Part shown: positions 1 through 51,253 of the stretch, one piece after another
How positions within the stretch are numbered: the stretch's first letter is position 1
Layout of the letters: every line of letters starts with the position of its first letter
Source: Coemansia sp. RSA 487
Taxonomy: Eukaryota; Kickxellomycota; Kickxellomycetes; Kickxellales; Kickxellaceae
Direction of reading: 5' to 3'
Length of the DNA stretch: 51,253 bases
NCBI GenBank assembly: GCA_027577595.1
Contig: JANBRJ010000111.1
Span: 1-51,253, forward strand
Position numbers and translations under genes: made by a program
Notes under the pieces: model-generated
Told to the model about the DNA's origin: nothing
What the model saw: the letters and a program-made list of their open reading frames with translations, nothing else
Databases searched by the model: none

Positions 1-1263
1 CGTGGATTGCAAAAAGCATAAGAGCGTCAGTGCCAAAGCTTCAAAAGGTCGATATTCACGACAGCATATCACAGGATTATTTGATGGAGTCTACATTCAA
101 CGGGAGAAAATGCAATAATGCAGGTGAACTTTTGCTGATTCTCCTCACACATATGACTAGCCTAGGTTTCAGACCAAGACCAATTCGCCAGACAAGTGAA
201 TATTCGTTTATGCAAAACTGCTCAAAGCTTACCCAGCTGGAATTTAGCTGCATCATCAACGGCGGCCTTCTTCACTACATTGCCAAGGAATCAGCACAAA
301 CCCTGGAGTCGCTGAGAGTTTTATACTACTCTACCGATTATAAAGTCGCTCGTTGTTGATGACAAGGGCCAGCCAATTGTATATCCCCGAATGAAAAAGC
401 TCGATTTTGACAGTCATTCTAATACATGGCGTGAGAAAAAAATTACAATCAACAAATCTGTTGAACTATTCCCAGCCCTGCGTTGCCTTGCGTGGAAGGC
501 AGAGTATATATTTTATGGCGATGAGCTATTTAGAGAAAACGAAAATACTCTGGAATATCTCGATATAGAATTTGGCACTGATTTGCTTGATGTTTGGCAA
601 AAGCACAAAGTGTTTGCCAGTGGTAACTATTCACGACTTTGTTCCATCAAACTGCGCAAAGCCTACAGCACTTTCCACAGCAAATCTGACAATGCTTTAT
701 TTGTCAAAACTACTGTCGGACTTATCTCGCCATCAACACAGTTCTTTTCGTTGTCAGAACCCTGCACTTATGAAGAGATCAGCGATGCCATTTGCACATG
801 CCCCTGTTGGGAAAACATCCAGGATTTACGCTTGCAAGAGGCCGAGCTTCGCTTACTTGATATGATTAGCCTTATCAAACAGCTGCCGAAGTTGACGAGA
901 CTTTTATGCTACTTCAAAGATGATGGTCTTGGGCTGGAGGATGATGTCGAGCACAACAGAGGTCTTGTGGATAATCTTTATTTCAACCATTACCCGCTGA
1001 GCTATCGCTTTAAACATTGGATGACCCAATATTCTGAGAATACGCCTGAGAAGGTGGTAGCGCCAACGTCGATAGTATTCGCAATTCTGTGCACCAACTT
1101 TGTCTCTACAGAAGTGCCATACAACCAAAGAGAAAAATACCAATGCGAGCTAAAGGAGGCTATTGCCAGCGGATTGTATGACAAATACAGCGAGACAACA
1201 GAGCGCCTACATAAAAAGTCGGTGGATTTTTTTTCTTGGCATCAGCATCATCGCTTTCTTTAG
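1..1263 (+). pseudogene. F-box/LRR-like family gene, 5' cut by window edge, frameshifted
   Basis: Reading is open from the first bases of the window to a TGA at 357-359. The same protein then continues in the +1 frame through the motif VVDDKGQPIVYPRMKKL (about 352-402) to a stop at 1261-1263. Both halves read like one leucine-rich, repeat-solenoid protein (LPKLTRLLCYF, NTLEYLDIEF). I recall this style, including the 'DDKGQPIVYP' hinge, from the large F-box-like families of Kickxellales fungi; that assignment is from memory, not from a search. No plausible GT..AG intron bridges the two frames, so I call one frameshift near 335-357. It could be a genuine lesion or a sequencing error. The 3' part (from 391) is intact for 290 codons, so the gene is either a young pseudogene or mis-assembled. 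Function unknown; relatives are usually assumed to be substrate adaptors. Confidence 0.6.
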
Positions 1264-1802
1264 AATAAGCTACCTTTTCAAATTTATCATCCAAGGCAGC
1301 AGGTGAGGAATTTTAGGGGTTTCCAGCTAGTTCATCTTCAAATTAGTAAAATCGTTGCTTTGGTCAGCTTGCTACAAACCGAGTAATATAAAGCAGTCCG
1401 TAGCTTTTGAAACATAGGCAGCAATTTTAATCTGCCTTTTCCAACTAAATTGCTCGGTAGTATTATAAATTAACCACATCATGCAAAACACCAATTGAAT
1501 GTGTGATTTTCCCAGTTAGCGATGGTGCAATTTCATACTCTACTTGCACGCTCCAAGCTTCTGTCACATTCTGTGTCTGCCATCAAAAGAAATGCTCCAA
1601 TCATGTATTTGTTTTGTTGAGAATCTACGCCTACCAAACTGCTTTTTGCAAATCGATAATATCTATAAACTTTTGCTTCAAAAATATTTGTAGAATATTT
1701 ATTATTCGTATAAGAACAAGTTGCGTATGTCTTTGCTGGTAGTTTTATCCTACATCATCTCAATAACTTACAGTGGGGAGACTGACATGCCACATGTCGA
1801 GT
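1264..1802. other. intergenic, no supported gene
   Basis: AT-rich spacer after the F-box-like gene. Short reading frames at 1503-1742 and 1721-1948 have no recognisable domain, and the second runs into the foldback repeat, so I do not call them. Confidence 0.5.
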
Positions 1803-2363
1803 GTGACGAAGCAAGCATGGATCTGGGATGGATAACAAGGAGTATTGTAGATGAAGTTTACTTTATTTTCCTTCTTATAAATATAAATATAGATAATAAA
1901 ATAAAATCCATGCGTTTTTCTCAAAGGCAATGTCCAAGGAAATTGTGATAATTATCGGCATGCGAGTTGCATGGTGAGTCGCAACCACAGGTTTAATTAC
2001 TGTAGTGTTTTGTATTGGTACAAAAGCCAGATTGTTCATGGAAAATAAAGATAAGGAACTTCAGTTCCGTCAAGGCTTTTATTTGTAACAGAAATGCTGC
2101 CCTTTATATATAACAGAGCCGTTGCATATGGTGCACTATTGCAATGCCCACAACTAGCGGTTGCCCCAATCTATCTTTATGGGCCAGCCTTGCATATGAC
2201 AACACACTAGCGTGACAAAGAGAAACGTTTCTTTGGACATTGCCTTTGAGAAAAGGAATGGATTGATGATTTTATTATCTTTATTTTTATTAAAAGAAAA
2301 ACAAAGTGAATATCAATATTACTCCTTGTTATCCATCCTGGGCCCCATGCTCGATTCGTCACA
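1803..2363. repeat. foldback-like composite repeat with long inverted arms
   Basis: The left arm (1803-1941, beginning TGTGACGAA) is repeated in inverted orientation at 2229-2363 (ending TTCGTCACA). Both arms share an ATGGATAACAAGGAGTA-type block and a CAAAGGCAATGTCCAAGG-type block. The core has two modules. Module X (1944-2090) recurs inverted at 7537-7681. Module Y (2093-2219) recurs directly at 48501-48629. Only this locus carries both modules plus arms. No transposase frame is visible, so this resembles a non-autonomous foldback/MITE-like element or nested small repeats. I see no clear target-site duplication. Similarity was judged by eye. Confidence 0.7.
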
Positions 2364-2591
2364 TTTATTAAGAATTATAGCAGATATAGCGAATATACGA
2401 AATATTTACACGACGAATCTGGTGATTGTCTCGATCAAACCATCAAATCCCACATACCGCACCGATTGTTTAACGGACACAATACGAGTCTGTCCAGGCA
2501 GCTGACACACGAATATAGCGATTAACAATATCCAAAGGATATACAGTGCATCTGTAGTTTTTACAACGGTCTGGCGCTGTAAAACCCACAT

Positions 2592-2629
2592 TTAATTGAT
2601 CAATGATGTGCACATCATTAATCAATTAA
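2592..2629. repeat. 38-bp near-perfect palindrome
   Basis: TTAATTGATCAATGATGTG at 2592-2610 is followed immediately by its reverse complement at 2611-2629 with one mismatch (18 of 19 pairs). There is no spacer, so it could extrude as a cruciform or bind a dimeric protein. Confidence 0.85.
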
Positions 2630-2687
2630 CCACTTACGGCATTTACAAACACGACAACTATCACGTGACATCAGTCGGGTGGCACTT

Positions 2688-2721
2688 GCGGGACAGATTG
2701 CACGATCTGTTCACATCCCGC
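2688..2721. repeat. GC-rich nested hairpin
   Basis: Outer arms GCGGGA / TCCCGC enclose inner arms CAGAT / ATCTG around TGCACG, giving a nested stem with a small interior asymmetry. Confidence 0.7.
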
Positions 2722-2879
2722 TATCATGAGTGGGTCTGCATGTGGACCTGAATACAAGATCCACACGACGGGCCCGACATTCCATAAGGGGTTTCAAACA
2801 GAACTAAACTTCCTTTTCATATATTCAAGAAAGTTCAGCTTTTATAGCCGCACCAAAACATTGTCAACTATCGTGATAA

Positions 2880-2908
2880 TTGGATAGCATACATTGTATG
2901 CTATCCAA
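2880..2908. repeat. perfect 13-bp inverted repeat with 3-bp spacer
   Basis: TTGGATAGCATAC (2880-2892), ATT, then GTATGCTATCCAA (2896-2908): all 13 pairs match. Confidence 0.9.
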
Positions 2909-3045
2909 CAATATGACTGACTCGCAAGCCAACCATATTGCGACTTGCAAGCTGAGCCAAGTCGTTGTCACGCCAGCGCTGTGCTGTCTGTGACGCCTGC
3001 GACGAGGAGACGGTCCCGTTCTCCATCGGCTCCTCGCGCACATAG

Positions 3046-3330
3046 CTGCCGCTGGTCCTGGGATGGGCATTTGCCGTGCATAAGGTACAGGTCCTGACGC
3101 TGGAGAAGGTGTGTCCGCAAGTCAGAGAGTCGTTTGCGCATGGCATGCTCTCCACGGCGCTGTCGCGAGTCAAGAGACTGGACGACCTGTATATCGCATA
3201 CCAGCAGACCCCCGACGAGGCCCTCGAGCAGCAACGCGTGTTTCGCATAGGCATCGCCTACGGGACGCCGCTTCAGCATATACTGCGCTACTTTAACGAC
3301 CGCTGCCAGACGCAGAGACAGACTATGTGA
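3046..3330 (+). pseudogene. Pif1-family helicase C-terminal relic
   Basis: The frame reads LVLGWAFAVHKVQVLTLEKV, then FAHGMLSTALSRVKRLDDLYI. These match the last two conserved helicase blocks of Pif1/RecD-like enzymes (family form: 'WA..IHK.QG.TL..V' and 'FA.GQ.YVALSRV...D.L.I'). The usual Gly after HK-x-Q is Val here, and a stop lies immediately upstream at 3043-3045. No Walker A or B block is recognisable upstream, so only the C-terminal end survives. The DNA is much more GC-rich than its surroundings. It may be a fragment of a host Pif1 paralogue or of a Helitron-type DNA transposon; the fragment is too small to decide. Confidence 0.6.
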
Positions 3331-4133
3331 TCAGGCTGGCCAATGCGCGCAGAGGTGCAGACCAGGGTCTGCTGGCACGGGTTTCGCAGATATTGGTGCA
3401 AGCGCATCGGAACCAGCGGCAGCAGACTCTCTTTCACTCTTTCATTCGCCCGCCTGTGCGTCCAGGCTCGCGGATAGCCACAACAGCGACTACCCCCGCC
3501 CAAGAGCAAGAAATTCTACGCAAGGTCGCAGCCGTAGCCCTCTAGCTGCTCAGAGTCGGTGTCTGCACATACAGCGCCTAACCCGCAGCCCCATTCAGCG
3601 TCGGGAGGAACAGCTTCCCACTAGCGCCGGTCACAAGCAAGCCAGACGAGGAAGACAGCGCTTTGCCGGACTGGGGCGTTGGTACACGCTTGACGACACA
3701 TAAGCGTATGCTAGGGGCTGTTGAGTTCTCCCGACCAGCTATGCCCTAGTCCCCCCTCAACAGTGCCTGGAGCACGATCCGGTGAAAAATTCCCTTCTGC
3801 GCATTTTCGATCTAAAACCCCACCATTCCTAGCGTGGAATAGAAGTGTGATACCCAAGTCTTGGCGTTGGTTTTGACACCTGTGATTACTGAATTTATTT
3901 CGGCTGATCAGATTTGTGGAAATGTAAACAAAGCACATAATATCGTAAACAAATGATTTTTCCACAAACCAAGCTCCACAACAACCGCAAAGCTTTTTGG
4001 AGCAACGCTTTTTATTTCTCTTCTCTTCCATTCCATTAACCCACTTTTCTTCGATTGTTTTTCCACCGGCTCGCATACATTTAAAACTCATTTCTACTTG
4101 CACTTTCCTGTTTGCACCTTTTTTTCATATGAT
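3331..4133. other. intergenic / degenerate GC-rich tail then AT-rich promoter region
   Basis: 3331-3700 continues the GC-rich composition of the helicase relic without a recognisable domain. From about 3830 the sequence is AT-rich and is probably the 5' region of the next transcription unit. Short frames on both strands carry no known motif. Confidence 0.4.
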
Positions 4134-4397
4134 ATGATGCAGTCTAGCGATCCTCATGGTGACAGTGGCACCACTTTGGGCACCAGTCCTACTGCCCAGC
4201 CAGGCAGCTTAGGGGCTTCCATTAGTGCTGATATCATCAAGTCGTTACTCAAAGAGATTTCTGATCAGCAGGCGGAACGCGACGAGAAGCGCGAGAAAGA
4301 GCAGGCAGAGCGCGACGAGAGGCTTTTAGAATTCCAGAAACAGCAGGTCAACGCCTTTGCGAAGCTTGAGAAGGCGATCGACAAGCTTAACCAGTAG
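4134..4397 (+). CDS. short coiled-coil reading frame upstream of and in frame with FunK1
   Basis: From the ATG at 4134 the frame encodes 87 residues: a Ser/Thr/Gly-rich head, then a strongly heptad-like charged helix (KEISDQQAERDEKREKEQ and following) that ends at a TAG at 4395-4397. The same frame continues after the TAG into an ATG at 4422 that leads the spliced FunK1 gene. Three readings are possible: a separate small coiled-coil gene; the N-terminus of the kinase protein interrupted by one nonsense codon; or an upstream reading frame in the kinase mRNA. The intact heptads argue against random noise. I cannot choose from sequence alone. Confidence 0.5.
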   Translation: MMQSSDPHGDSGTTLGTSPTAQPGSLGASISADIIKSLLKEISDQQAERDEKREKEQAERDERLLEFQKQQVNAFAKLEKAIDKLNQ

Positions 4398-4421
4398 GCT
4401 GTGCAGAGAGCACCTGGTGCA

Positions 4422-6884
4422 ATGGGAGCCAACACAGCCGCCCTGCGTAGTGCTAAGGTAAGTTTTGTCACAACCAGTATTGGTTGTGAGTCTACACGCT
4501 GCTATACATCAGCATGCCACAAACGCAGAGTATCTGCCTACATGCTGACTCACGTGGAAATATTCTATCATTAATACTGTAGCTGATCGGAACGCTAGCG
4601 AGTGGCCAGCAGAGCATCGCATCACAAGCCAGAAGCGAAGCCGCTAATCATAGTAAGTAGTCGAGCCACCTGTATGCCCCGTGCATCTGGGCAGAACATT
4701 TGATCTCTGCAAAGCCGAAAAAGGCGCTTTTGCAGTGACTATTGGCGCAAGCAATTAGTAGCACTTAAATATATACGTCCCCAGCTATATGAAACATGTA
4801 CTGCTGTCGCGTTTGCCATTGTAGCGGGCACACCCCAAGTGAATGTGCCGAAACCAGACAAGTTTGGTACGGAATGGTATGTTTCGCTGAGCAAGTCATA
4901 TGACAAGTCCTGCAAGCTGACAGACCTGCTGGAATCCCTCCGCATGGTGTCCGAGAGCTGGCGCGAAGCCTGGGTCAAGGCTAGTGACAAAACTACGTTG
5001 GACAGCTCGCCTGTTGTCAAGAAAATCTTGATAACATATCGCAAGCTTTGCAAGGATGCTGGAGTAACGCCGGCTCACTCCGGTGCTGCGGAGACGACAT
5101 ACCAGATGGCGTTTGGGAAGCTCGCGGAAGCAGTCGAGAAACACGCCCCAACGCTCCGTAATGGGCAAGCCGGAGTATGCTGGGTAAATACGCACAAGAG
5201 CAAGATTGAGCGTGGCAGCGGGCCTGGCAGATTCCCCGATGGCAGCTTCTTCATAGCGCAATCGCCCAGGTGCAAGTGGCATGACATGGTTGCGGTGGTG
5301 GAAATCAAGAGCAGCCGCGAGGCAAAACTGAGCCATCTTCTCCGCGGCCAAATTATACAAGGCTTCATTGATATGGCCGAGTCCCGGCCGCGCAGGTTCG
5401 CATTTGGGATCTCGCTTGGCCACCAGGGTGAGATCCACGTATACGTGTGCTTGCCAGACGGAATTCACATTGCATCGCTTGGCAAGCTGCCGCTGGCCAA
5501 GAGCACTCGAGCCTCCCTGGCCAACGAACAGCGCGTGGTCGCGTTCCTGCTGTTTCTGTACCAGCAAATTGCCAAGGATGCCGGGTTCTTGACACGCAGC
5601 GCCGTCAGCCTTCCTGGCGAGTTCGCGCTCGCAGATATCGTCGGCATTTCGCCGTGTGAGGACAATGCTCTTCCTCCTGACACCATGATCCACCTTGGCC
5701 TGGACAGTGACGGTGTGCTCGGGCGGCACCGGTGCCTCAAGGGACCCCGGACGTGGCTCTACCCTGAGTGCCGGATTGGCGGCAAGAGAGCCGTTTTCAA
5801 GTTCCAGTGGCTTCCCGATGGCGCCCTCGAGTCTGCCGTTCACCAGTTTGTGCTGGCCAAGGGTGTGCCGTACGTGCCCGTGCTTCTTTACGCAGCAACT
5901 GTGGCGAGCAACCAGAGCAGCAGCAGCAGCAGCAGCAGCGGAAAAGGCACCGACATACCCCCGCCACTGCCTATAGGCGAGGCACTAGTCGTTGAAGACG
6001 TCGGGAGCAGCGTGCTGTCTGCATTCAACAAGCCGGAAGTCGAGATAATCGACATATTCGCTGCGTATACGCACACCCTCATCTCTGCAGCCAAGATCCA
6101 TGAAAACCGGTTCGTACTTCATCGGGACGTGTCTCTGGGGAACCTAATGGTGACGCGCAAGGGTCATCCATACATCATAGACTGGGGCTGTGGGAATGTG
6201 TGCTACATCGACAAAGACCGCCTTCCGTCAGGAAAGGTGATAGTCGGGACCGCGATCTACATGGGGATCCGCATCTTGCGGAAGTGCCGGACGCGGTCGG
6301 TGGTCGATGACTTGGAGTCGCTATTCCTTGTCTTCTGCCATTGCCTTTGGCGCCAGTACGGAACTGAGAACCCGTACTACGAATACCTGTGGACAAGAGG
6401 AGACCTTGATCTCGTGACACTGACGCGCACTAACTGGCTGAGAAGCAAGGCCGCGCTGTTTGAACATATGGAGATCAAGGGCTGCCTGCCTGAGCCCTAT
6501 CGGATCCTTGCCGAAGGCATGTTTGACCTTCTGTTCCCTTCCTCGTTTCCAATCAGCTCGTTCGAAAGGAACATCGACGATCCACGCGTGGCTGCATTCA
6601 GCTCGTCGGAATGGCTGCACATATTTGAGGAAGCTGTCGACGTCACAGGAGCTACAGCCACGCCCTATCTCAAGCAGCTGCAAGACTACATGGCTGCAAC
6701 CCCGGACCGCCGTATCTCGTTTATCGCCGAGGAGATCGGCTCACCTGTGGACCTCGAGGACTATATAGAACTGGCCAACGAGGCCTCTGAGAACTGCTTC
6801 GACAGTCCAACGCGTGGAAGAGGCTCCAAGAGGGGTGCTACCGGTCAACTCGGTGCGGCGGATGCGAAGATTAGTCGCCATTAG
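4422..6884 (+). CDS. FunK1 fungal-type protein kinase, probably three exons
   Basis: The long 3' exon carries FunK1 hallmarks. The catalytic loop VLHRDVSLGNLM is at about 6115-6150. IIDWG replaces the usual DFG at about 6174-6188. A GTAIYMG activation segment follows, then the family motif DDLESLFLVFCHCLW. FunK1 proteins are protein-kinase-like enzymes expanded in multicellular and early-diverging fungi; substrates are unknown. I propose exons 4422-4457, 4583-4652 and 4759-6884. The first donor is a strong GTAAGT and its acceptor ends ATACTGTAG. The second donor is GTAAGTAG, and an acceptor at CAATTAG keeps frame; the total is 744 codons. The long frame has no ATG near its 5' end, which is why splicing is needed. 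A Ser run near 5918-5940 is encoded by AGC repeats. The first two exons are less certain than the kinase body. A coiled-coil frame lies directly upstream. Confidence 0.7.
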
Positions 6885-7701
6885 ACTTTTTTGACATGTA
6901 ATCCAAATATATTACTAGAATGACAACTTGAGGGGGATTAGGAGGCGGGCTAGAGAGGGGCCTCTGAGAACCAGTTTTGGAGGGCTGGCCACGCTTAGCC
7001 TTGGCGTTTTTTGCCGTGTGTAATACAAGTACTTTTGTATGAATAAAGGTATATTATCAAAAAAACTGAAGAAGGGACCAAGAGAAGAAAAGACCTGTCT
7101 ACCTGTGATGACATGGCATGCTGTTAAATAATAGTAAACATACATCTGGTAATTAGATTTCGTATCACATGGCACCCTTAGTTCTGTTTTTAATAATGTA
7201 TTGAATACCCCTACGCAACAGCCCTAGCGTCAATAGTGTAACATTGGTGCTTATGATTATAATCCTAAAACCTGTTATAACTAAAGATTATTATTTTCTA
7301 GTTCAATAAGACCATTTCTTTTATATGTGAAAACTACTCTATATTTACTTATCATATATGGTATGCCATAATACTAAGTATTTTGCTGAGCTTGAAGCAG
7401 TAATCCGAGCTCTTTGTATGAGCTTGCAGCTGACAAAGAGTACTTGATCTTAATCCTTATCACACAGCATCTATAGTTTGCTAATATGCTTTCCGCCAGT
7501 TCTGAACCACCATTATCATAATGTAGCTACTCCAACTGTTACAAATAAAAGCCTTGACGGAACTAAAGTTCCTTAACTTTATTTTCCATGAACAATCTGG
7601 CTTTTGTACCCATACAAAACACCAGTAATTAAACCTGTGATTGTGACTCACCATGCAACTCGCATGCCGATCATTATCACACCAACTGTGGATTTGTTTA
7701 G
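6885..7701. other. intergenic, AT-rich
   Basis: This is the 3' flank of the kinase gene followed by AT-rich DNA with no supported gene. The only recognisable content is the inverted copy of repeat module X at 7537-7681. Confidence 0.5.
7537..7681 (-). repeat. dispersed repeat module X, inverted copy
   Basis: The reverse complement aligns along its whole length with 1944-2090, including GGCATGCGAGTTGCATGGTGAG and GTACAAAAGCCAGATTGTTC; identity looks about 90% by eye. It lacks the inverted arms and module Y found at the other locus. It ends about 20 bp from the stop codon of the small gene that follows. Confidence 0.85.
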
Positions 7702-7992
7702 TTACTTCCTTTTAAATGAAAACAGTTTATTTCGAATGCCTTTGCTTTTTTTATTTACAATGACTGTTGATTTAAAATCCTTGGGCATGGCCACCAATGT
7801 CTCTGGAGTATAATGTGTGTTCATAGTTTTGCTAACGGATTCAGCTAACTTTTCATAGGCTTCATCTTCAGCAGCTTTTGCATCCGTTGTGGTTGTTTCA
7901 TATGTAAATATAGTATCTTTTTTAAAGTGTGGATGCATATAATGTATCTCTACATTATATTCTTCGCATACTTTCTCTGTACTTTTTGACAT
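7702..7992 (-). CDS. small hypothetical protein, 96 aa
   Basis: An uninterrupted minus-strand frame from an ATG gives a 96-residue, highly charged, Lys/Glu/Thr-rich protein with no signal peptide or membrane segment. It ends in a basic tail (NKLFSFKRK). A TATAAAAG element on the same strand (plus-strand 8054-8064) sits about 65 bp upstream of the ATG, which supports a real transcription unit. I recognise no family. The frame contrasts with the AT-rich, stop-rich DNA on both sides. It lies between the kinase gene and the F-BAR gene and abuts the inverted repeat-X copy, so it could also be a lineage-specific orphan. Confidence 0.5.
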   Translation of the reverse strand: MSKSTEKVCEEYNVEIHYMHPHFKKDTIFTYETTTTDAKAAEDEAYEKLAESVSKTMNTHYTPETLVAMPKDFKSTVIVNKKSKGIRNKLFSFKRK

Positions 7993-8053
7993 TTTTAAGA
8001 AAAAATAGGTGGTTGCTATGGAAGAGCTCTCAAAAATTAGAGGATTTTCTCTT

Positions 8054-8064
8054 GGCTTTTATAG
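8054..8064 (-). promoter_or_regulatory. TATA box for the 96-aa gene
   Basis: The minus strand reads CTATAAAAGCC, 62-72 bp upstream of the ATG at 7992, a usual fungal TATA position. Confidence 0.5.
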
Positions 8065-8192
8065 CTTTCAGCCCACAGGAATTGTACAGTATGCTTGCAA
8101 ATTGCAAGCGAAAATAGCACATTCTAAAAGTTGCTATACATATGTTTCCGCATTTGTAAGCCATGTTATACCTCTAAATAAAAAGTCAATTT

Positions 8193-8203
8193 GGGGGGGG
8201 GGG
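8193..8203. repeat. G11 homopolymer
   Basis: A run of eleven G in otherwise AT-rich intergenic DNA (7993-8369). Nothing else is seen in that spacer except the TATA element of the small gene. Confidence 0.8.
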
Positions 8204-8369
8204 AATAATCATTATAAACCAGAAATATCTTTACACAATTTCTAAAAACAAAATTTGTCAGTAAAATTGTGGCCTCATTACTTATTCAAATTGTGTCTGT
8301 CAAAATAAAGGGTAGATCAATACAAGTTTAGAAACAGAAACATGGAAAGAAATAATATAATTTAAATAA

Positions 8370-10454
8370 TTACTGTCCAGACATAAAGTTTGCTATCGGA
8401 TCTGTGAAGTTTGAAGGGAATATACCTTGTACGGAGCGTCCAGTGTGCCGATCGGTTCGTTCGCCTTCCCACCACCCATCCGCGCTCACAGAAAACACTG
8501 ATATGACGTCACCCTCTCGGATAGACAGCTCCTTGTCATTCTCGGCATCATAGTCGTAGAGTACCTTTACATAAAAAAGGATTTCCTTTCCTGACTCGGA
8601 CACTTGTGATTTCTGTGGCGGCTGCTGCTGTGGTGCTGGTTGTGATTGAATCTGTGGTTGCTGGATTGGATACCCGTTGGCCATGACGCTGGGTGCGCGT
8701 TGCATTGGCTGTACCATTCCTCCATGGGGAACAGGCGAATGTGACATTTGTGTTGGAGGGCGATTTATCATGTATTGCTGTTGTGGTGACGGCTGCTGCT
8801 GAACTGGTGTTACTGAGCGATGTGGGTGGTACATAGCGGACGACATTGGTCTTTCAATATGCATCGGACTGCCTGGAGCAGAATTTGAGTTGTGGTGTTG
8901 TTGATGTTGCTGGGGCTGTGGTTGCATTCCACCGAATGCTTGCATCTGTGCGTTTCCAGTCAGCGTACCAAAATTACCAGTTGCAGTACCACCGCTTATG
9001 CTGTTATACGTGCTGGCTCGCGACCTAGGAGAGCCCATTCGCGGCGGCATCTGCTGTATCTGTTGCGGCGGCATCTGTTGCTGTGGTTGCGGCTGCAGCT
9101 GTTGCTGAGGAATCGGTGCCGGACTCTCTGCGCGATTATACATAACACTGCCCATGCTGCTTGGAGCGCGTGGATCCATATTGTAGCCGTACATATCGTT
9201 GTTGCTTGCACGACGATAGAGGTCCTGGTCGGTAGTAATCGTCCCCTGCATAGACGACGCAGGCCGGTTGTTCGCTCCTCCTCCGCCCCCTCCACCCCAT
9301 CCAAAGAGATGTTGGTTCTGTGGCGACGCATGCATAGACACGGGCCTTTGCTGCTGTTGCTGCTGCTGCTGTGAAGCCAGAAGCGGCTGCTGTGTCTGCT
9401 GCGGCTGTTGGTAGTGACCATGCATTGGCTGTGGCGTGGCAGATCTGTTTGCATATGCTTGAAGGTCTGGTTGCGGCTGTGACGGCGGAGCCTGGACAGG
9501 AGTAGGAATGGCCGATGCCCGCGACTGCAGAGAAGGGGCTGCTGACGCAACAGTGTTGGATGTAATCGTTGACGAAGCCGGCTTGTCCTCAACAGACTTT
9601 TCAGCGCTTTTCTCAGCAGAAGTATCTTTTGGCGGCCCGGTGCCAAAGGTCTCGATAAACACGGAAATGTCGTCGGCAACACTAACTTTTTCCAAATCTT
9701 GGCGAATACTCTCCATCGATTCGTCGTCAGAGACGCAGGTGCTGGATACAAGGTTGGTGTACGTCCACAGACACGTCTTTAAATACTCAATACGCTCCTC
9801 CTCCAGAACCTGGAATACGTCACAAGCAGCGCGCCAGACGTTGCGCCACTGCTGGTCGGCCTCCTTCAGGCGCGCACGCGCTTCAACGTACTCGTTCTCG
9901 GTGGCCTTCTGCTGCATTTGCGCGCGGTCCAGCTTGCTCCTCAGTTTTGGGTCAACAACCCCTTGCAGGCCGTTGACTTGCAGGTCGAGGTCGCCTACCT
10001 TCTTCGTGTCAGTGCGGCGCTTGTCTTGTAGTTTGCGCACCTGCGACCGCAGAGCATTGCGGTCTCCTTCAGTCTTTTGGATAATCGTGGTCTGCGCACG
10101 ACGCTTCGTTCGCTGGTCTGTAATGAATGTAGCCAATGGCTTCTCTATCTCTGCGCGCAACTGGCGCGCCAAGTCCAAGTGCGACTTGGAGTTACTCTCG
10201 AGCTCTGCTCGTATGGTGCGCAAGGCATCTTTAATCGACCCGACTTCCTCACACCCAAGCCCTGCGCGCGACTGCTTGGCCAGCTTCTTACCAAGGTCCT
10301 CCTCCATTTGAGCACGTGCTTGGACCATTTGCAATATATCGGTGCACGTTTGCTTGGCGTTCTTCAGTTTGTGCATAAGCACCGAGATACAGCGCTCGTC
10401 GGCGGACCAAAAGTTGTCGGCAAAACGCTCGGCGCAAACGAATTCGGCATGCAT
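8370..10454 (-). CDS. F-BAR and SH3 domain protein (Cdc15/Hof1/Imp2-like)
   Basis: Residues about 8-260 form an F-BAR module, starting ERFADNFW and continuing as long charged helices (LRAEIEKPLATFITDQR). A central region of roughly 350 residues is low-complexity, rich in Gln, Pro, Ser and Met. Residues about 628-690 form an SH3 domain (VKVLYDYDAENDKELSIREGD, then GWWEGE and GIFPSNF). This is the layout of Pombe-cdc15-homology proteins, which bend membrane and organise the actomyosin ring and septum. I chose the ATG at 10454 because F-BAR begins right after it. The frame stays open upstream to about 10557, where TTGTAG could be a splice acceptor. ATG..AG at 10690-10677 with a GTACAG donor would join in frame and add about 39 residues. 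That extra exon is tentative because the donor is weak. Confidence 0.85.
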   Translation of the reverse strand: MHAEFVCAERFADNFWSADERCISVLMHKLKNAKQTCTDILQMVQARAQMEEDLGKKLAKQSRAGLGCEEVGSIKDALRTIRAELESNSKSHLDLARQLRAEIEKPLATFITDQRTKRRAQTTIIQKTEGDRNALRSQVRKLQDKRRTDTKKVGDLDLQVNGLQGVVDPKLRSKLDRAQMQQKATENEYVEARARLKEADQQWRNVWRAACDVFQVLEEERIEYLKTCLWTYTNLVSSTCVSDDESMESIRQDLEKVSVADDISVFIETFGTGPPKDTSAEKSAEKSVEDKPASSTITSNTVASAAPSLQSRASAIPTPVQAPPSQPQPDLQAYANRSATPQPMHGHYQQPQQTQQPLLASQQQQQQQQRPVSMHASPQNQHLFGWGGGGGGGANNRPASSMQGTITTDQDLYRRASNNDMYGYNMDPRAPSSMGSVMYNRAESPAPIPQQQLQPQPQQQMPPQQIQQMPPRMGSPRSRASTYNSISGGTATGNFGTLTGNAQMQAFGGMQPQPQQHQQHHNSNSAPGSPMHIERPMSSAMYHPHRSVTPVQQQPSPQQQYMINRPPTQMSHSPVPHGGMVQPMQRAPSVMANGYPIQQPQIQSQPAPQQQPPQKSQVSESGKEILFYVKVLYDYDAENDKELSIREGDVISVFSVSADGWWEGERTDRHTGRSVQGIFPSNFTDPIANFMSGQ

Positions 10455-10836
10455 CTCTGGAGCGGTTGCGTTGGATTTAATTGTACCTGCATCGGTGGCA
10501 TCGGCATTACCTGCAGGCTGGTCTTTATTGCCGCCTCCGAGTTTGTTGAAAACAAAACTACAAGTATAAAACAGAATCCGCTAGTATTGTGTTTAGTGAT
10601 GTGCTAATCTGGGTTAGAATTTGCGAGAACGGTATGTTCTCTCGCTCTCTCTTTCAATCATTACACGATGCTGTACCTGTACTTCATCATGGACTTGCAA
10701 AGAAAAAAAGTGGGAAATGTGTAATTGTAAAAAGAAAATAGTAAACAAACAAATATAAAGAGAAAAGAAAAAGGGATGTCGTGTGAACAGAGGGGGAAGA
10801 TGTAAACAGAAACCACAGCTAAAAGCAGTGATTAAA

Positions 10837-11832
10837 TCACCGGCACAAGGTTGCATCAATCTGTGTAATCTGCGGCAAGGCCAGCATAAGCTTGCGCCTG
10901 TAGTTTGCTGGCTGTGCAAGTTGGATTGGGTTGAACTCGAGGTACACGGTTTGCAGCGCTTTGAGCGAACCACATGTAGTTTCGATGTTGTCAAACGACG
11001 CCAGTTGGTTGCCAGACGCCCACAGGTCCTCGAGCTGCTGGAGATGCGCAATGCCTGACAGCTCCGAAATGCGATTCTTGGTGATATCGAATATGGTTAG
11101 CTTCGTGTTGTGCTCCAGGTTCTCGATGCGCTCGATGCCATTGTGGCTCAGATACAGCTCCTCCAGGCTCTCCAGATTCTCTAGGCCCTCGATACGCGTG
11201 ATACGGTTACTCTGGATGCTCAGGATGCGCAGGCGTCGTAAGTTGCCCAGATTCTCAAGCCGCGCAATCTTGTTCTTTCCCAGATATAACTCCTCGAGAT
11301 TCACAAGCTCGTCCAGGTTTTGGATTATGCGGATGCGGTTGGCACCCAGCTCCAGGTTGCGCAGCATAGTCAACCGGCTCAGGTTTTCGATTGTCTGTAT
11401 CTTGTTGCTGACGAAAAACAAGTCACGCAGGTGAACCAAGGAGTCAACGTTCTCAATTGCGCGAATCTTGTTGAATGACAGGTCCAGGTTCTCTAGCTGC
11501 GTCAGTGCTGCAATCCCCTGGTCAACGCACTTCAGTCGGTTATCGTACATATCCAGCTCCTTCAGCGTTGTAATATTTGACAGCGACGCAAGCGGCGTCG
11601 TGTCGGCAATAAGATTCTGACGAAATCCAAGGTACGCCAATTCAGCAAAGCGTGTGAAATCTAGATCAGACAGTGACCGAAGCCGAGAGTGCATTAACTC
11701 AATAGACGTCTCGTCATTGGCAAACCCGGCCAGAATGTCATCGCTGCTGGAATCGTGGCTGCTGGCGCCGCCATCGGACTCGGATGCAGTGCCATTGTCA
11801 GTAACAGGATCAGCATTAGGATAATCGACCAT
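10837..11832 (-). CDS. sds22: Sds22, leucine-rich regulator of protein phosphatase 1
   Basis: 331 residues. An acidic, Ser-rich N-terminal tail of about 40 residues precedes roughly eleven 22-residue SDS22-type leucine-rich repeats (for example LENLDLSFNKIRAIENVDSL and LEELYLGKNKIARLENLGNL). The protein ends in an LRR cap (YLEFNPIQ and ANYRRKLMLALPQI). Length and repeat type match Sds22/PPP1R7, a nuclear PP1 partner needed for PP1 assembly and for the metaphase-anaphase transition. It is transcribed divergently from the guanylyltransferase gene across a 292-bp spacer. Confidence 0.93.
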   Translation of the reverse strand: MVDYPNADPVTDNGTASESDGGASSHDSSSDDILAGFANDETSIELMHSRLRSLSDLDFTRFAELAYLGFRQNLIADTTPLASLSNITTLKELDMYDNRLKCVDQGIAALTQLENLDLSFNKIRAIENVDSLVHLRDLFFVSNKIQTIENLSRLTMLRNLELGANRIRIIQNLDELVNLEELYLGKNKIARLENLGNLRRLRILSIQSNRITRIEGLENLESLEELYLSHNGIERIENLEHNTKLTIFDITKNRISELSGIAHLQQLEDLWASGNQLASFDNIETTCGSLKALQTVYLEFNPIQLAQPANYRRKLMLALPQITQIDATLCR

Positions 11833-12124
11833 CTTTTAAAGTTGAATTAGCAAATAAAAAGTAAAAGCTAATGTAATAAGAAAAGCCAAAGTAATAGAAA
11901 GAAAAGCGCCAGCCGCTTTTTCTTTTCAAACCTTCCCCTCCTTCTCTGCCCCTCCCCAGTCAGTCAGTTAATTTGGTTTGCAAAATACAAAAAAAAAAGC
12001 CAACCCATATGTAGATATGTGGCCTTTGATATGGCTGTATCGCTGGGCAGATTGGCTCCTCAGCCACACAAAATAAAGTAACTATCAATATTTTGGCTTG
12101 GCTCATAACCTCATTGCTCACCTG
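11833..12124. promoter_or_regulatory. shared divergent promoter, sds22 / capping enzyme
   Basis: 292 bp between two divergent start codons, with pyrimidine-rich blocks (CCTTCCCCTCCTTCTCTGCC region near 11933) and an A-tract near 11990. No clear TATA element for either gene. Confidence 0.4.
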
Positions 12125-13240
12125 ATGTTTCCACCCCCTGATTCTGATATCCCGTCTATTCCTGGCCAGCTTCTGTGGGGCAATGACGCGTACGCGGTCC
12201 GCTTGCGCGTAACAGAGCTAACAAGGACCGCACCTGCACGGTTTCCAGGCGCGCAGCCTATATCGTTCAACCGAACGGTATCGCTGCCACAGCTGATGCA
12301 TCAGGACTTTATGGTGTGTGAGAAATCTGACGGGGTTCGTGTGCTTGTGCTAATGATAATTGACCAGCGCGACAGTATGTACAGGACATTTATGCTGACA
12401 CGTAAAAACGAAGTATATTTTATCCCGGGAGTTCTGTTCCCTGCACCTATCAAAACAAAGCCGCAGGCCTACCATGACGGCACGCTGATTGACGCTGAAT
12501 TGGTTATCGACACCGAGCCTGATGGCCGGCGCGTGCGTCGCCTGTTGGGGTTTGATGCACTTGCTGTCGCCGGAGCCAACTGCATGGATCGGATACTCGA
12601 CAAGCGGCTCGGATACCTGAAGGACCATGTTATGCTGCCCTTCATCGATATGTGTGCACATATGCCGGCTGAAAAGCGCGCTGCGTTGCCATTCCTGGCT
12701 GAGATGAAGCATTTTGAGCGCAGCTACGGCGTTACGAGGCTCTACGACACAGTTATACCCACGCTAAAGCACAAGTCCGACGGGCTTATCTTCACATCCA
12801 TCAATGCACCGTATACAGCAGGCACATGCGACTCGATCTTCAAGTGGAAGCCCAGCAATGAGAACTCGGTGGACTTTAAGGTCAAAGTGTCACTGATGGC
12901 TGACGGCTCGCCTTCGATCCAGCTACTAGCAGTCAAGAGAGCCGGCGCTTATACTTACTTTGATAATCTGGCTATGCGGCCGGGCGATTGGGACCGACTG
13001 TTCAAGCCAATCAAGGATCTCGATGGCCGGATCATTGAAGTGGTCTACGACCCCGAGTATGCGCCGCCGTTCACGTGGCGGTTCATGCGGTTCCGTGATG
13101 ACAAGGAAATTCCAAACTACTACCGTGTGGTTGTTAGTGTCAAAGAAAGCATCAATGACAATATCAGCCTTGACGAGCTAAAGAAGAGCACAAAAGAGAT
13201 GCGCATAATGTGGAAAAAGCGGCATAACGAGCCACTGTGA
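12125..13240 (+). CDS. ceg1: mRNA capping enzyme, guanylyltransferase subunit (Ceg1-like)
   Basis: 371 residues. Nucleotidyltransferase motifs appear in order: I, VCEKSDGVR (the Lys forms the GMP adduct, about residue 67); III, TLIDAELVID; IIIa, RLLGFDAL; IV, SDGLIF; V, IFKWKP; VI, WRFMRFRDDK in the OB domain. The enzyme transfers GMP from GTP to the 5'-diphosphate end of nascent mRNA. The protein has no triphosphatase domain, so the fungal-type metal-dependent triphosphatase would be a separate protein. The ATG at 12125 is preferred: the frame extends only nine codons upstream to a TTG, and MFPPPDSDIPSIPGQ fits the family's short N-terminus. Motif III has Ala where most relatives have Gly. 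Confidence 0.93.
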   Translation: MFPPPDSDIPSIPGQLLWGNDAYAVRLRVTELTRTAPARFPGAQPISFNRTVSLPQLMHQDFMVCEKSDGVRVLVLMIIDQRDSMYRTFMLTRKNEVYFIPGVLFPAPIKTKPQAYHDGTLIDAELVIDTEPDGRRVRRLLGFDALAVAGANCMDRILDKRLGYLKDHVMLPFIDMCAHMPAEKRAALPFLAEMKHFERSYGVTRLYDTVIPTLKHKSDGLIFTSINAPYTAGTCDSIFKWKPSNENSVDFKVKVSLMADGSPSIQLLAVKRAGAYTYFDNLAMRPGDWDRLFKPIKDLDGRIIEVVYDPEYAPPFTWRFMRFRDDKEIPNYYRVVVSVKESINDNISLDELKKSTKEMRIMWKKRHNEPL

Positions 13241-13319
13241 TTTCTTTTTTTTTTACTTTAGTCATTTCTGTCTTGTCTTCAACTTTTCCCTCCGCTTATC
13301 GAACATGTCAATTTAGGAA

Positions 13320-15971
13320 ATGCCAGAGCTTGTCGACCTCTTCAAACCATTTGCGGCGCTGAGTCTTTTTATATTGCGCAGCAGCGGCGGCGGCAGCGGC
13401 AGTGATGGCTCTGCGCACCCGATCGCCTTTGCCGCGATATCTGATGCGATGCGCAGCAGCCTTGGACTTGCGCTGGCTCGGGAGGACTTGGAGGCGTTTG
13501 TCGATGTGCTGGACGACAGCAGCATGCTCAGCCTGTCGTGGGGCTACGATGGGGGTCTGTGCTACACTGTTGGGCCTGCGTTTACAAAAATGGACCTGGG
13601 CCAGCTAGTCGCATCGTTTGCCAAAAGACAGGCAGCAAGGAGGAGCAAGGAAATGGCATTGCCGCTAGGCGACCTGGTGCCTCGTATTTTGGATACTCTG
13701 CAAATGACCAGCACGTACGAAACAACGGTTCCGTCGGCACCCGCAGTATACGCCGACCCAACAAGCACAATTGATGGGCGGCTATGGACTGCTCTTCGCC
13801 AAGCATGCGGTATCGAGCATCTCTACTCGCACCAAGCACAGGCGATTGACTGCGTTTTAAGCAGCAGGCGCAATGTTGTTGTAAGCACCGCAACAGCAAG
13901 TGGCAAGTCCGTTATCTACCAAGTGCCTGTGCTTCAATCGCTTCTGGACGATCCGCAGGCCACCGCATTGCTTGTCTTTCCAACCAAAGCGCTTGCGCAA
14001 GACCAGCTCAGCGCACTGCGCAATTTGGCCGAGCACATTCCGGGGCTGCACAACGTTGTCATCGACACTCTGGATGGAGACCAAGATAACAGCGACCGTC
14101 GGCGGGCTATAAGGGACACCGCATCGGTTATTCTGACAAACCCAGATACGTTACATGCAGCGATGCTCCCAAACACGTCGGGTTGGCGGTGGTTCTGGTT
14201 GCGACTGCGACTCGTCGTTATTGACGAGATGCATGTGTACCAGGCGCAGTTTGGCCAACACGTAAGCCACATTTTGCGCCGGCTCCAAAGACAGCTTGGA
14301 TGGATACAAGGTACAAGAGACAATGCACGGTTTATTGCATGTAGCGCAACGACAAGCAACCCAGCAGAACATATGCAAGCATTGACAGGGCTTACTGATA
14401 TTGATGTGGTCGATTCTGATGGATCGCCGCGTGGTACCAAGCATATGGCTCTCTGGGACAACCACTCCAAATGCCGATCGGCTATCTTAAGCAGCTGCAG
14501 CATAGCTGTCCAATTGCTGTCATACGGATTGCGCACAATAGTCTTTTGCAAGTACCGCCAGACATGCGAGCTTGTATTCCGCGAGATAAGCGATGTTCTG
14601 GACCAGTCGCCTCGGTTGCGCATGCTGCAGTCGCAGATCATGAGCTATAGAGCCGGATACACTGCAGGAGAGCGCCGCGCCATTGAACGGTCGATTTTCT
14701 CTGGCGATACGCGGCTTGTTGTGGCGACCAGCGCACTGGAGCTCGGCATAGACATTGGGTCCCTTGACGCCGTAGTGATGGTCGGGGTCCCTCTGAGTGC
14801 TGCCAGTCTCTGGCAGCAAGCGGGTCGTGCAGGTCGCCGCACCAACGACTCCCTTGCCATTGTTGTGGCCACCAGCACTGCCATAGATAGACGTACAGTT
14901 GATACACCAGAGGGGCTATTTGACCGCAATTTTGCACCTGCCTCCATATCCACCGAACCGTCTATTAATGCAGCCCATCTACAGTGCGCTGCATTTGAGA
15001 TTCCGTTTTCTCTTGACGAGTTATGCGACACTGATGGATTGTGCTGGGACTCTGTCACCCAAAAGTGGATATGTGCGTTGAGCTACAAGCCGTGGCCTCC
15101 CGAAAAGGTGCCTATCCGATCCATCCAACAAACCGACTGGGAAGTCGTTGAAACCCGGAATTCAAAGGCGCCTGTCCTTCTTGAGGAGCTGGACGGGTAT
15201 CATGCTCTGTTTGCGCTATACGAGGGTGGGATCCTCTTGCACCGCGGGCATTCCTTTTCAATTGACAAAGTTGACGCAGAGCTGCATATGGCTTTGGTAT
15301 CCAAGGTCGATGTTTCGTGGTACACGGAGCAAAGGGACTACATTGATGTGGTTCCGCTAATGGCCATGAAATCTCGACCACTATCGAATGATCCTCTTTT
15401 CAAGTTGGACTATTTGTATGGCGAGCTCAATGTCACAGCCACTGTTTTTGGCTACAAGCGCATTGACACGAAATCCAGAAAAGTCCTTGAATACGTCAAG
15501 CACATATCTCCACCGCTGACAATTAAAACACGAGGCGTGTGGGTAGATATTCCGCTAGCCATTGCGCACACTCTGGCATCGAGAAACCACAACGTTGAAG
15601 CCAGCATCCATGCTGCTCAGCATGCGCTAATTGCTGAGATGAGTAGTCTAGTCGACGGCTGTATGTCCCAAGCTTTATGTACAGAGTGCAAGAGTCCGCT
15701 TGCCAAGAGATCGAAAATTCCACGGCTGATCATCTATGAAAAGAACCCCGTTGCAAATGGTCCGACTGCAAGGTCTCTTTCTATAGCTCCTGAGATTTTT
15801 GCACGTGTATTTGACCGGGTCGAAGAATGTCTATGCCGAAAAGAGGCTGATAATGGATGTGTGTGCTGTGTGCTAAGCAATATGTGCAGCGAACAAAATG
15901 CTTGCTTGGATAAAAAAGGTGGGCTGCTTCTTTTAAAACTGTTGTGCAACACCCTTTCACCAAATAGGTAA
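13320..15971 (+). CDS. hrq1: Hrq1-type RecQ4-like 3'-5' DNA helicase
   Basis: 883 residues. An N-terminal Hrq1-specific region precedes the helicase core. Walker A is TATASGKS (about 195-202). Motif Ia is VFPTKALAQDQ. Motif II is VIDEMHVY, a DEMH variant of the usual DExH box. Motif III is CSATTSNPAEH. Motif IV is IVFCKYRQTCE and motifs V/VI are SALELGIDIGSLDAV and QAGRAGRR. The C-terminal MZB/DUF1998-like region has several cysteines (LCTECKSP, CLCRKEADNGCVCC). Hrq1 acts in interstrand crosslink repair and telomere maintenance. It starts 79 bp after the capping-enzyme stop, on the same strand. Somewhat shorter than the roughly 1,060 residues I recall for the fission yeast protein. Confidence 0.9.
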   Translation: MPELVDLFKPFAALSLFILRSSGGGSGSDGSAHPIAFAAISDAMRSSLGLALAREDLEAFVDVLDDSSMLSLSWGYDGGLCYTVGPAFTKMDLGQLVASFAKRQAARRSKEMALPLGDLVPRILDTLQMTSTYETTVPSAPAVYADPTSTIDGRLWTALRQACGIEHLYSHQAQAIDCVLSSRRNVVVSTATASGKSVIYQVPVLQSLLDDPQATALLVFPTKALAQDQLSALRNLAEHIPGLHNVVIDTLDGDQDNSDRRRAIRDTASVILTNPDTLHAAMLPNTSGWRWFWLRLRLVVIDEMHVYQAQFGQHVSHILRRLQRQLGWIQGTRDNARFIACSATTSNPAEHMQALTGLTDIDVVDSDGSPRGTKHMALWDNHSKCRSAILSSCSIAVQLLSYGLRTIVFCKYRQTCELVFREISDVLDQSPRLRMLQSQIMSYRAGYTAGERRAIERSIFSGDTRLVVATSALELGIDIGSLDAVVMVGVPLSAASLWQQAGRAGRRTNDSLAIVVATSTAIDRRTVDTPEGLFDRNFAPASISTEPSINAAHLQCAAFEIPFSLDELCDTDGLCWDSVTQKWICALSYKPWPPEKVPIRSIQQTDWEVVETRNSKAPVLLEELDGYHALFALYEGGILLHRGHSFSIDKVDAELHMALVSKVDVSWYTEQRDYIDVVPLMAMKSRPLSNDPLFKLDYLYGELNVTATVFGYKRIDTKSRKVLEYVKHISPPLTIKTRGVWVDIPLAIAHTLASRNHNVEASIHAAQHALIAEMSSLVDGCMSQALCTECKSPLAKRSKIPRLIIYEKNPVANGPTARSLSIAPEIFARVFDRVEECLCRKEADNGCVCCVLSNMCSEQNACLDKKGGLLLLKLLCNTLSPNR

Positions 15972-16500
15972 ATGGAATTTTATGTTAATTTCTAGTTAAT
16001 CTCTTTGCTTTTTGGATTTTGAAATTCTTAATAGGGCTGTGTTTGCAAAGTAGCTCCAAAATCTCTCAGTTTTTGCATCTTTTTTAAAAGAATGGAGCTT
16101 CCTTTTTTATCATCCGCGAGATCTCTTTTGAACATCTTCTTTTGCAGAGCGGAAAATAAATTAAAAAGAAATGCATGCGAAAATATAAAGACAAGGATTG
16201 CTTTTAATTCATTTATAGACTAACGGCTGAAGAAAACTAACGAATGATTTGAATAAGAAAAGGAGGATTTGTCTTTTTTAGACATAGGTTGTCTACTTTA
16301 GGTAAAAGAAAATCAAACCTTTGCAAAAAGCACAAAGATCTTAGTGATAAATGGCTTCAAAGATGCCAACAATTTATCTGAAATTTTAAACTATTTGCTA
16401 TAAATTACCACTCTCCCTCCCAGACCAACTTAACATGACGTCTTTCTCTTTTTTTCCGTATCAACTAATTTATCAGTTATTTCTTCCCAGTTTTCTAATT
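15972..16500. other. intergenic, promoter of first trypsin-fold gene
   Basis: AT-rich spacer. Nothing is recognised except the TATA element near 16399. Confidence 0.5.
16399..16406 (+). promoter_or_regulatory. TATA box of trypsin-fold copy 1
   Basis: TATAAATT lies about 100 bp upstream of the ATG at 16501 but only about 35 bp upstream of the ATG at 16435. It therefore favours 16501 as the translated start. The same element stands before copy 3. Confidence 0.5.
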
Positions 16501-17637
16501 ATGTGTTCTGTTAGCACTCGTATTTCCATGTGCTGCCTTTTGGCTAGTGTCGCCATGTTTTCCGTGTGTAGTGGCCTCTACACACCTGGTAGACAAACGC
16601 TTGGTGATTATGTAAGGTCTCTTTCCAAGCGCGAAGACAATCCAGATGGGTTTGTAACAGCTTATCTCGACACTCTCCACGATGGTCTTCTTATTAAGGA
16701 AAACGAGCAGACGTTCTGTGGTGTCATTCCAATTACTGAAAAGTATGCCTTTGCTGCTGCAAGCTGCTTTGAATTTGTGGATGGTAAGCTGAATGACAAC
16801 ATGGATTACAAGGTCTATCTTTCCGGTACAGGTTATGAAAAGCCAACCCTTCTGGAAGTCACCAGCATCCAGGCACGAGATGACTACAACCCAAATTCAT
16901 TTGCAAACAACCTTGCTGTAGTCACCATTGATAATAGCAAAGGCACTGGGTTTACCACCAACATTGGCGGACCTGCTTCTGAGTGGGCTACTGTGAACTA
17001 TATCCAGCACAGTATGTTGGAAGACCTCAGTGGCTGGAACAAGCCTGACATTTATTCTGGAAAATCCATCGATAATGATGCTTGCAAAAGTGCATCATCG
17101 CTGTTCAAGGCAAACACTGACACCCTTTCATGCAACTCGCAAACACGTAATTCATTTATCAATGAGGGCTGCAAGACACCGCTCAAGTTTGCTGTTGGTT
17201 CAAGTGGAGGCAAAGTTGCTGTTGTTGGATTGTATAGCTACAGCGCTATCTCAGGCACACCTGGAGATGGCTTTTGTGGCTCTGACAACACAATTGTAAG
17301 CTACTATACAAACTTGTATGACTATATCCCATGGGCAACCGAAATCACAGGTGCACAGTTTAGTGTTATACATGCAAATACTGGAGATAATTCAACTCCA
17401 TCAAAGGATATTTCAATGAAAGAGCCTTCAAGCAGTGCAAAGAATGATGGTTCATATATTTATTCCATCTTTGAGCAAGATAAGGAAATCCTTGGGTCTG
17501 ATAACGGTAAAGAAGTTAGCGACCCTGAAAGCAGCTCTTCAAGAAAGCATAAGAGCTCAGCTAACCAGTGCAATGGTGGTGATGGAGATATTCTTACTGT
17601 AACAAAAACGGTTACCGATTGTAACTGCGATAATTAG
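16501..17637 (+). CDS. secreted trypsin-fold (S1) pseudoprotease, copy 1
   Basis: 378 residues from the ATG at 16501, exactly the length of copy 3. A signal peptide (MCCLLASVAMFSVCSG region) leads an S1 chymotrypsin-like fold: FCGVIPI, AAASCF, ANNLAVVTI, VVGLYSYS, then YTNLYDYIPWA. These align with the trypsin blocks CGGxLI, AAHC, NNDIALI, GVVSWG and YTKVxxYVxWI. His57 is Ser (AASC), Asp102 is Asn (ANNLA), and the GDSGGP serine position is Leu (CKTPLKF), so proteolysis is not expected. The later SSGG does not align with GDSGGP. A KR site follows the signal peptide (LSKRED), suggesting Kex2 processing of a propeptide. The tail is Ser-rich, ending with Cys residues. Function unknown; a binding, inhibitor or cell-surface role is possible. 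The upstream ATG at 16435 is open but probably lies at or before the transcript start. Confidence 0.8.
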   Translation: MCSVSTRISMCCLLASVAMFSVCSGLYTPGRQTLGDYVRSLSKREDNPDGFVTAYLDTLHDGLLIKENEQTFCGVIPITEKYAFAAASCFEFVDGKLNDNMDYKVYLSGTGYEKPTLLEVTSIQARDDYNPNSFANNLAVVTIDNSKGTGFTTNIGGPASEWATVNYIQHSMLEDLSGWNKPDIYSGKSIDNDACKSASSLFKANTDTLSCNSQTRNSFINEGCKTPLKFAVGSSGGKVAVVGLYSYSAISGTPGDGFCGSDNTIVSYYTNLYDYIPWATEITGAQFSVIHANTGDNSTPSKDISMKEPSSSAKNDGSYIYSIFEQDKEILGSDNGKEVSDPESSSSRKHKSSANQCNGGDGDILTVTKTVTDCNCDN

Positions 17638-18292
17638 TGTAGTTAATTTAAACATCTGCTAAATGATATGGTGCAATTCGTAATAAACAACAATTTTATA
17701 TAACTGAATCATTTATTAAAATTTTACCATCTAATGTGTAGCAAGTCTCTCTTTTGCAGAATAAAAAGACAAACAGAAAACAGCTCTTGCGAAAGAGCAA
17801 GAAAAATGATGCTCCATATTTTCTTCCATTGCTTACTTAATTAATGAACGCAAGCGGATGGCTGCAATGTAAATGATGAGAAAAAGCTCTCGAAAAAGCA
17901 TAGAAAAAATGTATCGCATTAAAGATATTGTCTTTATAAATATATAAGAATGCTTTTATGTGCAAAAATGCGCACATTCTAATTTGATTTATACAAAGCC
18001 CACTTTTTATATTTTCATCTACAACGACTGTTCATGTTTTTAGTTAAAAAAATCACCTGCCTGCTCCTACAAGTTTTCATAATGCCTTCTCATCTAAAGA
18101 TATTAAAAAGACTACCAATACTTGTAAAGCTTGCTATCCATTCTACTGTATGTTATGATGGACTTTTTATATTTAAATTATAGAAAAGGCAAACAAAAAA
18201 CTGTTCTTTCATCAAATATTCCATCCTTTTCCATTCTTGCTATTATTACTTGCACCATTTTTCTAACTACTACAATTATTTACATCAACATT
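17638..18292. other. intergenic
   Basis: AT-rich spacer between copies 1 and 2; no gene recognised. Confidence 0.5.
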
Positions 18293-19401
18293 ATGAGGTC
18301 TGCATTGCATCATTTGTTTATACTTGGCTCTTATGCCATATTTACCCTTTGTAATGCCTTTCACTCGTTGGGCCATTCTCATTTGCGTGTTGCCTCCAGA
18401 CAACTACCCCAAAGAGACCGCACTACTAACAGTCTATTACTTTCTTTTCTAGATAGCAACCATGATGGTGCATTCGTGTATAAAGGAATCCAAAATTTTT
18501 GTGCCGTCATTTCAATAAGCGAAGCATACATGTATGTTGCAGCTAGTTGCTTTGATGGGATTCACCAAGTGCAGGAGACTACTCAATCTATCTTTCTGGT
18601 GGCGGTAATGGAAAACTAACACCACTGAATGTTAGTAAAATTAAGATACATTCCGACTATGATTCAAATACGTTTGCCAATAACATTGCAATCATTACCG
18701 TCGAGAACAACCAAGTTGCTTAATTTAATAACTCTATTGGCACCCCGCCATCCGAATGGACTACAATAGGCTATATTGAACATAGTTTGACTGAGGATTT
18801 AAGCCAGCGAAATGGCCCAGCTATAAGACTAGGAATCACAGAAGACACCACTGCCTGTAGCAAAGCGTCATCATTATATAATGGAAATAGTAATTTTTTG
18901 ATCTGCGATCCGCTTACGCACACTTCGTTCATTAACAGCAACTGCCAAACGCCATATACGTTTGTAGCGGGAACATATTCAAACATGAATGCACCTATTG
19001 GGCTTTATAGCTACAGCACCATTTCTGGATCTCCATCAGATGGATTTTGTGGCAAGCAGAACACAATTTTAAACTACTATACAGTTCTCTACAACTACAT
19101 TCCCTGGGCATCGGATGAAATAGGTATGGATATCGGTGTTATTCGTCCAAACATTTATAACAGAACACGCCCAACTGATACTATGGCAATGGATAAGCTG
19201 GCTAGAAATGCCAAGAATGATGGCTCGTATATTTTTGGCATGTTTGGACAAGACCAGCAGATCTTGGGTTCTAACAATAGCACCAGCCAAAGCTCACCAA
19301 GTTCTCAGAGTCAAATAATCGCTATACAACCAACACATGGGCATGGCCATAGCCAGTCGCAGTGCAGTGGTGAAAACAACGTTGACTGCTTCTGTGACTA
19401 A
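18293..19401 (+). pseudogene. trypsin-fold pseudoprotease copy 2, disabled
   Basis: It starts at the ATG 18293 with a signal peptide (MRSALHHLFILGSYAIFTL) and follows copies 1 and 3 throughout: FCAVISI, VAASCF, FANNIAIITV, IGLYSYSTISG, YTVLYNYIPWA. The frame shifts once between about 18556 and 18586, where the paralogues read straight through. An in-frame TAA follows at 18721-18723, after which the frame is open again to the end at 19401. With only two lesions and otherwise good conservation, inactivation looks recent. The triad positions are already lost in the intact copies (Ser, Asn, and Tyr at the active serine here). A sequencing error could explain one lesion but is less likely for both. 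Confidence 0.8.
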
Positions 19402-19973
19402 TGCACCTACCAGTTGCCAAATACAGCAGATAGTGCTCAGTTTCTAGTTTTTTTCTTGTTCTTGTTATTTTGATATTCAAATTGCCAGACTTATTAAACA
19501 AGCCGTACAAGTTTAATTAGCTAGAAGTTTGCTTTTTTTTTTTTTGCAATGCTAAAGTGCTTTGAAGCGTTTCCATTCTGCGCTGACCTTGTGAACAAAC
19601 AAATAAAAATGGGGACACAGTAATGCTGTCAGCGACCGCTTTATACAACCAGGTTTTCTTTAACATTTATTGTCTTTTTATTTTATCCTGCAAAATTATA
19701 TGTATAATATATACTTGCTTTGCTAGAAACACTTAAAGAATTCAATCACAGCAAATCACCTGCTTGTTTCTTTATGATAAATGTCTATAAAGTCTTTATC
19801 CATAAAGGCTTCTGCGAGTGTCTATTGTACACGTTAATATAGCCATTTCCCACCCAGCGCAGCGATGAACAAACAAGGTATGCATTTAATATAAATTCAA
19901 AGTATTTGAACGCCAATAACTTTATTCTCGAAATATCAGACAACTTTTCAAGAATTTCTTTGATATTTTGAGC
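19402..19973. other. intergenic
   Basis: AT-rich spacer between copies 2 and 3. It holds a T12 run near 19536 and the TATA element of copy 3; no gene seen. Confidence 0.5.
19890..19897 (+). promoter_or_regulatory. TATA box of trypsin-fold copy 3
   Basis: TATAAATT, 77-84 bp before the ATG at 19974; the same octamer precedes copy 1. Confidence 0.5.
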
Positions 19974-21110
19974 ATGAGATATTTATTCATATATACTGCT
20001 ATTTCCATTGCCATTCCTATGCTGTGCAATTGTATCCATTTGCCAGATTATTCACGTCCAAGTAATGCCCCGAGGCATATCAATCGACGAGATGAGAATG
20101 AGGATGGGTCAGTTATATCGTATCTGAATGGCCTCCGTCCTGGGATACTTGCTAATAAAGATGGCCAAACGGCCTGTGGCGTCATTCCAATTAACAAGAA
20201 CTATGCATTTGTCGCTGCTAGCTGCTTCCAGTACAGCGATGATGGCAAGCCAGATGAAAGCCTCACGTACCAAGTATATCTTTCAGCCATTGATCAGTCA
20301 CCTCCTAAACCTTTTGACGTTGCTGATATCACAGTGCGCACCGACTATGACCCTAATACGTTTGCAAACAACTTGGCAATTATATCTTTTGACTATTCTA
20401 ATGACGGTGAATTGATGAACGATATTGGCTCTCTGGCATCTGAATGGGACCAACTCACCTATATCCAGCAAAACATGACATCCGACCTCGGCTATTGGAA
20501 TGCTCCGTTTATTTACCCTGCTAGTGCAGCAAAGGATTCAGCTTGCAGCAAGGCATCGTCTCTGTATAAGGCTAATCCCAATTCCCTGGTTTGTGATGAG
20601 CAGACCCGCACCTCTGTTTCTGGCGGCAATTGCCAGCTACCGCTCCAGTTCGTTGTGGGAACAAGTGCAAATATACTCGCAGTTGTTGGGCTGTACAGCT
20701 ACAGTGCTATTTCGGGATCATCCGAAGACGGCTTTTGCGATAGCGGAAGCACAATCATAAACTACTACACAAACCTATTCAATTATATTCCTTGGGCCGC
20801 TGAGGTTACAAGTGGAAACGTTGACGTGAGGCATCCAAATATCGAAAACAGGACAGGGCCGACTGAAGTCCTTGCAATGCAGACTCCTCCTGACGATGCC
20901 GAGAATGACGGCTCGTTGATTTTCAGTCTGTTCGGAAAGGACAAGCCGATTCCAGGGAAAGATGGCAGCAAGGCGGTTAAGGGCACCCCGCCAAAGGGCA
21001 CTCCGCCGAAGGGCCCCACGAAATGTACTGGCGACCAAGCAACACTGACCATTGACGTTCCGAGCCACCCAACCAACTGCAAGGTGCAACAAATAGTGCT
21101 TAATTTCTAA
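19974..21110 (+). CDS. secreted trypsin-fold (S1) pseudoprotease, copy 3
   Basis: 378 residues from the first ATG. Signal peptide MRYLFIYTAISIAIPMLC is followed by a short propeptide ending HINRRDEN, a possible dibasic cleavage site. S1 blocks are clear: ACGVIPI, VAASCF, FANNLAIISF, VVGLYSYSAISG, YTNLFNYIPWA. As in copy 1, the triad is gone: His to Ser, Asp to Asn, and the GDSGGP block replaced by CQLPLQF. Cysteines that brace the fold are retained. The tail has a short KGTPPKGTPPKG repeat. It is convergent with vms1, with only 39 bp between the stops. Probably a secreted or wall-associated protein with a non-catalytic role. Confidence 0.82.
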   Translation: MRYLFIYTAISIAIPMLCNCIHLPDYSRPSNAPRHINRRDENEDGSVISYLNGLRPGILANKDGQTACGVIPINKNYAFVAASCFQYSDDGKPDESLTYQVYLSAIDQSPPKPFDVADITVRTDYDPNTFANNLAIISFDYSNDGELMNDIGSLASEWDQLTYIQQNMTSDLGYWNAPFIYPASAAKDSACSKASSLYKANPNSLVCDEQTRTSVSGGNCQLPLQFVVGTSANILAVVGLYSYSAISGSSEDGFCDSGSTIINYYTNLFNYIPWAAEVTSGNVDVRHPNIENRTGPTEVLAMQTPPDDAENDGSLIFSLFGKDKPIPGKDGSKAVKGTPPKGTPPKGPTKCTGDQATLTIDVPSHPTNCKVQQIVLNF

Positions 21111-21149
21111 TCTTTGATACTCTGCTATATATTTTTAACTGGTTAAATA

Positions 21150-23084
21150 TCAATCTACATTTAAATATTTGTTTTGCAGCTCCTGAAGACGCCGGCGCTC
21201 AACGGCCTGGAGCCGCAGCTCACGCTCGTGGGCTTTTTTATCTTCCACTGCACGCCTATCGAGGGCCTGGAGCCGCAGCTCGCGATCAATCGCTTTCTGC
21301 TCTTCGACCGAAAACGAGGAAGGATCAAAAGCGCTTGGCGTTGTCTGTTTCTTTAGTTTCGACGATTCAACTGGCTTTGTCTCTTGGCCAGGCTTTTTTC
21401 CTTCAGCTGGATTTGTGGTCTTTTTGGCCTTTCGCTGCTTCCTGTAGTTTTTACTCTTTTCACGCACTTTCTCCTCCCGTTCCTCTAGTTTTTCACGCGA
21501 GATCGGATCCGAAACACGCGCCAGCTTCCAATCAATGTCATATTCCTCACCGTCGTGGTCAAAGCGATAAACTCTAAATTCGTCTCTTGTTTTGCGATCC
21601 TTTGCCATTTCATATGCGGTCTTTCCGCCAGAAAACGCAGGCGGATGGCCGTTTGTTATTGTCGGGTCGTCGCCATTGTCAAGCAGGAAGGATATAAGAG
21701 ACTCGCGACCAAGAGAAGATGCCAAATGCAGGAGCGTCGGAGTGCGATGCGCCTTGATTGTGTCTGTGGTCTCAAGGTACCGTAGCCCAAGCGCAGGATC
21801 GCTAAGTGCATCCAAGAGCTCAGCAAGGTGCTCACGCAGATGCTGAATGATGGTCTCGCTCGACACAGAGCCGTCCAGAATCATTGCAGCCACGTCGTGG
21901 AGAAAAGCAAGAAGCTCTGGATCTGGCACGGGTTCAAGCGTGTTTTCCTCGCTTTCTGACTCTGCTTCGTCATCGCTCGATAGCTCCGGAAGTAGCTGCT
22001 GCTGTTCCTGCAGGTCATCCGGCTTGCACAGCTCAACAGTACGGATCTTGACAGTCGTGATTTTGGAGTATATCCGTCGAAGTTCCACCAGAGTGGGACG
22101 TGCTATCGGCACAGGAACCGACCGGATACGTTCGTCGCTCCAGTCCAGCGGAAAGCTTTTGCGGTTTGCACGAGGCACCCGCACAAAAATACGTGTACTC
22201 CTTTTCAGAAGATTTTGCCACTGCTGGACGATATCGTGTATCTCCTCCATTAGCTTTTGTTCATTGTACCGACGGATTTGCGCACCAGCACTGTTTGCAG
22301 CACGACCCTTTGCATTATCTTCGCGTGACTGCGACCCGCCTTGCTTGCGTCGCGTAGTGTATCTGTGCAGTGTCTTGTGCGCAACAATGTCGCCAGTACG
22401 ATTGTCGAAAACAGCCGCGCCAAAGTGACCACCATTGAGACTCATTATCACCCAATGGCTACTACTGTTCGACGCCTGCATATCTACGAGTTGGCGCAGC
22501 ACTCGGTCGGCGTCAATATACACGCTGCGGTCGCTATCACTGGCCGCTAGTATTTTACGCTGAACACCATACACTGTGGCCAAGGCACCAGCATCATCTG
22601 CCGAAAACCACATATACGGAGATGACTCCTTTCCCTTGTCACTTTCGTCGCTTTCTTCGTTGTTGTTGTTTGAGACATTGGCTGTGGCCGCAGCAGCATC
22701 AGTTTTTGCAGTGCTCTTTTCAGGGATTGGCTCCCATGGATACTCTTCTGGGTTTTCTGTATGGTCCAAATTGCGGCGACGCCACTCGGTCTTCCTCAGC
22801 ATATTTTCCCGGTGCCATGCAGTCTTGGAGTGCTCGCGCTGCTGATCGGCGTCTGGAAACTCTACTCCGCCGCATGTATGGCAAACTGGTCGTGCTATCC
22901 GTGTGTCGGAAAGTGACTGAGCAAGGCTAGCAGAAGCGGCAATAGCAACGGCAGGTTCTGGGGTTTGCGGATATACTCTGTTGAGTTTGCTGGACAGTTG
23001 AAGATTCGAGAGAACGTCTGGTGGAATGCGGAAGACGCTGCAGCCCTCGTTGCTCTTTGTGTTCTTTCCAGCCTTTTTGCTCAT
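21150..23084 (-). CDS. vms1: Vms1/ANKZF1, ribosome quality-control peptidyl-tRNA endonuclease
   Basis: 644 residues. A C2H2-type zinc finger (CHTCGGVEFPDADQQREHSK) lies at about 68-92. The VLRF1 release-factor-like domain follows from WVIMSLNGGHFGAAVF through RRKQGGSQSREDN to SAGAQIRRYNEQ. The GSQS glutamine is the residue linked to cleavage of the tRNA on stalled nascent chains. Ankyrin repeats come next (TPTLLHLASSLGRESLISFL). The C-terminal helix is rich in Arg/Glu repeats (RELRLQALDRR ... HERELRLQAVERR), consistent with the VCP/Cdc48-interacting motif. The protein acts at stalled 60S subunits and at mitochondria. Confidence 0.94.
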   Translation of the reverse strand: MSKKAGKNTKSNEGCSVFRIPPDVLSNLQLSSKLNRVYPQTPEPAVAIAASASLAQSLSDTRIARPVCHTCGGVEFPDADQQREHSKTAWHRENMLRKTEWRRRNLDHTENPEEYPWEPIPEKSTAKTDAAAATANVSNNNNEESDESDKGKESSPYMWFSADDAGALATVYGVQRKILAASDSDRSVYIDADRVLRQLVDMQASNSSSHWVIMSLNGGHFGAAVFDNRTGDIVAHKTLHRYTTRRKQGGSQSREDNAKGRAANSAGAQIRRYNEQKLMEEIHDIVQQWQNLLKRSTRIFVRVPRANRKSFPLDWSDERIRSVPVPIARPTLVELRRIYSKITTVKIRTVELCKPDDLQEQQQLLPELSSDDEAESESEENTLEPVPDPELLAFLHDVAAMILDGSVSSETIIQHLREHLAELLDALSDPALGLRYLETTDTIKAHRTPTLLHLASSLGRESLISFLLDNGDDPTITNGHPPAFSGGKTAYEMAKDRKTRDEFRVYRFDHDGEEYDIDWKLARVSDPISREKLEEREEKVREKSKNYRKQRKAKKTTNPAEGKKPGQETKPVESSKLKKQTTPSAFDPSSFSVEEQKAIDRELRLQALDRRAVEDKKAHERELRLQAVERRRLQELQNKYLNVD

Positions 23085-23268
23085 TCTCCTTGTTAGTCGT
23101 TAGCACAGCGAAATCCCTGAAAGTGAATGAAATTTTTTTTACAAATATAAAGAAGCCTCTCAAAAAGAAAGGAAAGAAAAGAGGGGAGGTTTATCAAGAA
23201 AAAAGACAGTCTTTTGGGCAAAAGAAAGCTTGTGAATTTTCAACATCTGACATTAAATCAATGGATCG

Positions 23269-25596
23269 TTAACGCTTCTTGCGCAGCGAAAAGCGGCCAA
23301 AGCGACGGTTGCCACTTTCGTCACCATCATCCTCTTCGTCATCGCCAATATTGACCAGCGGCATCTGGCTGGAGCTTGTCGTGTTTGAGCGCTGCGATGC
23401 TGTCGATGCGCTCTTGCTTCCACGCCCCCGGCCTCTGCCCCGTCCACGACCGCGTGGCGGCTTTGGCACAGCTGCTGCTATTGGTGCTGCAGTGCCAGTC
23501 AGCGTCCGCCGCTTCTTGTTGGCATTGGGCAGCGGCGTCGGCGGAATGCTGCTATCAATGCTTTCTTCTTCCTCGGTTTCATCATCATCGATATCCAGCT
23601 GCTCAGAAGATCCTCTACTTATAACGCTGGGCGGAGCAGTATGCTGAAGTGTCGATCGCGCGTTGCGGGAGGGGCGGGAAATTGCCGAGAACTCACGCTT
23701 TTTGCCAGAAGAAGATGGTGCGAGATCAAGTGGTAGCTGGGGCTTCTTACGCGTGCCTGCTAAGCGACCTTTAGGCTTGATGCTTGCGTTTCTAAATTCA
23801 TTATCCTCCTCACCATCATCATCGCTATTTGAATCGGAATCGGATGAATCGCTTCGTGCTGCCACAGAGACGCTCTTTTTCTTGGCAGCAGCCTTTTCAA
23901 AGGCCAAGACTGCTTGGCGGTCGGCGACATTCATGGCTGTGCGCCTAGGTGCTAGCGTCACGGCAACCATTGCATCGTCTCTGGCGCTATCCACTTGCCC
24001 GTGGCCGGACTCTATAGCACGCTGCCGCCGCTGCTCACGCGCAGTGGCTATGTGCGTGCCCAAGCTGTCCTCGTCAACCACCGCATTGGGATTACTGGAA
24101 AGGATGCGCTTTTGCGTCGTGTCTACTGATGCCTTGAGCGACTGTACAATCGCGTCATTGTCGCCCTTATGGACAAACTGGCGAACAGCCTCGGCCAGCT
24201 CCAGATCCACCAGCATTTGCATATTTGCGTCGTCGAGGAACTCGCCGATAAGGCTCTCCACATGCACTGCATCCATTGGGGCAGGGACAGACGAGCCAAC
24301 CGTTTCCTGCGTCACCACATTGCTGTTGCTGGTTTCGGCAGCAAAGCGACTAGAGTGTTGCTTGCGGTAAAAGTACACAATGTCACGCGGGTTAGCTACG
24401 CGATCGACAAACAAGAGCCCGAAGCGCTGCGGATGGAACGTCTCGAATCCGCCCGAATACTCGACACGCACACGGACCAGTGGCTTTGGCTGCAACCCAA
24501 GAGCAGGCTCAATACTGTCAGAAGCATCGTGCACCTGCTGGTCGTACTTTTGCTGCGCAACATCAATCAGCATTTCGACTTTGCGCCGAAGAAAGTCAAT
24601 GACCTCGTCCTCGGTGCTCTGCGGTGACAGCTCGGCAATCTGCGCCAGCACAACGTCCTCGATGACAAAGGGGCGCACGTTCTTGAGCCGGATCTTGTCG
24701 AGTTTAAAGGTTCTTCCGTTGACACGCAGCATCGCAACATGTTTAGGGACAGATTCGCCTGACGACAGCGCAGTGGCCACCGACGACCCTGGCTGAGTCA
24801 CGTAGAACGACCGCTGGTGGTTGTATTCGGGGTCGACTTGGCATTGGTGCTCGTGGCCCCAAACAACCAGATCCAGGAAGTCGCTGAGAAAGTGCTCTGG
24901 AATATGGTTCTTGGGTCCATGCGGCACGCGGTTCTGGTGCAGCACCATGAGATTGAACCAACGGTCCGTGTCCTCTGAGGGCTGGCACATGACCAGTCGC
25001 TTACGTGCCATAGTCCGATGCAATCGCTCGTCGCGCACATTGCCCAGCCCATAGAGCGCCAAATGCGTCTGCCCCTTGCGCAACAATACAGGCGATACCG
25101 AAATATGCTCGACCTCGGCTTGCCGCCCAAAGTAGTTCACCAGTCCGCTTACCGCCAGCATATCCATAGCCGACAGGTTGCCGTCTCCTGAAGGGTCATC
25201 ATGGTTTCCATGGATACTGAAAATGGGGAGCGCAATGTTGACGTTGGGGTCCTCGTAATTAACCTGCAGCGTTTCTGGCGGGAAATCCACTTGCGGGTCG
25301 CTCAAGTACTCGATGGACACGGGTGTATCGCCCATACAATGCGTGCGCAGAAGCGACATGGCTCGATGCATGGTTCGTCTTGTAGGCTTGTTTTCGTGGA
25401 ACAGGTCACCTCCAAGAAGAATCATGTCTACTTTCTGCGCTCTGGCTAGCTGCAGAATCTCGTCGAACGCGTGGAACGAGTCGTCGCCACGCACTGGGTC
25501 GCGCTCCATAAACCCTAGGTGGTTGTCGGTGGCCACCAGGATATTAAGCGTGCTGCTGTCGCCTGTGCTGTTACGGGCAACGGCAGCCGTTGACAT
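23269..25596 (-). CDS. mre11: Mre11, nuclease of the MRN/MRX double-strand-break repair complex
   Basis: 775 residues from the ATG at 25596; the frame is open further upstream, but the Mre11 fold begins at this Met. Phosphodiesterase motifs are all present: ATDNHLGF (D24, H26), GGDLFHENKP (D64), GNHDDPSGDG, VLHQNR and GHEHQCQ. The capping and Rad50-binding regions follow, then an acidic and Ser-rich linker and a Gly-Arg motif (RGRGRGRGRGRGSK, near 23430-23470). Arg methylation of a GAR motif is known for animal Mre11 and may apply here. It is divergent from sua5 across 384 bp. Confidence 0.95.
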   Translation of the reverse strand: MSTAAVARNSTGDSSTLNILVATDNHLGFMERDPVRGDDSFHAFDEILQLARAQKVDMILLGGDLFHENKPTRRTMHRAMSLLRTHCMGDTPVSIEYLSDPQVDFPPETLQVNYEDPNVNIALPIFSIHGNHDDPSGDGNLSAMDMLAVSGLVNYFGRQAEVEHISVSPVLLRKGQTHLALYGLGNVRDERLHRTMARKRLVMCQPSEDTDRWFNLMVLHQNRVPHGPKNHIPEHFLSDFLDLVVWGHEHQCQVDPEYNHQRSFYVTQPGSSVATALSSGESVPKHVAMLRVNGRTFKLDKIRLKNVRPFVIEDVVLAQIAELSPQSTEDEVIDFLRRKVEMLIDVAQQKYDQQVHDASDSIEPALGLQPKPLVRVRVEYSGGFETFHPQRFGLLFVDRVANPRDIVYFYRKQHSSRFAAETSNSNVVTQETVGSSVPAPMDAVHVESLIGEFLDDANMQMLVDLELAEAVRQFVHKGDNDAIVQSLKASVDTTQKRILSSNPNAVVDEDSLGTHIATAREQRRQRAIESGHGQVDSARDDAMVAVTLAPRRTAMNVADRQAVLAFEKAAAKKKSVSVAARSDSSDSDSNSDDDGEEDNEFRNASIKPKGRLAGTRKKPQLPLDLAPSSSGKKREFSAISRPSRNARSTLQHTAPPSVISRGSSEQLDIDDDETEEEESIDSSIPPTPLPNANKKRRTLTGTAAPIAAAVPKPPRGRGRGRGRGRGSKSASTASQRSNTTSSSQMPLVNIGDDEEDDGDESGNRRFGRFSLRKKR

Positions 25597-25980
25597 TTTT
25601 CTAGAAATTTGTTTTAATTTACGGAAATAAACAAAATAAATTCTAAGGAAAGGAAGCTTGGGGTTGAACGCGGCTTTGTTGTTGATGCTTGATCTTTCGA
25701 GTTGCTTTGTTTGCTTGAATGCTGCGCATGCATTTGACCAAGACTTATCTATATTAGAACGGTTCGGTTCGCTGGAGGGGGCTCGGTTCGCATACACTAA
25801 TTTATTTTTTTTTCTAGTTCGCAGTCGTGTGCCCAGCAAATTGCAGCAGCGGCTCTTCCCCCCTCCTCTTTTCTTTTCTTCTCTGATACTTCTTCCAGCT
25901 CTATTTATATAAAATTTTCCCAGAACCACTTTTTTTTTTCTAGCTTTACTCGCTAGTAGTAGAACCAAGCGAAACGAAGA
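25597..25980. promoter_or_regulatory. divergent promoter, mre11 / sua5
   Basis: 384-bp spacer between two start codons. A TATTTATATAAAATTT stretch near 25900-25916 and T-rich runs lie close to sua5. Nothing else is recognised. Confidence 0.4.
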
Positions 25981-27294
25981 ATGGTTATTCCAACGACTAC
26001 TAAAACAGCCGCGGTGCTTTCAGCAAACATGCGCTTCACCACTCGTGTTCTGTCGGCGTTGGCGACAAAGCTGGAGTTTGGGTCCTTTGAGGACGGCACG
26101 TTCACTGCATCCGGCGACGCAGCCGAGTGGATCGATGCAAGCCGCCAGGAGCTACGTGCCGGTAACTGCGTTGCGTTACCCACGGAGACGGTGTACGGGC
26201 TGGCTGCCAATGCGCTGGATCCAAGAGCCGTGCAGGCGATCTACGCAGCCAAGGGGCGGCCATCGGACAATCCGCTAATCGTGCATGTGTCGTCGATTCG
26301 GATGCTACGGTCGCTGTACCACATGAAAGAACCAATGATCCACGGCACTGATAATGCCGCTTTGGAACAAGGTCATTCGGTGGTATGGCAGCTGCTGGAG
26401 GAAGCCGAGCGCAAGGATATTGCCCAAGGCGGCGATGGCGTGTGGCCTGAGATCCCCCGTGTCTACCATGATGCCATTCGTCGCTTCTGGCCCGGCCCAC
26501 TGACCATCGTTATGCCACGCCCCGCATGCATTCCTATTGAGGTGCTTGGCGGCCACGGCCACACTGTGGCTTTCCGCTTCCCAGCGCACCCCGTGGCGCG
26601 TGCCATAATCGAAGCCAGCGGCGTTCCAGTGGCTGCGCCCAGCGCCAACGCATCGGGCAGACCATCACCGACGCTGGCGCTCCACGTTAGGCACGATTTG
26701 GATGGACGGCTTCCTCTGATAGTTGACGGCGGCGCATGCGATGTGGGCGTTGAAAGTACCGTGGTAGACGGGTACTCTGGTACCGCGTTTGTTGAAGGGA
26801 AAGCGTCGCCATGCGTGCTGCGTCCCGGCGGCGTCACCGTTGAGGACCTGCAAGCGCTAGGCGACGCGTGGAAACGCGTCCGTGTGTATCGCCGCGACTT
26901 TAGCAGCACCGAAATGGAAATGAATCCAACTACGCCGGGCATGAAGTACAAGCACTACTCTCCCACGGCGCCCGTCTACGTGGTGCGTGTTGGGGACCAG
27001 CAGGAGCACCAAATGCAGCAGGTTCTTACGAAATTGTCAGAGCAGTATGAGTGGATTGGCGTGGTCGTTGTTGGCGACACCATTGTTGATGAGACCACCC
27101 TTGGGATGTCGTGCAAGGCAATTGTGCATCGTGTGGCGGATGCGCGTGGTTTGGCTCACTCGATCTTTGCGTACCTGCGAGAGCTGGACGAGACCGACCA
27201 CGTGCAAGCCATCGTGGTCCAAGGAGTTGGTGATGCGGGAGAGGGTCTTGCTGTGATGAACCGAATTGACAAGGCAGCATCGTACCACGCATAA
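25981..27294 (+). CDS. sua5: Sua5, threonylcarbamoyl-AMP synthase
   Basis: 437 residues. The YrdC domain has CVALPTETVYGLAANAL and AAKGRPSDNPLIVHV, then SANASGRPSPT and GGACDVGVESTVVD. The linker motif TPGMKYKHYSPTAPV and a C-terminal Sua5 domain follow. This is the long eukaryote/archaeal form. It makes threonylcarbamoyl-AMP from Thr, bicarbonate and ATP for the t6A37 modification of ANN-decoding tRNAs. The first 16 residues, before a second Met (MRFTTRVLSALATK), could allow alternative cytosolic and mitochondrial starts, as known for yeast Sua5; that is inferred here. Confidence 0.94.
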   Translation: MVIPTTTKTAAVLSANMRFTTRVLSALATKLEFGSFEDGTFTASGDAAEWIDASRQELRAGNCVALPTETVYGLAANALDPRAVQAIYAAKGRPSDNPLIVHVSSIRMLRSLYHMKEPMIHGTDNAALEQGHSVVWQLLEEAERKDIAQGGDGVWPEIPRVYHDAIRRFWPGPLTIVMPRPACIPIEVLGGHGHTVAFRFPAHPVARAIIEASGVPVAAPSANASGRPSPTLALHVRHDLDGRLPLIVDGGACDVGVESTVVDGYSGTAFVEGKASPCVLRPGGVTVEDLQALGDAWKRVRVYRRDFSSTEMEMNPTTPGMKYKHYSPTAPVYVVRVGDQQEHQMQQVLTKLSEQYEWIGVVVVGDTIVDETTLGMSCKAIVHRVADARGLAHSIFAYLRELDETDHVQAIVVQGVGDAGEGLAVMNRIDKAASYHA

Positions 27295-28323
27295 AACAGC
27301 TGGGTGCAACCTGTGCTCCTTTTCATTGGAGATTTTGGAGAATAGCGCGCAGATATTTGCATAAACTGAAGTTTTACTAATATATGCAAGGATTGACGCG
27401 GGCCAAACATATAAATCGAATTTCTTTCCTGATTTAGACATATTAAAAGATAAACAGGATACGCGCTTCTCCTTCCTCTCTCCCCGCTTTACCCTTGCAA
27501 ATCAAATAAAGCAAGGAAATGCCTGTACACGCGATAAACGCATAGTCTTGAGCAATAAAAAAGCCCTTTCACACCAAAAACTTTTTTTTCACGCAGCAGC
27601 GGCACGTGATGCGCATTTATGTAACCCGCGGGACAAAAAGAAAAGGATGCAAAACGTACACACAGAGGCGTGGGTATAATTGGTGCAATAATGCGCGGCT
27701 GAGTTTACTTTGCATCAACAAAAAGAAAACAAATATGCGCCTCCCCAAAAAAAAATAAAAGCCAAGGCAAAATACACACTAAAAAAAGCCGCTTGCATCT
27801 AAAGGGAGCAAATTGTCCTATTGTCCAAATTCTTCTGCAACATGTCTGATGGGGTTTTCTTTTTTGTGCTTTCTAGCCCTTTTCCCTCTCCAACTCCGGG
27901 ACACAACTTGCATATGCCTCCTAGATTTTTCTTGCCTTGTTTTTTTTTTTTTGGTTGTTTGTCTCATGTTGTTGATTAAAAAAGCATATATACTGAGGTC
28001 AAGGAAAGTGAAGCATGAGAGAAAGGGTTTGTAAAAAAGAAAAAAAAAGTCCCTGAATCAAATACAGCTAGCTCTCTGAAGTGAGAAAAAAAAAGTATAC
28101 ATAAATTAAAGGTACTCTGCTTCTTTCTCTGTTTCTCTCGTTACACTTTCAATTTTTCTTGTTCTTGCTGCGCCGCTTTCATATATTCTATTTTCTTGTT
28201 TTCGTTTTTTTTCTCTAAACTTTTACAACTTTTTATTTACTTATTTCAAACCATTTTTCATCCTTATTCAAATATAAAAAGGGAAAAGTAATAACGTTTC
28301 CTAAACACACATAAAAATAAGGG
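27295..28323. other. long 5' region of the Myb gene, no gene
   Basis: About 1 kb of AT-rich DNA with many A and T runs, one CACGTG E-box-like site near 27603, and pyrimidine-rich blocks at 28115-28230. The short frame at 27813-28034 is low-complexity and not called. Confidence 0.5.
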
Positions 28324-30945
28324 ATGCCTCGACAACAAAATGATTCGCGAGAGTTGCCTCAACACCATCCATTACATCAGAGGTTTTTCGGAACCCGTTC
28401 CCACGCCCTACTACCCATTCGGCGGGAACTGATTGGAACGACGATATCCGACCAGCGAAGAGGAGGAGCAGCCGGCGAAGACGCAGTGCCCGATATCCCG
28501 CCATCGTATGTGCCAACATCTAGCAGTTCATCCAAACCCAAAACATCCGATGAAGCTCCTTCTGTTTCAGATACTTCAATGTCCAGCAACATCAGTGCGT
28601 TGGATTCGCAGCTGTTCTTACAGCAATGCATGCCGTGGTCCTTTATGTCGGCGATGACGTTGCCGCCACAGTCGATGCTGTATACGACGCCGTCAGTAGC
28701 AATGGCGTCACCCACTGCTGGTTCATCAGGCGCACCAAACGAGATTGCAGGCGGTAATGGAATTGCTAGCGGAAGTGGATATGGCGGTGGAGCTTGTAGC
28801 AGCAGCGAACATAACAACAATCAACGTAACAGCGGCATGAACAACAACAATGGCGAATTGCTATTGACGCCGCCATCTTTTGTGGGTGCCAACAGCAGTA
28901 GTAGCGCCTCGACCATTTTAACCCCATCGGTGATGCATGCGCAAGAGCATTTGTCCCTGAGCGATAGTGCTGCTGCCGCTGCCGCTGCCGCAATGGCTTC
29001 GGCAATGGCTATGGCGCCCATGACCGTAGCCACGCTTCCAACGCCAATGGCGGTTGACACTCTTGCAACGCCAATAACGGCCCCTACGATTCAAACTCCA
29101 GTTACAGCATCCACAATCATTGAACCACCGCTAATGGCGCCCGCTGCTTCTAAACCATCGCTAATGGCGCATACTGTTTCTGATCCATCAATAGTACCAC
29201 ACACGGTTCCTGAGTCGCTGGCCACAATACCAGCGGCTTCTTCTTCGTCTTCTTCTTCTTTAGTCCAGCAGCACAGCGAGCTGCAACGATCGGCCATCAG
29301 CATCAGTAGTAGCAAATGGAACGCAGCAATGAGCAGCAACAGCAAGCGAAGCAACGACGCTACAGTCGACAGCGGCAGCAAACCTCCCATGGCGCCGCTA
29401 ATCAAGCTAGCGTACTTGAATGTGGATCAATTCTACGCACTCCAGCAGCTGATGCGCGAGCATGGCGAGGACTGGGAGGTTTTGGGACGCATGATGGGTA
29501 TAAGGCCGGCCGATTTGGCAAAGAACTGGGAAGGATACTCGGTTGAGACACGGGTCACTCGCCAGTGGACACGTGATGAAATGGAGCTGCTAGCTACGTG
29601 CCGCCAAATGGGTATTTGCTGTCGAACTACTGCCAAAATAATAGGCACAAAGCTACCGCTCCAATGCAGACGCAAGACGCTAAAGCCCCCATTGGACTTG
29701 GGTACACGGAATTCACGGTTGTCGTTGCGTCGCGGCGCAACAAGTCCCAATGGCAGTGACTCGGAAGATGGTGGTGGCGCCGACGATACTGGTCCAAACG
29801 ACGCCAATAATTGGGAAACAGGACATGGCTCCTCTTTTGAAGGATCCATACCAAACACGGCGGTTCCTACAAGAGAAAGCACGCTGATAACAACGCTAGT
29901 GGAACGGCAGGTGCAAGGATCCGGCACCGTCGACTGGCCTCTTGTCAGCCAACAGAGCGGATACACGATCCAGCAATGCTTAGAACAAAGCCATTACGAT
30001 GAAGGCAAGCGCGTATGGAAGTACACGCCAAGCGCGCCCTTTGACTGGGAGCTTGCGCAATCGATGCACCAGTTCGTGGTTCAGTTCTATCCGCACCCGA
30101 CACCAATCAACTTTATCGCGGTATCGAATTTCCTATGGATCACGATGGTCGACTGTCTGTGCATGTTTGACGCTCTGCGCGGCCGCATCCATTGGTCTCC
30201 GAGCACTATTGAGACCGTTCGAGCGCTGTGGGCCCAGGGATGGGACGGTGCATTAATAGCGCGCCAGCTGTCACCCACGTTATCTGCGGCTTCGCTTGAA
30301 CGCCAATGGGTGAGGGTTGTTGGACGCAGCAGCAGCTTGAATCACGACGTTAATCCGCTGATCCCCAGAACAATTGACGATGACTCAGTGGCTGTTGTCA
30401 GGGCGATTGTAGCAGATCACATTGCCGCGCCGGACCCGCAAGTAAGCGCAATGCTGAGTGCTGCCCGACAGGCGTTGCCTTCGCTGGAGAAGCCTACCGT
30501 CGACCAAAGCGTACTGGCGCTGCTGAGCGTTCATCCGATGTACGATGCGCGCAGGACGCGACGCACAAGATCGTCAAACACACAGTCCGATATCAGCTAT
30601 GCTACAGCAGCAAGCAGCCTCCCCCTGCCACCACCACCACCACAGCAGCAGCAGCAGCAGCAGCAGCCAGTCGATTTGCAGCAATATGAACGGGAAGGGA
30701 GCAGCAGTGCCATTGGACCATTAAACAACATCAGTAACCGAATGACAGCCAGCAGCACGGACCATTGCAAGCGTAATAGCGGGCGATGGACGCACGAAGA
30801 AACGACGCTATTGTCCCAGTATGTGCGAATGTCAAAGGCCACCATTGTTGATTGGGCTCCATTTGCCGAATCGCTGGGCACAAAGACTGCGTATCAGTGT
30901 AAAAACAAGTACCGTTCGATGAAGCGGCATGGTACTCTAAAATAG
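28324..30945 (+). CDS. multi-Myb/SANT domain protein
   Basis: 873 residues. The first about 360 are low complexity (Ser, Ala, Gly/Asn and Pro/Thr-rich, with poly-Ala near residue 220 and poly-Ser near 305). The rest holds about five Myb/SANT-like helical repeats: VDQFYALQQLMREHGEDWEV, WTRDEMELLATCRQMG, a divergent one at LITTLVERQVQGSGTVDW, IETVRALWAQGWDGALIARQ, and the best one at the C-terminus, GRWTHEETTLLSQYV to AYQCKNKYRSMKRH. Pro and Gln runs (about 775-790) precede the last repeat. It is probably a nuclear DNA-binding regulator; its target is unknown. Multi-SANT proteins of this build are numerous in zygomycete-grade fungi. Confidence 0.8.
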   Translation: MPRQQNDSRELPQHHPLHQRFFGTRSHALLPIRRELIGTTISDQRRGGAAGEDAVPDIPPSYVPTSSSSSKPKTSDEAPSVSDTSMSSNISALDSQLFLQQCMPWSFMSAMTLPPQSMLYTTPSVAMASPTAGSSGAPNEIAGGNGIASGSGYGGGACSSSEHNNNQRNSGMNNNNGELLLTPPSFVGANSSSSASTILTPSVMHAQEHLSLSDSAAAAAAAAMASAMAMAPMTVATLPTPMAVDTLATPITAPTIQTPVTASTIIEPPLMAPAASKPSLMAHTVSDPSIVPHTVPESLATIPAASSSSSSSLVQQHSELQRSAISISSSKWNAAMSSNSKRSNDATVDSGSKPPMAPLIKLAYLNVDQFYALQQLMREHGEDWEVLGRMMGIRPADLAKNWEGYSVETRVTRQWTRDEMELLATCRQMGICCRTTAKIIGTKLPLQCRRKTLKPPLDLGTRNSRLSLRRGATSPNGSDSEDGGGADDTGPNDANNWETGHGSSFEGSIPNTAVPTRESTLITTLVERQVQGSGTVDWPLVSQQSGYTIQQCLEQSHYDEGKRVWKYTPSAPFDWELAQSMHQFVVQFYPHPTPINFIAVSNFLWITMVDCLCMFDALRGRIHWSPSTIETVRALWAQGWDGALIARQLSPTLSAASLERQWVRVVGRSSSLNHDVNPLIPRTIDDDSVAVVRAIVADHIAAPDPQVSAMLSAARQALPSLEKPTVDQSVLALLSVHPMYDARRTRRTRSSNTQSDISYATAASSLPLPPPPPQQQQQQQQPVDLQQYEREGSSSAIGPLNNISNRMTASSTDHCKRNSGRWTHEETTLLSQYVRMSKATIVDWAPFAESLGTKTAYQCKNKYRSMKRHGTLK

Positions 30946-32012
30946 CGAATTTCAGTGTTTAGTCTGCCCATGTGAAATATTCAGTGCAGTTTCACATATG
31001 GGCAAAAAAATAGTCTAGTCTACTTGTTCCTGCTCTCGAATTAGAAATTGTTTTATTTTGGCTGACCAACCAACATTTGTCAATTTCGCTGTGCATTATC
31101 TATCTATCATCTTGCTGCCCGAAAAACAAAACAAAACAAAACCTCGGACCGAAAAATCTAACGATAAGAATCGTCTCTTTTGTCCGCAAGGAAAAAGGCC
31201 CGTGCTTTTTGGATTTTCCCGCAAACCTTCCTCCCTCACTGCGGAACCTTTTGCAAATGTCTGCTTCAATAGCGATAGACTCAAAACTTTAGAGTATATG
31301 AAAAACTGCACGCGTTGCAGATCCTTTTACATTTCTTTTCCAAATAAGGAAAACAGCTGAATCCACGGTACATTAAACGGGCATCAGTTTTCTTTTTGCT
31401 GATCCCTTTTCTCCCCCTCCTCCATATGTATATGTCAAATATGGAAAGGTGTTGCTTGTGATTCGGCCATTTTATTTTGGAAAATGTGTGGAGCGGGAAG
31501 AGGCACAATTGGATAATCGAATCTCCTATATTGTAGCACAGATTTGTAATTGGAAGCCTGACATTTATTTTTCGTCTTTTATTTCCCCACGGCATAAGGT
31601 CAGTCAAATGACAGTGGAGTTATACAATGGGTCTCAGTCAAGTTGGGAAGGTTCCGCTTTTTTTTTGTGTGGCTGGATCTGCCATATCTCCTCCACAATC
31701 AGCAGATAGTGAATAGGACTGATCCAAACAATGTGAAAAATAATATTTCCCTCAAGCTTTCCCGTTCCTTATCTTTGGAAAGAGGGAGGAGAGAAAGCTG
31801 GGGTCTATATAAACCCACATGGCCGGGCCGAATGTGTGGGGAGGGGGAGAAGGAAGCCGCGCTCCCTATTTTTTTTTTTAACTTTCGTGTCAAGATTTCT
31901 TTTGCTCAAACACCAAATATCCCCAAGCAAAAGCAAAAGCAATACAAATTATATCTATCTTTATTCGCATCTTGGAAGGAGGGAGACACTTTTCCTCCGT
32001 ATTTAGTCAAGA
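30946..32012. other. long 5' region of the UNC93-like gene, no gene
   Basis: 1.07 kb of AT- and pyrimidine-rich DNA without a convincing coding frame. It contains the TATATAAA element listed separately, and GTGAAA/TTTCAC symmetric blocks near 30970-31000 (CATGTGAAA / TTTCACATATG) that may form the terminator hairpin of the Myb gene. Confidence 0.45.
31806..31813 (+). promoter_or_regulatory. candidate TATA box for the UNC93-like gene
   Basis: TATATAAA, about 200 bp upstream of the ATG at 32013. Confidence 0.35.
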
Positions 32013-33413
32013 ATGAACATCCAAAACATATTCAAGGGGATCCGCTACTACAGCCCAATGACGCAGGTGGTCATTGTTGGCTTTGTGTGTTTCCTGTGCC
32101 CAGGCATGTTTAACGCGCTTAACGGTATGGGCGGAGGCGGGCAGATGGACCGCACAACGACCAACAATGCCAACACCGCGCTGTACTGCACATTCATCGT
32201 CTTCGGCATCATTGGCGGGTCAATCGTCAACTTGTGCGGCGTGCGCTACACGATTGCCATCTCTGGGCTCAGCTACGCGCTGTACTCGGGGTCCTACATC
32301 TACTTGAACCATACAGGAAACGGAGCGTTCACAATAGCAGCAGGCGCCATCCTTGGCATCGGTGCCGGCGTAATGTGGGCGGCCCAAGGAATGATCATGG
32401 TGTCGTATCCGCGCGAAGAGGAAAAGGGCCGGTACATTGCAGTCTTCTGGATCATCTTCAACCTGGGTGGCATGCTTGGCGGCATCCTTCCGTTTGCCAT
32501 CAACTACAACACCGATACAGACTCTCTGTCGGATGGCGTGTACATTGCCTTTGTGGTGCTTGAATGCCTGGGCGCATGCCTGGGGCTGGTGCTTGCACCG
32601 CCCAGCAAGGTGGTACGCAACGATGGCACTTCTGTTGTGCTGGTCAAGTACACCAATGCCGGACGCGAAGCAATCGAGATCGTCAAGCTGTTTTTGAACC
32701 CGATGATGCTTGGTCTGATCCCAATGTGCTTCACCTCCAACTTCTTCTACTCGTACCAGTTTGGTCCTGTCAATGGATCCATCTTCAATCTGCGCACCCG
32801 CGGGTTCAACAACATCTTCTACTGGGGCTTCCAGATGCTTGCCGCCTATCTTCTCTCGTTCCTCTTGGACAACATCAACATGACGCGCAGGAAACGCGGG
32901 CTCATTGCATTCGGGATAGTCGCGGTGTTCTTCAACTGCATCTGGGGCGGCTCACTGAAGCTCCAGCTGCGGTACACGCACGGCCCGATCAGCGCTACCG
33001 AAACCACAGACTATCCGGGCGGTCTGCTGGACTTTAAGGACTCCAAGCGCGTTGCCGGTCCCATGATCCTGTACATGCTGTACGGGATAGGCGATGCATT
33101 GTACCAGAACTTTGCATACTGGATCATTGGCTCGCTGACCAACGATAACCAGAAGCTTTCGCGGTACGCCGGATTCTACAAGGGCATCCAGTCGCTGGGC
33201 GCAACGGTGGCGTGGCAGCTGGACGCCAAGAATGTCACATATTTGCACCAGCTCATCGGAAACTGGGTTCTACTGGTCATATCGCTGGGCCCAATGCTCT
33301 ACGTGGTGACTACGCTGAAGGACCATTCCGAGGATGCAATCCCACAGTCTGCTGTAAAAGACATTGAATCCGATGCAGAAAAGGCCGTGGACAGCGACCA
33401 GCTAACCGTTTAG
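32013..33413 (+). CDS. UNC93-like major facilitator membrane protein
   Basis: 466 residues with about eleven to twelve hydrophobic helices. The signature opening is VVIVGFVCFLCPGMFNAL followed by GMGGGG. Glycine-patterned helices of the MFS type follow (FIVFGIIGGSIVNLCGVRY, GIGAGVMWAAQGMIMVSYP, GMLGGILPFAINY). The C-terminus is acidic and cytosolic. Fungal UNC93/DUF895 proteins are widespread plasma-membrane proteins whose transported solute is mostly unknown; animal UNC93 affects potassium channels and receptor trafficking. It is convergent with the RNA helicase gene, 81 bp apart. Confidence 0.88.
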   Translation: MNIQNIFKGIRYYSPMTQVVIVGFVCFLCPGMFNALNGMGGGGQMDRTTTNNANTALYCTFIVFGIIGGSIVNLCGVRYTIAISGLSYALYSGSYIYLNHTGNGAFTIAAGAILGIGAGVMWAAQGMIMVSYPREEEKGRYIAVFWIIFNLGGMLGGILPFAINYNTDTDSLSDGVYIAFVVLECLGACLGLVLAPPSKVVRNDGTSVVLVKYTNAGREAIEIVKLFLNPMMLGLIPMCFTSNFFYSYQFGPVNGSIFNLRTRGFNNIFYWGFQMLAAYLLSFLLDNINMTRRKRGLIAFGIVAVFFNCIWGGSLKLQLRYTHGPISATETTDYPGGLLDFKDSKRVAGPMILYMLYGIGDALYQNFAYWIIGSLTNDNQKLSRYAGFYKGIQSLGATVAWQLDAKNVTYLHQLIGNWVLLVISLGPMLYVVTTLKDHSEDAIPQSAVKDIESDAEKAVDSDQLTV

Positions 33414-33494
33414 TTATTATTTTGTATTCTTTGCTTGGCTCACTTTCAGCTTTTTTTTTAAATGTATCTGTTATAAATGTTTCTAATTTTATTT

Positions 33495-36400
33495 TCATTT
33501 GCCATCGGTTCGGATAAGCCGCAGCACTGCTTCGACTACGGGATGCCCCTCAAGAGCAACAGCTCGAGGGTCATCCATCTTCCGACGCAGCAGCTCGTCT
33601 ACCAAAGAGCGCAGCCGGTTAACAAGCACCGCGATCCTCGGCCACGCGCGGACCGCCAGCGCACCGCTGCTCCCAACCGACACGACTTTGTTATCGTGGT
33701 CGACTGTAAGCGGCGGGCCAAGCATCAGAATCGCATAGATGCCGGGGACTGTGACATCGCGCACATATACCTTGTTGGCTGTATCAGTGGCCGACAGCGA
33801 AAAGAAGGTGATAAAGGGAACCGGGTACTTTGACTCTGCAAACATCGTCGACTGTGGGTGGATGAACAGGCGCTGGTCCGTGCGCTTATCATGCGTTATC
33901 CAAGAGGGTGTCTTCTTTGCAGCATCGGATATATGAGCAAACGGATCAACCGAATAGAACGAGAGTTCGCGCGCCTGGTGCCCAACCCCAATGGTTCCGC
34001 TAATGACCTCGTGGTACTTCTGCTGCGGCACACGCACACGTGCAATGTTTGGCGACAGGCCAGCCAAGATGATTGCTTTCAGAACCATTGTGTCGGCGGG
34101 GGTCCGATCCCTGCTGCTGCTGCTTTCGATCAGCCCGGTTCGCTCGATGCCTTGTCTCAGAAGCTTGACATTGCGCTTGACCTCGCGCACGGCTGCCGCC
34201 GACACGAACTGCATCGATTTTTTCGCACTGCTCGTCGCGTCGGTGTACTTTGTGTACATTGCAAGGTCAGCGATCCAGTCGCTCAGCGCCGAAGGAGGGG
34301 CTTCGCAGATGCGCGCGTCGCGTGCGGCGTCGCGCATGTCAAAGGGTGCGGTGACCAGCGGCTTGTCCAGGGACATCAGCGCAACCAGCGGCAGCGTGGC
34401 ATCGAGGGCACCAAACAGCGTACCAAATATCAGCATCTTGGCCAGCCTCAAATCTACAGGAAGCAGGGCCATCAACTTGCCCAGCGCCAGAAGATCGCCT
34501 GTGGGCTTTCCGCATGCGCCCACAGCGACCAGGAACCGCTCTGCCGCATCGATGGCCTGCGTTGAGGGCGGGTCCAGCGTCAGCGACAGAAGCGCGCTCG
34601 AATCGCTGTACCCCATGGCCTTTGCTTGCAAGCACACCTGCTCCAGCGGGGCGCGGCGGATCTCTGGCTCGTCGTGTGCGGGCATCAGCTGCTGCTCCAT
34701 GCTGCGCGTGTATAGGCGGTAGCACGTGCCTTCGCGCACACGCCCGGCTCGGCCGCGTCGCTGGGTAGCCGACGCTTGGGAGCAGAATGTGGTGACAAGG
34801 CGCGCAATCCTCGTGTGGTGGTCGTGGACCAGCGTGCGCGTGCGGCCTGCATCCAGCACAAAGCCAATGTCGTCGATAGTGATGCTGGTTTCGGCAATGT
34901 TGGTTGCCACCACAATCTTTCGCTTTCCGCTGGGTGGCGGGGCAAAGACCTTGCGCTGCTCCTGGGGAGCAAGCCCTGAATGCAGGGGCAGCACATGCAC
35001 CGCGCTCTCCAAGCGCTTGATTGCGTCGATGGTTGCCTGGATCTCGCCAACGCCAGGCATGAACACAAGCATCGCGCGGTCCGCAGGCGCTGATGCGTGG
35101 ATGTGCTCGACGATGCGCGCCGCCATCGCATAATCCACGGTGCCTGCACTATCGGGGCGCCCGTACCGCCGCTCCCACGCATCCACGCGCGCACCGTCCG
35201 CAACAAAGTCCTCGAGATACACGTCCTCGACAGGGAATGTGCGGCCCGGGATGCTGACCACGGGCGTCGCAGGGCCAAAATAGTCTGCAAACACGTCGCT
35301 TCGCGCCGTCGCGCTCATAAGAACCACACGCAGGGCCCTGTTTCTCTTGACGCATGCGCTGAGAAGCACCAGCAGCAGATCAGAGTCGACGGACCGCTCG
35401 TGCACCTCGTCGCACACCACATGCGTCACGCCCTCAAGATCCGGCGACTCGGTCAGCATCCGCAAGAGCACTCCTGTGGTGCAGAAAAGGAGCCGCGTGT
35501 CCCGGGACTGGCTGCTCTCGCCACGCACAGCGTACCCTACAAGCTGCGTGTTGCATCGCTCCTCCGCGACGCGCCCCGCCACGCCTATTGCGCTGATCCG
35601 ACGCGGCTGCGTACATATGATGTTCACGTGCCTTGTGGTGCGTAGACCGTGGTCCAAGAGAAACTGCGGCACCTGTGTGGTCTTTCCACACCCCGTGGCC
35701 CCAGCGATCACAACGCATTGGTTCGACTCCACCAGATCAACGATCTGCTGCGCAACCCGAGCTGCCGGCAGCTGTGCGCGCACCCGTTGCATCGCCTGGT
35801 ACTTGTCAGTGGCCTGGAGCTGTGCAAACTGTTCGGCCAAGCGGCCTATATCCCGAGCATTTGCACCTGTGGTCTTCTGAGGCCTGCTGCGCTTGGTTGC
35901 TGTGCTATGCGCTGGCAAGCTATCCAGTGGCACTGTATGCCCGCTAGCGATGTTTCCTACCATCAACTCGGTAAGCAAGGGCGGTGCTGCCATCCACTCG
36001 CAGAGCAGCTGGTCCGCCAAGTTGACTGCCTCGAAGAGCACAGGAAGTCCGTCGCGGTTAACCAGAGAGTCGAGCTTCCGTGCAACATGCAGTTTCAAGT
36101 ACGCCGGCATCCGGTCGCTAGTCACCGTAATAGCAGGAAGCTGCTCCTCGGGGTACCGCAGTGAGGGAGGGAACCAAAAATCCAGCCGCACATCCTTTAT
36201 GCTTTCATCCCCGACTGGCCGCAGTGCCACGCTGACCCTGTACTCGTTAGCTTGTGTGACGCGCTCTTCGCCCGTATAGATCGCTTCCAACGTCTCCAGC
36301 TCATCATCCACAGTTTCCGTTAGAGCTTCATTCCTTGTGTTTGTCAGCGCTTCCGCTTCGCGCCCGCACAGCTTGCCATGCAAAGTGTGGGCAGCCTGCG

Positions 36401-37532
36401 ATTCGGCCACATCGATGGACCCCGAAGCAATATGCTGGTTGATGGCTGCCTCGCATGCAGATGTCGGAAATCCCGAGCGCGCAAGGCGTTTGGCAGCCGC
36501 ATGCACCGCCGCCTGCCCTATCCCGTCAGCAGGAGCCATGATAACTGGTGCAGACCGGTACGCGCGGTGCATGAACTTTTCGGGTAAATCAGCTTCAGGC
36601 ACATGGATGCACAGCCAATCGAGGGCCTGGTGTCTGGTTCCCGTATACGTTAATGCCTCTTCGACATGTGCTTTGCGGAACCCCATCTTCACCAACTCCT
36701 TTACTATTCCATCATCACCCATGTCTCCTTCTCCCTCCCCTTCTTCTGGTTCGCTCAGTTGCCAACTACTCGTCCATGTGCGGATAACAGACTCTACTTC
36801 TTGCCTATTAGCGTCACTCATATGCACTTCGGCCAACTCGTCCCACCGCTTCCGGACAGGCACACGCATCAACTCCTCACTATGGCCTGTGGCTTTGGCC
36901 CGACGGTGCTTCTCCTGCATCTTCTCACGCTCCGCCACACGCGCCTCACGTTCCTTGGTTCGTGCCACTTTGGTTGCGAATGGATCCACCGCATACCGCC
37001 ATTTATCTTTGTCGTCCTTGCGAATCTTTTCCAAATCGGACCAGTACGCGCGGAACGTAGGCGGCAGCATTAGGTGCATATTAGTCGTGGCTGAGCGCAA
37101 GCGATGTAACGCGTACGTAGCCGAAGCATGCCGTGCCTCCAACGCACTTTTATGTTTTTGTTGCATCGATTCGGTTTCAGTGGGCTCGAATGCTACAGTT
37201 ACCGATTCCTTTTTGTCTACTTTGGTCATCCGGATCACGCAGTAGTGTTTGCCTGCGGTGCCTCGCATATTGTAGTCTGCGCGTTGCCATCCTGCATTCT
37301 TTTGCACGTACTCGTTAAGTAATGTCACAGGCGTCTTGCCTGTCCATTTACCAAACAGCTGCTGACTAATGGTATCTGCTTCGGTATGGGTGGATGGTAC
37401 TGTTTCTTGGGACTGCTTTTTTCCTTTCTTCACTGTTGTTGCTGCTGTTGCTGCTGTTTCTGTAGGTGCAGTTGGTCCAACGGCTCCTTGTAGTTGCTTT
37501 TTGCCCTTCTTTGGGTTTCCACCGCCCGCCAT
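33495..37532 (-). CDS. DEAH/RHA-family RNA helicase with UBA and RWD domains (DHX57/Ucp12-like)
   Basis: 1,345 residues. The order is: a low-complexity start; a dsRBM-like segment (TPVTLLNEYVQKNAGWQ); a UBA domain (LVKMGFRKAHVEEALTYTG, about 283-315); an RWD domain (DELETLEAIYTGEE, about 410 onward); then the helicase. Core motifs are I GATGCGKTTQVPQF, II DEVH (CDEVHERSVDSD), III SATARSD, V TNIAETSITI and VI QRRGRAGR. HA2/ratchet and OB-fold regions follow to the end. UBA plus RWD plus DExH matches human DHX57, fission yeast Ucp12 and budding yeast YLR419W. The cellular role is poorly known. It is divergent from nbp35. Confidence 0.9.
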   Translation of the reverse strand: MAGGGNPKKGKKQLQGAVGPTAPTETAATAATTVKKGKKQSQETVPSTHTEADTISQQLFGKWTGKTPVTLLNEYVQKNAGWQRADYNMRGTAGKHYCVIRMTKVDKKESVTVAFEPTETESMQQKHKSALEARHASATYALHRLRSATTNMHLMLPPTFRAYWSDLEKIRKDDKDKWRYAVDPFATKVARTKEREARVAEREKMQEKHRRAKATGHSEELMRVPVRKRWDELAEVHMSDANRQEVESVIRTWTSSWQLSEPEEGEGEGDMGDDGIVKELVKMGFRKAHVEEALTYTGTRHQALDWLCIHVPEADLPEKFMHRAYRSAPVIMAPADGIGQAAVHAAAKRLARSGFPTSACEAAINQHIASGSIDVAESQAAHTLHGKLCGREAEALTNTRNEALTETVDDELETLEAIYTGEERVTQANEYRVSVALRPVGDESIKDVRLDFWFPPSLRYPEEQLPAITVTSDRMPAYLKLHVARKLDSLVNRDGLPVLFEAVNLADQLLCEWMAAPPLLTELMVGNIASGHTVPLDSLPAHSTATKRSRPQKTTGANARDIGRLAEQFAQLQATDKYQAMQRVRAQLPAARVAQQIVDLVESNQCVVIAGATGCGKTTQVPQFLLDHGLRTTRHVNIICTQPRRISAIGVAGRVAEERCNTQLVGYAVRGESSQSRDTRLLFCTTGVLLRMLTESPDLEGVTHVVCDEVHERSVDSDLLLVLLSACVKRNRALRVVLMSATARSDVFADYFGPATPVVSIPGRTFPVEDVYLEDFVADGARVDAWERRYGRPDSAGTVDYAMAARIVEHIHASAPADRAMLVFMPGVGEIQATIDAIKRLESAVHVLPLHSGLAPQEQRKVFAPPPSGKRKIVVATNIAETSITIDDIGFVLDAGRTRTLVHDHHTRIARLVTTFCSQASATQRRGRAGRVREGTCYRLYTRSMEQQLMPAHDEPEIRRAPLEQVCLQAKAMGYSDSSALLSLTLDPPSTQAIDAAERFLVAVGACGKPTGDLLALGKLMALLPVDLRLAKMLIFGTLFGALDATLPLVALMSLDKPLVTAPFDMRDAARDARICEAPPSALSDWIADLAMYTKYTDATSSAKKSMQFVSAAAVREVKRNVKLLRQGIERTGLIESSSSRDRTPADTMVLKAIILAGLSPNIARVRVPQQKYHEVISGTIGVGHQARELSFYSVDPFAHISDAAKKTPSWITHDKRTDQRLFIHPQSTMFAESKYPVPFITFFSLSATDTANKVYVRDVTVPGIYAILMLGPPLTVDHDNKVVSVGSSGALAVRAWPRIAVLVNRLRSLVDELLRRKMDDPRAVALEGHPVVEAVLRLIRTDGK

Positions 37533-37895
37533 TCTATTAGTTCAAAGACCGTTGCAAAAAAAAAAAAGATGGAATAGAAAGATGAGCGAGGAATGCTGTC
37601 CATTAGAATTTGTGCGTCTGATTTTTTCATCATTTATACTGATCGAAAAAGCAAATGCTTTTCAACAGTAATGGGAGCCATTTGAACAAATCACATGATG
37701 TAAAACGATTAGTAAGCCAAGCCCTTGAAAAGGATGCTCTCTCTCCCCCCCAAACAGGCGGACAGACACAGACAGATAGCACAGACTCTTTCCTTCTCTC
37801 TCTTCTCTCTCCTCCCTGTCTTTATTTTTTTATTTTTTACTTTTTTGAATTTGTATTTTATTCAGCACTTTATCTCTTTTCTTGAATTAAGAAAC
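37533..37895. promoter_or_regulatory. divergent promoter, RNA helicase / nbp35
   Basis: 363-bp spacer with a long pyrimidine-rich tract (about 37780-37870) leading to nbp35. The open frame that continues upstream of the nbp35 ATG is only this tract translated. Confidence 0.4.
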
Positions 37896-38873
37896 ATGCC
37901 AGACACAATTGTAACTGGAGGCGAGATACCCGACAATGCCAACGAGCACTGCCCGGGGCCGGAAAGCGAGGACGCCGGAAAGGCCGATGGATGCGCGGGC
38001 TGTCCTAACCAAGAGATCTGTGCGTCACAAGCGTCTGGGCCAGACCCAGATCTACCGATCATTGCCGAGCGACTTTCTTTTGTAAAGCACAAAATCCTTG
38101 TGCTTTCAGGCAAAGGAGGGGTAGGTAAAAGCACGTTCACCAGCCAGCTGGCATTTGCATTGGCAACAGATAGTAGCACAGAAGTGGGGGTCGTCGACGT
38201 TGATGTATGCGGACCATCGATTCCCAAGATAATGGGCTGCGAACGGGAACAAGTCCACCCGGCAGGAGTCGGGTGGTCGCCTGTGTTTGTACAGGATAAT
38301 CTGGGCGTCATGTCTATTGCCTTTATGCTGCCTGATGAAGAATCGGCGGTCATTTGGCGCGGCCCCAAGAAAAACGGTATGATCAAGCAGTTTCTTAGGG
38401 ATGTCGATTGGTCCAGCACAGCCGACAACGGAACGCTTGATTACTTGCTTTTTGATACTCCGCCAGGTACCTCGGACGAACACTTATCGGTGGTCCAGCT
38501 GCTTAGAGAGAGCGGAATCACCGGAGCCGTCATTGTTACTACGCCGCAAGAGGTGGCTCTTCAGGATGTGCGCAAGGAAATCGACTTTTGCCATAAAGCC
38601 AAAGTACCAATCATTGGCGTGGTTGAAAATATGAGCGGTTTTGTATGTCCTGGGTGCAAAGGCGAGTCCAAGATCTTTTATCCAACCACAGGCGGCGCAC
38701 AGAAAATGTGCAAGGACTTGGGGATCCCGCTTCTGGGCTCCATTCCGCTGGATCCAAGTATCGGTCGTGCTTGCGATTTCGGCTCATCGTTCCTGGATAC
38801 ATGTCCCGAATCGCCGGCTGCCAAGGCATACTTGGACATCATTACCAAAATTAAACAAATAGTAGAGCCCTAA
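37896..38873 (+). CDS. nbp35: Nbp35, cytosolic Fe-S cluster scaffold ATPase
   Basis: 325 residues from the ATG at 37896. The N-terminal ferredoxin-like motif has four cysteines (EHCPGPE then [11 protein letters not shown], a C-x13-C-x2-C-x5-C spacing). The Mrp/ParA P-loop is [14 protein letters not shown]. Switch regions include [10 protein letters not shown] and [14 protein letters not shown]. The C-terminal cluster-binding CxxC is VCPGCKGES. The N-terminal cysteines separate Nbp35 from Cfd1. It assembles 4Fe-4S clusters for cytosolic and nuclear proteins. Its stop lies only 24 bp from that of pam17 on the other strand. Confidence 0.95.
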
Positions 38874-38897
38874 TGTTTATTTTAACTTTGAAAAATC

Positions 38898-39575
38898 CTA
38901 CTTTTTCAACCCAAGTTTAAAAGTCCCTTTTCTTTCGTGCTCTCTCTGCTTCCTGAGCCACCTGCGGTACGCCACAAGGGAGTCGATTTTCTCTCCGTAG
39001 AAATCAGGCAGCGTGTTGCTTGCCGAGCTAAGCGATGGGTCAGACCTATTGGCCTTGACGTGCTTGAAGAACTCCGCTTCCTTAATTCTCAACGCATTAG
39101 CCATCTTTGGGCTGCCCACACGGTACCAGAACCGACCAGCCGTAGGACCCAGGGCATATCCGATAACCATGCAGAACACTGTAGAAGCACTAAACACAAT
39201 AATAGGATCAAACCCAAAGAACATTTGCTGAGGGTCAATTGGAAGAGTGGCAAATACCCCGGCCCCCACGCTAAGTCCCAGAAGTGCACATGGGAGAGAC
39301 ACTACACGTTCCCACATACGCCGGTGTTTGCGTAGTCTGAAAAACTCGTCCCAATTCAAAAGCTTGTTGGCTTCGATTGTCTCTTCATCAAGCGCTGGCT
39401 GTTTCGAGCCAGAAGAAGGTGGCGATTCAGTTCGAGCCAGTTGGCTGGTATGCAGACCGCAGGCAATGGGCTTGCACCGTACCAACGAGTACGTTGGTGC
39501 CAGAATTGTGGGTCTGTGAAGCCTACGGACGACCAAAGATAGCGCACTGCGCGAGACGCCTAATGTACCAAGCAT
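38898..39575 (-). CDS. pam17: Pam17, subunit of the mitochondrial import motor
   Basis: 225 residues from the ATG at 39575; an upstream in-frame start would add a hydrophobic stretch and is unlikely. An Arg/Ser-rich presequence (MLGTLGVSRSALSLVVRRLHR) of about 50 residues is followed by the conserved LNWDEFFRLRKHRR. Two membrane helices come next (ALLGLSVGAGVFATLPI and VFSASTVFCMVIGYALGP), then GRFWYR and a matrix tail with DFYGEKIDSLVAYRRWLRKQR. Pam17 organises the Pam16-Pam18 J-complex at TIM23 and is fungal-specific. Confidence 0.93.
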   Translation of the reverse strand: MLGTLGVSRSALSLVVRRLHRPTILAPTYSLVRCKPIACGLHTSQLARTESPPSSGSKQPALDEETIEANKLLNWDEFFRLRKHRRMWERVVSLPCALLGLSVGAGVFATLPIDPQQMFFGFDPIIVFSASTVFCMVIGYALGPTAGRFWYRVGSPKMANALRIKEAEFFKHVKANRSDPSLSSASNTLPDFYGEKIDSLVAYRRWLRKQREHERKGTFKLGLKK

Positions 39576-39821
39576 TTTGTGATTGATTCCGCTCTTTTTA
39601 CTATAAAAAACTGAAATTGATAATAATAAAAAACAAAAAGTAAACGAGAAAAAAGGATGCAAAATCACTTCTTTTGCAGTGACAAAACGTAATGCGAGCT
39701 TCTTTTCTGTTATCTGCTGATCACTGCAGATCAGATCTGACTAGTTTCATAAAAATGTATGCTTGTTTTTAAGTGGGAAAAAAAAAAAAAGAGTGGAAGA
39801 GTGAGTGCTACAGCGAGGAGC
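39576..39821. other. short intergenic spacer
   Basis: 246 bp between pam17 and pom33. It holds an imperfect palindromic patch near 39718-39745 (CTGCTGATCACTGCAGATCAG) and an A12 run near 39780. Confidence 0.4.
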
Positions 39822-40859
39822 TCAATTCTGCTGCCGCTGTTGCTGCCGAGTATTGGGATTCATGATGCTGTCGCCCATCTTGATAAGCACATCGCGCACA
39901 CGGATATACGAATCCGTGACAACGCCTGGAACATTGGTGCTAGCTGTAGGCGGCGTTAGCGCCTTATCCAGTGATGCACGCACACGACGGAACGCCGCAC
40001 GTGTAGGGGCGCTCAGCGCATACCGCATGCGCAGGAACTGGAAGTACACCAGCGGTGCAACAAACGGGGTTTGGAAGGTAAGTGCACCTACGCTGACCCA
40101 CACGCAAATCACCGCCACCTCCCACACGCCAACCTCACGGAGCGCCGGCGAGTAGTACTCTGTGCTCCAGTCGCCCAGGAACTTGCTTACGCGCGCTGGT
40201 CTAGAAAGCGCAGGCACATTAATTTGCTGTTGTTCTGCGCGGCGCGCACGCTCAATCTCGTCCGTTATGTTGGGAAACACTGTGGGGATCAGTACCGAGC
40301 GTGCATACGTTAGCACGTGGAACAGGGAGAATACCACAAACGGTACTAGCGTAACAAATATAGGCCGACTCGAGTACCAGTACAGTGCAAGGAGCAAGTA
40401 CTCGACGTTCTCATCCACGATAAGCCGATGCGCAAACGCCAAGTTCGCTTGTGGCGGGCCGTACGTTTTGTACACTACAATTGCATAACTGACGAGCGCC
40501 CCCAGCAGCGCTTTTGGATAGTACCAGTTGGCACCTTCGCTTCCAAACGGTCGCTTCACGTAGTATAGAATCCCGCACGATAGCATGGTGACGTGTCCAA
40601 GCCACCAGTAGAACTGTGCTGCCTACAATGCATCTGGTAATTTATATGAGAATGTATTTTATCGCTTGTCGCTGATTAGGGAGAGAAAAGAAAAAAAGAC
40701 AAATAGACAGGCAGGCAAATTAAAGTGCTGCTTGAGAATTCAAAGCACTCTCCTCTACTTCTCATCTACTTTTATTGCTAAGAAATTTACCTTTGTTAGC
40801 GACGTCATTCGCTCGACGATTGTTCCTCCTGATGCGCTCGGATTACCAGACTGCGCCAT
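39822..40859 (-). CDS. pom33: Pom33/Tts1 (TMEM33 family) pore and ER membrane protein, two exons
   Basis: Exon 1 is 40859-40791 (MAQSGNPSASGGTIVERMTS..LTK), ending AAG before a GTAAAT donor. The intron is 40790-40623 (168 nt), with acceptor TTGTAG. Exon 2 is 40622-39822. Splicing restores the conserved family block AAQFYWWLGHVTMLSC, which would otherwise be cut off, and gives 289 residues. Four hydrophobic segments follow. The middle has VDENVEYLLLALYWYSSRPI and FSLFHVLTYARSVLIP, typical of TMEM33/Pom33. The C-terminal cytosolic tail has amphipathic basic segments. The family shapes ER tubules and helps nuclear pore biogenesis. Confidence 0.9.
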
Positions 40860-42191
40860 TTTGAACTTTTTTTTTCAGAAGCAGTGATTTGGAAACAAGA
40901 ATAAAAAAGAATGTTAAAGCTTGTCGAAAAAAAAGACCAAAGAGACGAAAAGAAGCAGATACTCTGGTTTTTTACTTTCCATATGAGCTTTATTTTTTGT
41001 TTGTGCAATGAACACAGTTTAGTCGAAAAGATGGTTCGCAGAGTCGAATCGAGCCATAGCGTGACATAATCATTGATTCTGCTTAATTACACAAGCATCT
41101 AGATCATCAGCATCTTCGTGTCCGAAAGAACTGAATAGAATAGCAATTGAACGGCTCCAGAGCAGTGCCAGAAGAAAAGCAAGTCTCATGACAACCAAAG
41201 CAGCAGGGTATTTTATTTGCTCTTCGATTGGCCAGCTCGAATAGTGTGATTATATTGTAGAATTAGTAGTGTCGTTCACACGCGACTTGCGCACAATAGA
41301 AATGTGCCCACGTCAATTATACTCCCCTCTTTTACGACATTTTATATACATGGTTGTGCCACCATGCCAAACAGCAGTTGGCTAAGGCACATAATATCCA
41401 AAAAAAAGTGCGATTATAAGCTGCCATCGTTTCCTTTTCATTATATAATTGCTGGTTGATGTGGAAATTAATACAATTGTGCGTATGCATGACAATCCAG
41501 GTTTGTAGCTATTGTTGCATCCCCTTTAACATATACACGTAGCCTATCGACTACTTTTTTTTGGTTCCGCTTGTGGCAAGAGATAAAATAAACAAAAACC
41601 GGCATACATACTAGAACGTCTTTTTGCAATAGAATGACACCACCTCTCCTCCCACACAACACATTGAATGGAGCAGACACAAGCTAATTGGAAAAACAAA
41701 ATATTAAATGCGTGCATTGAAAAAACTATAATGATACATCGCATGTAATTGAGTACAATCACAATAACAGCACAACCGCTTGCAAGACTCCCCTTCCTCC
41801 GTCGTTAGGATATTTGCTAGCATTAAAACAGCAATTACAAAATCTCTAGGACACCCTATCACCCCTCTCATCCTGTGTATTGTTTTATAAAGTACAACTT
41901 AATTGTAGTCACAATTGTAGATGTAATGGTCGTTTATATTAATTCTATTCATTTAACGGATAGACAGCGAGTTTCCTTTTTTGAACGAAACTATTGCCAA
42001 AATGAGAGTAGACTGTTTATTTTTTTTGGACAATTTGTAAATGGATATAAAAAGTCGGTAGCAAGGACCATCGATTGTACTCGTTTTCTCATTAATCCTT
42101 CATCTCACAAAGCAAACACATAGCGACTTACATCTTATCCTCCTCCTTCCGATATCTGATAAATATTTTTAGTCTATCTTCCTCTTAAAAA
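40860..42191. other. long promoter region of the repeat-peptide gene
   Basis: 1.3 kb of AT-rich DNA between the divergent pom33 and repeat-peptide starts. Short frames at 41468-41762 (minus) and 41875-42123 (plus) show no domain. The TATA element at 42046 is the only site I can name. A spacer this long is unusual here and may hold upstream control elements. Confidence 0.5.
42046..42054 (+). promoter_or_regulatory. TATA box of the repeat-peptide gene
   Basis: TATAAAAAG, about 140 bp upstream of the ATG at 42192; a strong consensus, typical of regulated or highly expressed genes. Confidence 0.55.
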
Positions 42192-42737
42192 ATGAAGTCT
42201 TTCCTTGCCGCTCTTGCCTTTGTGGCCATTTCCTCGGCCGCGCCTGTTGCCCAGCCACAAGTCGATAGCGTTGGTGAATGGTATGTCAAGCGCAGCCCCC
42301 AAGTAGACAGCGTCGGCGAGTGGTACGTCAAACGCAATCCTCAAGTAGACAGCGTTGGCGAATGGTACGTCAAGCGCAATCCTCAAGTCGATAGTGTTGG
42401 CGAATGGTATGTCAAGCGCGAACCACAAGTAGATAGCGTTGGCGAGTGGTATGTCAAGCGTAACCCACAGGTTGACAGTGTCGGCAAATGGTACGTCAAG
42501 CGCGAACCACAAGTAGACAGCGTCGGCAAATGGTACGTCAAGCGCGAACCACAAGTAGATAGCGTCGGCGAGTGGTATGTCAAGCGCAATCCCCAAGTAG
42601 ACAGCGTCGGTGAATGGTACGTCAAGCGCAATCCCCAGGTAGACAGTGTCGGCGAATGGTACGTCAAGCGCAACCCCGAGCCAAAGGCTGCACCCAGCCC
42701 AGAGCCAGTGGCCAAGAAAGCTGCTGCAAGCAAGTAA
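42192..42737 (+). CDS. secreted Kex2-processed repeat-peptide precursor (alpha-factor-like pheromone candidate)
   Basis: 181 residues. The signal peptide MKSFLAALAFVAISSA is followed by APVAQP, then ten 14-residue repeats with consensus PQVDSVGEWYVKRN. Position 8 is Glu in eight copies and Lys in two (repeats 6 and 7); the last residue is Asn, Glu or Ser. The tail is PEPKAAPSPEPVAKKAAASK. Each repeat ends in Lys-Arg, the Kex2 site. The residues after each cut are NP, EP or SP, and leader (AP-VA-QP) and tail (NP-EP-KA-AP-SP-EP-VA) are also X-Pro/X-Ala pairs, the substrates of Ste13/DPP-IV-type dipeptidyl aminopeptidases. With Kex1 trimming of KR, the predicted product is QVDSVGEWYV (8 copies) and QVDSVGKWYV (2 copies). 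This is the layout of ascomycete alpha-pheromones and of fungal Kex2-processed repeat proteins. The role is inferred. No receptor or peptide-modifying enzyme gene lies in the window. Confidence 0.85.
   Translation: MKSFLAALAFVAISSAAPVAQPQVDSVGEWYVKRSPQVDSVGEWYVKRNPQVDSVGEWYVKRNPQVDSVGEWYVKREPQVDSVGEWYVKRNPQVDSVGKWYVKREPQVDSVGKWYVKREPQVDSVGEWYVKRNPQVDSVGEWYVKRNPQVDSVGEWYVKRNPEPKAAPSPEPVAKKAAASK
42255..42674 (+). repeat. ten tandem 42-bp units encoding the peptide
   Basis: Exactly ten in-frame 42-bp units. They differ mostly at third codon positions (GTC/GTA/GTT, GAT/GAC, AGC/AGT, GGC/GGT, TAT/TAC). The only amino-acid changes are at the spacer residue and at one Glu/Lys position, so the peptide has been conserved while the DNA drifted. 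Confidence 0.95.
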
Positions 42738-43275
42738 CTGGTCCAAGCGCCAGATCTGATCAGTTGCATATCGGATTGCAGATATTGCTGCAAAGTAATT
42801 TCCTTTTTCTTTAATCTTGTTATCTTTCCTCGCGTCTTTCGCAATTAGAATCGAAAATTTTCCATTATTTTTTTTATCTCACGACATATCTGGGATTTAA
42901 AATTGACAAAGCATCTCCTGCTTTTACCAGCCACATGATGACCAAAGTTTCGGTCACAAACCATGATCGAGTATAATATACAATACATGAAACAGCCACC
43001 CCCCTTGTCAAAGCCAATCGATGGGTCGGCAGCTTTTCATTTGTCGCTTTTGAGAAAATAAGCTCAGGCCAACCCCCTATTTTTTTTTCAGGAATTGCTG
43101 TAATCGATGAAAACGCCCAACCCCTTGCACCGGGCCATCCAAGGAGACCAGAGATTTTCTTATATATGTGCAATATAAAAGGAAACACCCCTATCGCAAC
43201 TTTTTTTCCTCTTTTCACTTTCTTTTCACATTTTAAACAAGCATTATACTCTAACACCAGAAATAACTTTTTGTG
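42738..43275. other. intergenic
   Basis: Spacer between the peptide gene and the phosphatase gene; no gene seen. TATAAAAGG at 43174-43182 lies about 95 bp upstream of the phosphatase ATG and is its probable TATA box. Confidence 0.5.
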
Positions 43276-44163
43276 ATGGTAAATATGACATCGATACCTT
43301 TGCCGCTAGGCTGCGTGACATGCTACTTTGTGCGGCATGGTGAACGCGTGGACCATATCGATGCAGACTGGACTTACACTGCACCAGTACCGTATGATCC
43401 ACCATTGACGGCCGAGGGCTCTTACCAAGCAAGACGCACGGGAGCACTGATCCACAGCTTGGAGAAGCAAGCGCAAGCCGAGTTCCCTGATCAATCAGCC
43501 GAATACTTGATAGTTACTTCGCCGTTCCTACGGTGTGCGCAAACGTCTGAAGGGATATACAAGGGATTCGAGCAAGCTTGGACGAGAGATAAGGATAGTA
43601 GTCTTGCAGATCCTGCCAGTACGTGGAAGATTGCTGTGGAGCCTGGGCTTTCCGAGGTCATGAGCGAGAATTATTTTTCACAACAAGTGCCAAACACAAT
43701 TATCTCGTGGCGGAAAGAAGAGCTCGAGGCCAGCGAAAACACACAAAGGGGTGCACATTATGCTAAGGGGTACACTCCCGCTTGTGAACGGATGCCTGTG
43801 TACCCAGAGAATTTCCAGAGCATGATGGCTAGATTTGTATCGACATTAGATCAGGTCGTCACTCGGCAGATCGACCAAGCGTCGCGAGAGGCGCTCAAAG
43901 AGACTGCATCCAGCAGCTTGGCTTCTAAACGCAAGGTCGTTATCTTTGTGACACATGGTGCGGGAGTGGGGTCGTTCCTATGGGCGACAACGCAGCAGAT
44001 TGGATTCAACGACATCGGCTACTGTTGCGTAACCAGGGCGAAAGTCTTGGGAAGAAAAACATCACTGCCCTTGCCTGCCTTTGGCACATCGCGCGTGCCG
44101 GCATACTCGTGGCAGGTAGACTACAATGCATACTTGGGCCATCTGGCCAGGCCATCAAAGTGA
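43276..44163 (+). CDS. histidine phosphatase superfamily protein (phosphoglycerate mutase-like)
   Basis: 295 residues. The catalytic motif CYFVRHGERVDH carries the phospho-accepting His (RHG). The second Arg block is VTSPFLRCAQTSEGI, and the late catalytic His is in VIFVTHGAGVGSF. The acid-base Glu is probably in the PGLSEVMSENYF segment. The arrangement resembles the UBASH3/TFIIIC-tau55-type clade rather than glycolytic mutase, so the substrate is open. I start at the ATG 43276; a second ATG nine bases later is equally possible. It is convergent with the mitochondrial uS7 gene, 66 bp apart. Confidence 0.85.
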   Translation: MVNMTSIPLPLGCVTCYFVRHGERVDHIDADWTYTAPVPYDPPLTAEGSYQARRTGALIHSLEKQAQAEFPDQSAEYLIVTSPFLRCAQTSEGIYKGFEQAWTRDKDSSLADPASTWKIAVEPGLSEVMSENYFSQQVPNTIISWRKEELEASENTQRGAHYAKGYTPACERMPVYPENFQSMMARFVSTLDQVVTRQIDQASREALKETASSSLASKRKVVIFVTHGAGVGSFLWATTQQIGFNDIGYCCVTRAKVLGRKTSLPLPAFGTSRVPAYSWQVDYNAYLGHLARPSK

Positions 44164-44229
44164 AAAAAATTAAGAATTCTCTAAATGTTATCTCATCTAT
44201 TGTATAACCTTATTAAAGAATAAAACCTA

Positions 44230-44838
44230 TTAGATAAGGCTCCTTGCTGTGCGAATGTTGGAACGGTTTGCCAGCACCATCTTATGCAGCGCAAGCTTCT
44301 TTTCCAAGATCCCCGAAGTTCCATTGACAATCGCTTGCAGTTCGCCTGACAAACGCATGTGCAATTCTCGCTCATTCCTCTTTGCCACGGAAGCAAGGAG
44401 CCAGACGAAAGCACGGCGTCTTCTTTGGCGCAGATTAAGGGCCCTGGGAACCTGAATGACCTTCGAGCCCTGGCGCGCGCTCTTCGTGTCCATCAGCGGC
44501 GACACAATCTCGATAGCATCGGACAACAGCTTGTATGGATCTGAGTTGCTTGTCTCGCGGATATCACGGAGAGCCATTTGCACAAACCGCTCGGCCTGCA
44601 TTTTCTTCCCGTCACGCATAACCATGTTCACCAGATGTGAGAGAAGCGGGTCGGACCGCAGGCGCTGCCGTTCCTCGGCAGATATCATAGGGCTGGGCGT
44701 GTTGGTCCGTGTGTTGGTTTCTATCGTTGCATTACGTATTGCTTTTTTCATTACTTCTGTTTGCTGCCACGTCACGTATGTGCGAACACCGCCGAATATT
44801 GGAGTCGTGGCTCTTGCCTGGAAAAGAGAACGAAGCAT
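44230..44838 (-). CDS. rsm7: mitochondrial small-subunit ribosomal protein uS7m
   Basis: 202 residues. A presequence (MLRSLFQARATTPIFGGVRTYVTW) is followed by the uS7 core: SDPLLSHLVNMVMRDGKK, ALRDIRETSNSDPYKLLSDA, IVSPLMDTKSARQGSKVIQVP and RAFVWLLASVAKRN. uS7 binds the 3' major domain of small-subunit rRNA near the E site. Targeting to mitochondria is inferred from the N-terminal extension, and from the ends being more divergent than in cytosolic eS/uS7. Confidence 0.92.
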   Translation of the reverse strand: MLRSLFQARATTPIFGGVRTYVTWQQTEVMKKAIRNATIETNTRTNTPSPMISAEERQRLRSDPLLSHLVNMVMRDGKKMQAERFVQMALRDIRETSNSDPYKLLSDAIEIVSPLMDTKSARQGSKVIQVPRALNLRQRRRRAFVWLLASVAKRNERELHMRLSGELQAIVNGTSGILEKKLALHKMVLANRSNIRTARSLI

Positions 44839-45100
44839 TTTTCTGTTTAAAGAGTTTGGATTAGCTGAGAAGAAAGAAATTCAAATCATTGAAAAGAGAG
44901 GAGGGAAAAAAGCGTTTATCAGAAAAAGAAAAAGTTCGGAACCATTTCTTGATTATCGATGATCTACTGGATCAGCTCGAGCCATTTCCTTTTGATGCCA
45001 TTGCTCATGTGCACCTGCTTCGTTTTCCTTTTCTTTCTTCAATTCCAATTCATTCTATAATCTCCTATTTCCGCATTTACTTGGAGGTTTATACTAATAA

Positions 45101-45553
45101 ATGGGCCAGGCAGCATCAAAAAAGACTGGTGCTGCACGGAAGCTGCGGCTACCACGCACAGCACAGCAGCAACCAAAGCAAGCGGTGCCAGAAGATCAAA
45201 AAGCCAACTCGCGGCTACTTACGCGTGACGAGATGTTGAAAGAAACAGACCAACAGGATCAGCGGGACCAGAAGCTTGCAGAAAACCTAAAGTACTTTTT
45301 GAACCCAAAGGAGCTGCTGACGCCAATAACGCCAACTGACCCGAGCAAAAACATCAACGTCCAAGCACTGCGGAGCAGACGCGAGGACGATGATGTTGAA
45401 GTTGTTGGCAAAATGAACCGTGTCAAGAGTGCACAGATAGCCAGGCTTTTGTGCGAGCTGGAGAAAAATGAGTCTGCTGAGCAGATGGCGGCAAAGTACG
45501 GGCTGGACAAGGGGGCAGTGACACAGCTTGCAAAGTTTCTAAGCCCAGTCTAG
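45101..45553 (+). CDS. NDUFAF4-like mitochondrial complex I assembly factor (tentative)
   Basis: 150 residues beginning MGQAASK, a plausible N-myristoylation site as in NDUFAF4 (which starts MGA). The C-terminal block VKSAQIARLLCELEKNESAE, then QMAAKYGLDKGAVTQLAKFL, resembles the C-terminus of NDUFAF4. In that protein, as I recall it, a short helix is followed by 'AEKIAEEYHLDLKDVNSLLKYF'. The middle (LAENLKYFLNPKELLTPITP) is less clear. If right, it helps build the membrane Q-module of respiratory complex I. It is divergent from the uS7m gene across 262 bp. An alternative is an unrelated myristoylated protein with a helix-turn-helix-like tail. Confidence 0.6.
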   Translation: MGQAASKKTGAARKLRLPRTAQQQPKQAVPEDQKANSRLLTRDEMLKETDQQDQRDQKLAENLKYFLNPKELLTPITPTDPSKNINVQALRSRREDDDVEVVGKMNRVKSAQIARLLCELEKNESAEQMAAKYGLDKGAVTQLAKFLSPV

Positions 45554-45798
45554 ACAGCTTTTTTTTTTCATTGTGTGACTGCGCAATTACAAAGCCTTTT
45601 TTAACGCCCCCTCTTCCCCCTCGTTATTGGAAAATTTTTCTTGCAAAGTCCCCTGTTGCCGCAGCAAGGAGCATAAAGCATCACCTTTTTCATTTTCTGT
45701 TCAGCATTGTATCTCTTTTTTTTCCTTTCCTTTCCTTTCTCTTCTCTTATTTTCTCCATCTTTCTTTTCTACTATTAGAATTAACATTATACAGCTCA

Positions 45799-47259
45799 AT
45801 GGCACACTCTACAAACGAGCTACTTCGAGCGGTCCTGAACTCCAGACGCACACCCAGCTCAGGCGGACGCTCGGGAGGAAGCAAACAATCCTCGCGCAAA
45901 GGCACGCCAAAGTCGGCCAGAAGCGCGCGGGGCAGCCGCGCAGTCAGTCGTAATGTCAGCGATGATGAGATGGACGACAACCTAAGCATTGCTTCGGACG
46001 ACACATGGATGGGCTACGACCTTGACGACGCAGAAGAGCACAACGACAATGGGTTTGGCGGTTCTGACGAAGCCGTAGACTCGATGATTGGCAGCAACTG
46101 GGAAAGTCGCTTGCAAGCTGCCATGGATGCGCTATCCGAGAAGCGTGTGACTACCAGGGAACAGGCATTGGCTGCGGTGGTTAAAATCCTTTCGCATGTG
46201 TACATCGGCGATGGACTCGAGAGAAACAGCCTAACGTGCCTGGAGTCCATGCGTAAGTGTGCGCGCACAGCGAAGAGCACGATGGAGGGCCAGTTGGCGC
46301 TATGCGGCATCTCGCTATGGTTTGTTAACTTTGGCGTGGACTCTGAGCCCACCGAATACGGCTCCGTTAGCGAACAGCTCAAGGCCATGGTGCTCGACAA
46401 GAGCAAGCATGTCAAAGTGCGTGCCCTGGCCACGGGTGCCTTGGGGCTGGTCAACTTTATTGCCGGCTCCGATTATCGTGACGCTGCGCAGCTCATGGAA
46501 GTCCTGTACAAGCAGATACTTGAGCCCTCGCTGGTATCCAGGCAACACGAGGATCCCGTGGTTGTGCGCCAAGCTCTCGAAACGTACGGATTGCTAATGA
46601 CTGTGGTTATCGATGGAAACACTGCGTTTGGCGACCAATTGTTTGACACCGCGTTTGATGCGCATATGCATGCCCTGGCAGCTGACGAAATCGATGTGCG
46701 TGTAGCTGCTGCGCAGAACTTTGCCCTTGTACATAGTGCACTTGCACGTGAACACCAAAGAGACGTTGTGTCACTGGGTAGCTCGCCACCATTACAGCCG
46801 CAAGTGTTTGAGTTCGAGCGTCAAGAAGAGCTGGTCGCCACGCTCCGCATGCTTCGCCACCAAAGCGCCAAGAAGCATGGGAAGCGCGATACGTCAACGC
46901 AGCGCTCGGTGATGCGCGATGTGCTAAGGATCATCGAATCGGGCGAGGCTCCCCGATTTAGACTGGCCTTCCGTGGCAAGGCTGTGCAGTTCGACGACTG
47001 GACCCGCATCTTGCGTCTCCATGCATTTAGAGCCGTTTTGGGTGGCGGACTGCCTGTGCATTTCGTCGAAAATCCGCTGCTGCAGGAAATCTTCCAGGCC
47101 GATTTCGAAGCTGGTGGTGCCGATTCTGCTACAAACGGCGCGCGCATCGTCGTTGACCCTAGCTCGGAACTGGCCAAAGCGCGGACAAAGAGCCTTGACA
47201 GGCGACGCAGAGACGCTCATAATGCCAAATCGCAGGGCATTGACGACGATGACTATTAA
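45799..47259 (+). CDS. IFRD-family (interferon-related developmental regulator) HEAT-like protein
   Basis: 486 residues from the ATG at 45799; upstream open frame is a T-rich leader and not coding. A basic, Ser/Gly/Arg-rich head and an acidic stretch (SDDEMDDNLSIASDDT) precede the IFRD domain. That domain is helical repeats with WESRLQAAMDALSEKRVTTR, LEMSMRKCARTAKS-like helices, and KVRALATGALGLVNFI. The conserved IFRD C-terminal domain is VQFDDWTRILRLHAFRAVLGGGLPVHFVENPLLQEIF. IFRD1/2 proteins occur from fungi to animals; human IFRD2 binds and silences ribosomes, and IFRD1 protects 40S subunits. Its fungal role is unknown. Confidence 0.9.
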   Translation: MAHSTNELLRAVLNSRRTPSSGGRSGGSKQSSRKGTPKSARSARGSRAVSRNVSDDEMDDNLSIASDDTWMGYDLDDAEEHNDNGFGGSDEAVDSMIGSNWESRLQAAMDALSEKRVTTREQALAAVVKILSHVYIGDGLERNSLTCLESMRKCARTAKSTMEGQLALCGISLWFVNFGVDSEPTEYGSVSEQLKAMVLDKSKHVKVRALATGALGLVNFIAGSDYRDAAQLMEVLYKQILEPSLVSRQHEDPVVVRQALETYGLLMTVVIDGNTAFGDQLFDTAFDAHMHALAADEIDVRVAAAQNFALVHSALAREHQRDVVSLGSSPPLQPQVFEFERQEELVATLRMLRHQSAKKHGKRDTSTQRSVMRDVLRIIESGEAPRFRLAFRGKAVQFDDWTRILRLHAFRAVLGGGLPVHFVENPLLQEIFQADFEAGGADSATNGARIVVDPSSELAKARTKSLDRRRRDAHNAKSQGIDDDDY

Positions 47260-47721
47260 CAGCACTTTCAAGCGTGGTTTTCTCTGGAAATATTGAATAC
47301 CTTTTGAAAAATAAAACTATATTATCAAACACCTGTTAAATATGTTTCAAACCGATACTATCATAAAGACGACACTGTTTACCAGCTTTCCAAGCAATGC
47401 AAATATTAAATAGCACTTTTCTTAATATTCTAACTTTAAAATCCAATTGCTCTATCTGCATTTTAATTTTATGCTCTTTTATCGAACATAATCTCGCTAA
47501 ATAGGATCTTCAAGCTAGTATTTATTAAATAAGTGCTGTTTTAAACATTACTACTTTGCTAGACCAAGAAACATATATATTCTGTGGATAATATAGATGT
47601 GGTGAGTGATACTGTACGGTATACCAAAAGGTGGATACCTTGTCAAAGTTGGTCATTTATGGCGGATAAAGCTGTCTTGAAGTAAACTGTGATGGAAATG
47701 GAACGAAGTAGTCATTATTAT

Positions 47722-47847
47722 TTACTTTGAGCTATTGGAGCTGCTATTATCCTTGCGATAAACTTTTACTGCTGCATCCAGGCTCATAAATTTGTCGCTG
47801 CCGCTGTCAGGAATATCCTTTTGGCTTGAACCCTTTGAATTGGGCAT
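47722..47847 (-). CDS. possible very small protein, 41 aa
   Basis: An ATG frame encoding MPNSKGSSQKDIPDSGSD and ending DNSSSNSSK, hydrophilic and Ser/Lys/Asp-rich. A TATAAAAAGG element on the same strand (plus-strand 47947-47959) lies about 100 bp upstream. The frame is markedly less AT-rich than its surroundings, which is the main reason to list it. No family recognised; it could also be the remnant of a longer gene. Confidence 0.35.
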   Translation of the reverse strand: MPNSKGSSQKDIPDSGSDKFMSLDAAVKVYRKDNSSSNSSK

Positions 47848-47959
47848 TTTATTTAGGTAGGACTAAGCTCCTGGGTTGGTAGAATAACTAAAATAGGAAG
47901 AAAAATGTGGGATGATGCGATGTTTGAAAATAAAAGCAGCATACTACCCTTTTTATACG

Positions 47960-48205
47960 TCAAGAAAGCTGATGAATAAAATGTTTTTCTACATCCATCC
48001 ACCTCGACCACTCTTTTTTAGCTTGGGTAACACATATCGACTCACTCCGTAAAGCCATAAAGTCGGCTTTTATTAACAAATTGTTGCGCTCTTCCTTTGT
48101 GGAGGGAGCAAAAGAAATGTTTCTTTGTAACCACATCCTTTTTTTCTTAGATGAAAGAGGAGGATTATTTATAAAATGGTGTCGTTGTGTGCTGAATGTG
48201 CACAT
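47960..48205 (-). CDS. doubtful small reading frame, 81 aa
   Basis: From the ATG at 48205 the frame gives a charged peptide with APSTKEERNNLLIKADFMAL and KKEWSRWMDVEKHF. The last 50 residues look protein-like, the first 30 do not. No domain is recognised. It could be a degraded gene or chance. Confidence 0.2.
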   Translation of the reverse strand: MCTFSTQRHHFINNPPLSSKKKRMWLQRNISFAPSTKEERNNLLIKADFMALRSESICVTQAKKEWSRWMDVEKHFIHQLS

Positions 48206-48500
48206 GAATAAAGTCTCTGCTAACTGGCTTGTCAAGCCAACCTTGTAGCGCTTACACTTTTGGCTTAATTATTTATCTACATGTTATAGTTTAATTTAAC
48301 TGAGGGCTGCAAGCTTTAATGCTTCTCTTTTGTGTATATACGATTTTCGAATATAAAGACAAATTTACCCATAAAAACTGTGACGGGTTTACCATGAACC
48401 TAGGATAAAATAACAGAGTAATTTATAGATTTCCTATTTTCTTCAAACTCGATAAAAGAAAAAATACATGTCTTCTTCCAGAAGTCAATGACCCACGAGC

Positions 48501-48629
48501 AATGCTGCCCTTATACGTAACAGAAAGCTGTTACATGTAGTGCACTATTGCATTGTTAACGTTTAGTGGCCGCGCAAAGCCATGACAATGGGGCAGCCTT
48601 GCATACGACAACCACACTAGCGTGACAAA
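48501..48629 (+). repeat. dispersed repeat module Y, second copy
   Basis: Direct-orientation relative of 2093-2219. Shared blocks are AATGCTGCCC, GTGCACTATTGCA, CAGCCTTGCATA and CACTAGCGTGACAAA; identity looks about 75% by eye. Neither module X nor the inverted arms are present here. Confidence 0.7.
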
Positions 48630-49328
48630 AACCATTAATAGTTATAGACAAGAAACACAAAATAATGCATTTCAATTACTTGCCTGTGGGTTGTGAAATA
48701 TTGTTTGGTAGTGTAAGACGGAAAAGATAGCATACCATTTACGAAAAAAGCGCTTTGGTAGCCACATTTTAGCGTTAGCTTTTATAAGGAATGGCATTAC
48801 TACAAGGACCTATAGACACTGTATTTACTGTGTGGAACGGTTCAGCTTATAACATTACTAATAATGGTAATAAATGCAGCTGACACTATCTTGATAAACC
48901 TATCCAGAAAGCCATGACAGCAAGCTGGCCCTGTAAAACATAATATTTTAGTACTATCGTCTCTAATTTTCTTCACTACTTTTCAACTATGCTTTCGCCG
49001 TGAAAGTGTATATTGTTTGCAGTCCAAGAAATTAGTAAAAAGAGACCGCAGCATTTAATTGTCTTTCTAGTTTTAGTATATACATTTATTGTTAGTAGGC
49101 TATCTTTCCGATACAAAGGTGTTTAACACAAGAACAAACATTTATGCTATGGAATAAGTCTGCCATTAACCTTTGAAGCTCAAATGCCATCTTCAACGTA
49201 CATAACGGAAAAGAGCTAGCCACATTTTCTTTGGGTTTTCTCTCCACTATTCTTATCACTATTTTGCATCCTTGTTCACTTTATTCATCTCAACAAACAT
49301 AAACAGCCAAATATATTTCACGCTAAGC

Positions 49329-51253
49329 ATGTTTCATTTTATTGAAAAGTATAGTCAGCTGTTTAGCTGCAACATGCCCTTGTTGGATTTTACAAGCAGC
49401 TTCGTGATTTTACTTATTGCGCTTTTTATTGCAATTAAAGGCAAGAAATCTCCTTTTATTCGTCTGAATAACACTCGTGCCCTGCTTTGTTATTCAGCTC
49501 TCTCTGTTCTTGCTGCTCAACAGCATACTGGTTGGGTCGCGATCCACTCTCTGCTGTCTATTGCAGCACTGCCAATTCTTACCCAATACTCTGCTGGAGT
49601 CTACCCATTCCAGCTGACCAACATATTTGGCATATACAATGCAATGAACGGAAACGGCTTTGGAGTTGGCCACAGAATTGTCTCCACTGTAATCCATGCA
49701 TACCTTTTACTTGCTAGCTATGACAAGAAGGACCTGTCTTTTCTCGAAGATATAAAAAGTATACTGCTTTACACAGAAGAGCTCCGTCTGGCAAACATCC
49801 AAAAGGTTCGTGATATTGTTCTTGACGATATGAAGAAACTTCCAGAAAGAATGCGCTTGTCTAATGTTGCAGACAAATTCGCATATGATGTGAATGAGCC
49901 TCTATTTCTTCTACGTGCAATTGCCAGGATGATGTGGCGCCCAATGCTTCCATTATACATACTTTCTGCAATCGCAAACATGCTATCCGTTGCTAGCTCA
50001 GTTGCAAAAAGCCGAATCATACATTTTATTGATTTACCAGCAGAACATAGCTGGTATTCAGGCTACATATATGTGATTCTCGAATTTGTTTTACTAGCTG
50101 GCTCAAGGCAGCTATATAGGGTTGAATTATTTATGGATGAAGAAGTCAATCGTGTGATCAGCGCATTGAGGCTTCACTTATTTCGCTTGCCACTCCTAAA
50201 CAAGGGCCTCCAAAAGGACAGCCTTATAAACAGAGCTCAGAATAATATAGAAGATATGATAGATGACTTAAAAGATACACAGTCTATTATTTCTTCATTT
50301 GCTGGTGCATTTTCAGCATTTGTGCCTCTATATATCCACGTTGGATGGCCGGCATTGATTCCCTTGGGTGTCGCTTTGGTACACTTCCTTTTGAAAATTA
50401 TTTTTCAAAAAATTGTTGGTCCGGAGCCTTTATGGACTTCTTACTGGTATGAATATGATGACAGGGTTGATGAGATTTACCACAACATAAAATCGATTAA
50501 GATGTTTGGCTGGGAAAAGATGTATGTCGACCCAAAGATCCAAAAATACTGGGAAAGATTTGATCATAAGGAAAAGATCCCGTGGTATGCGCCAATTGCC
50601 AGAGTTTTTTATTTTGTTTACAGAATATTTTATGTAACTACCCAGTCTTTATCATCATTTCTGGTGTTCTACCTATACCTTCACAGTGCAAGATCATCAA
50701 ATCCAATGTCAGCAGCAGATATGTTTTGGATGGATGGTCTTATCAATAATATGCAATCAGATGTTGAGAGTTTTGTAAGTAAGCTCATATCGCTAAGTAA
50801 CTTTATAGAAAATAATCACAGAGTTGAAAAGGCACTTAGGGGCAACTATATTAATACCTTGCCTGTGATACGAAATCTAATTACCGGATGTATGTTTACC
50901 ACTATTTAACAGCATGCCATGTCATCACAGATAGATGGACTTTTCTCCTCTGGTTTCGGTCTTCAGTTTTTATACTATACTTTTATTCATATTAAATTTC
51001 CCCATTATCCGATAGATACATCAAGGGCGCAAAATGATGAGCATGAAACCTCTATTAATTACTCAAAGTCGTCAATGCAAACTGACAATGGTGAATTTTC
51101 TTGGTATAGAAACTATCCAATTTTAACTGGTGTTTCATTGTCAGTAGAACAGGGAGAGCTTGCTGCGGTAGTTGGTAAGACAGGATCAGGAAAGTCATCA
51201 CTGTTGTTGTCTATCTGTGGCGAGATTGAAATGACTGGTGGAACAGGTGCTGT
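49329..51253 (+). CDS. ABCC-type ABC transporter, 3' cut by window edge, with an in-frame TAA
   Basis: From the ATG at 49329 the protein begins with a short membrane region of the TMD0/L0 kind (FVILLIALFIAI, then several helices). It continues through the first ABC transmembrane domain (ARMMWRPMLPLYILSAIANM, WYSGYIYVILEF). TMD1 has the MRP-like coupling helices (DDRVDEIYHNIKSIKMFGWE). The first nucleotide-binding domain follows in the same frame, with FSWYRNYPILTGVSLSVEQG and Walker A VVGKTGSGKSSLLLSI near 51165-51212. A TAA at 50907-50909 separates the two, although the frame is open on both sides. Either the gene is a pseudogene or a short intron removes the stop. One frame-keeping candidate uses a weak GTGATA donor at 50865 with a CAG acceptor at 50912, 50930 or 50966. 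ABCC pumps export conjugated and bulky anions. Confidence 0.75.

Follow-up and report, generated by a model that had tools for sequence, protein, structure and literature searches.

Does a fungus of the Coemansia type make a peptide that is released from its precursor in the manner of the ascomycete alpha-factor, and what would such a peptide do? The question is raised by a repeat gene at 42192–42737 in a stretch of 51,253 nucleotides from Coemansia sp. RSA 487, which was analysed at its full length and is called the window here. Coemansia is placed in Kickxellomycotina, and partner attraction in early-diverging fungi besides Mucoromycotina and Blastocladiomycota is described as largely unknown (PMC6339444; for Zoopagomycota also PMC10386755). 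Precursors of a related plan, the KEPs, are already known across fungi and consist of a signal peptide plus three or more near-identical repeats with Kex2 sites between them (Le Marquer 2019, PMC6339444). They occur in Zoopagomycota too (PMC6339444), with 185 counted in 16 strains (Umemura 2020, PMC7329392), and Rhizophagus irregularis is, in the excerpt of PMC6339444, the unique early-diverging fungus of the 2019 set with Ste13 signatures of the kind considered here. Statements credited to PMC6339444, PMC7329392, PMC9769878, PMC10386755 and PMC3834313 refer throughout to excerpts of these papers. As judged from its sequence, the window gene is a genuine, conserved KEP with a Ste13 signature in a Coemansia-type fungus, and would be a new member of the KEPs in a lineage other than R. 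irregularis.

Anatomy of the repeat precursor

The gene is a single open frame of 181 aa on the plus strand with an ATG start and a TAA stop, as read from the window translation. Its parts are given below; the array limits reported by TRF overlap the leader and the tail by at most one codon.

42192..42737, + strand: Kex2-processed repeat protein gene, 181 aa, single exon (open frame; copy B on contig C130; relative P0031)
42192..42239, + strand: putative signal peptide, residues 1–16 (hydropathy; cleavage after A16 inferred)
42240..42257, + strand: leader of three X-Pro/X-Ala pairs, AP-VA-QP, that keep the phase of the first core (translation; same leader in P0031)
42255..42673, + strand: ten 42-bp repeats, each with core QVDSVG(E/K)WYV, Kex2 site KR and spacer NP/EP/SP (TRF; codon table)
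42672..42713, + strand: tail NP-EP-KA-AP-SP-EP-VA, seven dipeptides (dipeptide table)
42714..42734, + strand: C-terminal KKAAASK, outside the dipeptide plan (translation)
42046..42051, + strand: TATA-like string, 146 bases upstream of the ATG (string match only)

Residues 3–15 of the precursor were hydrophobic, with a mean Kyte–Doolittle value of 2.05, against −0.58 for the highest-scoring 13-residue segment whose first residue lies within 21–100. Cleavage presumably follows A16, which we take from the −3,−1 rule. TRF returned a single array in the gene, at 42255–42673, made up of 10.0 copies of period 42 with 85% matches and free of indels, and the codon table resolved ten PQVDSVG(E/K)WYVKR units, eight with E and two with K. 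Translation, TRF and hydropathy bear out the ten repeats, and a start resembling the signal peptide, that an earlier note on this DNA had described. Read from the N-terminus, the precursor consists of the signal-peptide-like start, AP-VA-QP, ten cores each followed by KR, the spacers SP/NP/EP, the tail and KKAAASK. The same note had held that X-Pro/X-Ala pairs fill all of the remaining sequence, and this is so for the leader, the spacers and the tail, and not for the last seven residues, KKAAASK.

The phase of these pairs was examined in the window precursor, in a second gene of the same genome (copy B) and in a relative from Coemansia sp. RSA 1200 (P0031), both described below. The second residue of the leader and spacer dipeptides was P or A in every case (12/12, 14/14 and 6/6, respectively; 32/32 in total), and the first residue was P or A in 1/12, 6/14 and 1/6; the spacers are copies of one another, so that these counts are not independent trials. 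In nine other window proteins, P and A together made up 14.6% of residues. When the tails of the window precursor and P0031 were compared by eye, all seven second residues of the dipeptides were the same and three of the seven first residues were. The P/A phase is thus kept in the tails while four first residues differ, which is the pattern expected if removal in pairs selects. Translation and dipeptide phase agree with the alpha-factor-style anatomy that had been claimed, comprising a putative signal peptide, Kex2 sites and Ste13-type dipeptides.

In a Pfam scan at E 0.01 the precursor matched no mating-factor family, a class in which short families may be missed, and no structural family at its cut-off. 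The scan returned just two families, DUF2944 and YOMG_N, neither of them related to mating factors. They were rejected as domains of the repeat protein; both fell below their curated cut-offs and probably reflect a repeat effect. The window gene had no match in a plasmid collection, which is uninformative for a fungus. By string match, a further TATA-like string lies at −306 of the window gene and one at −111 of copy B, and the strings TGAAAC and GTTTCA were absent upstream of both genes.

A second copy, a relative and selection on the repeats

Searches of the own genome covered an assembly of 17.79 Mb in 184 contigs and found one further gene of this type, copy B, at C130:7244–7618 (7244–7627 in its wider extent). 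It has a putative signal peptide, eight leader dipeptides (AP five times, then IP, AP and NP) and six full cores with KR. Its seventh core stops at a TAG after GKW, with a second in-frame TAG just after; the last peptide of copy B, ending within this core, would be without YVKR. A DNA pattern for WYVKR had 16 forward matches in the genome, ten in the window gene and six in copy B, and one reverse match on contig C89. The latter is at chance level, since a backward-read control pattern matched five places, and it was rejected as a repeat gene: it lies antisense to an 870-aa frame that looks ABC transporter-like by eye, and has no repeats. A search of the genome with copy B at E 10 found no third gene.

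The window gene and copy B are not alleles of one locus, because their neighbouring genes differ; copy B has an RSN1_7TM-type channel gene on one side and an arrestin-domain gene on the other. When the window was compared with C130:1–20000 by blastn, the match at the two genes was confined to the repeat array, with short dispersed stretches elsewhere. The local alignment of the upstream regions (600 and 373 bases) scored 22, where shuffles averaged 21.2, and that of the downstream regions scored 25, with no more than a T-rich run aligned. A dispersed element of ~100 bp was seen at 7033–7130 and 50898–50996 of the window and at C130:727–826, with 84% identity between contigs. Other short shared stretches, of 77–84% identity, were seen at 48379–48522 and 7176–7245 of the window and at C130:1–145 and 191–260.

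A relative of the repeat protein was found in another species. With the alignment of both copies as query at E 10, one match was obtained among the 8000 scored candidates sharing most words, namely P0031, annotated in Coemansia sp. RSA 1200 as hypothetical protein IWW48_005083 (97 aa, E 2.3e-40). The window protein alone at E 1e-3 matched 0 of 6957 candidates, in a search whose length limit (0.55 of 181 aa) P0031 just missed. P0031 has the leader APVAQP of the window precursor, four full repeats and the tail NP-EP-VA-AP-NP-AP-EA-KGADKKK, and by eye it keeps 39 of the 40 core residues. One of its cores (residues 37–46) reads QAD rather than QVD. In that core dipeptidyl removal might go on, giving a shorter peptide. 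Full repeats with a Kex2 site, of which the KEP definition asks for at least three, thus number ten in the window precursor, six in copy B and four in P0031.

The neighbourhood of the gene was traced through Pam17, whose gene lies at 38898–39575 on the minus strand of the window, 2.6 kb from the repeat gene. Pam17 of the window organism and that of Coemansia sp. RSA 1200 (P0023) share 65% identity over 154 aligned residues, as against the 39 of 40 core residues that the two repeat proteins have in common. For both P0031 and P0023 the longest contig listed is 45,269 bases, and from these equal values the two genes of Coemansia sp. RSA 1200 probably share one contig, as they do in the window. 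When the window Pam17 protein was searched at E 1e-3, 29 proteins including itself were found, and 22 of the 29 rows named Coemansia; the best match, from Coemansia sp. RSA 2399, had 63% identity, and Kickxella, Linderina, Dimargaris and Dispira came next. These matches place the host in Coemansia or a nearby genus of Kickxellales. That the repeat protein has few database relatives despite these 22 Coemansia rows may be due to absence, missing annotation or the limits on length and candidate number in the searches.

We then analysed the codons of the 16 full repeats of the two loci. Across the 13 codons that encode P through R, the variable columns comprised twelve third positions, one first position (in the E/K codon) and no second position, and the 12 codons other than the E/K codon showed third-position variation or none. 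With the E/K codon left out, dN was 0 and dS was 1.16 (Nei–Gojobori, 120 pairs that are not independent); dN/dS was 0.010 over 13 codons with the E/K codon, and 0.036 over 14 once the X codon in the spacer is counted too. At least 14 changes are needed in the 12 codons and all are synonymous, compared with 23 of 108 random single changes, giving a probability of about 4e-10 if changes are crudely treated as independent, or 6e-9 when transitions are weighted. The peptide sequence is under purifying selection; the synonymous-only divergence between repeats argues for this over mere fresh copying. Recent duplication as the sole cause of the identical cores was rejected in view of the high synonymous divergence, and a chance or simple-repeat origin in view of synonymous changes with a fixed peptide, the second copy and the relative in another species. 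Gene conversion may play some part in core identity; in copy B, repeats 3 and 5 agree codon for codon. Collectively, copy B in different flanks, P0031, the synonymous-only divergence and the protease genes described below argue that the window gene is real.

Processing proteases and the predicted peptide

The earlier note had also suggested a look for Kex2, Kex1 and Ste13 orthologues in the same genome, and proteins of all three kinds are present. The sole P_proprotein match in the genome is in an 851-aa Kex2-type protein on contig C41 with S8 and P domains, which is hydrophobic at its start and again in a segment at 700–718, and whose best PDB match is kexin 2id4 (7.6e-158). S10 carboxypeptidases gave seven matches in six frames, and a hydrophobic segment close to the C-terminus (424–455) was seen in just one of these, the C57 frame; the best PDB match of this Kex1-type protein is 1ac5, KEX1 (6.7e-71). 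The first exon of the C57 gene is probably missing from the frame, since the ATG-started frame begins within the S10 domain. A DPP4-type protein on C15 has full DPPIV_N and S9 domains and an N-terminal hydrophobic segment (73–103), which we take to be the layout of Ste13, and a second DPPIV-type protein, on C13, has no such segment. With types assigned via domains and best PDB match, the genome is predicted to encode Kex2-, Kex1- and Ste13/DPAP-type membrane proteases.

From the anatomy of the precursor we infer the following route. The precursor would enter the ER via its signal peptide, and a Golgi Kex2-type protease would cut after every Lys-Arg. The Kex1-type carboxypeptidase would then strip Lys-Arg, and the Ste13-type dipeptidyl aminopeptidase would strip the X-Pro/X-Ala pairs, so that each precursor would yield ten 10-mers, eight of QVDSVGEWYV and two of QVDSVGKWYV. 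Their N-terminal Gln would perhaps be cyclised to pyroglutamate. Calculated [M+H]+ values are 1181.547 for QVDSVGEWYV and 1180.600 for QVDSVGKWYV, and 1164.521 and 1163.573 for the respective pyroglutamate forms. Once outside the cell, the peptide would most likely serve as a conserved linear signal, addressed to the producing fungus or its neighbours. If NPQVDSVGEWYVKR alone, or the intact precursor, were the product, this would speak against the Ste13 and Kex1 steps. In Coprinopsis cinerea, linear KEP-derived peptides including pyro-Gln forms were seen by mass spectrometry (PMC9769878).

We are highly confident that the window gene encodes a Kex2/Ste13-type peptide precursor. The whole statement, that the precursor is of this type and that its peptide is released and acts as a signal, is favoured with moderate confidence, and on its sequence QVDSVG(E/K)WYV is probably a secreted signal. 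The few database relatives, the TAG in the seventh core of copy B and the QAD core of P0031 count against this whole statement. In addition, six kep knockouts in C. cinerea were without apparent phenotype according to the excerpt of PMC9769878, which leaves a signalling role less than assured. Together with protease genes of the right kinds, an exact 10-mer that can be synthesised, is conserved in two Coemansia-type species and is kept by purifying selection offers a start for a search for the receptor and for effects on mating or growth. If the peptide is not used in mating, it would still be a candidate for a conserved, secreted peptide in a lineage where few signals are known.

Known systems and candidate roles

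With the KEPs of PMC6339444 and PMC7329392 the window precursor shares a putative signal peptide, Kex2-separated repeats and a core in the class of 9–24 aa. Like ascomycete alpha-type precursors (yeast MF-alpha), it has X-Pro/X-Ala after the Kex2 site and multiple cores; unlike them, it has only the signal peptide and dipeptides before the first core, no mating-factor Pfam match, and no Ste2 match in its genome (control genomes being silent too). The likeness to alpha-factor precursors is one of anatomy, with no homology match to the alpha-pheromone family. By description, the KEPs of R. irregularis resemble the window precursor in their early-diverging host, Ste13 signature and core Tyr (PMC6339444); this member of Glomeromycotina has many KEPs, whereas two related genes with this core were found in the Coemansia-type genome. 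The basidiomycete KEPs have the same precursor plan without alpha-type mating, and pyro-Gln peptides, in a different phylum (PMC6339444, PMC9769878); the cores quoted in the excerpts, such as pyro-QVPVDEPA (PMC9769878), differ from QVDSVG(E/K)WYV.

Among other roles, a true sex pheromone sensed by the mating partner's GPCR, like ascomycete alpha-factor, is unlikely. It would fit the Ste13 signature, as in alpha-pheromones, and the genome has a Ste12-family gene (C58, 2.0e-47) and a Git3-type 7TM gene (C37, 3.7e-5; 26.8 bits, cut-off 24.2); mating genetics of Zoopagomycota are described as not yet well understood (PMC10386755). However, a receptor of the Ste2/Ste3 type, for which the earlier note had suggested a look in this genome, did not turn up: the STE2 and STE3 models had no match in the own genome, nor in the control genomes, a negative limited by introns and divergence. 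It carries some weight, since Git3 and Ste12 were matched in the own genome although the control genomes were silent for these too. No mating-factor Pfam family was matched either, and Basidiomycota have KEPs with a Ste13 signature, the same precursor plan, without mating use, their mating pheromones being of a different type (PMC6339444). According to PMC6339444 (section 18), Mucoromycotina rely on apocarotenoids rather than peptides, and for arbuscular mycorrhizal fungi a STE3 orthologue is reported and a peptide pheromone gene is not, in the excerpt of PMC3834313.

Our search of full texts found no paper joining Coemansia or Kickxellomycotina with Kex2, and no paper joining Kickxellomycotina with a pheromone receptor; Coemansia and pheromones are mentioned together in two papers, PMC10386755 among them. 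Six terms that denote early-diverging groups were all absent from the text of the 2026 fungal GPCR review PMC13308352. The core strings were absent from the literature searched, and the protein or its relatives may stand in the supplementary tables on KEPs. By this search the peptide would be the first Kickxellales peptide sex pheromone or self-signal, made by alpha-factor-style biosynthesis and sensed by a GPCR outside the Ste2 family, a proposal that we regard as doubtful. If true, Kex2/Ste13 peptide signalling would predate Dikarya or would have arisen more than once.

That the 10-mers instead coat hyphae or spores as a repellent-type surface peptide is quite improbable. The many copies per precursor and the aromatic and aliphatic core are consistent with such a role, and Rep1 of Ustilago maydis is likewise Kex2-processed, with peptides that attach to hyphae (PMC6339444). 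Rep1 is, however, without a Ste13 signature in the same source, whereas the window precursor has one in its leader and in every spacer, and no structural Pfam family was matched at cut-off. A cyclised RiPP precursor of the dikaritin type, its Tyr crosslinked by UstYa-like enzymes, is very unlikely: the core contains Tyr and Trp and dikaritin precursors have KEP architecture (PMC9769878), but the UstYa model PF11807 (DUF3328) had no match genome-wide, with control genomes also silent, and the cyclic-peptide precursors named in the excerpt of PMC6339444 are without Ste13 signatures. An antimicrobial or interaction peptide directed at other organisms, for which the proposed biotic-environment role of Coprinopsis KEPs (PMC9769878) is a precedent and the sequence offers no direct evidence, is the least probable of these roles. 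A conserved linear signal, matured by the Kex2/Ste13 route, is the reading that we prefer.

Two further features of the window were observed. Three plus-strand frames at 16435–17637, 18155–18619 and 19974–21110, the middle one shorter, appear related by eye and have the look of secreted trypsin-type proteins; within 16435–21110 they had no Pfam match at 1e-5. The frame at 4944–6884, also on the plus strand, matches a fungal protein kinase (Pkinase_fungal, PF17667, 7.3e-11).
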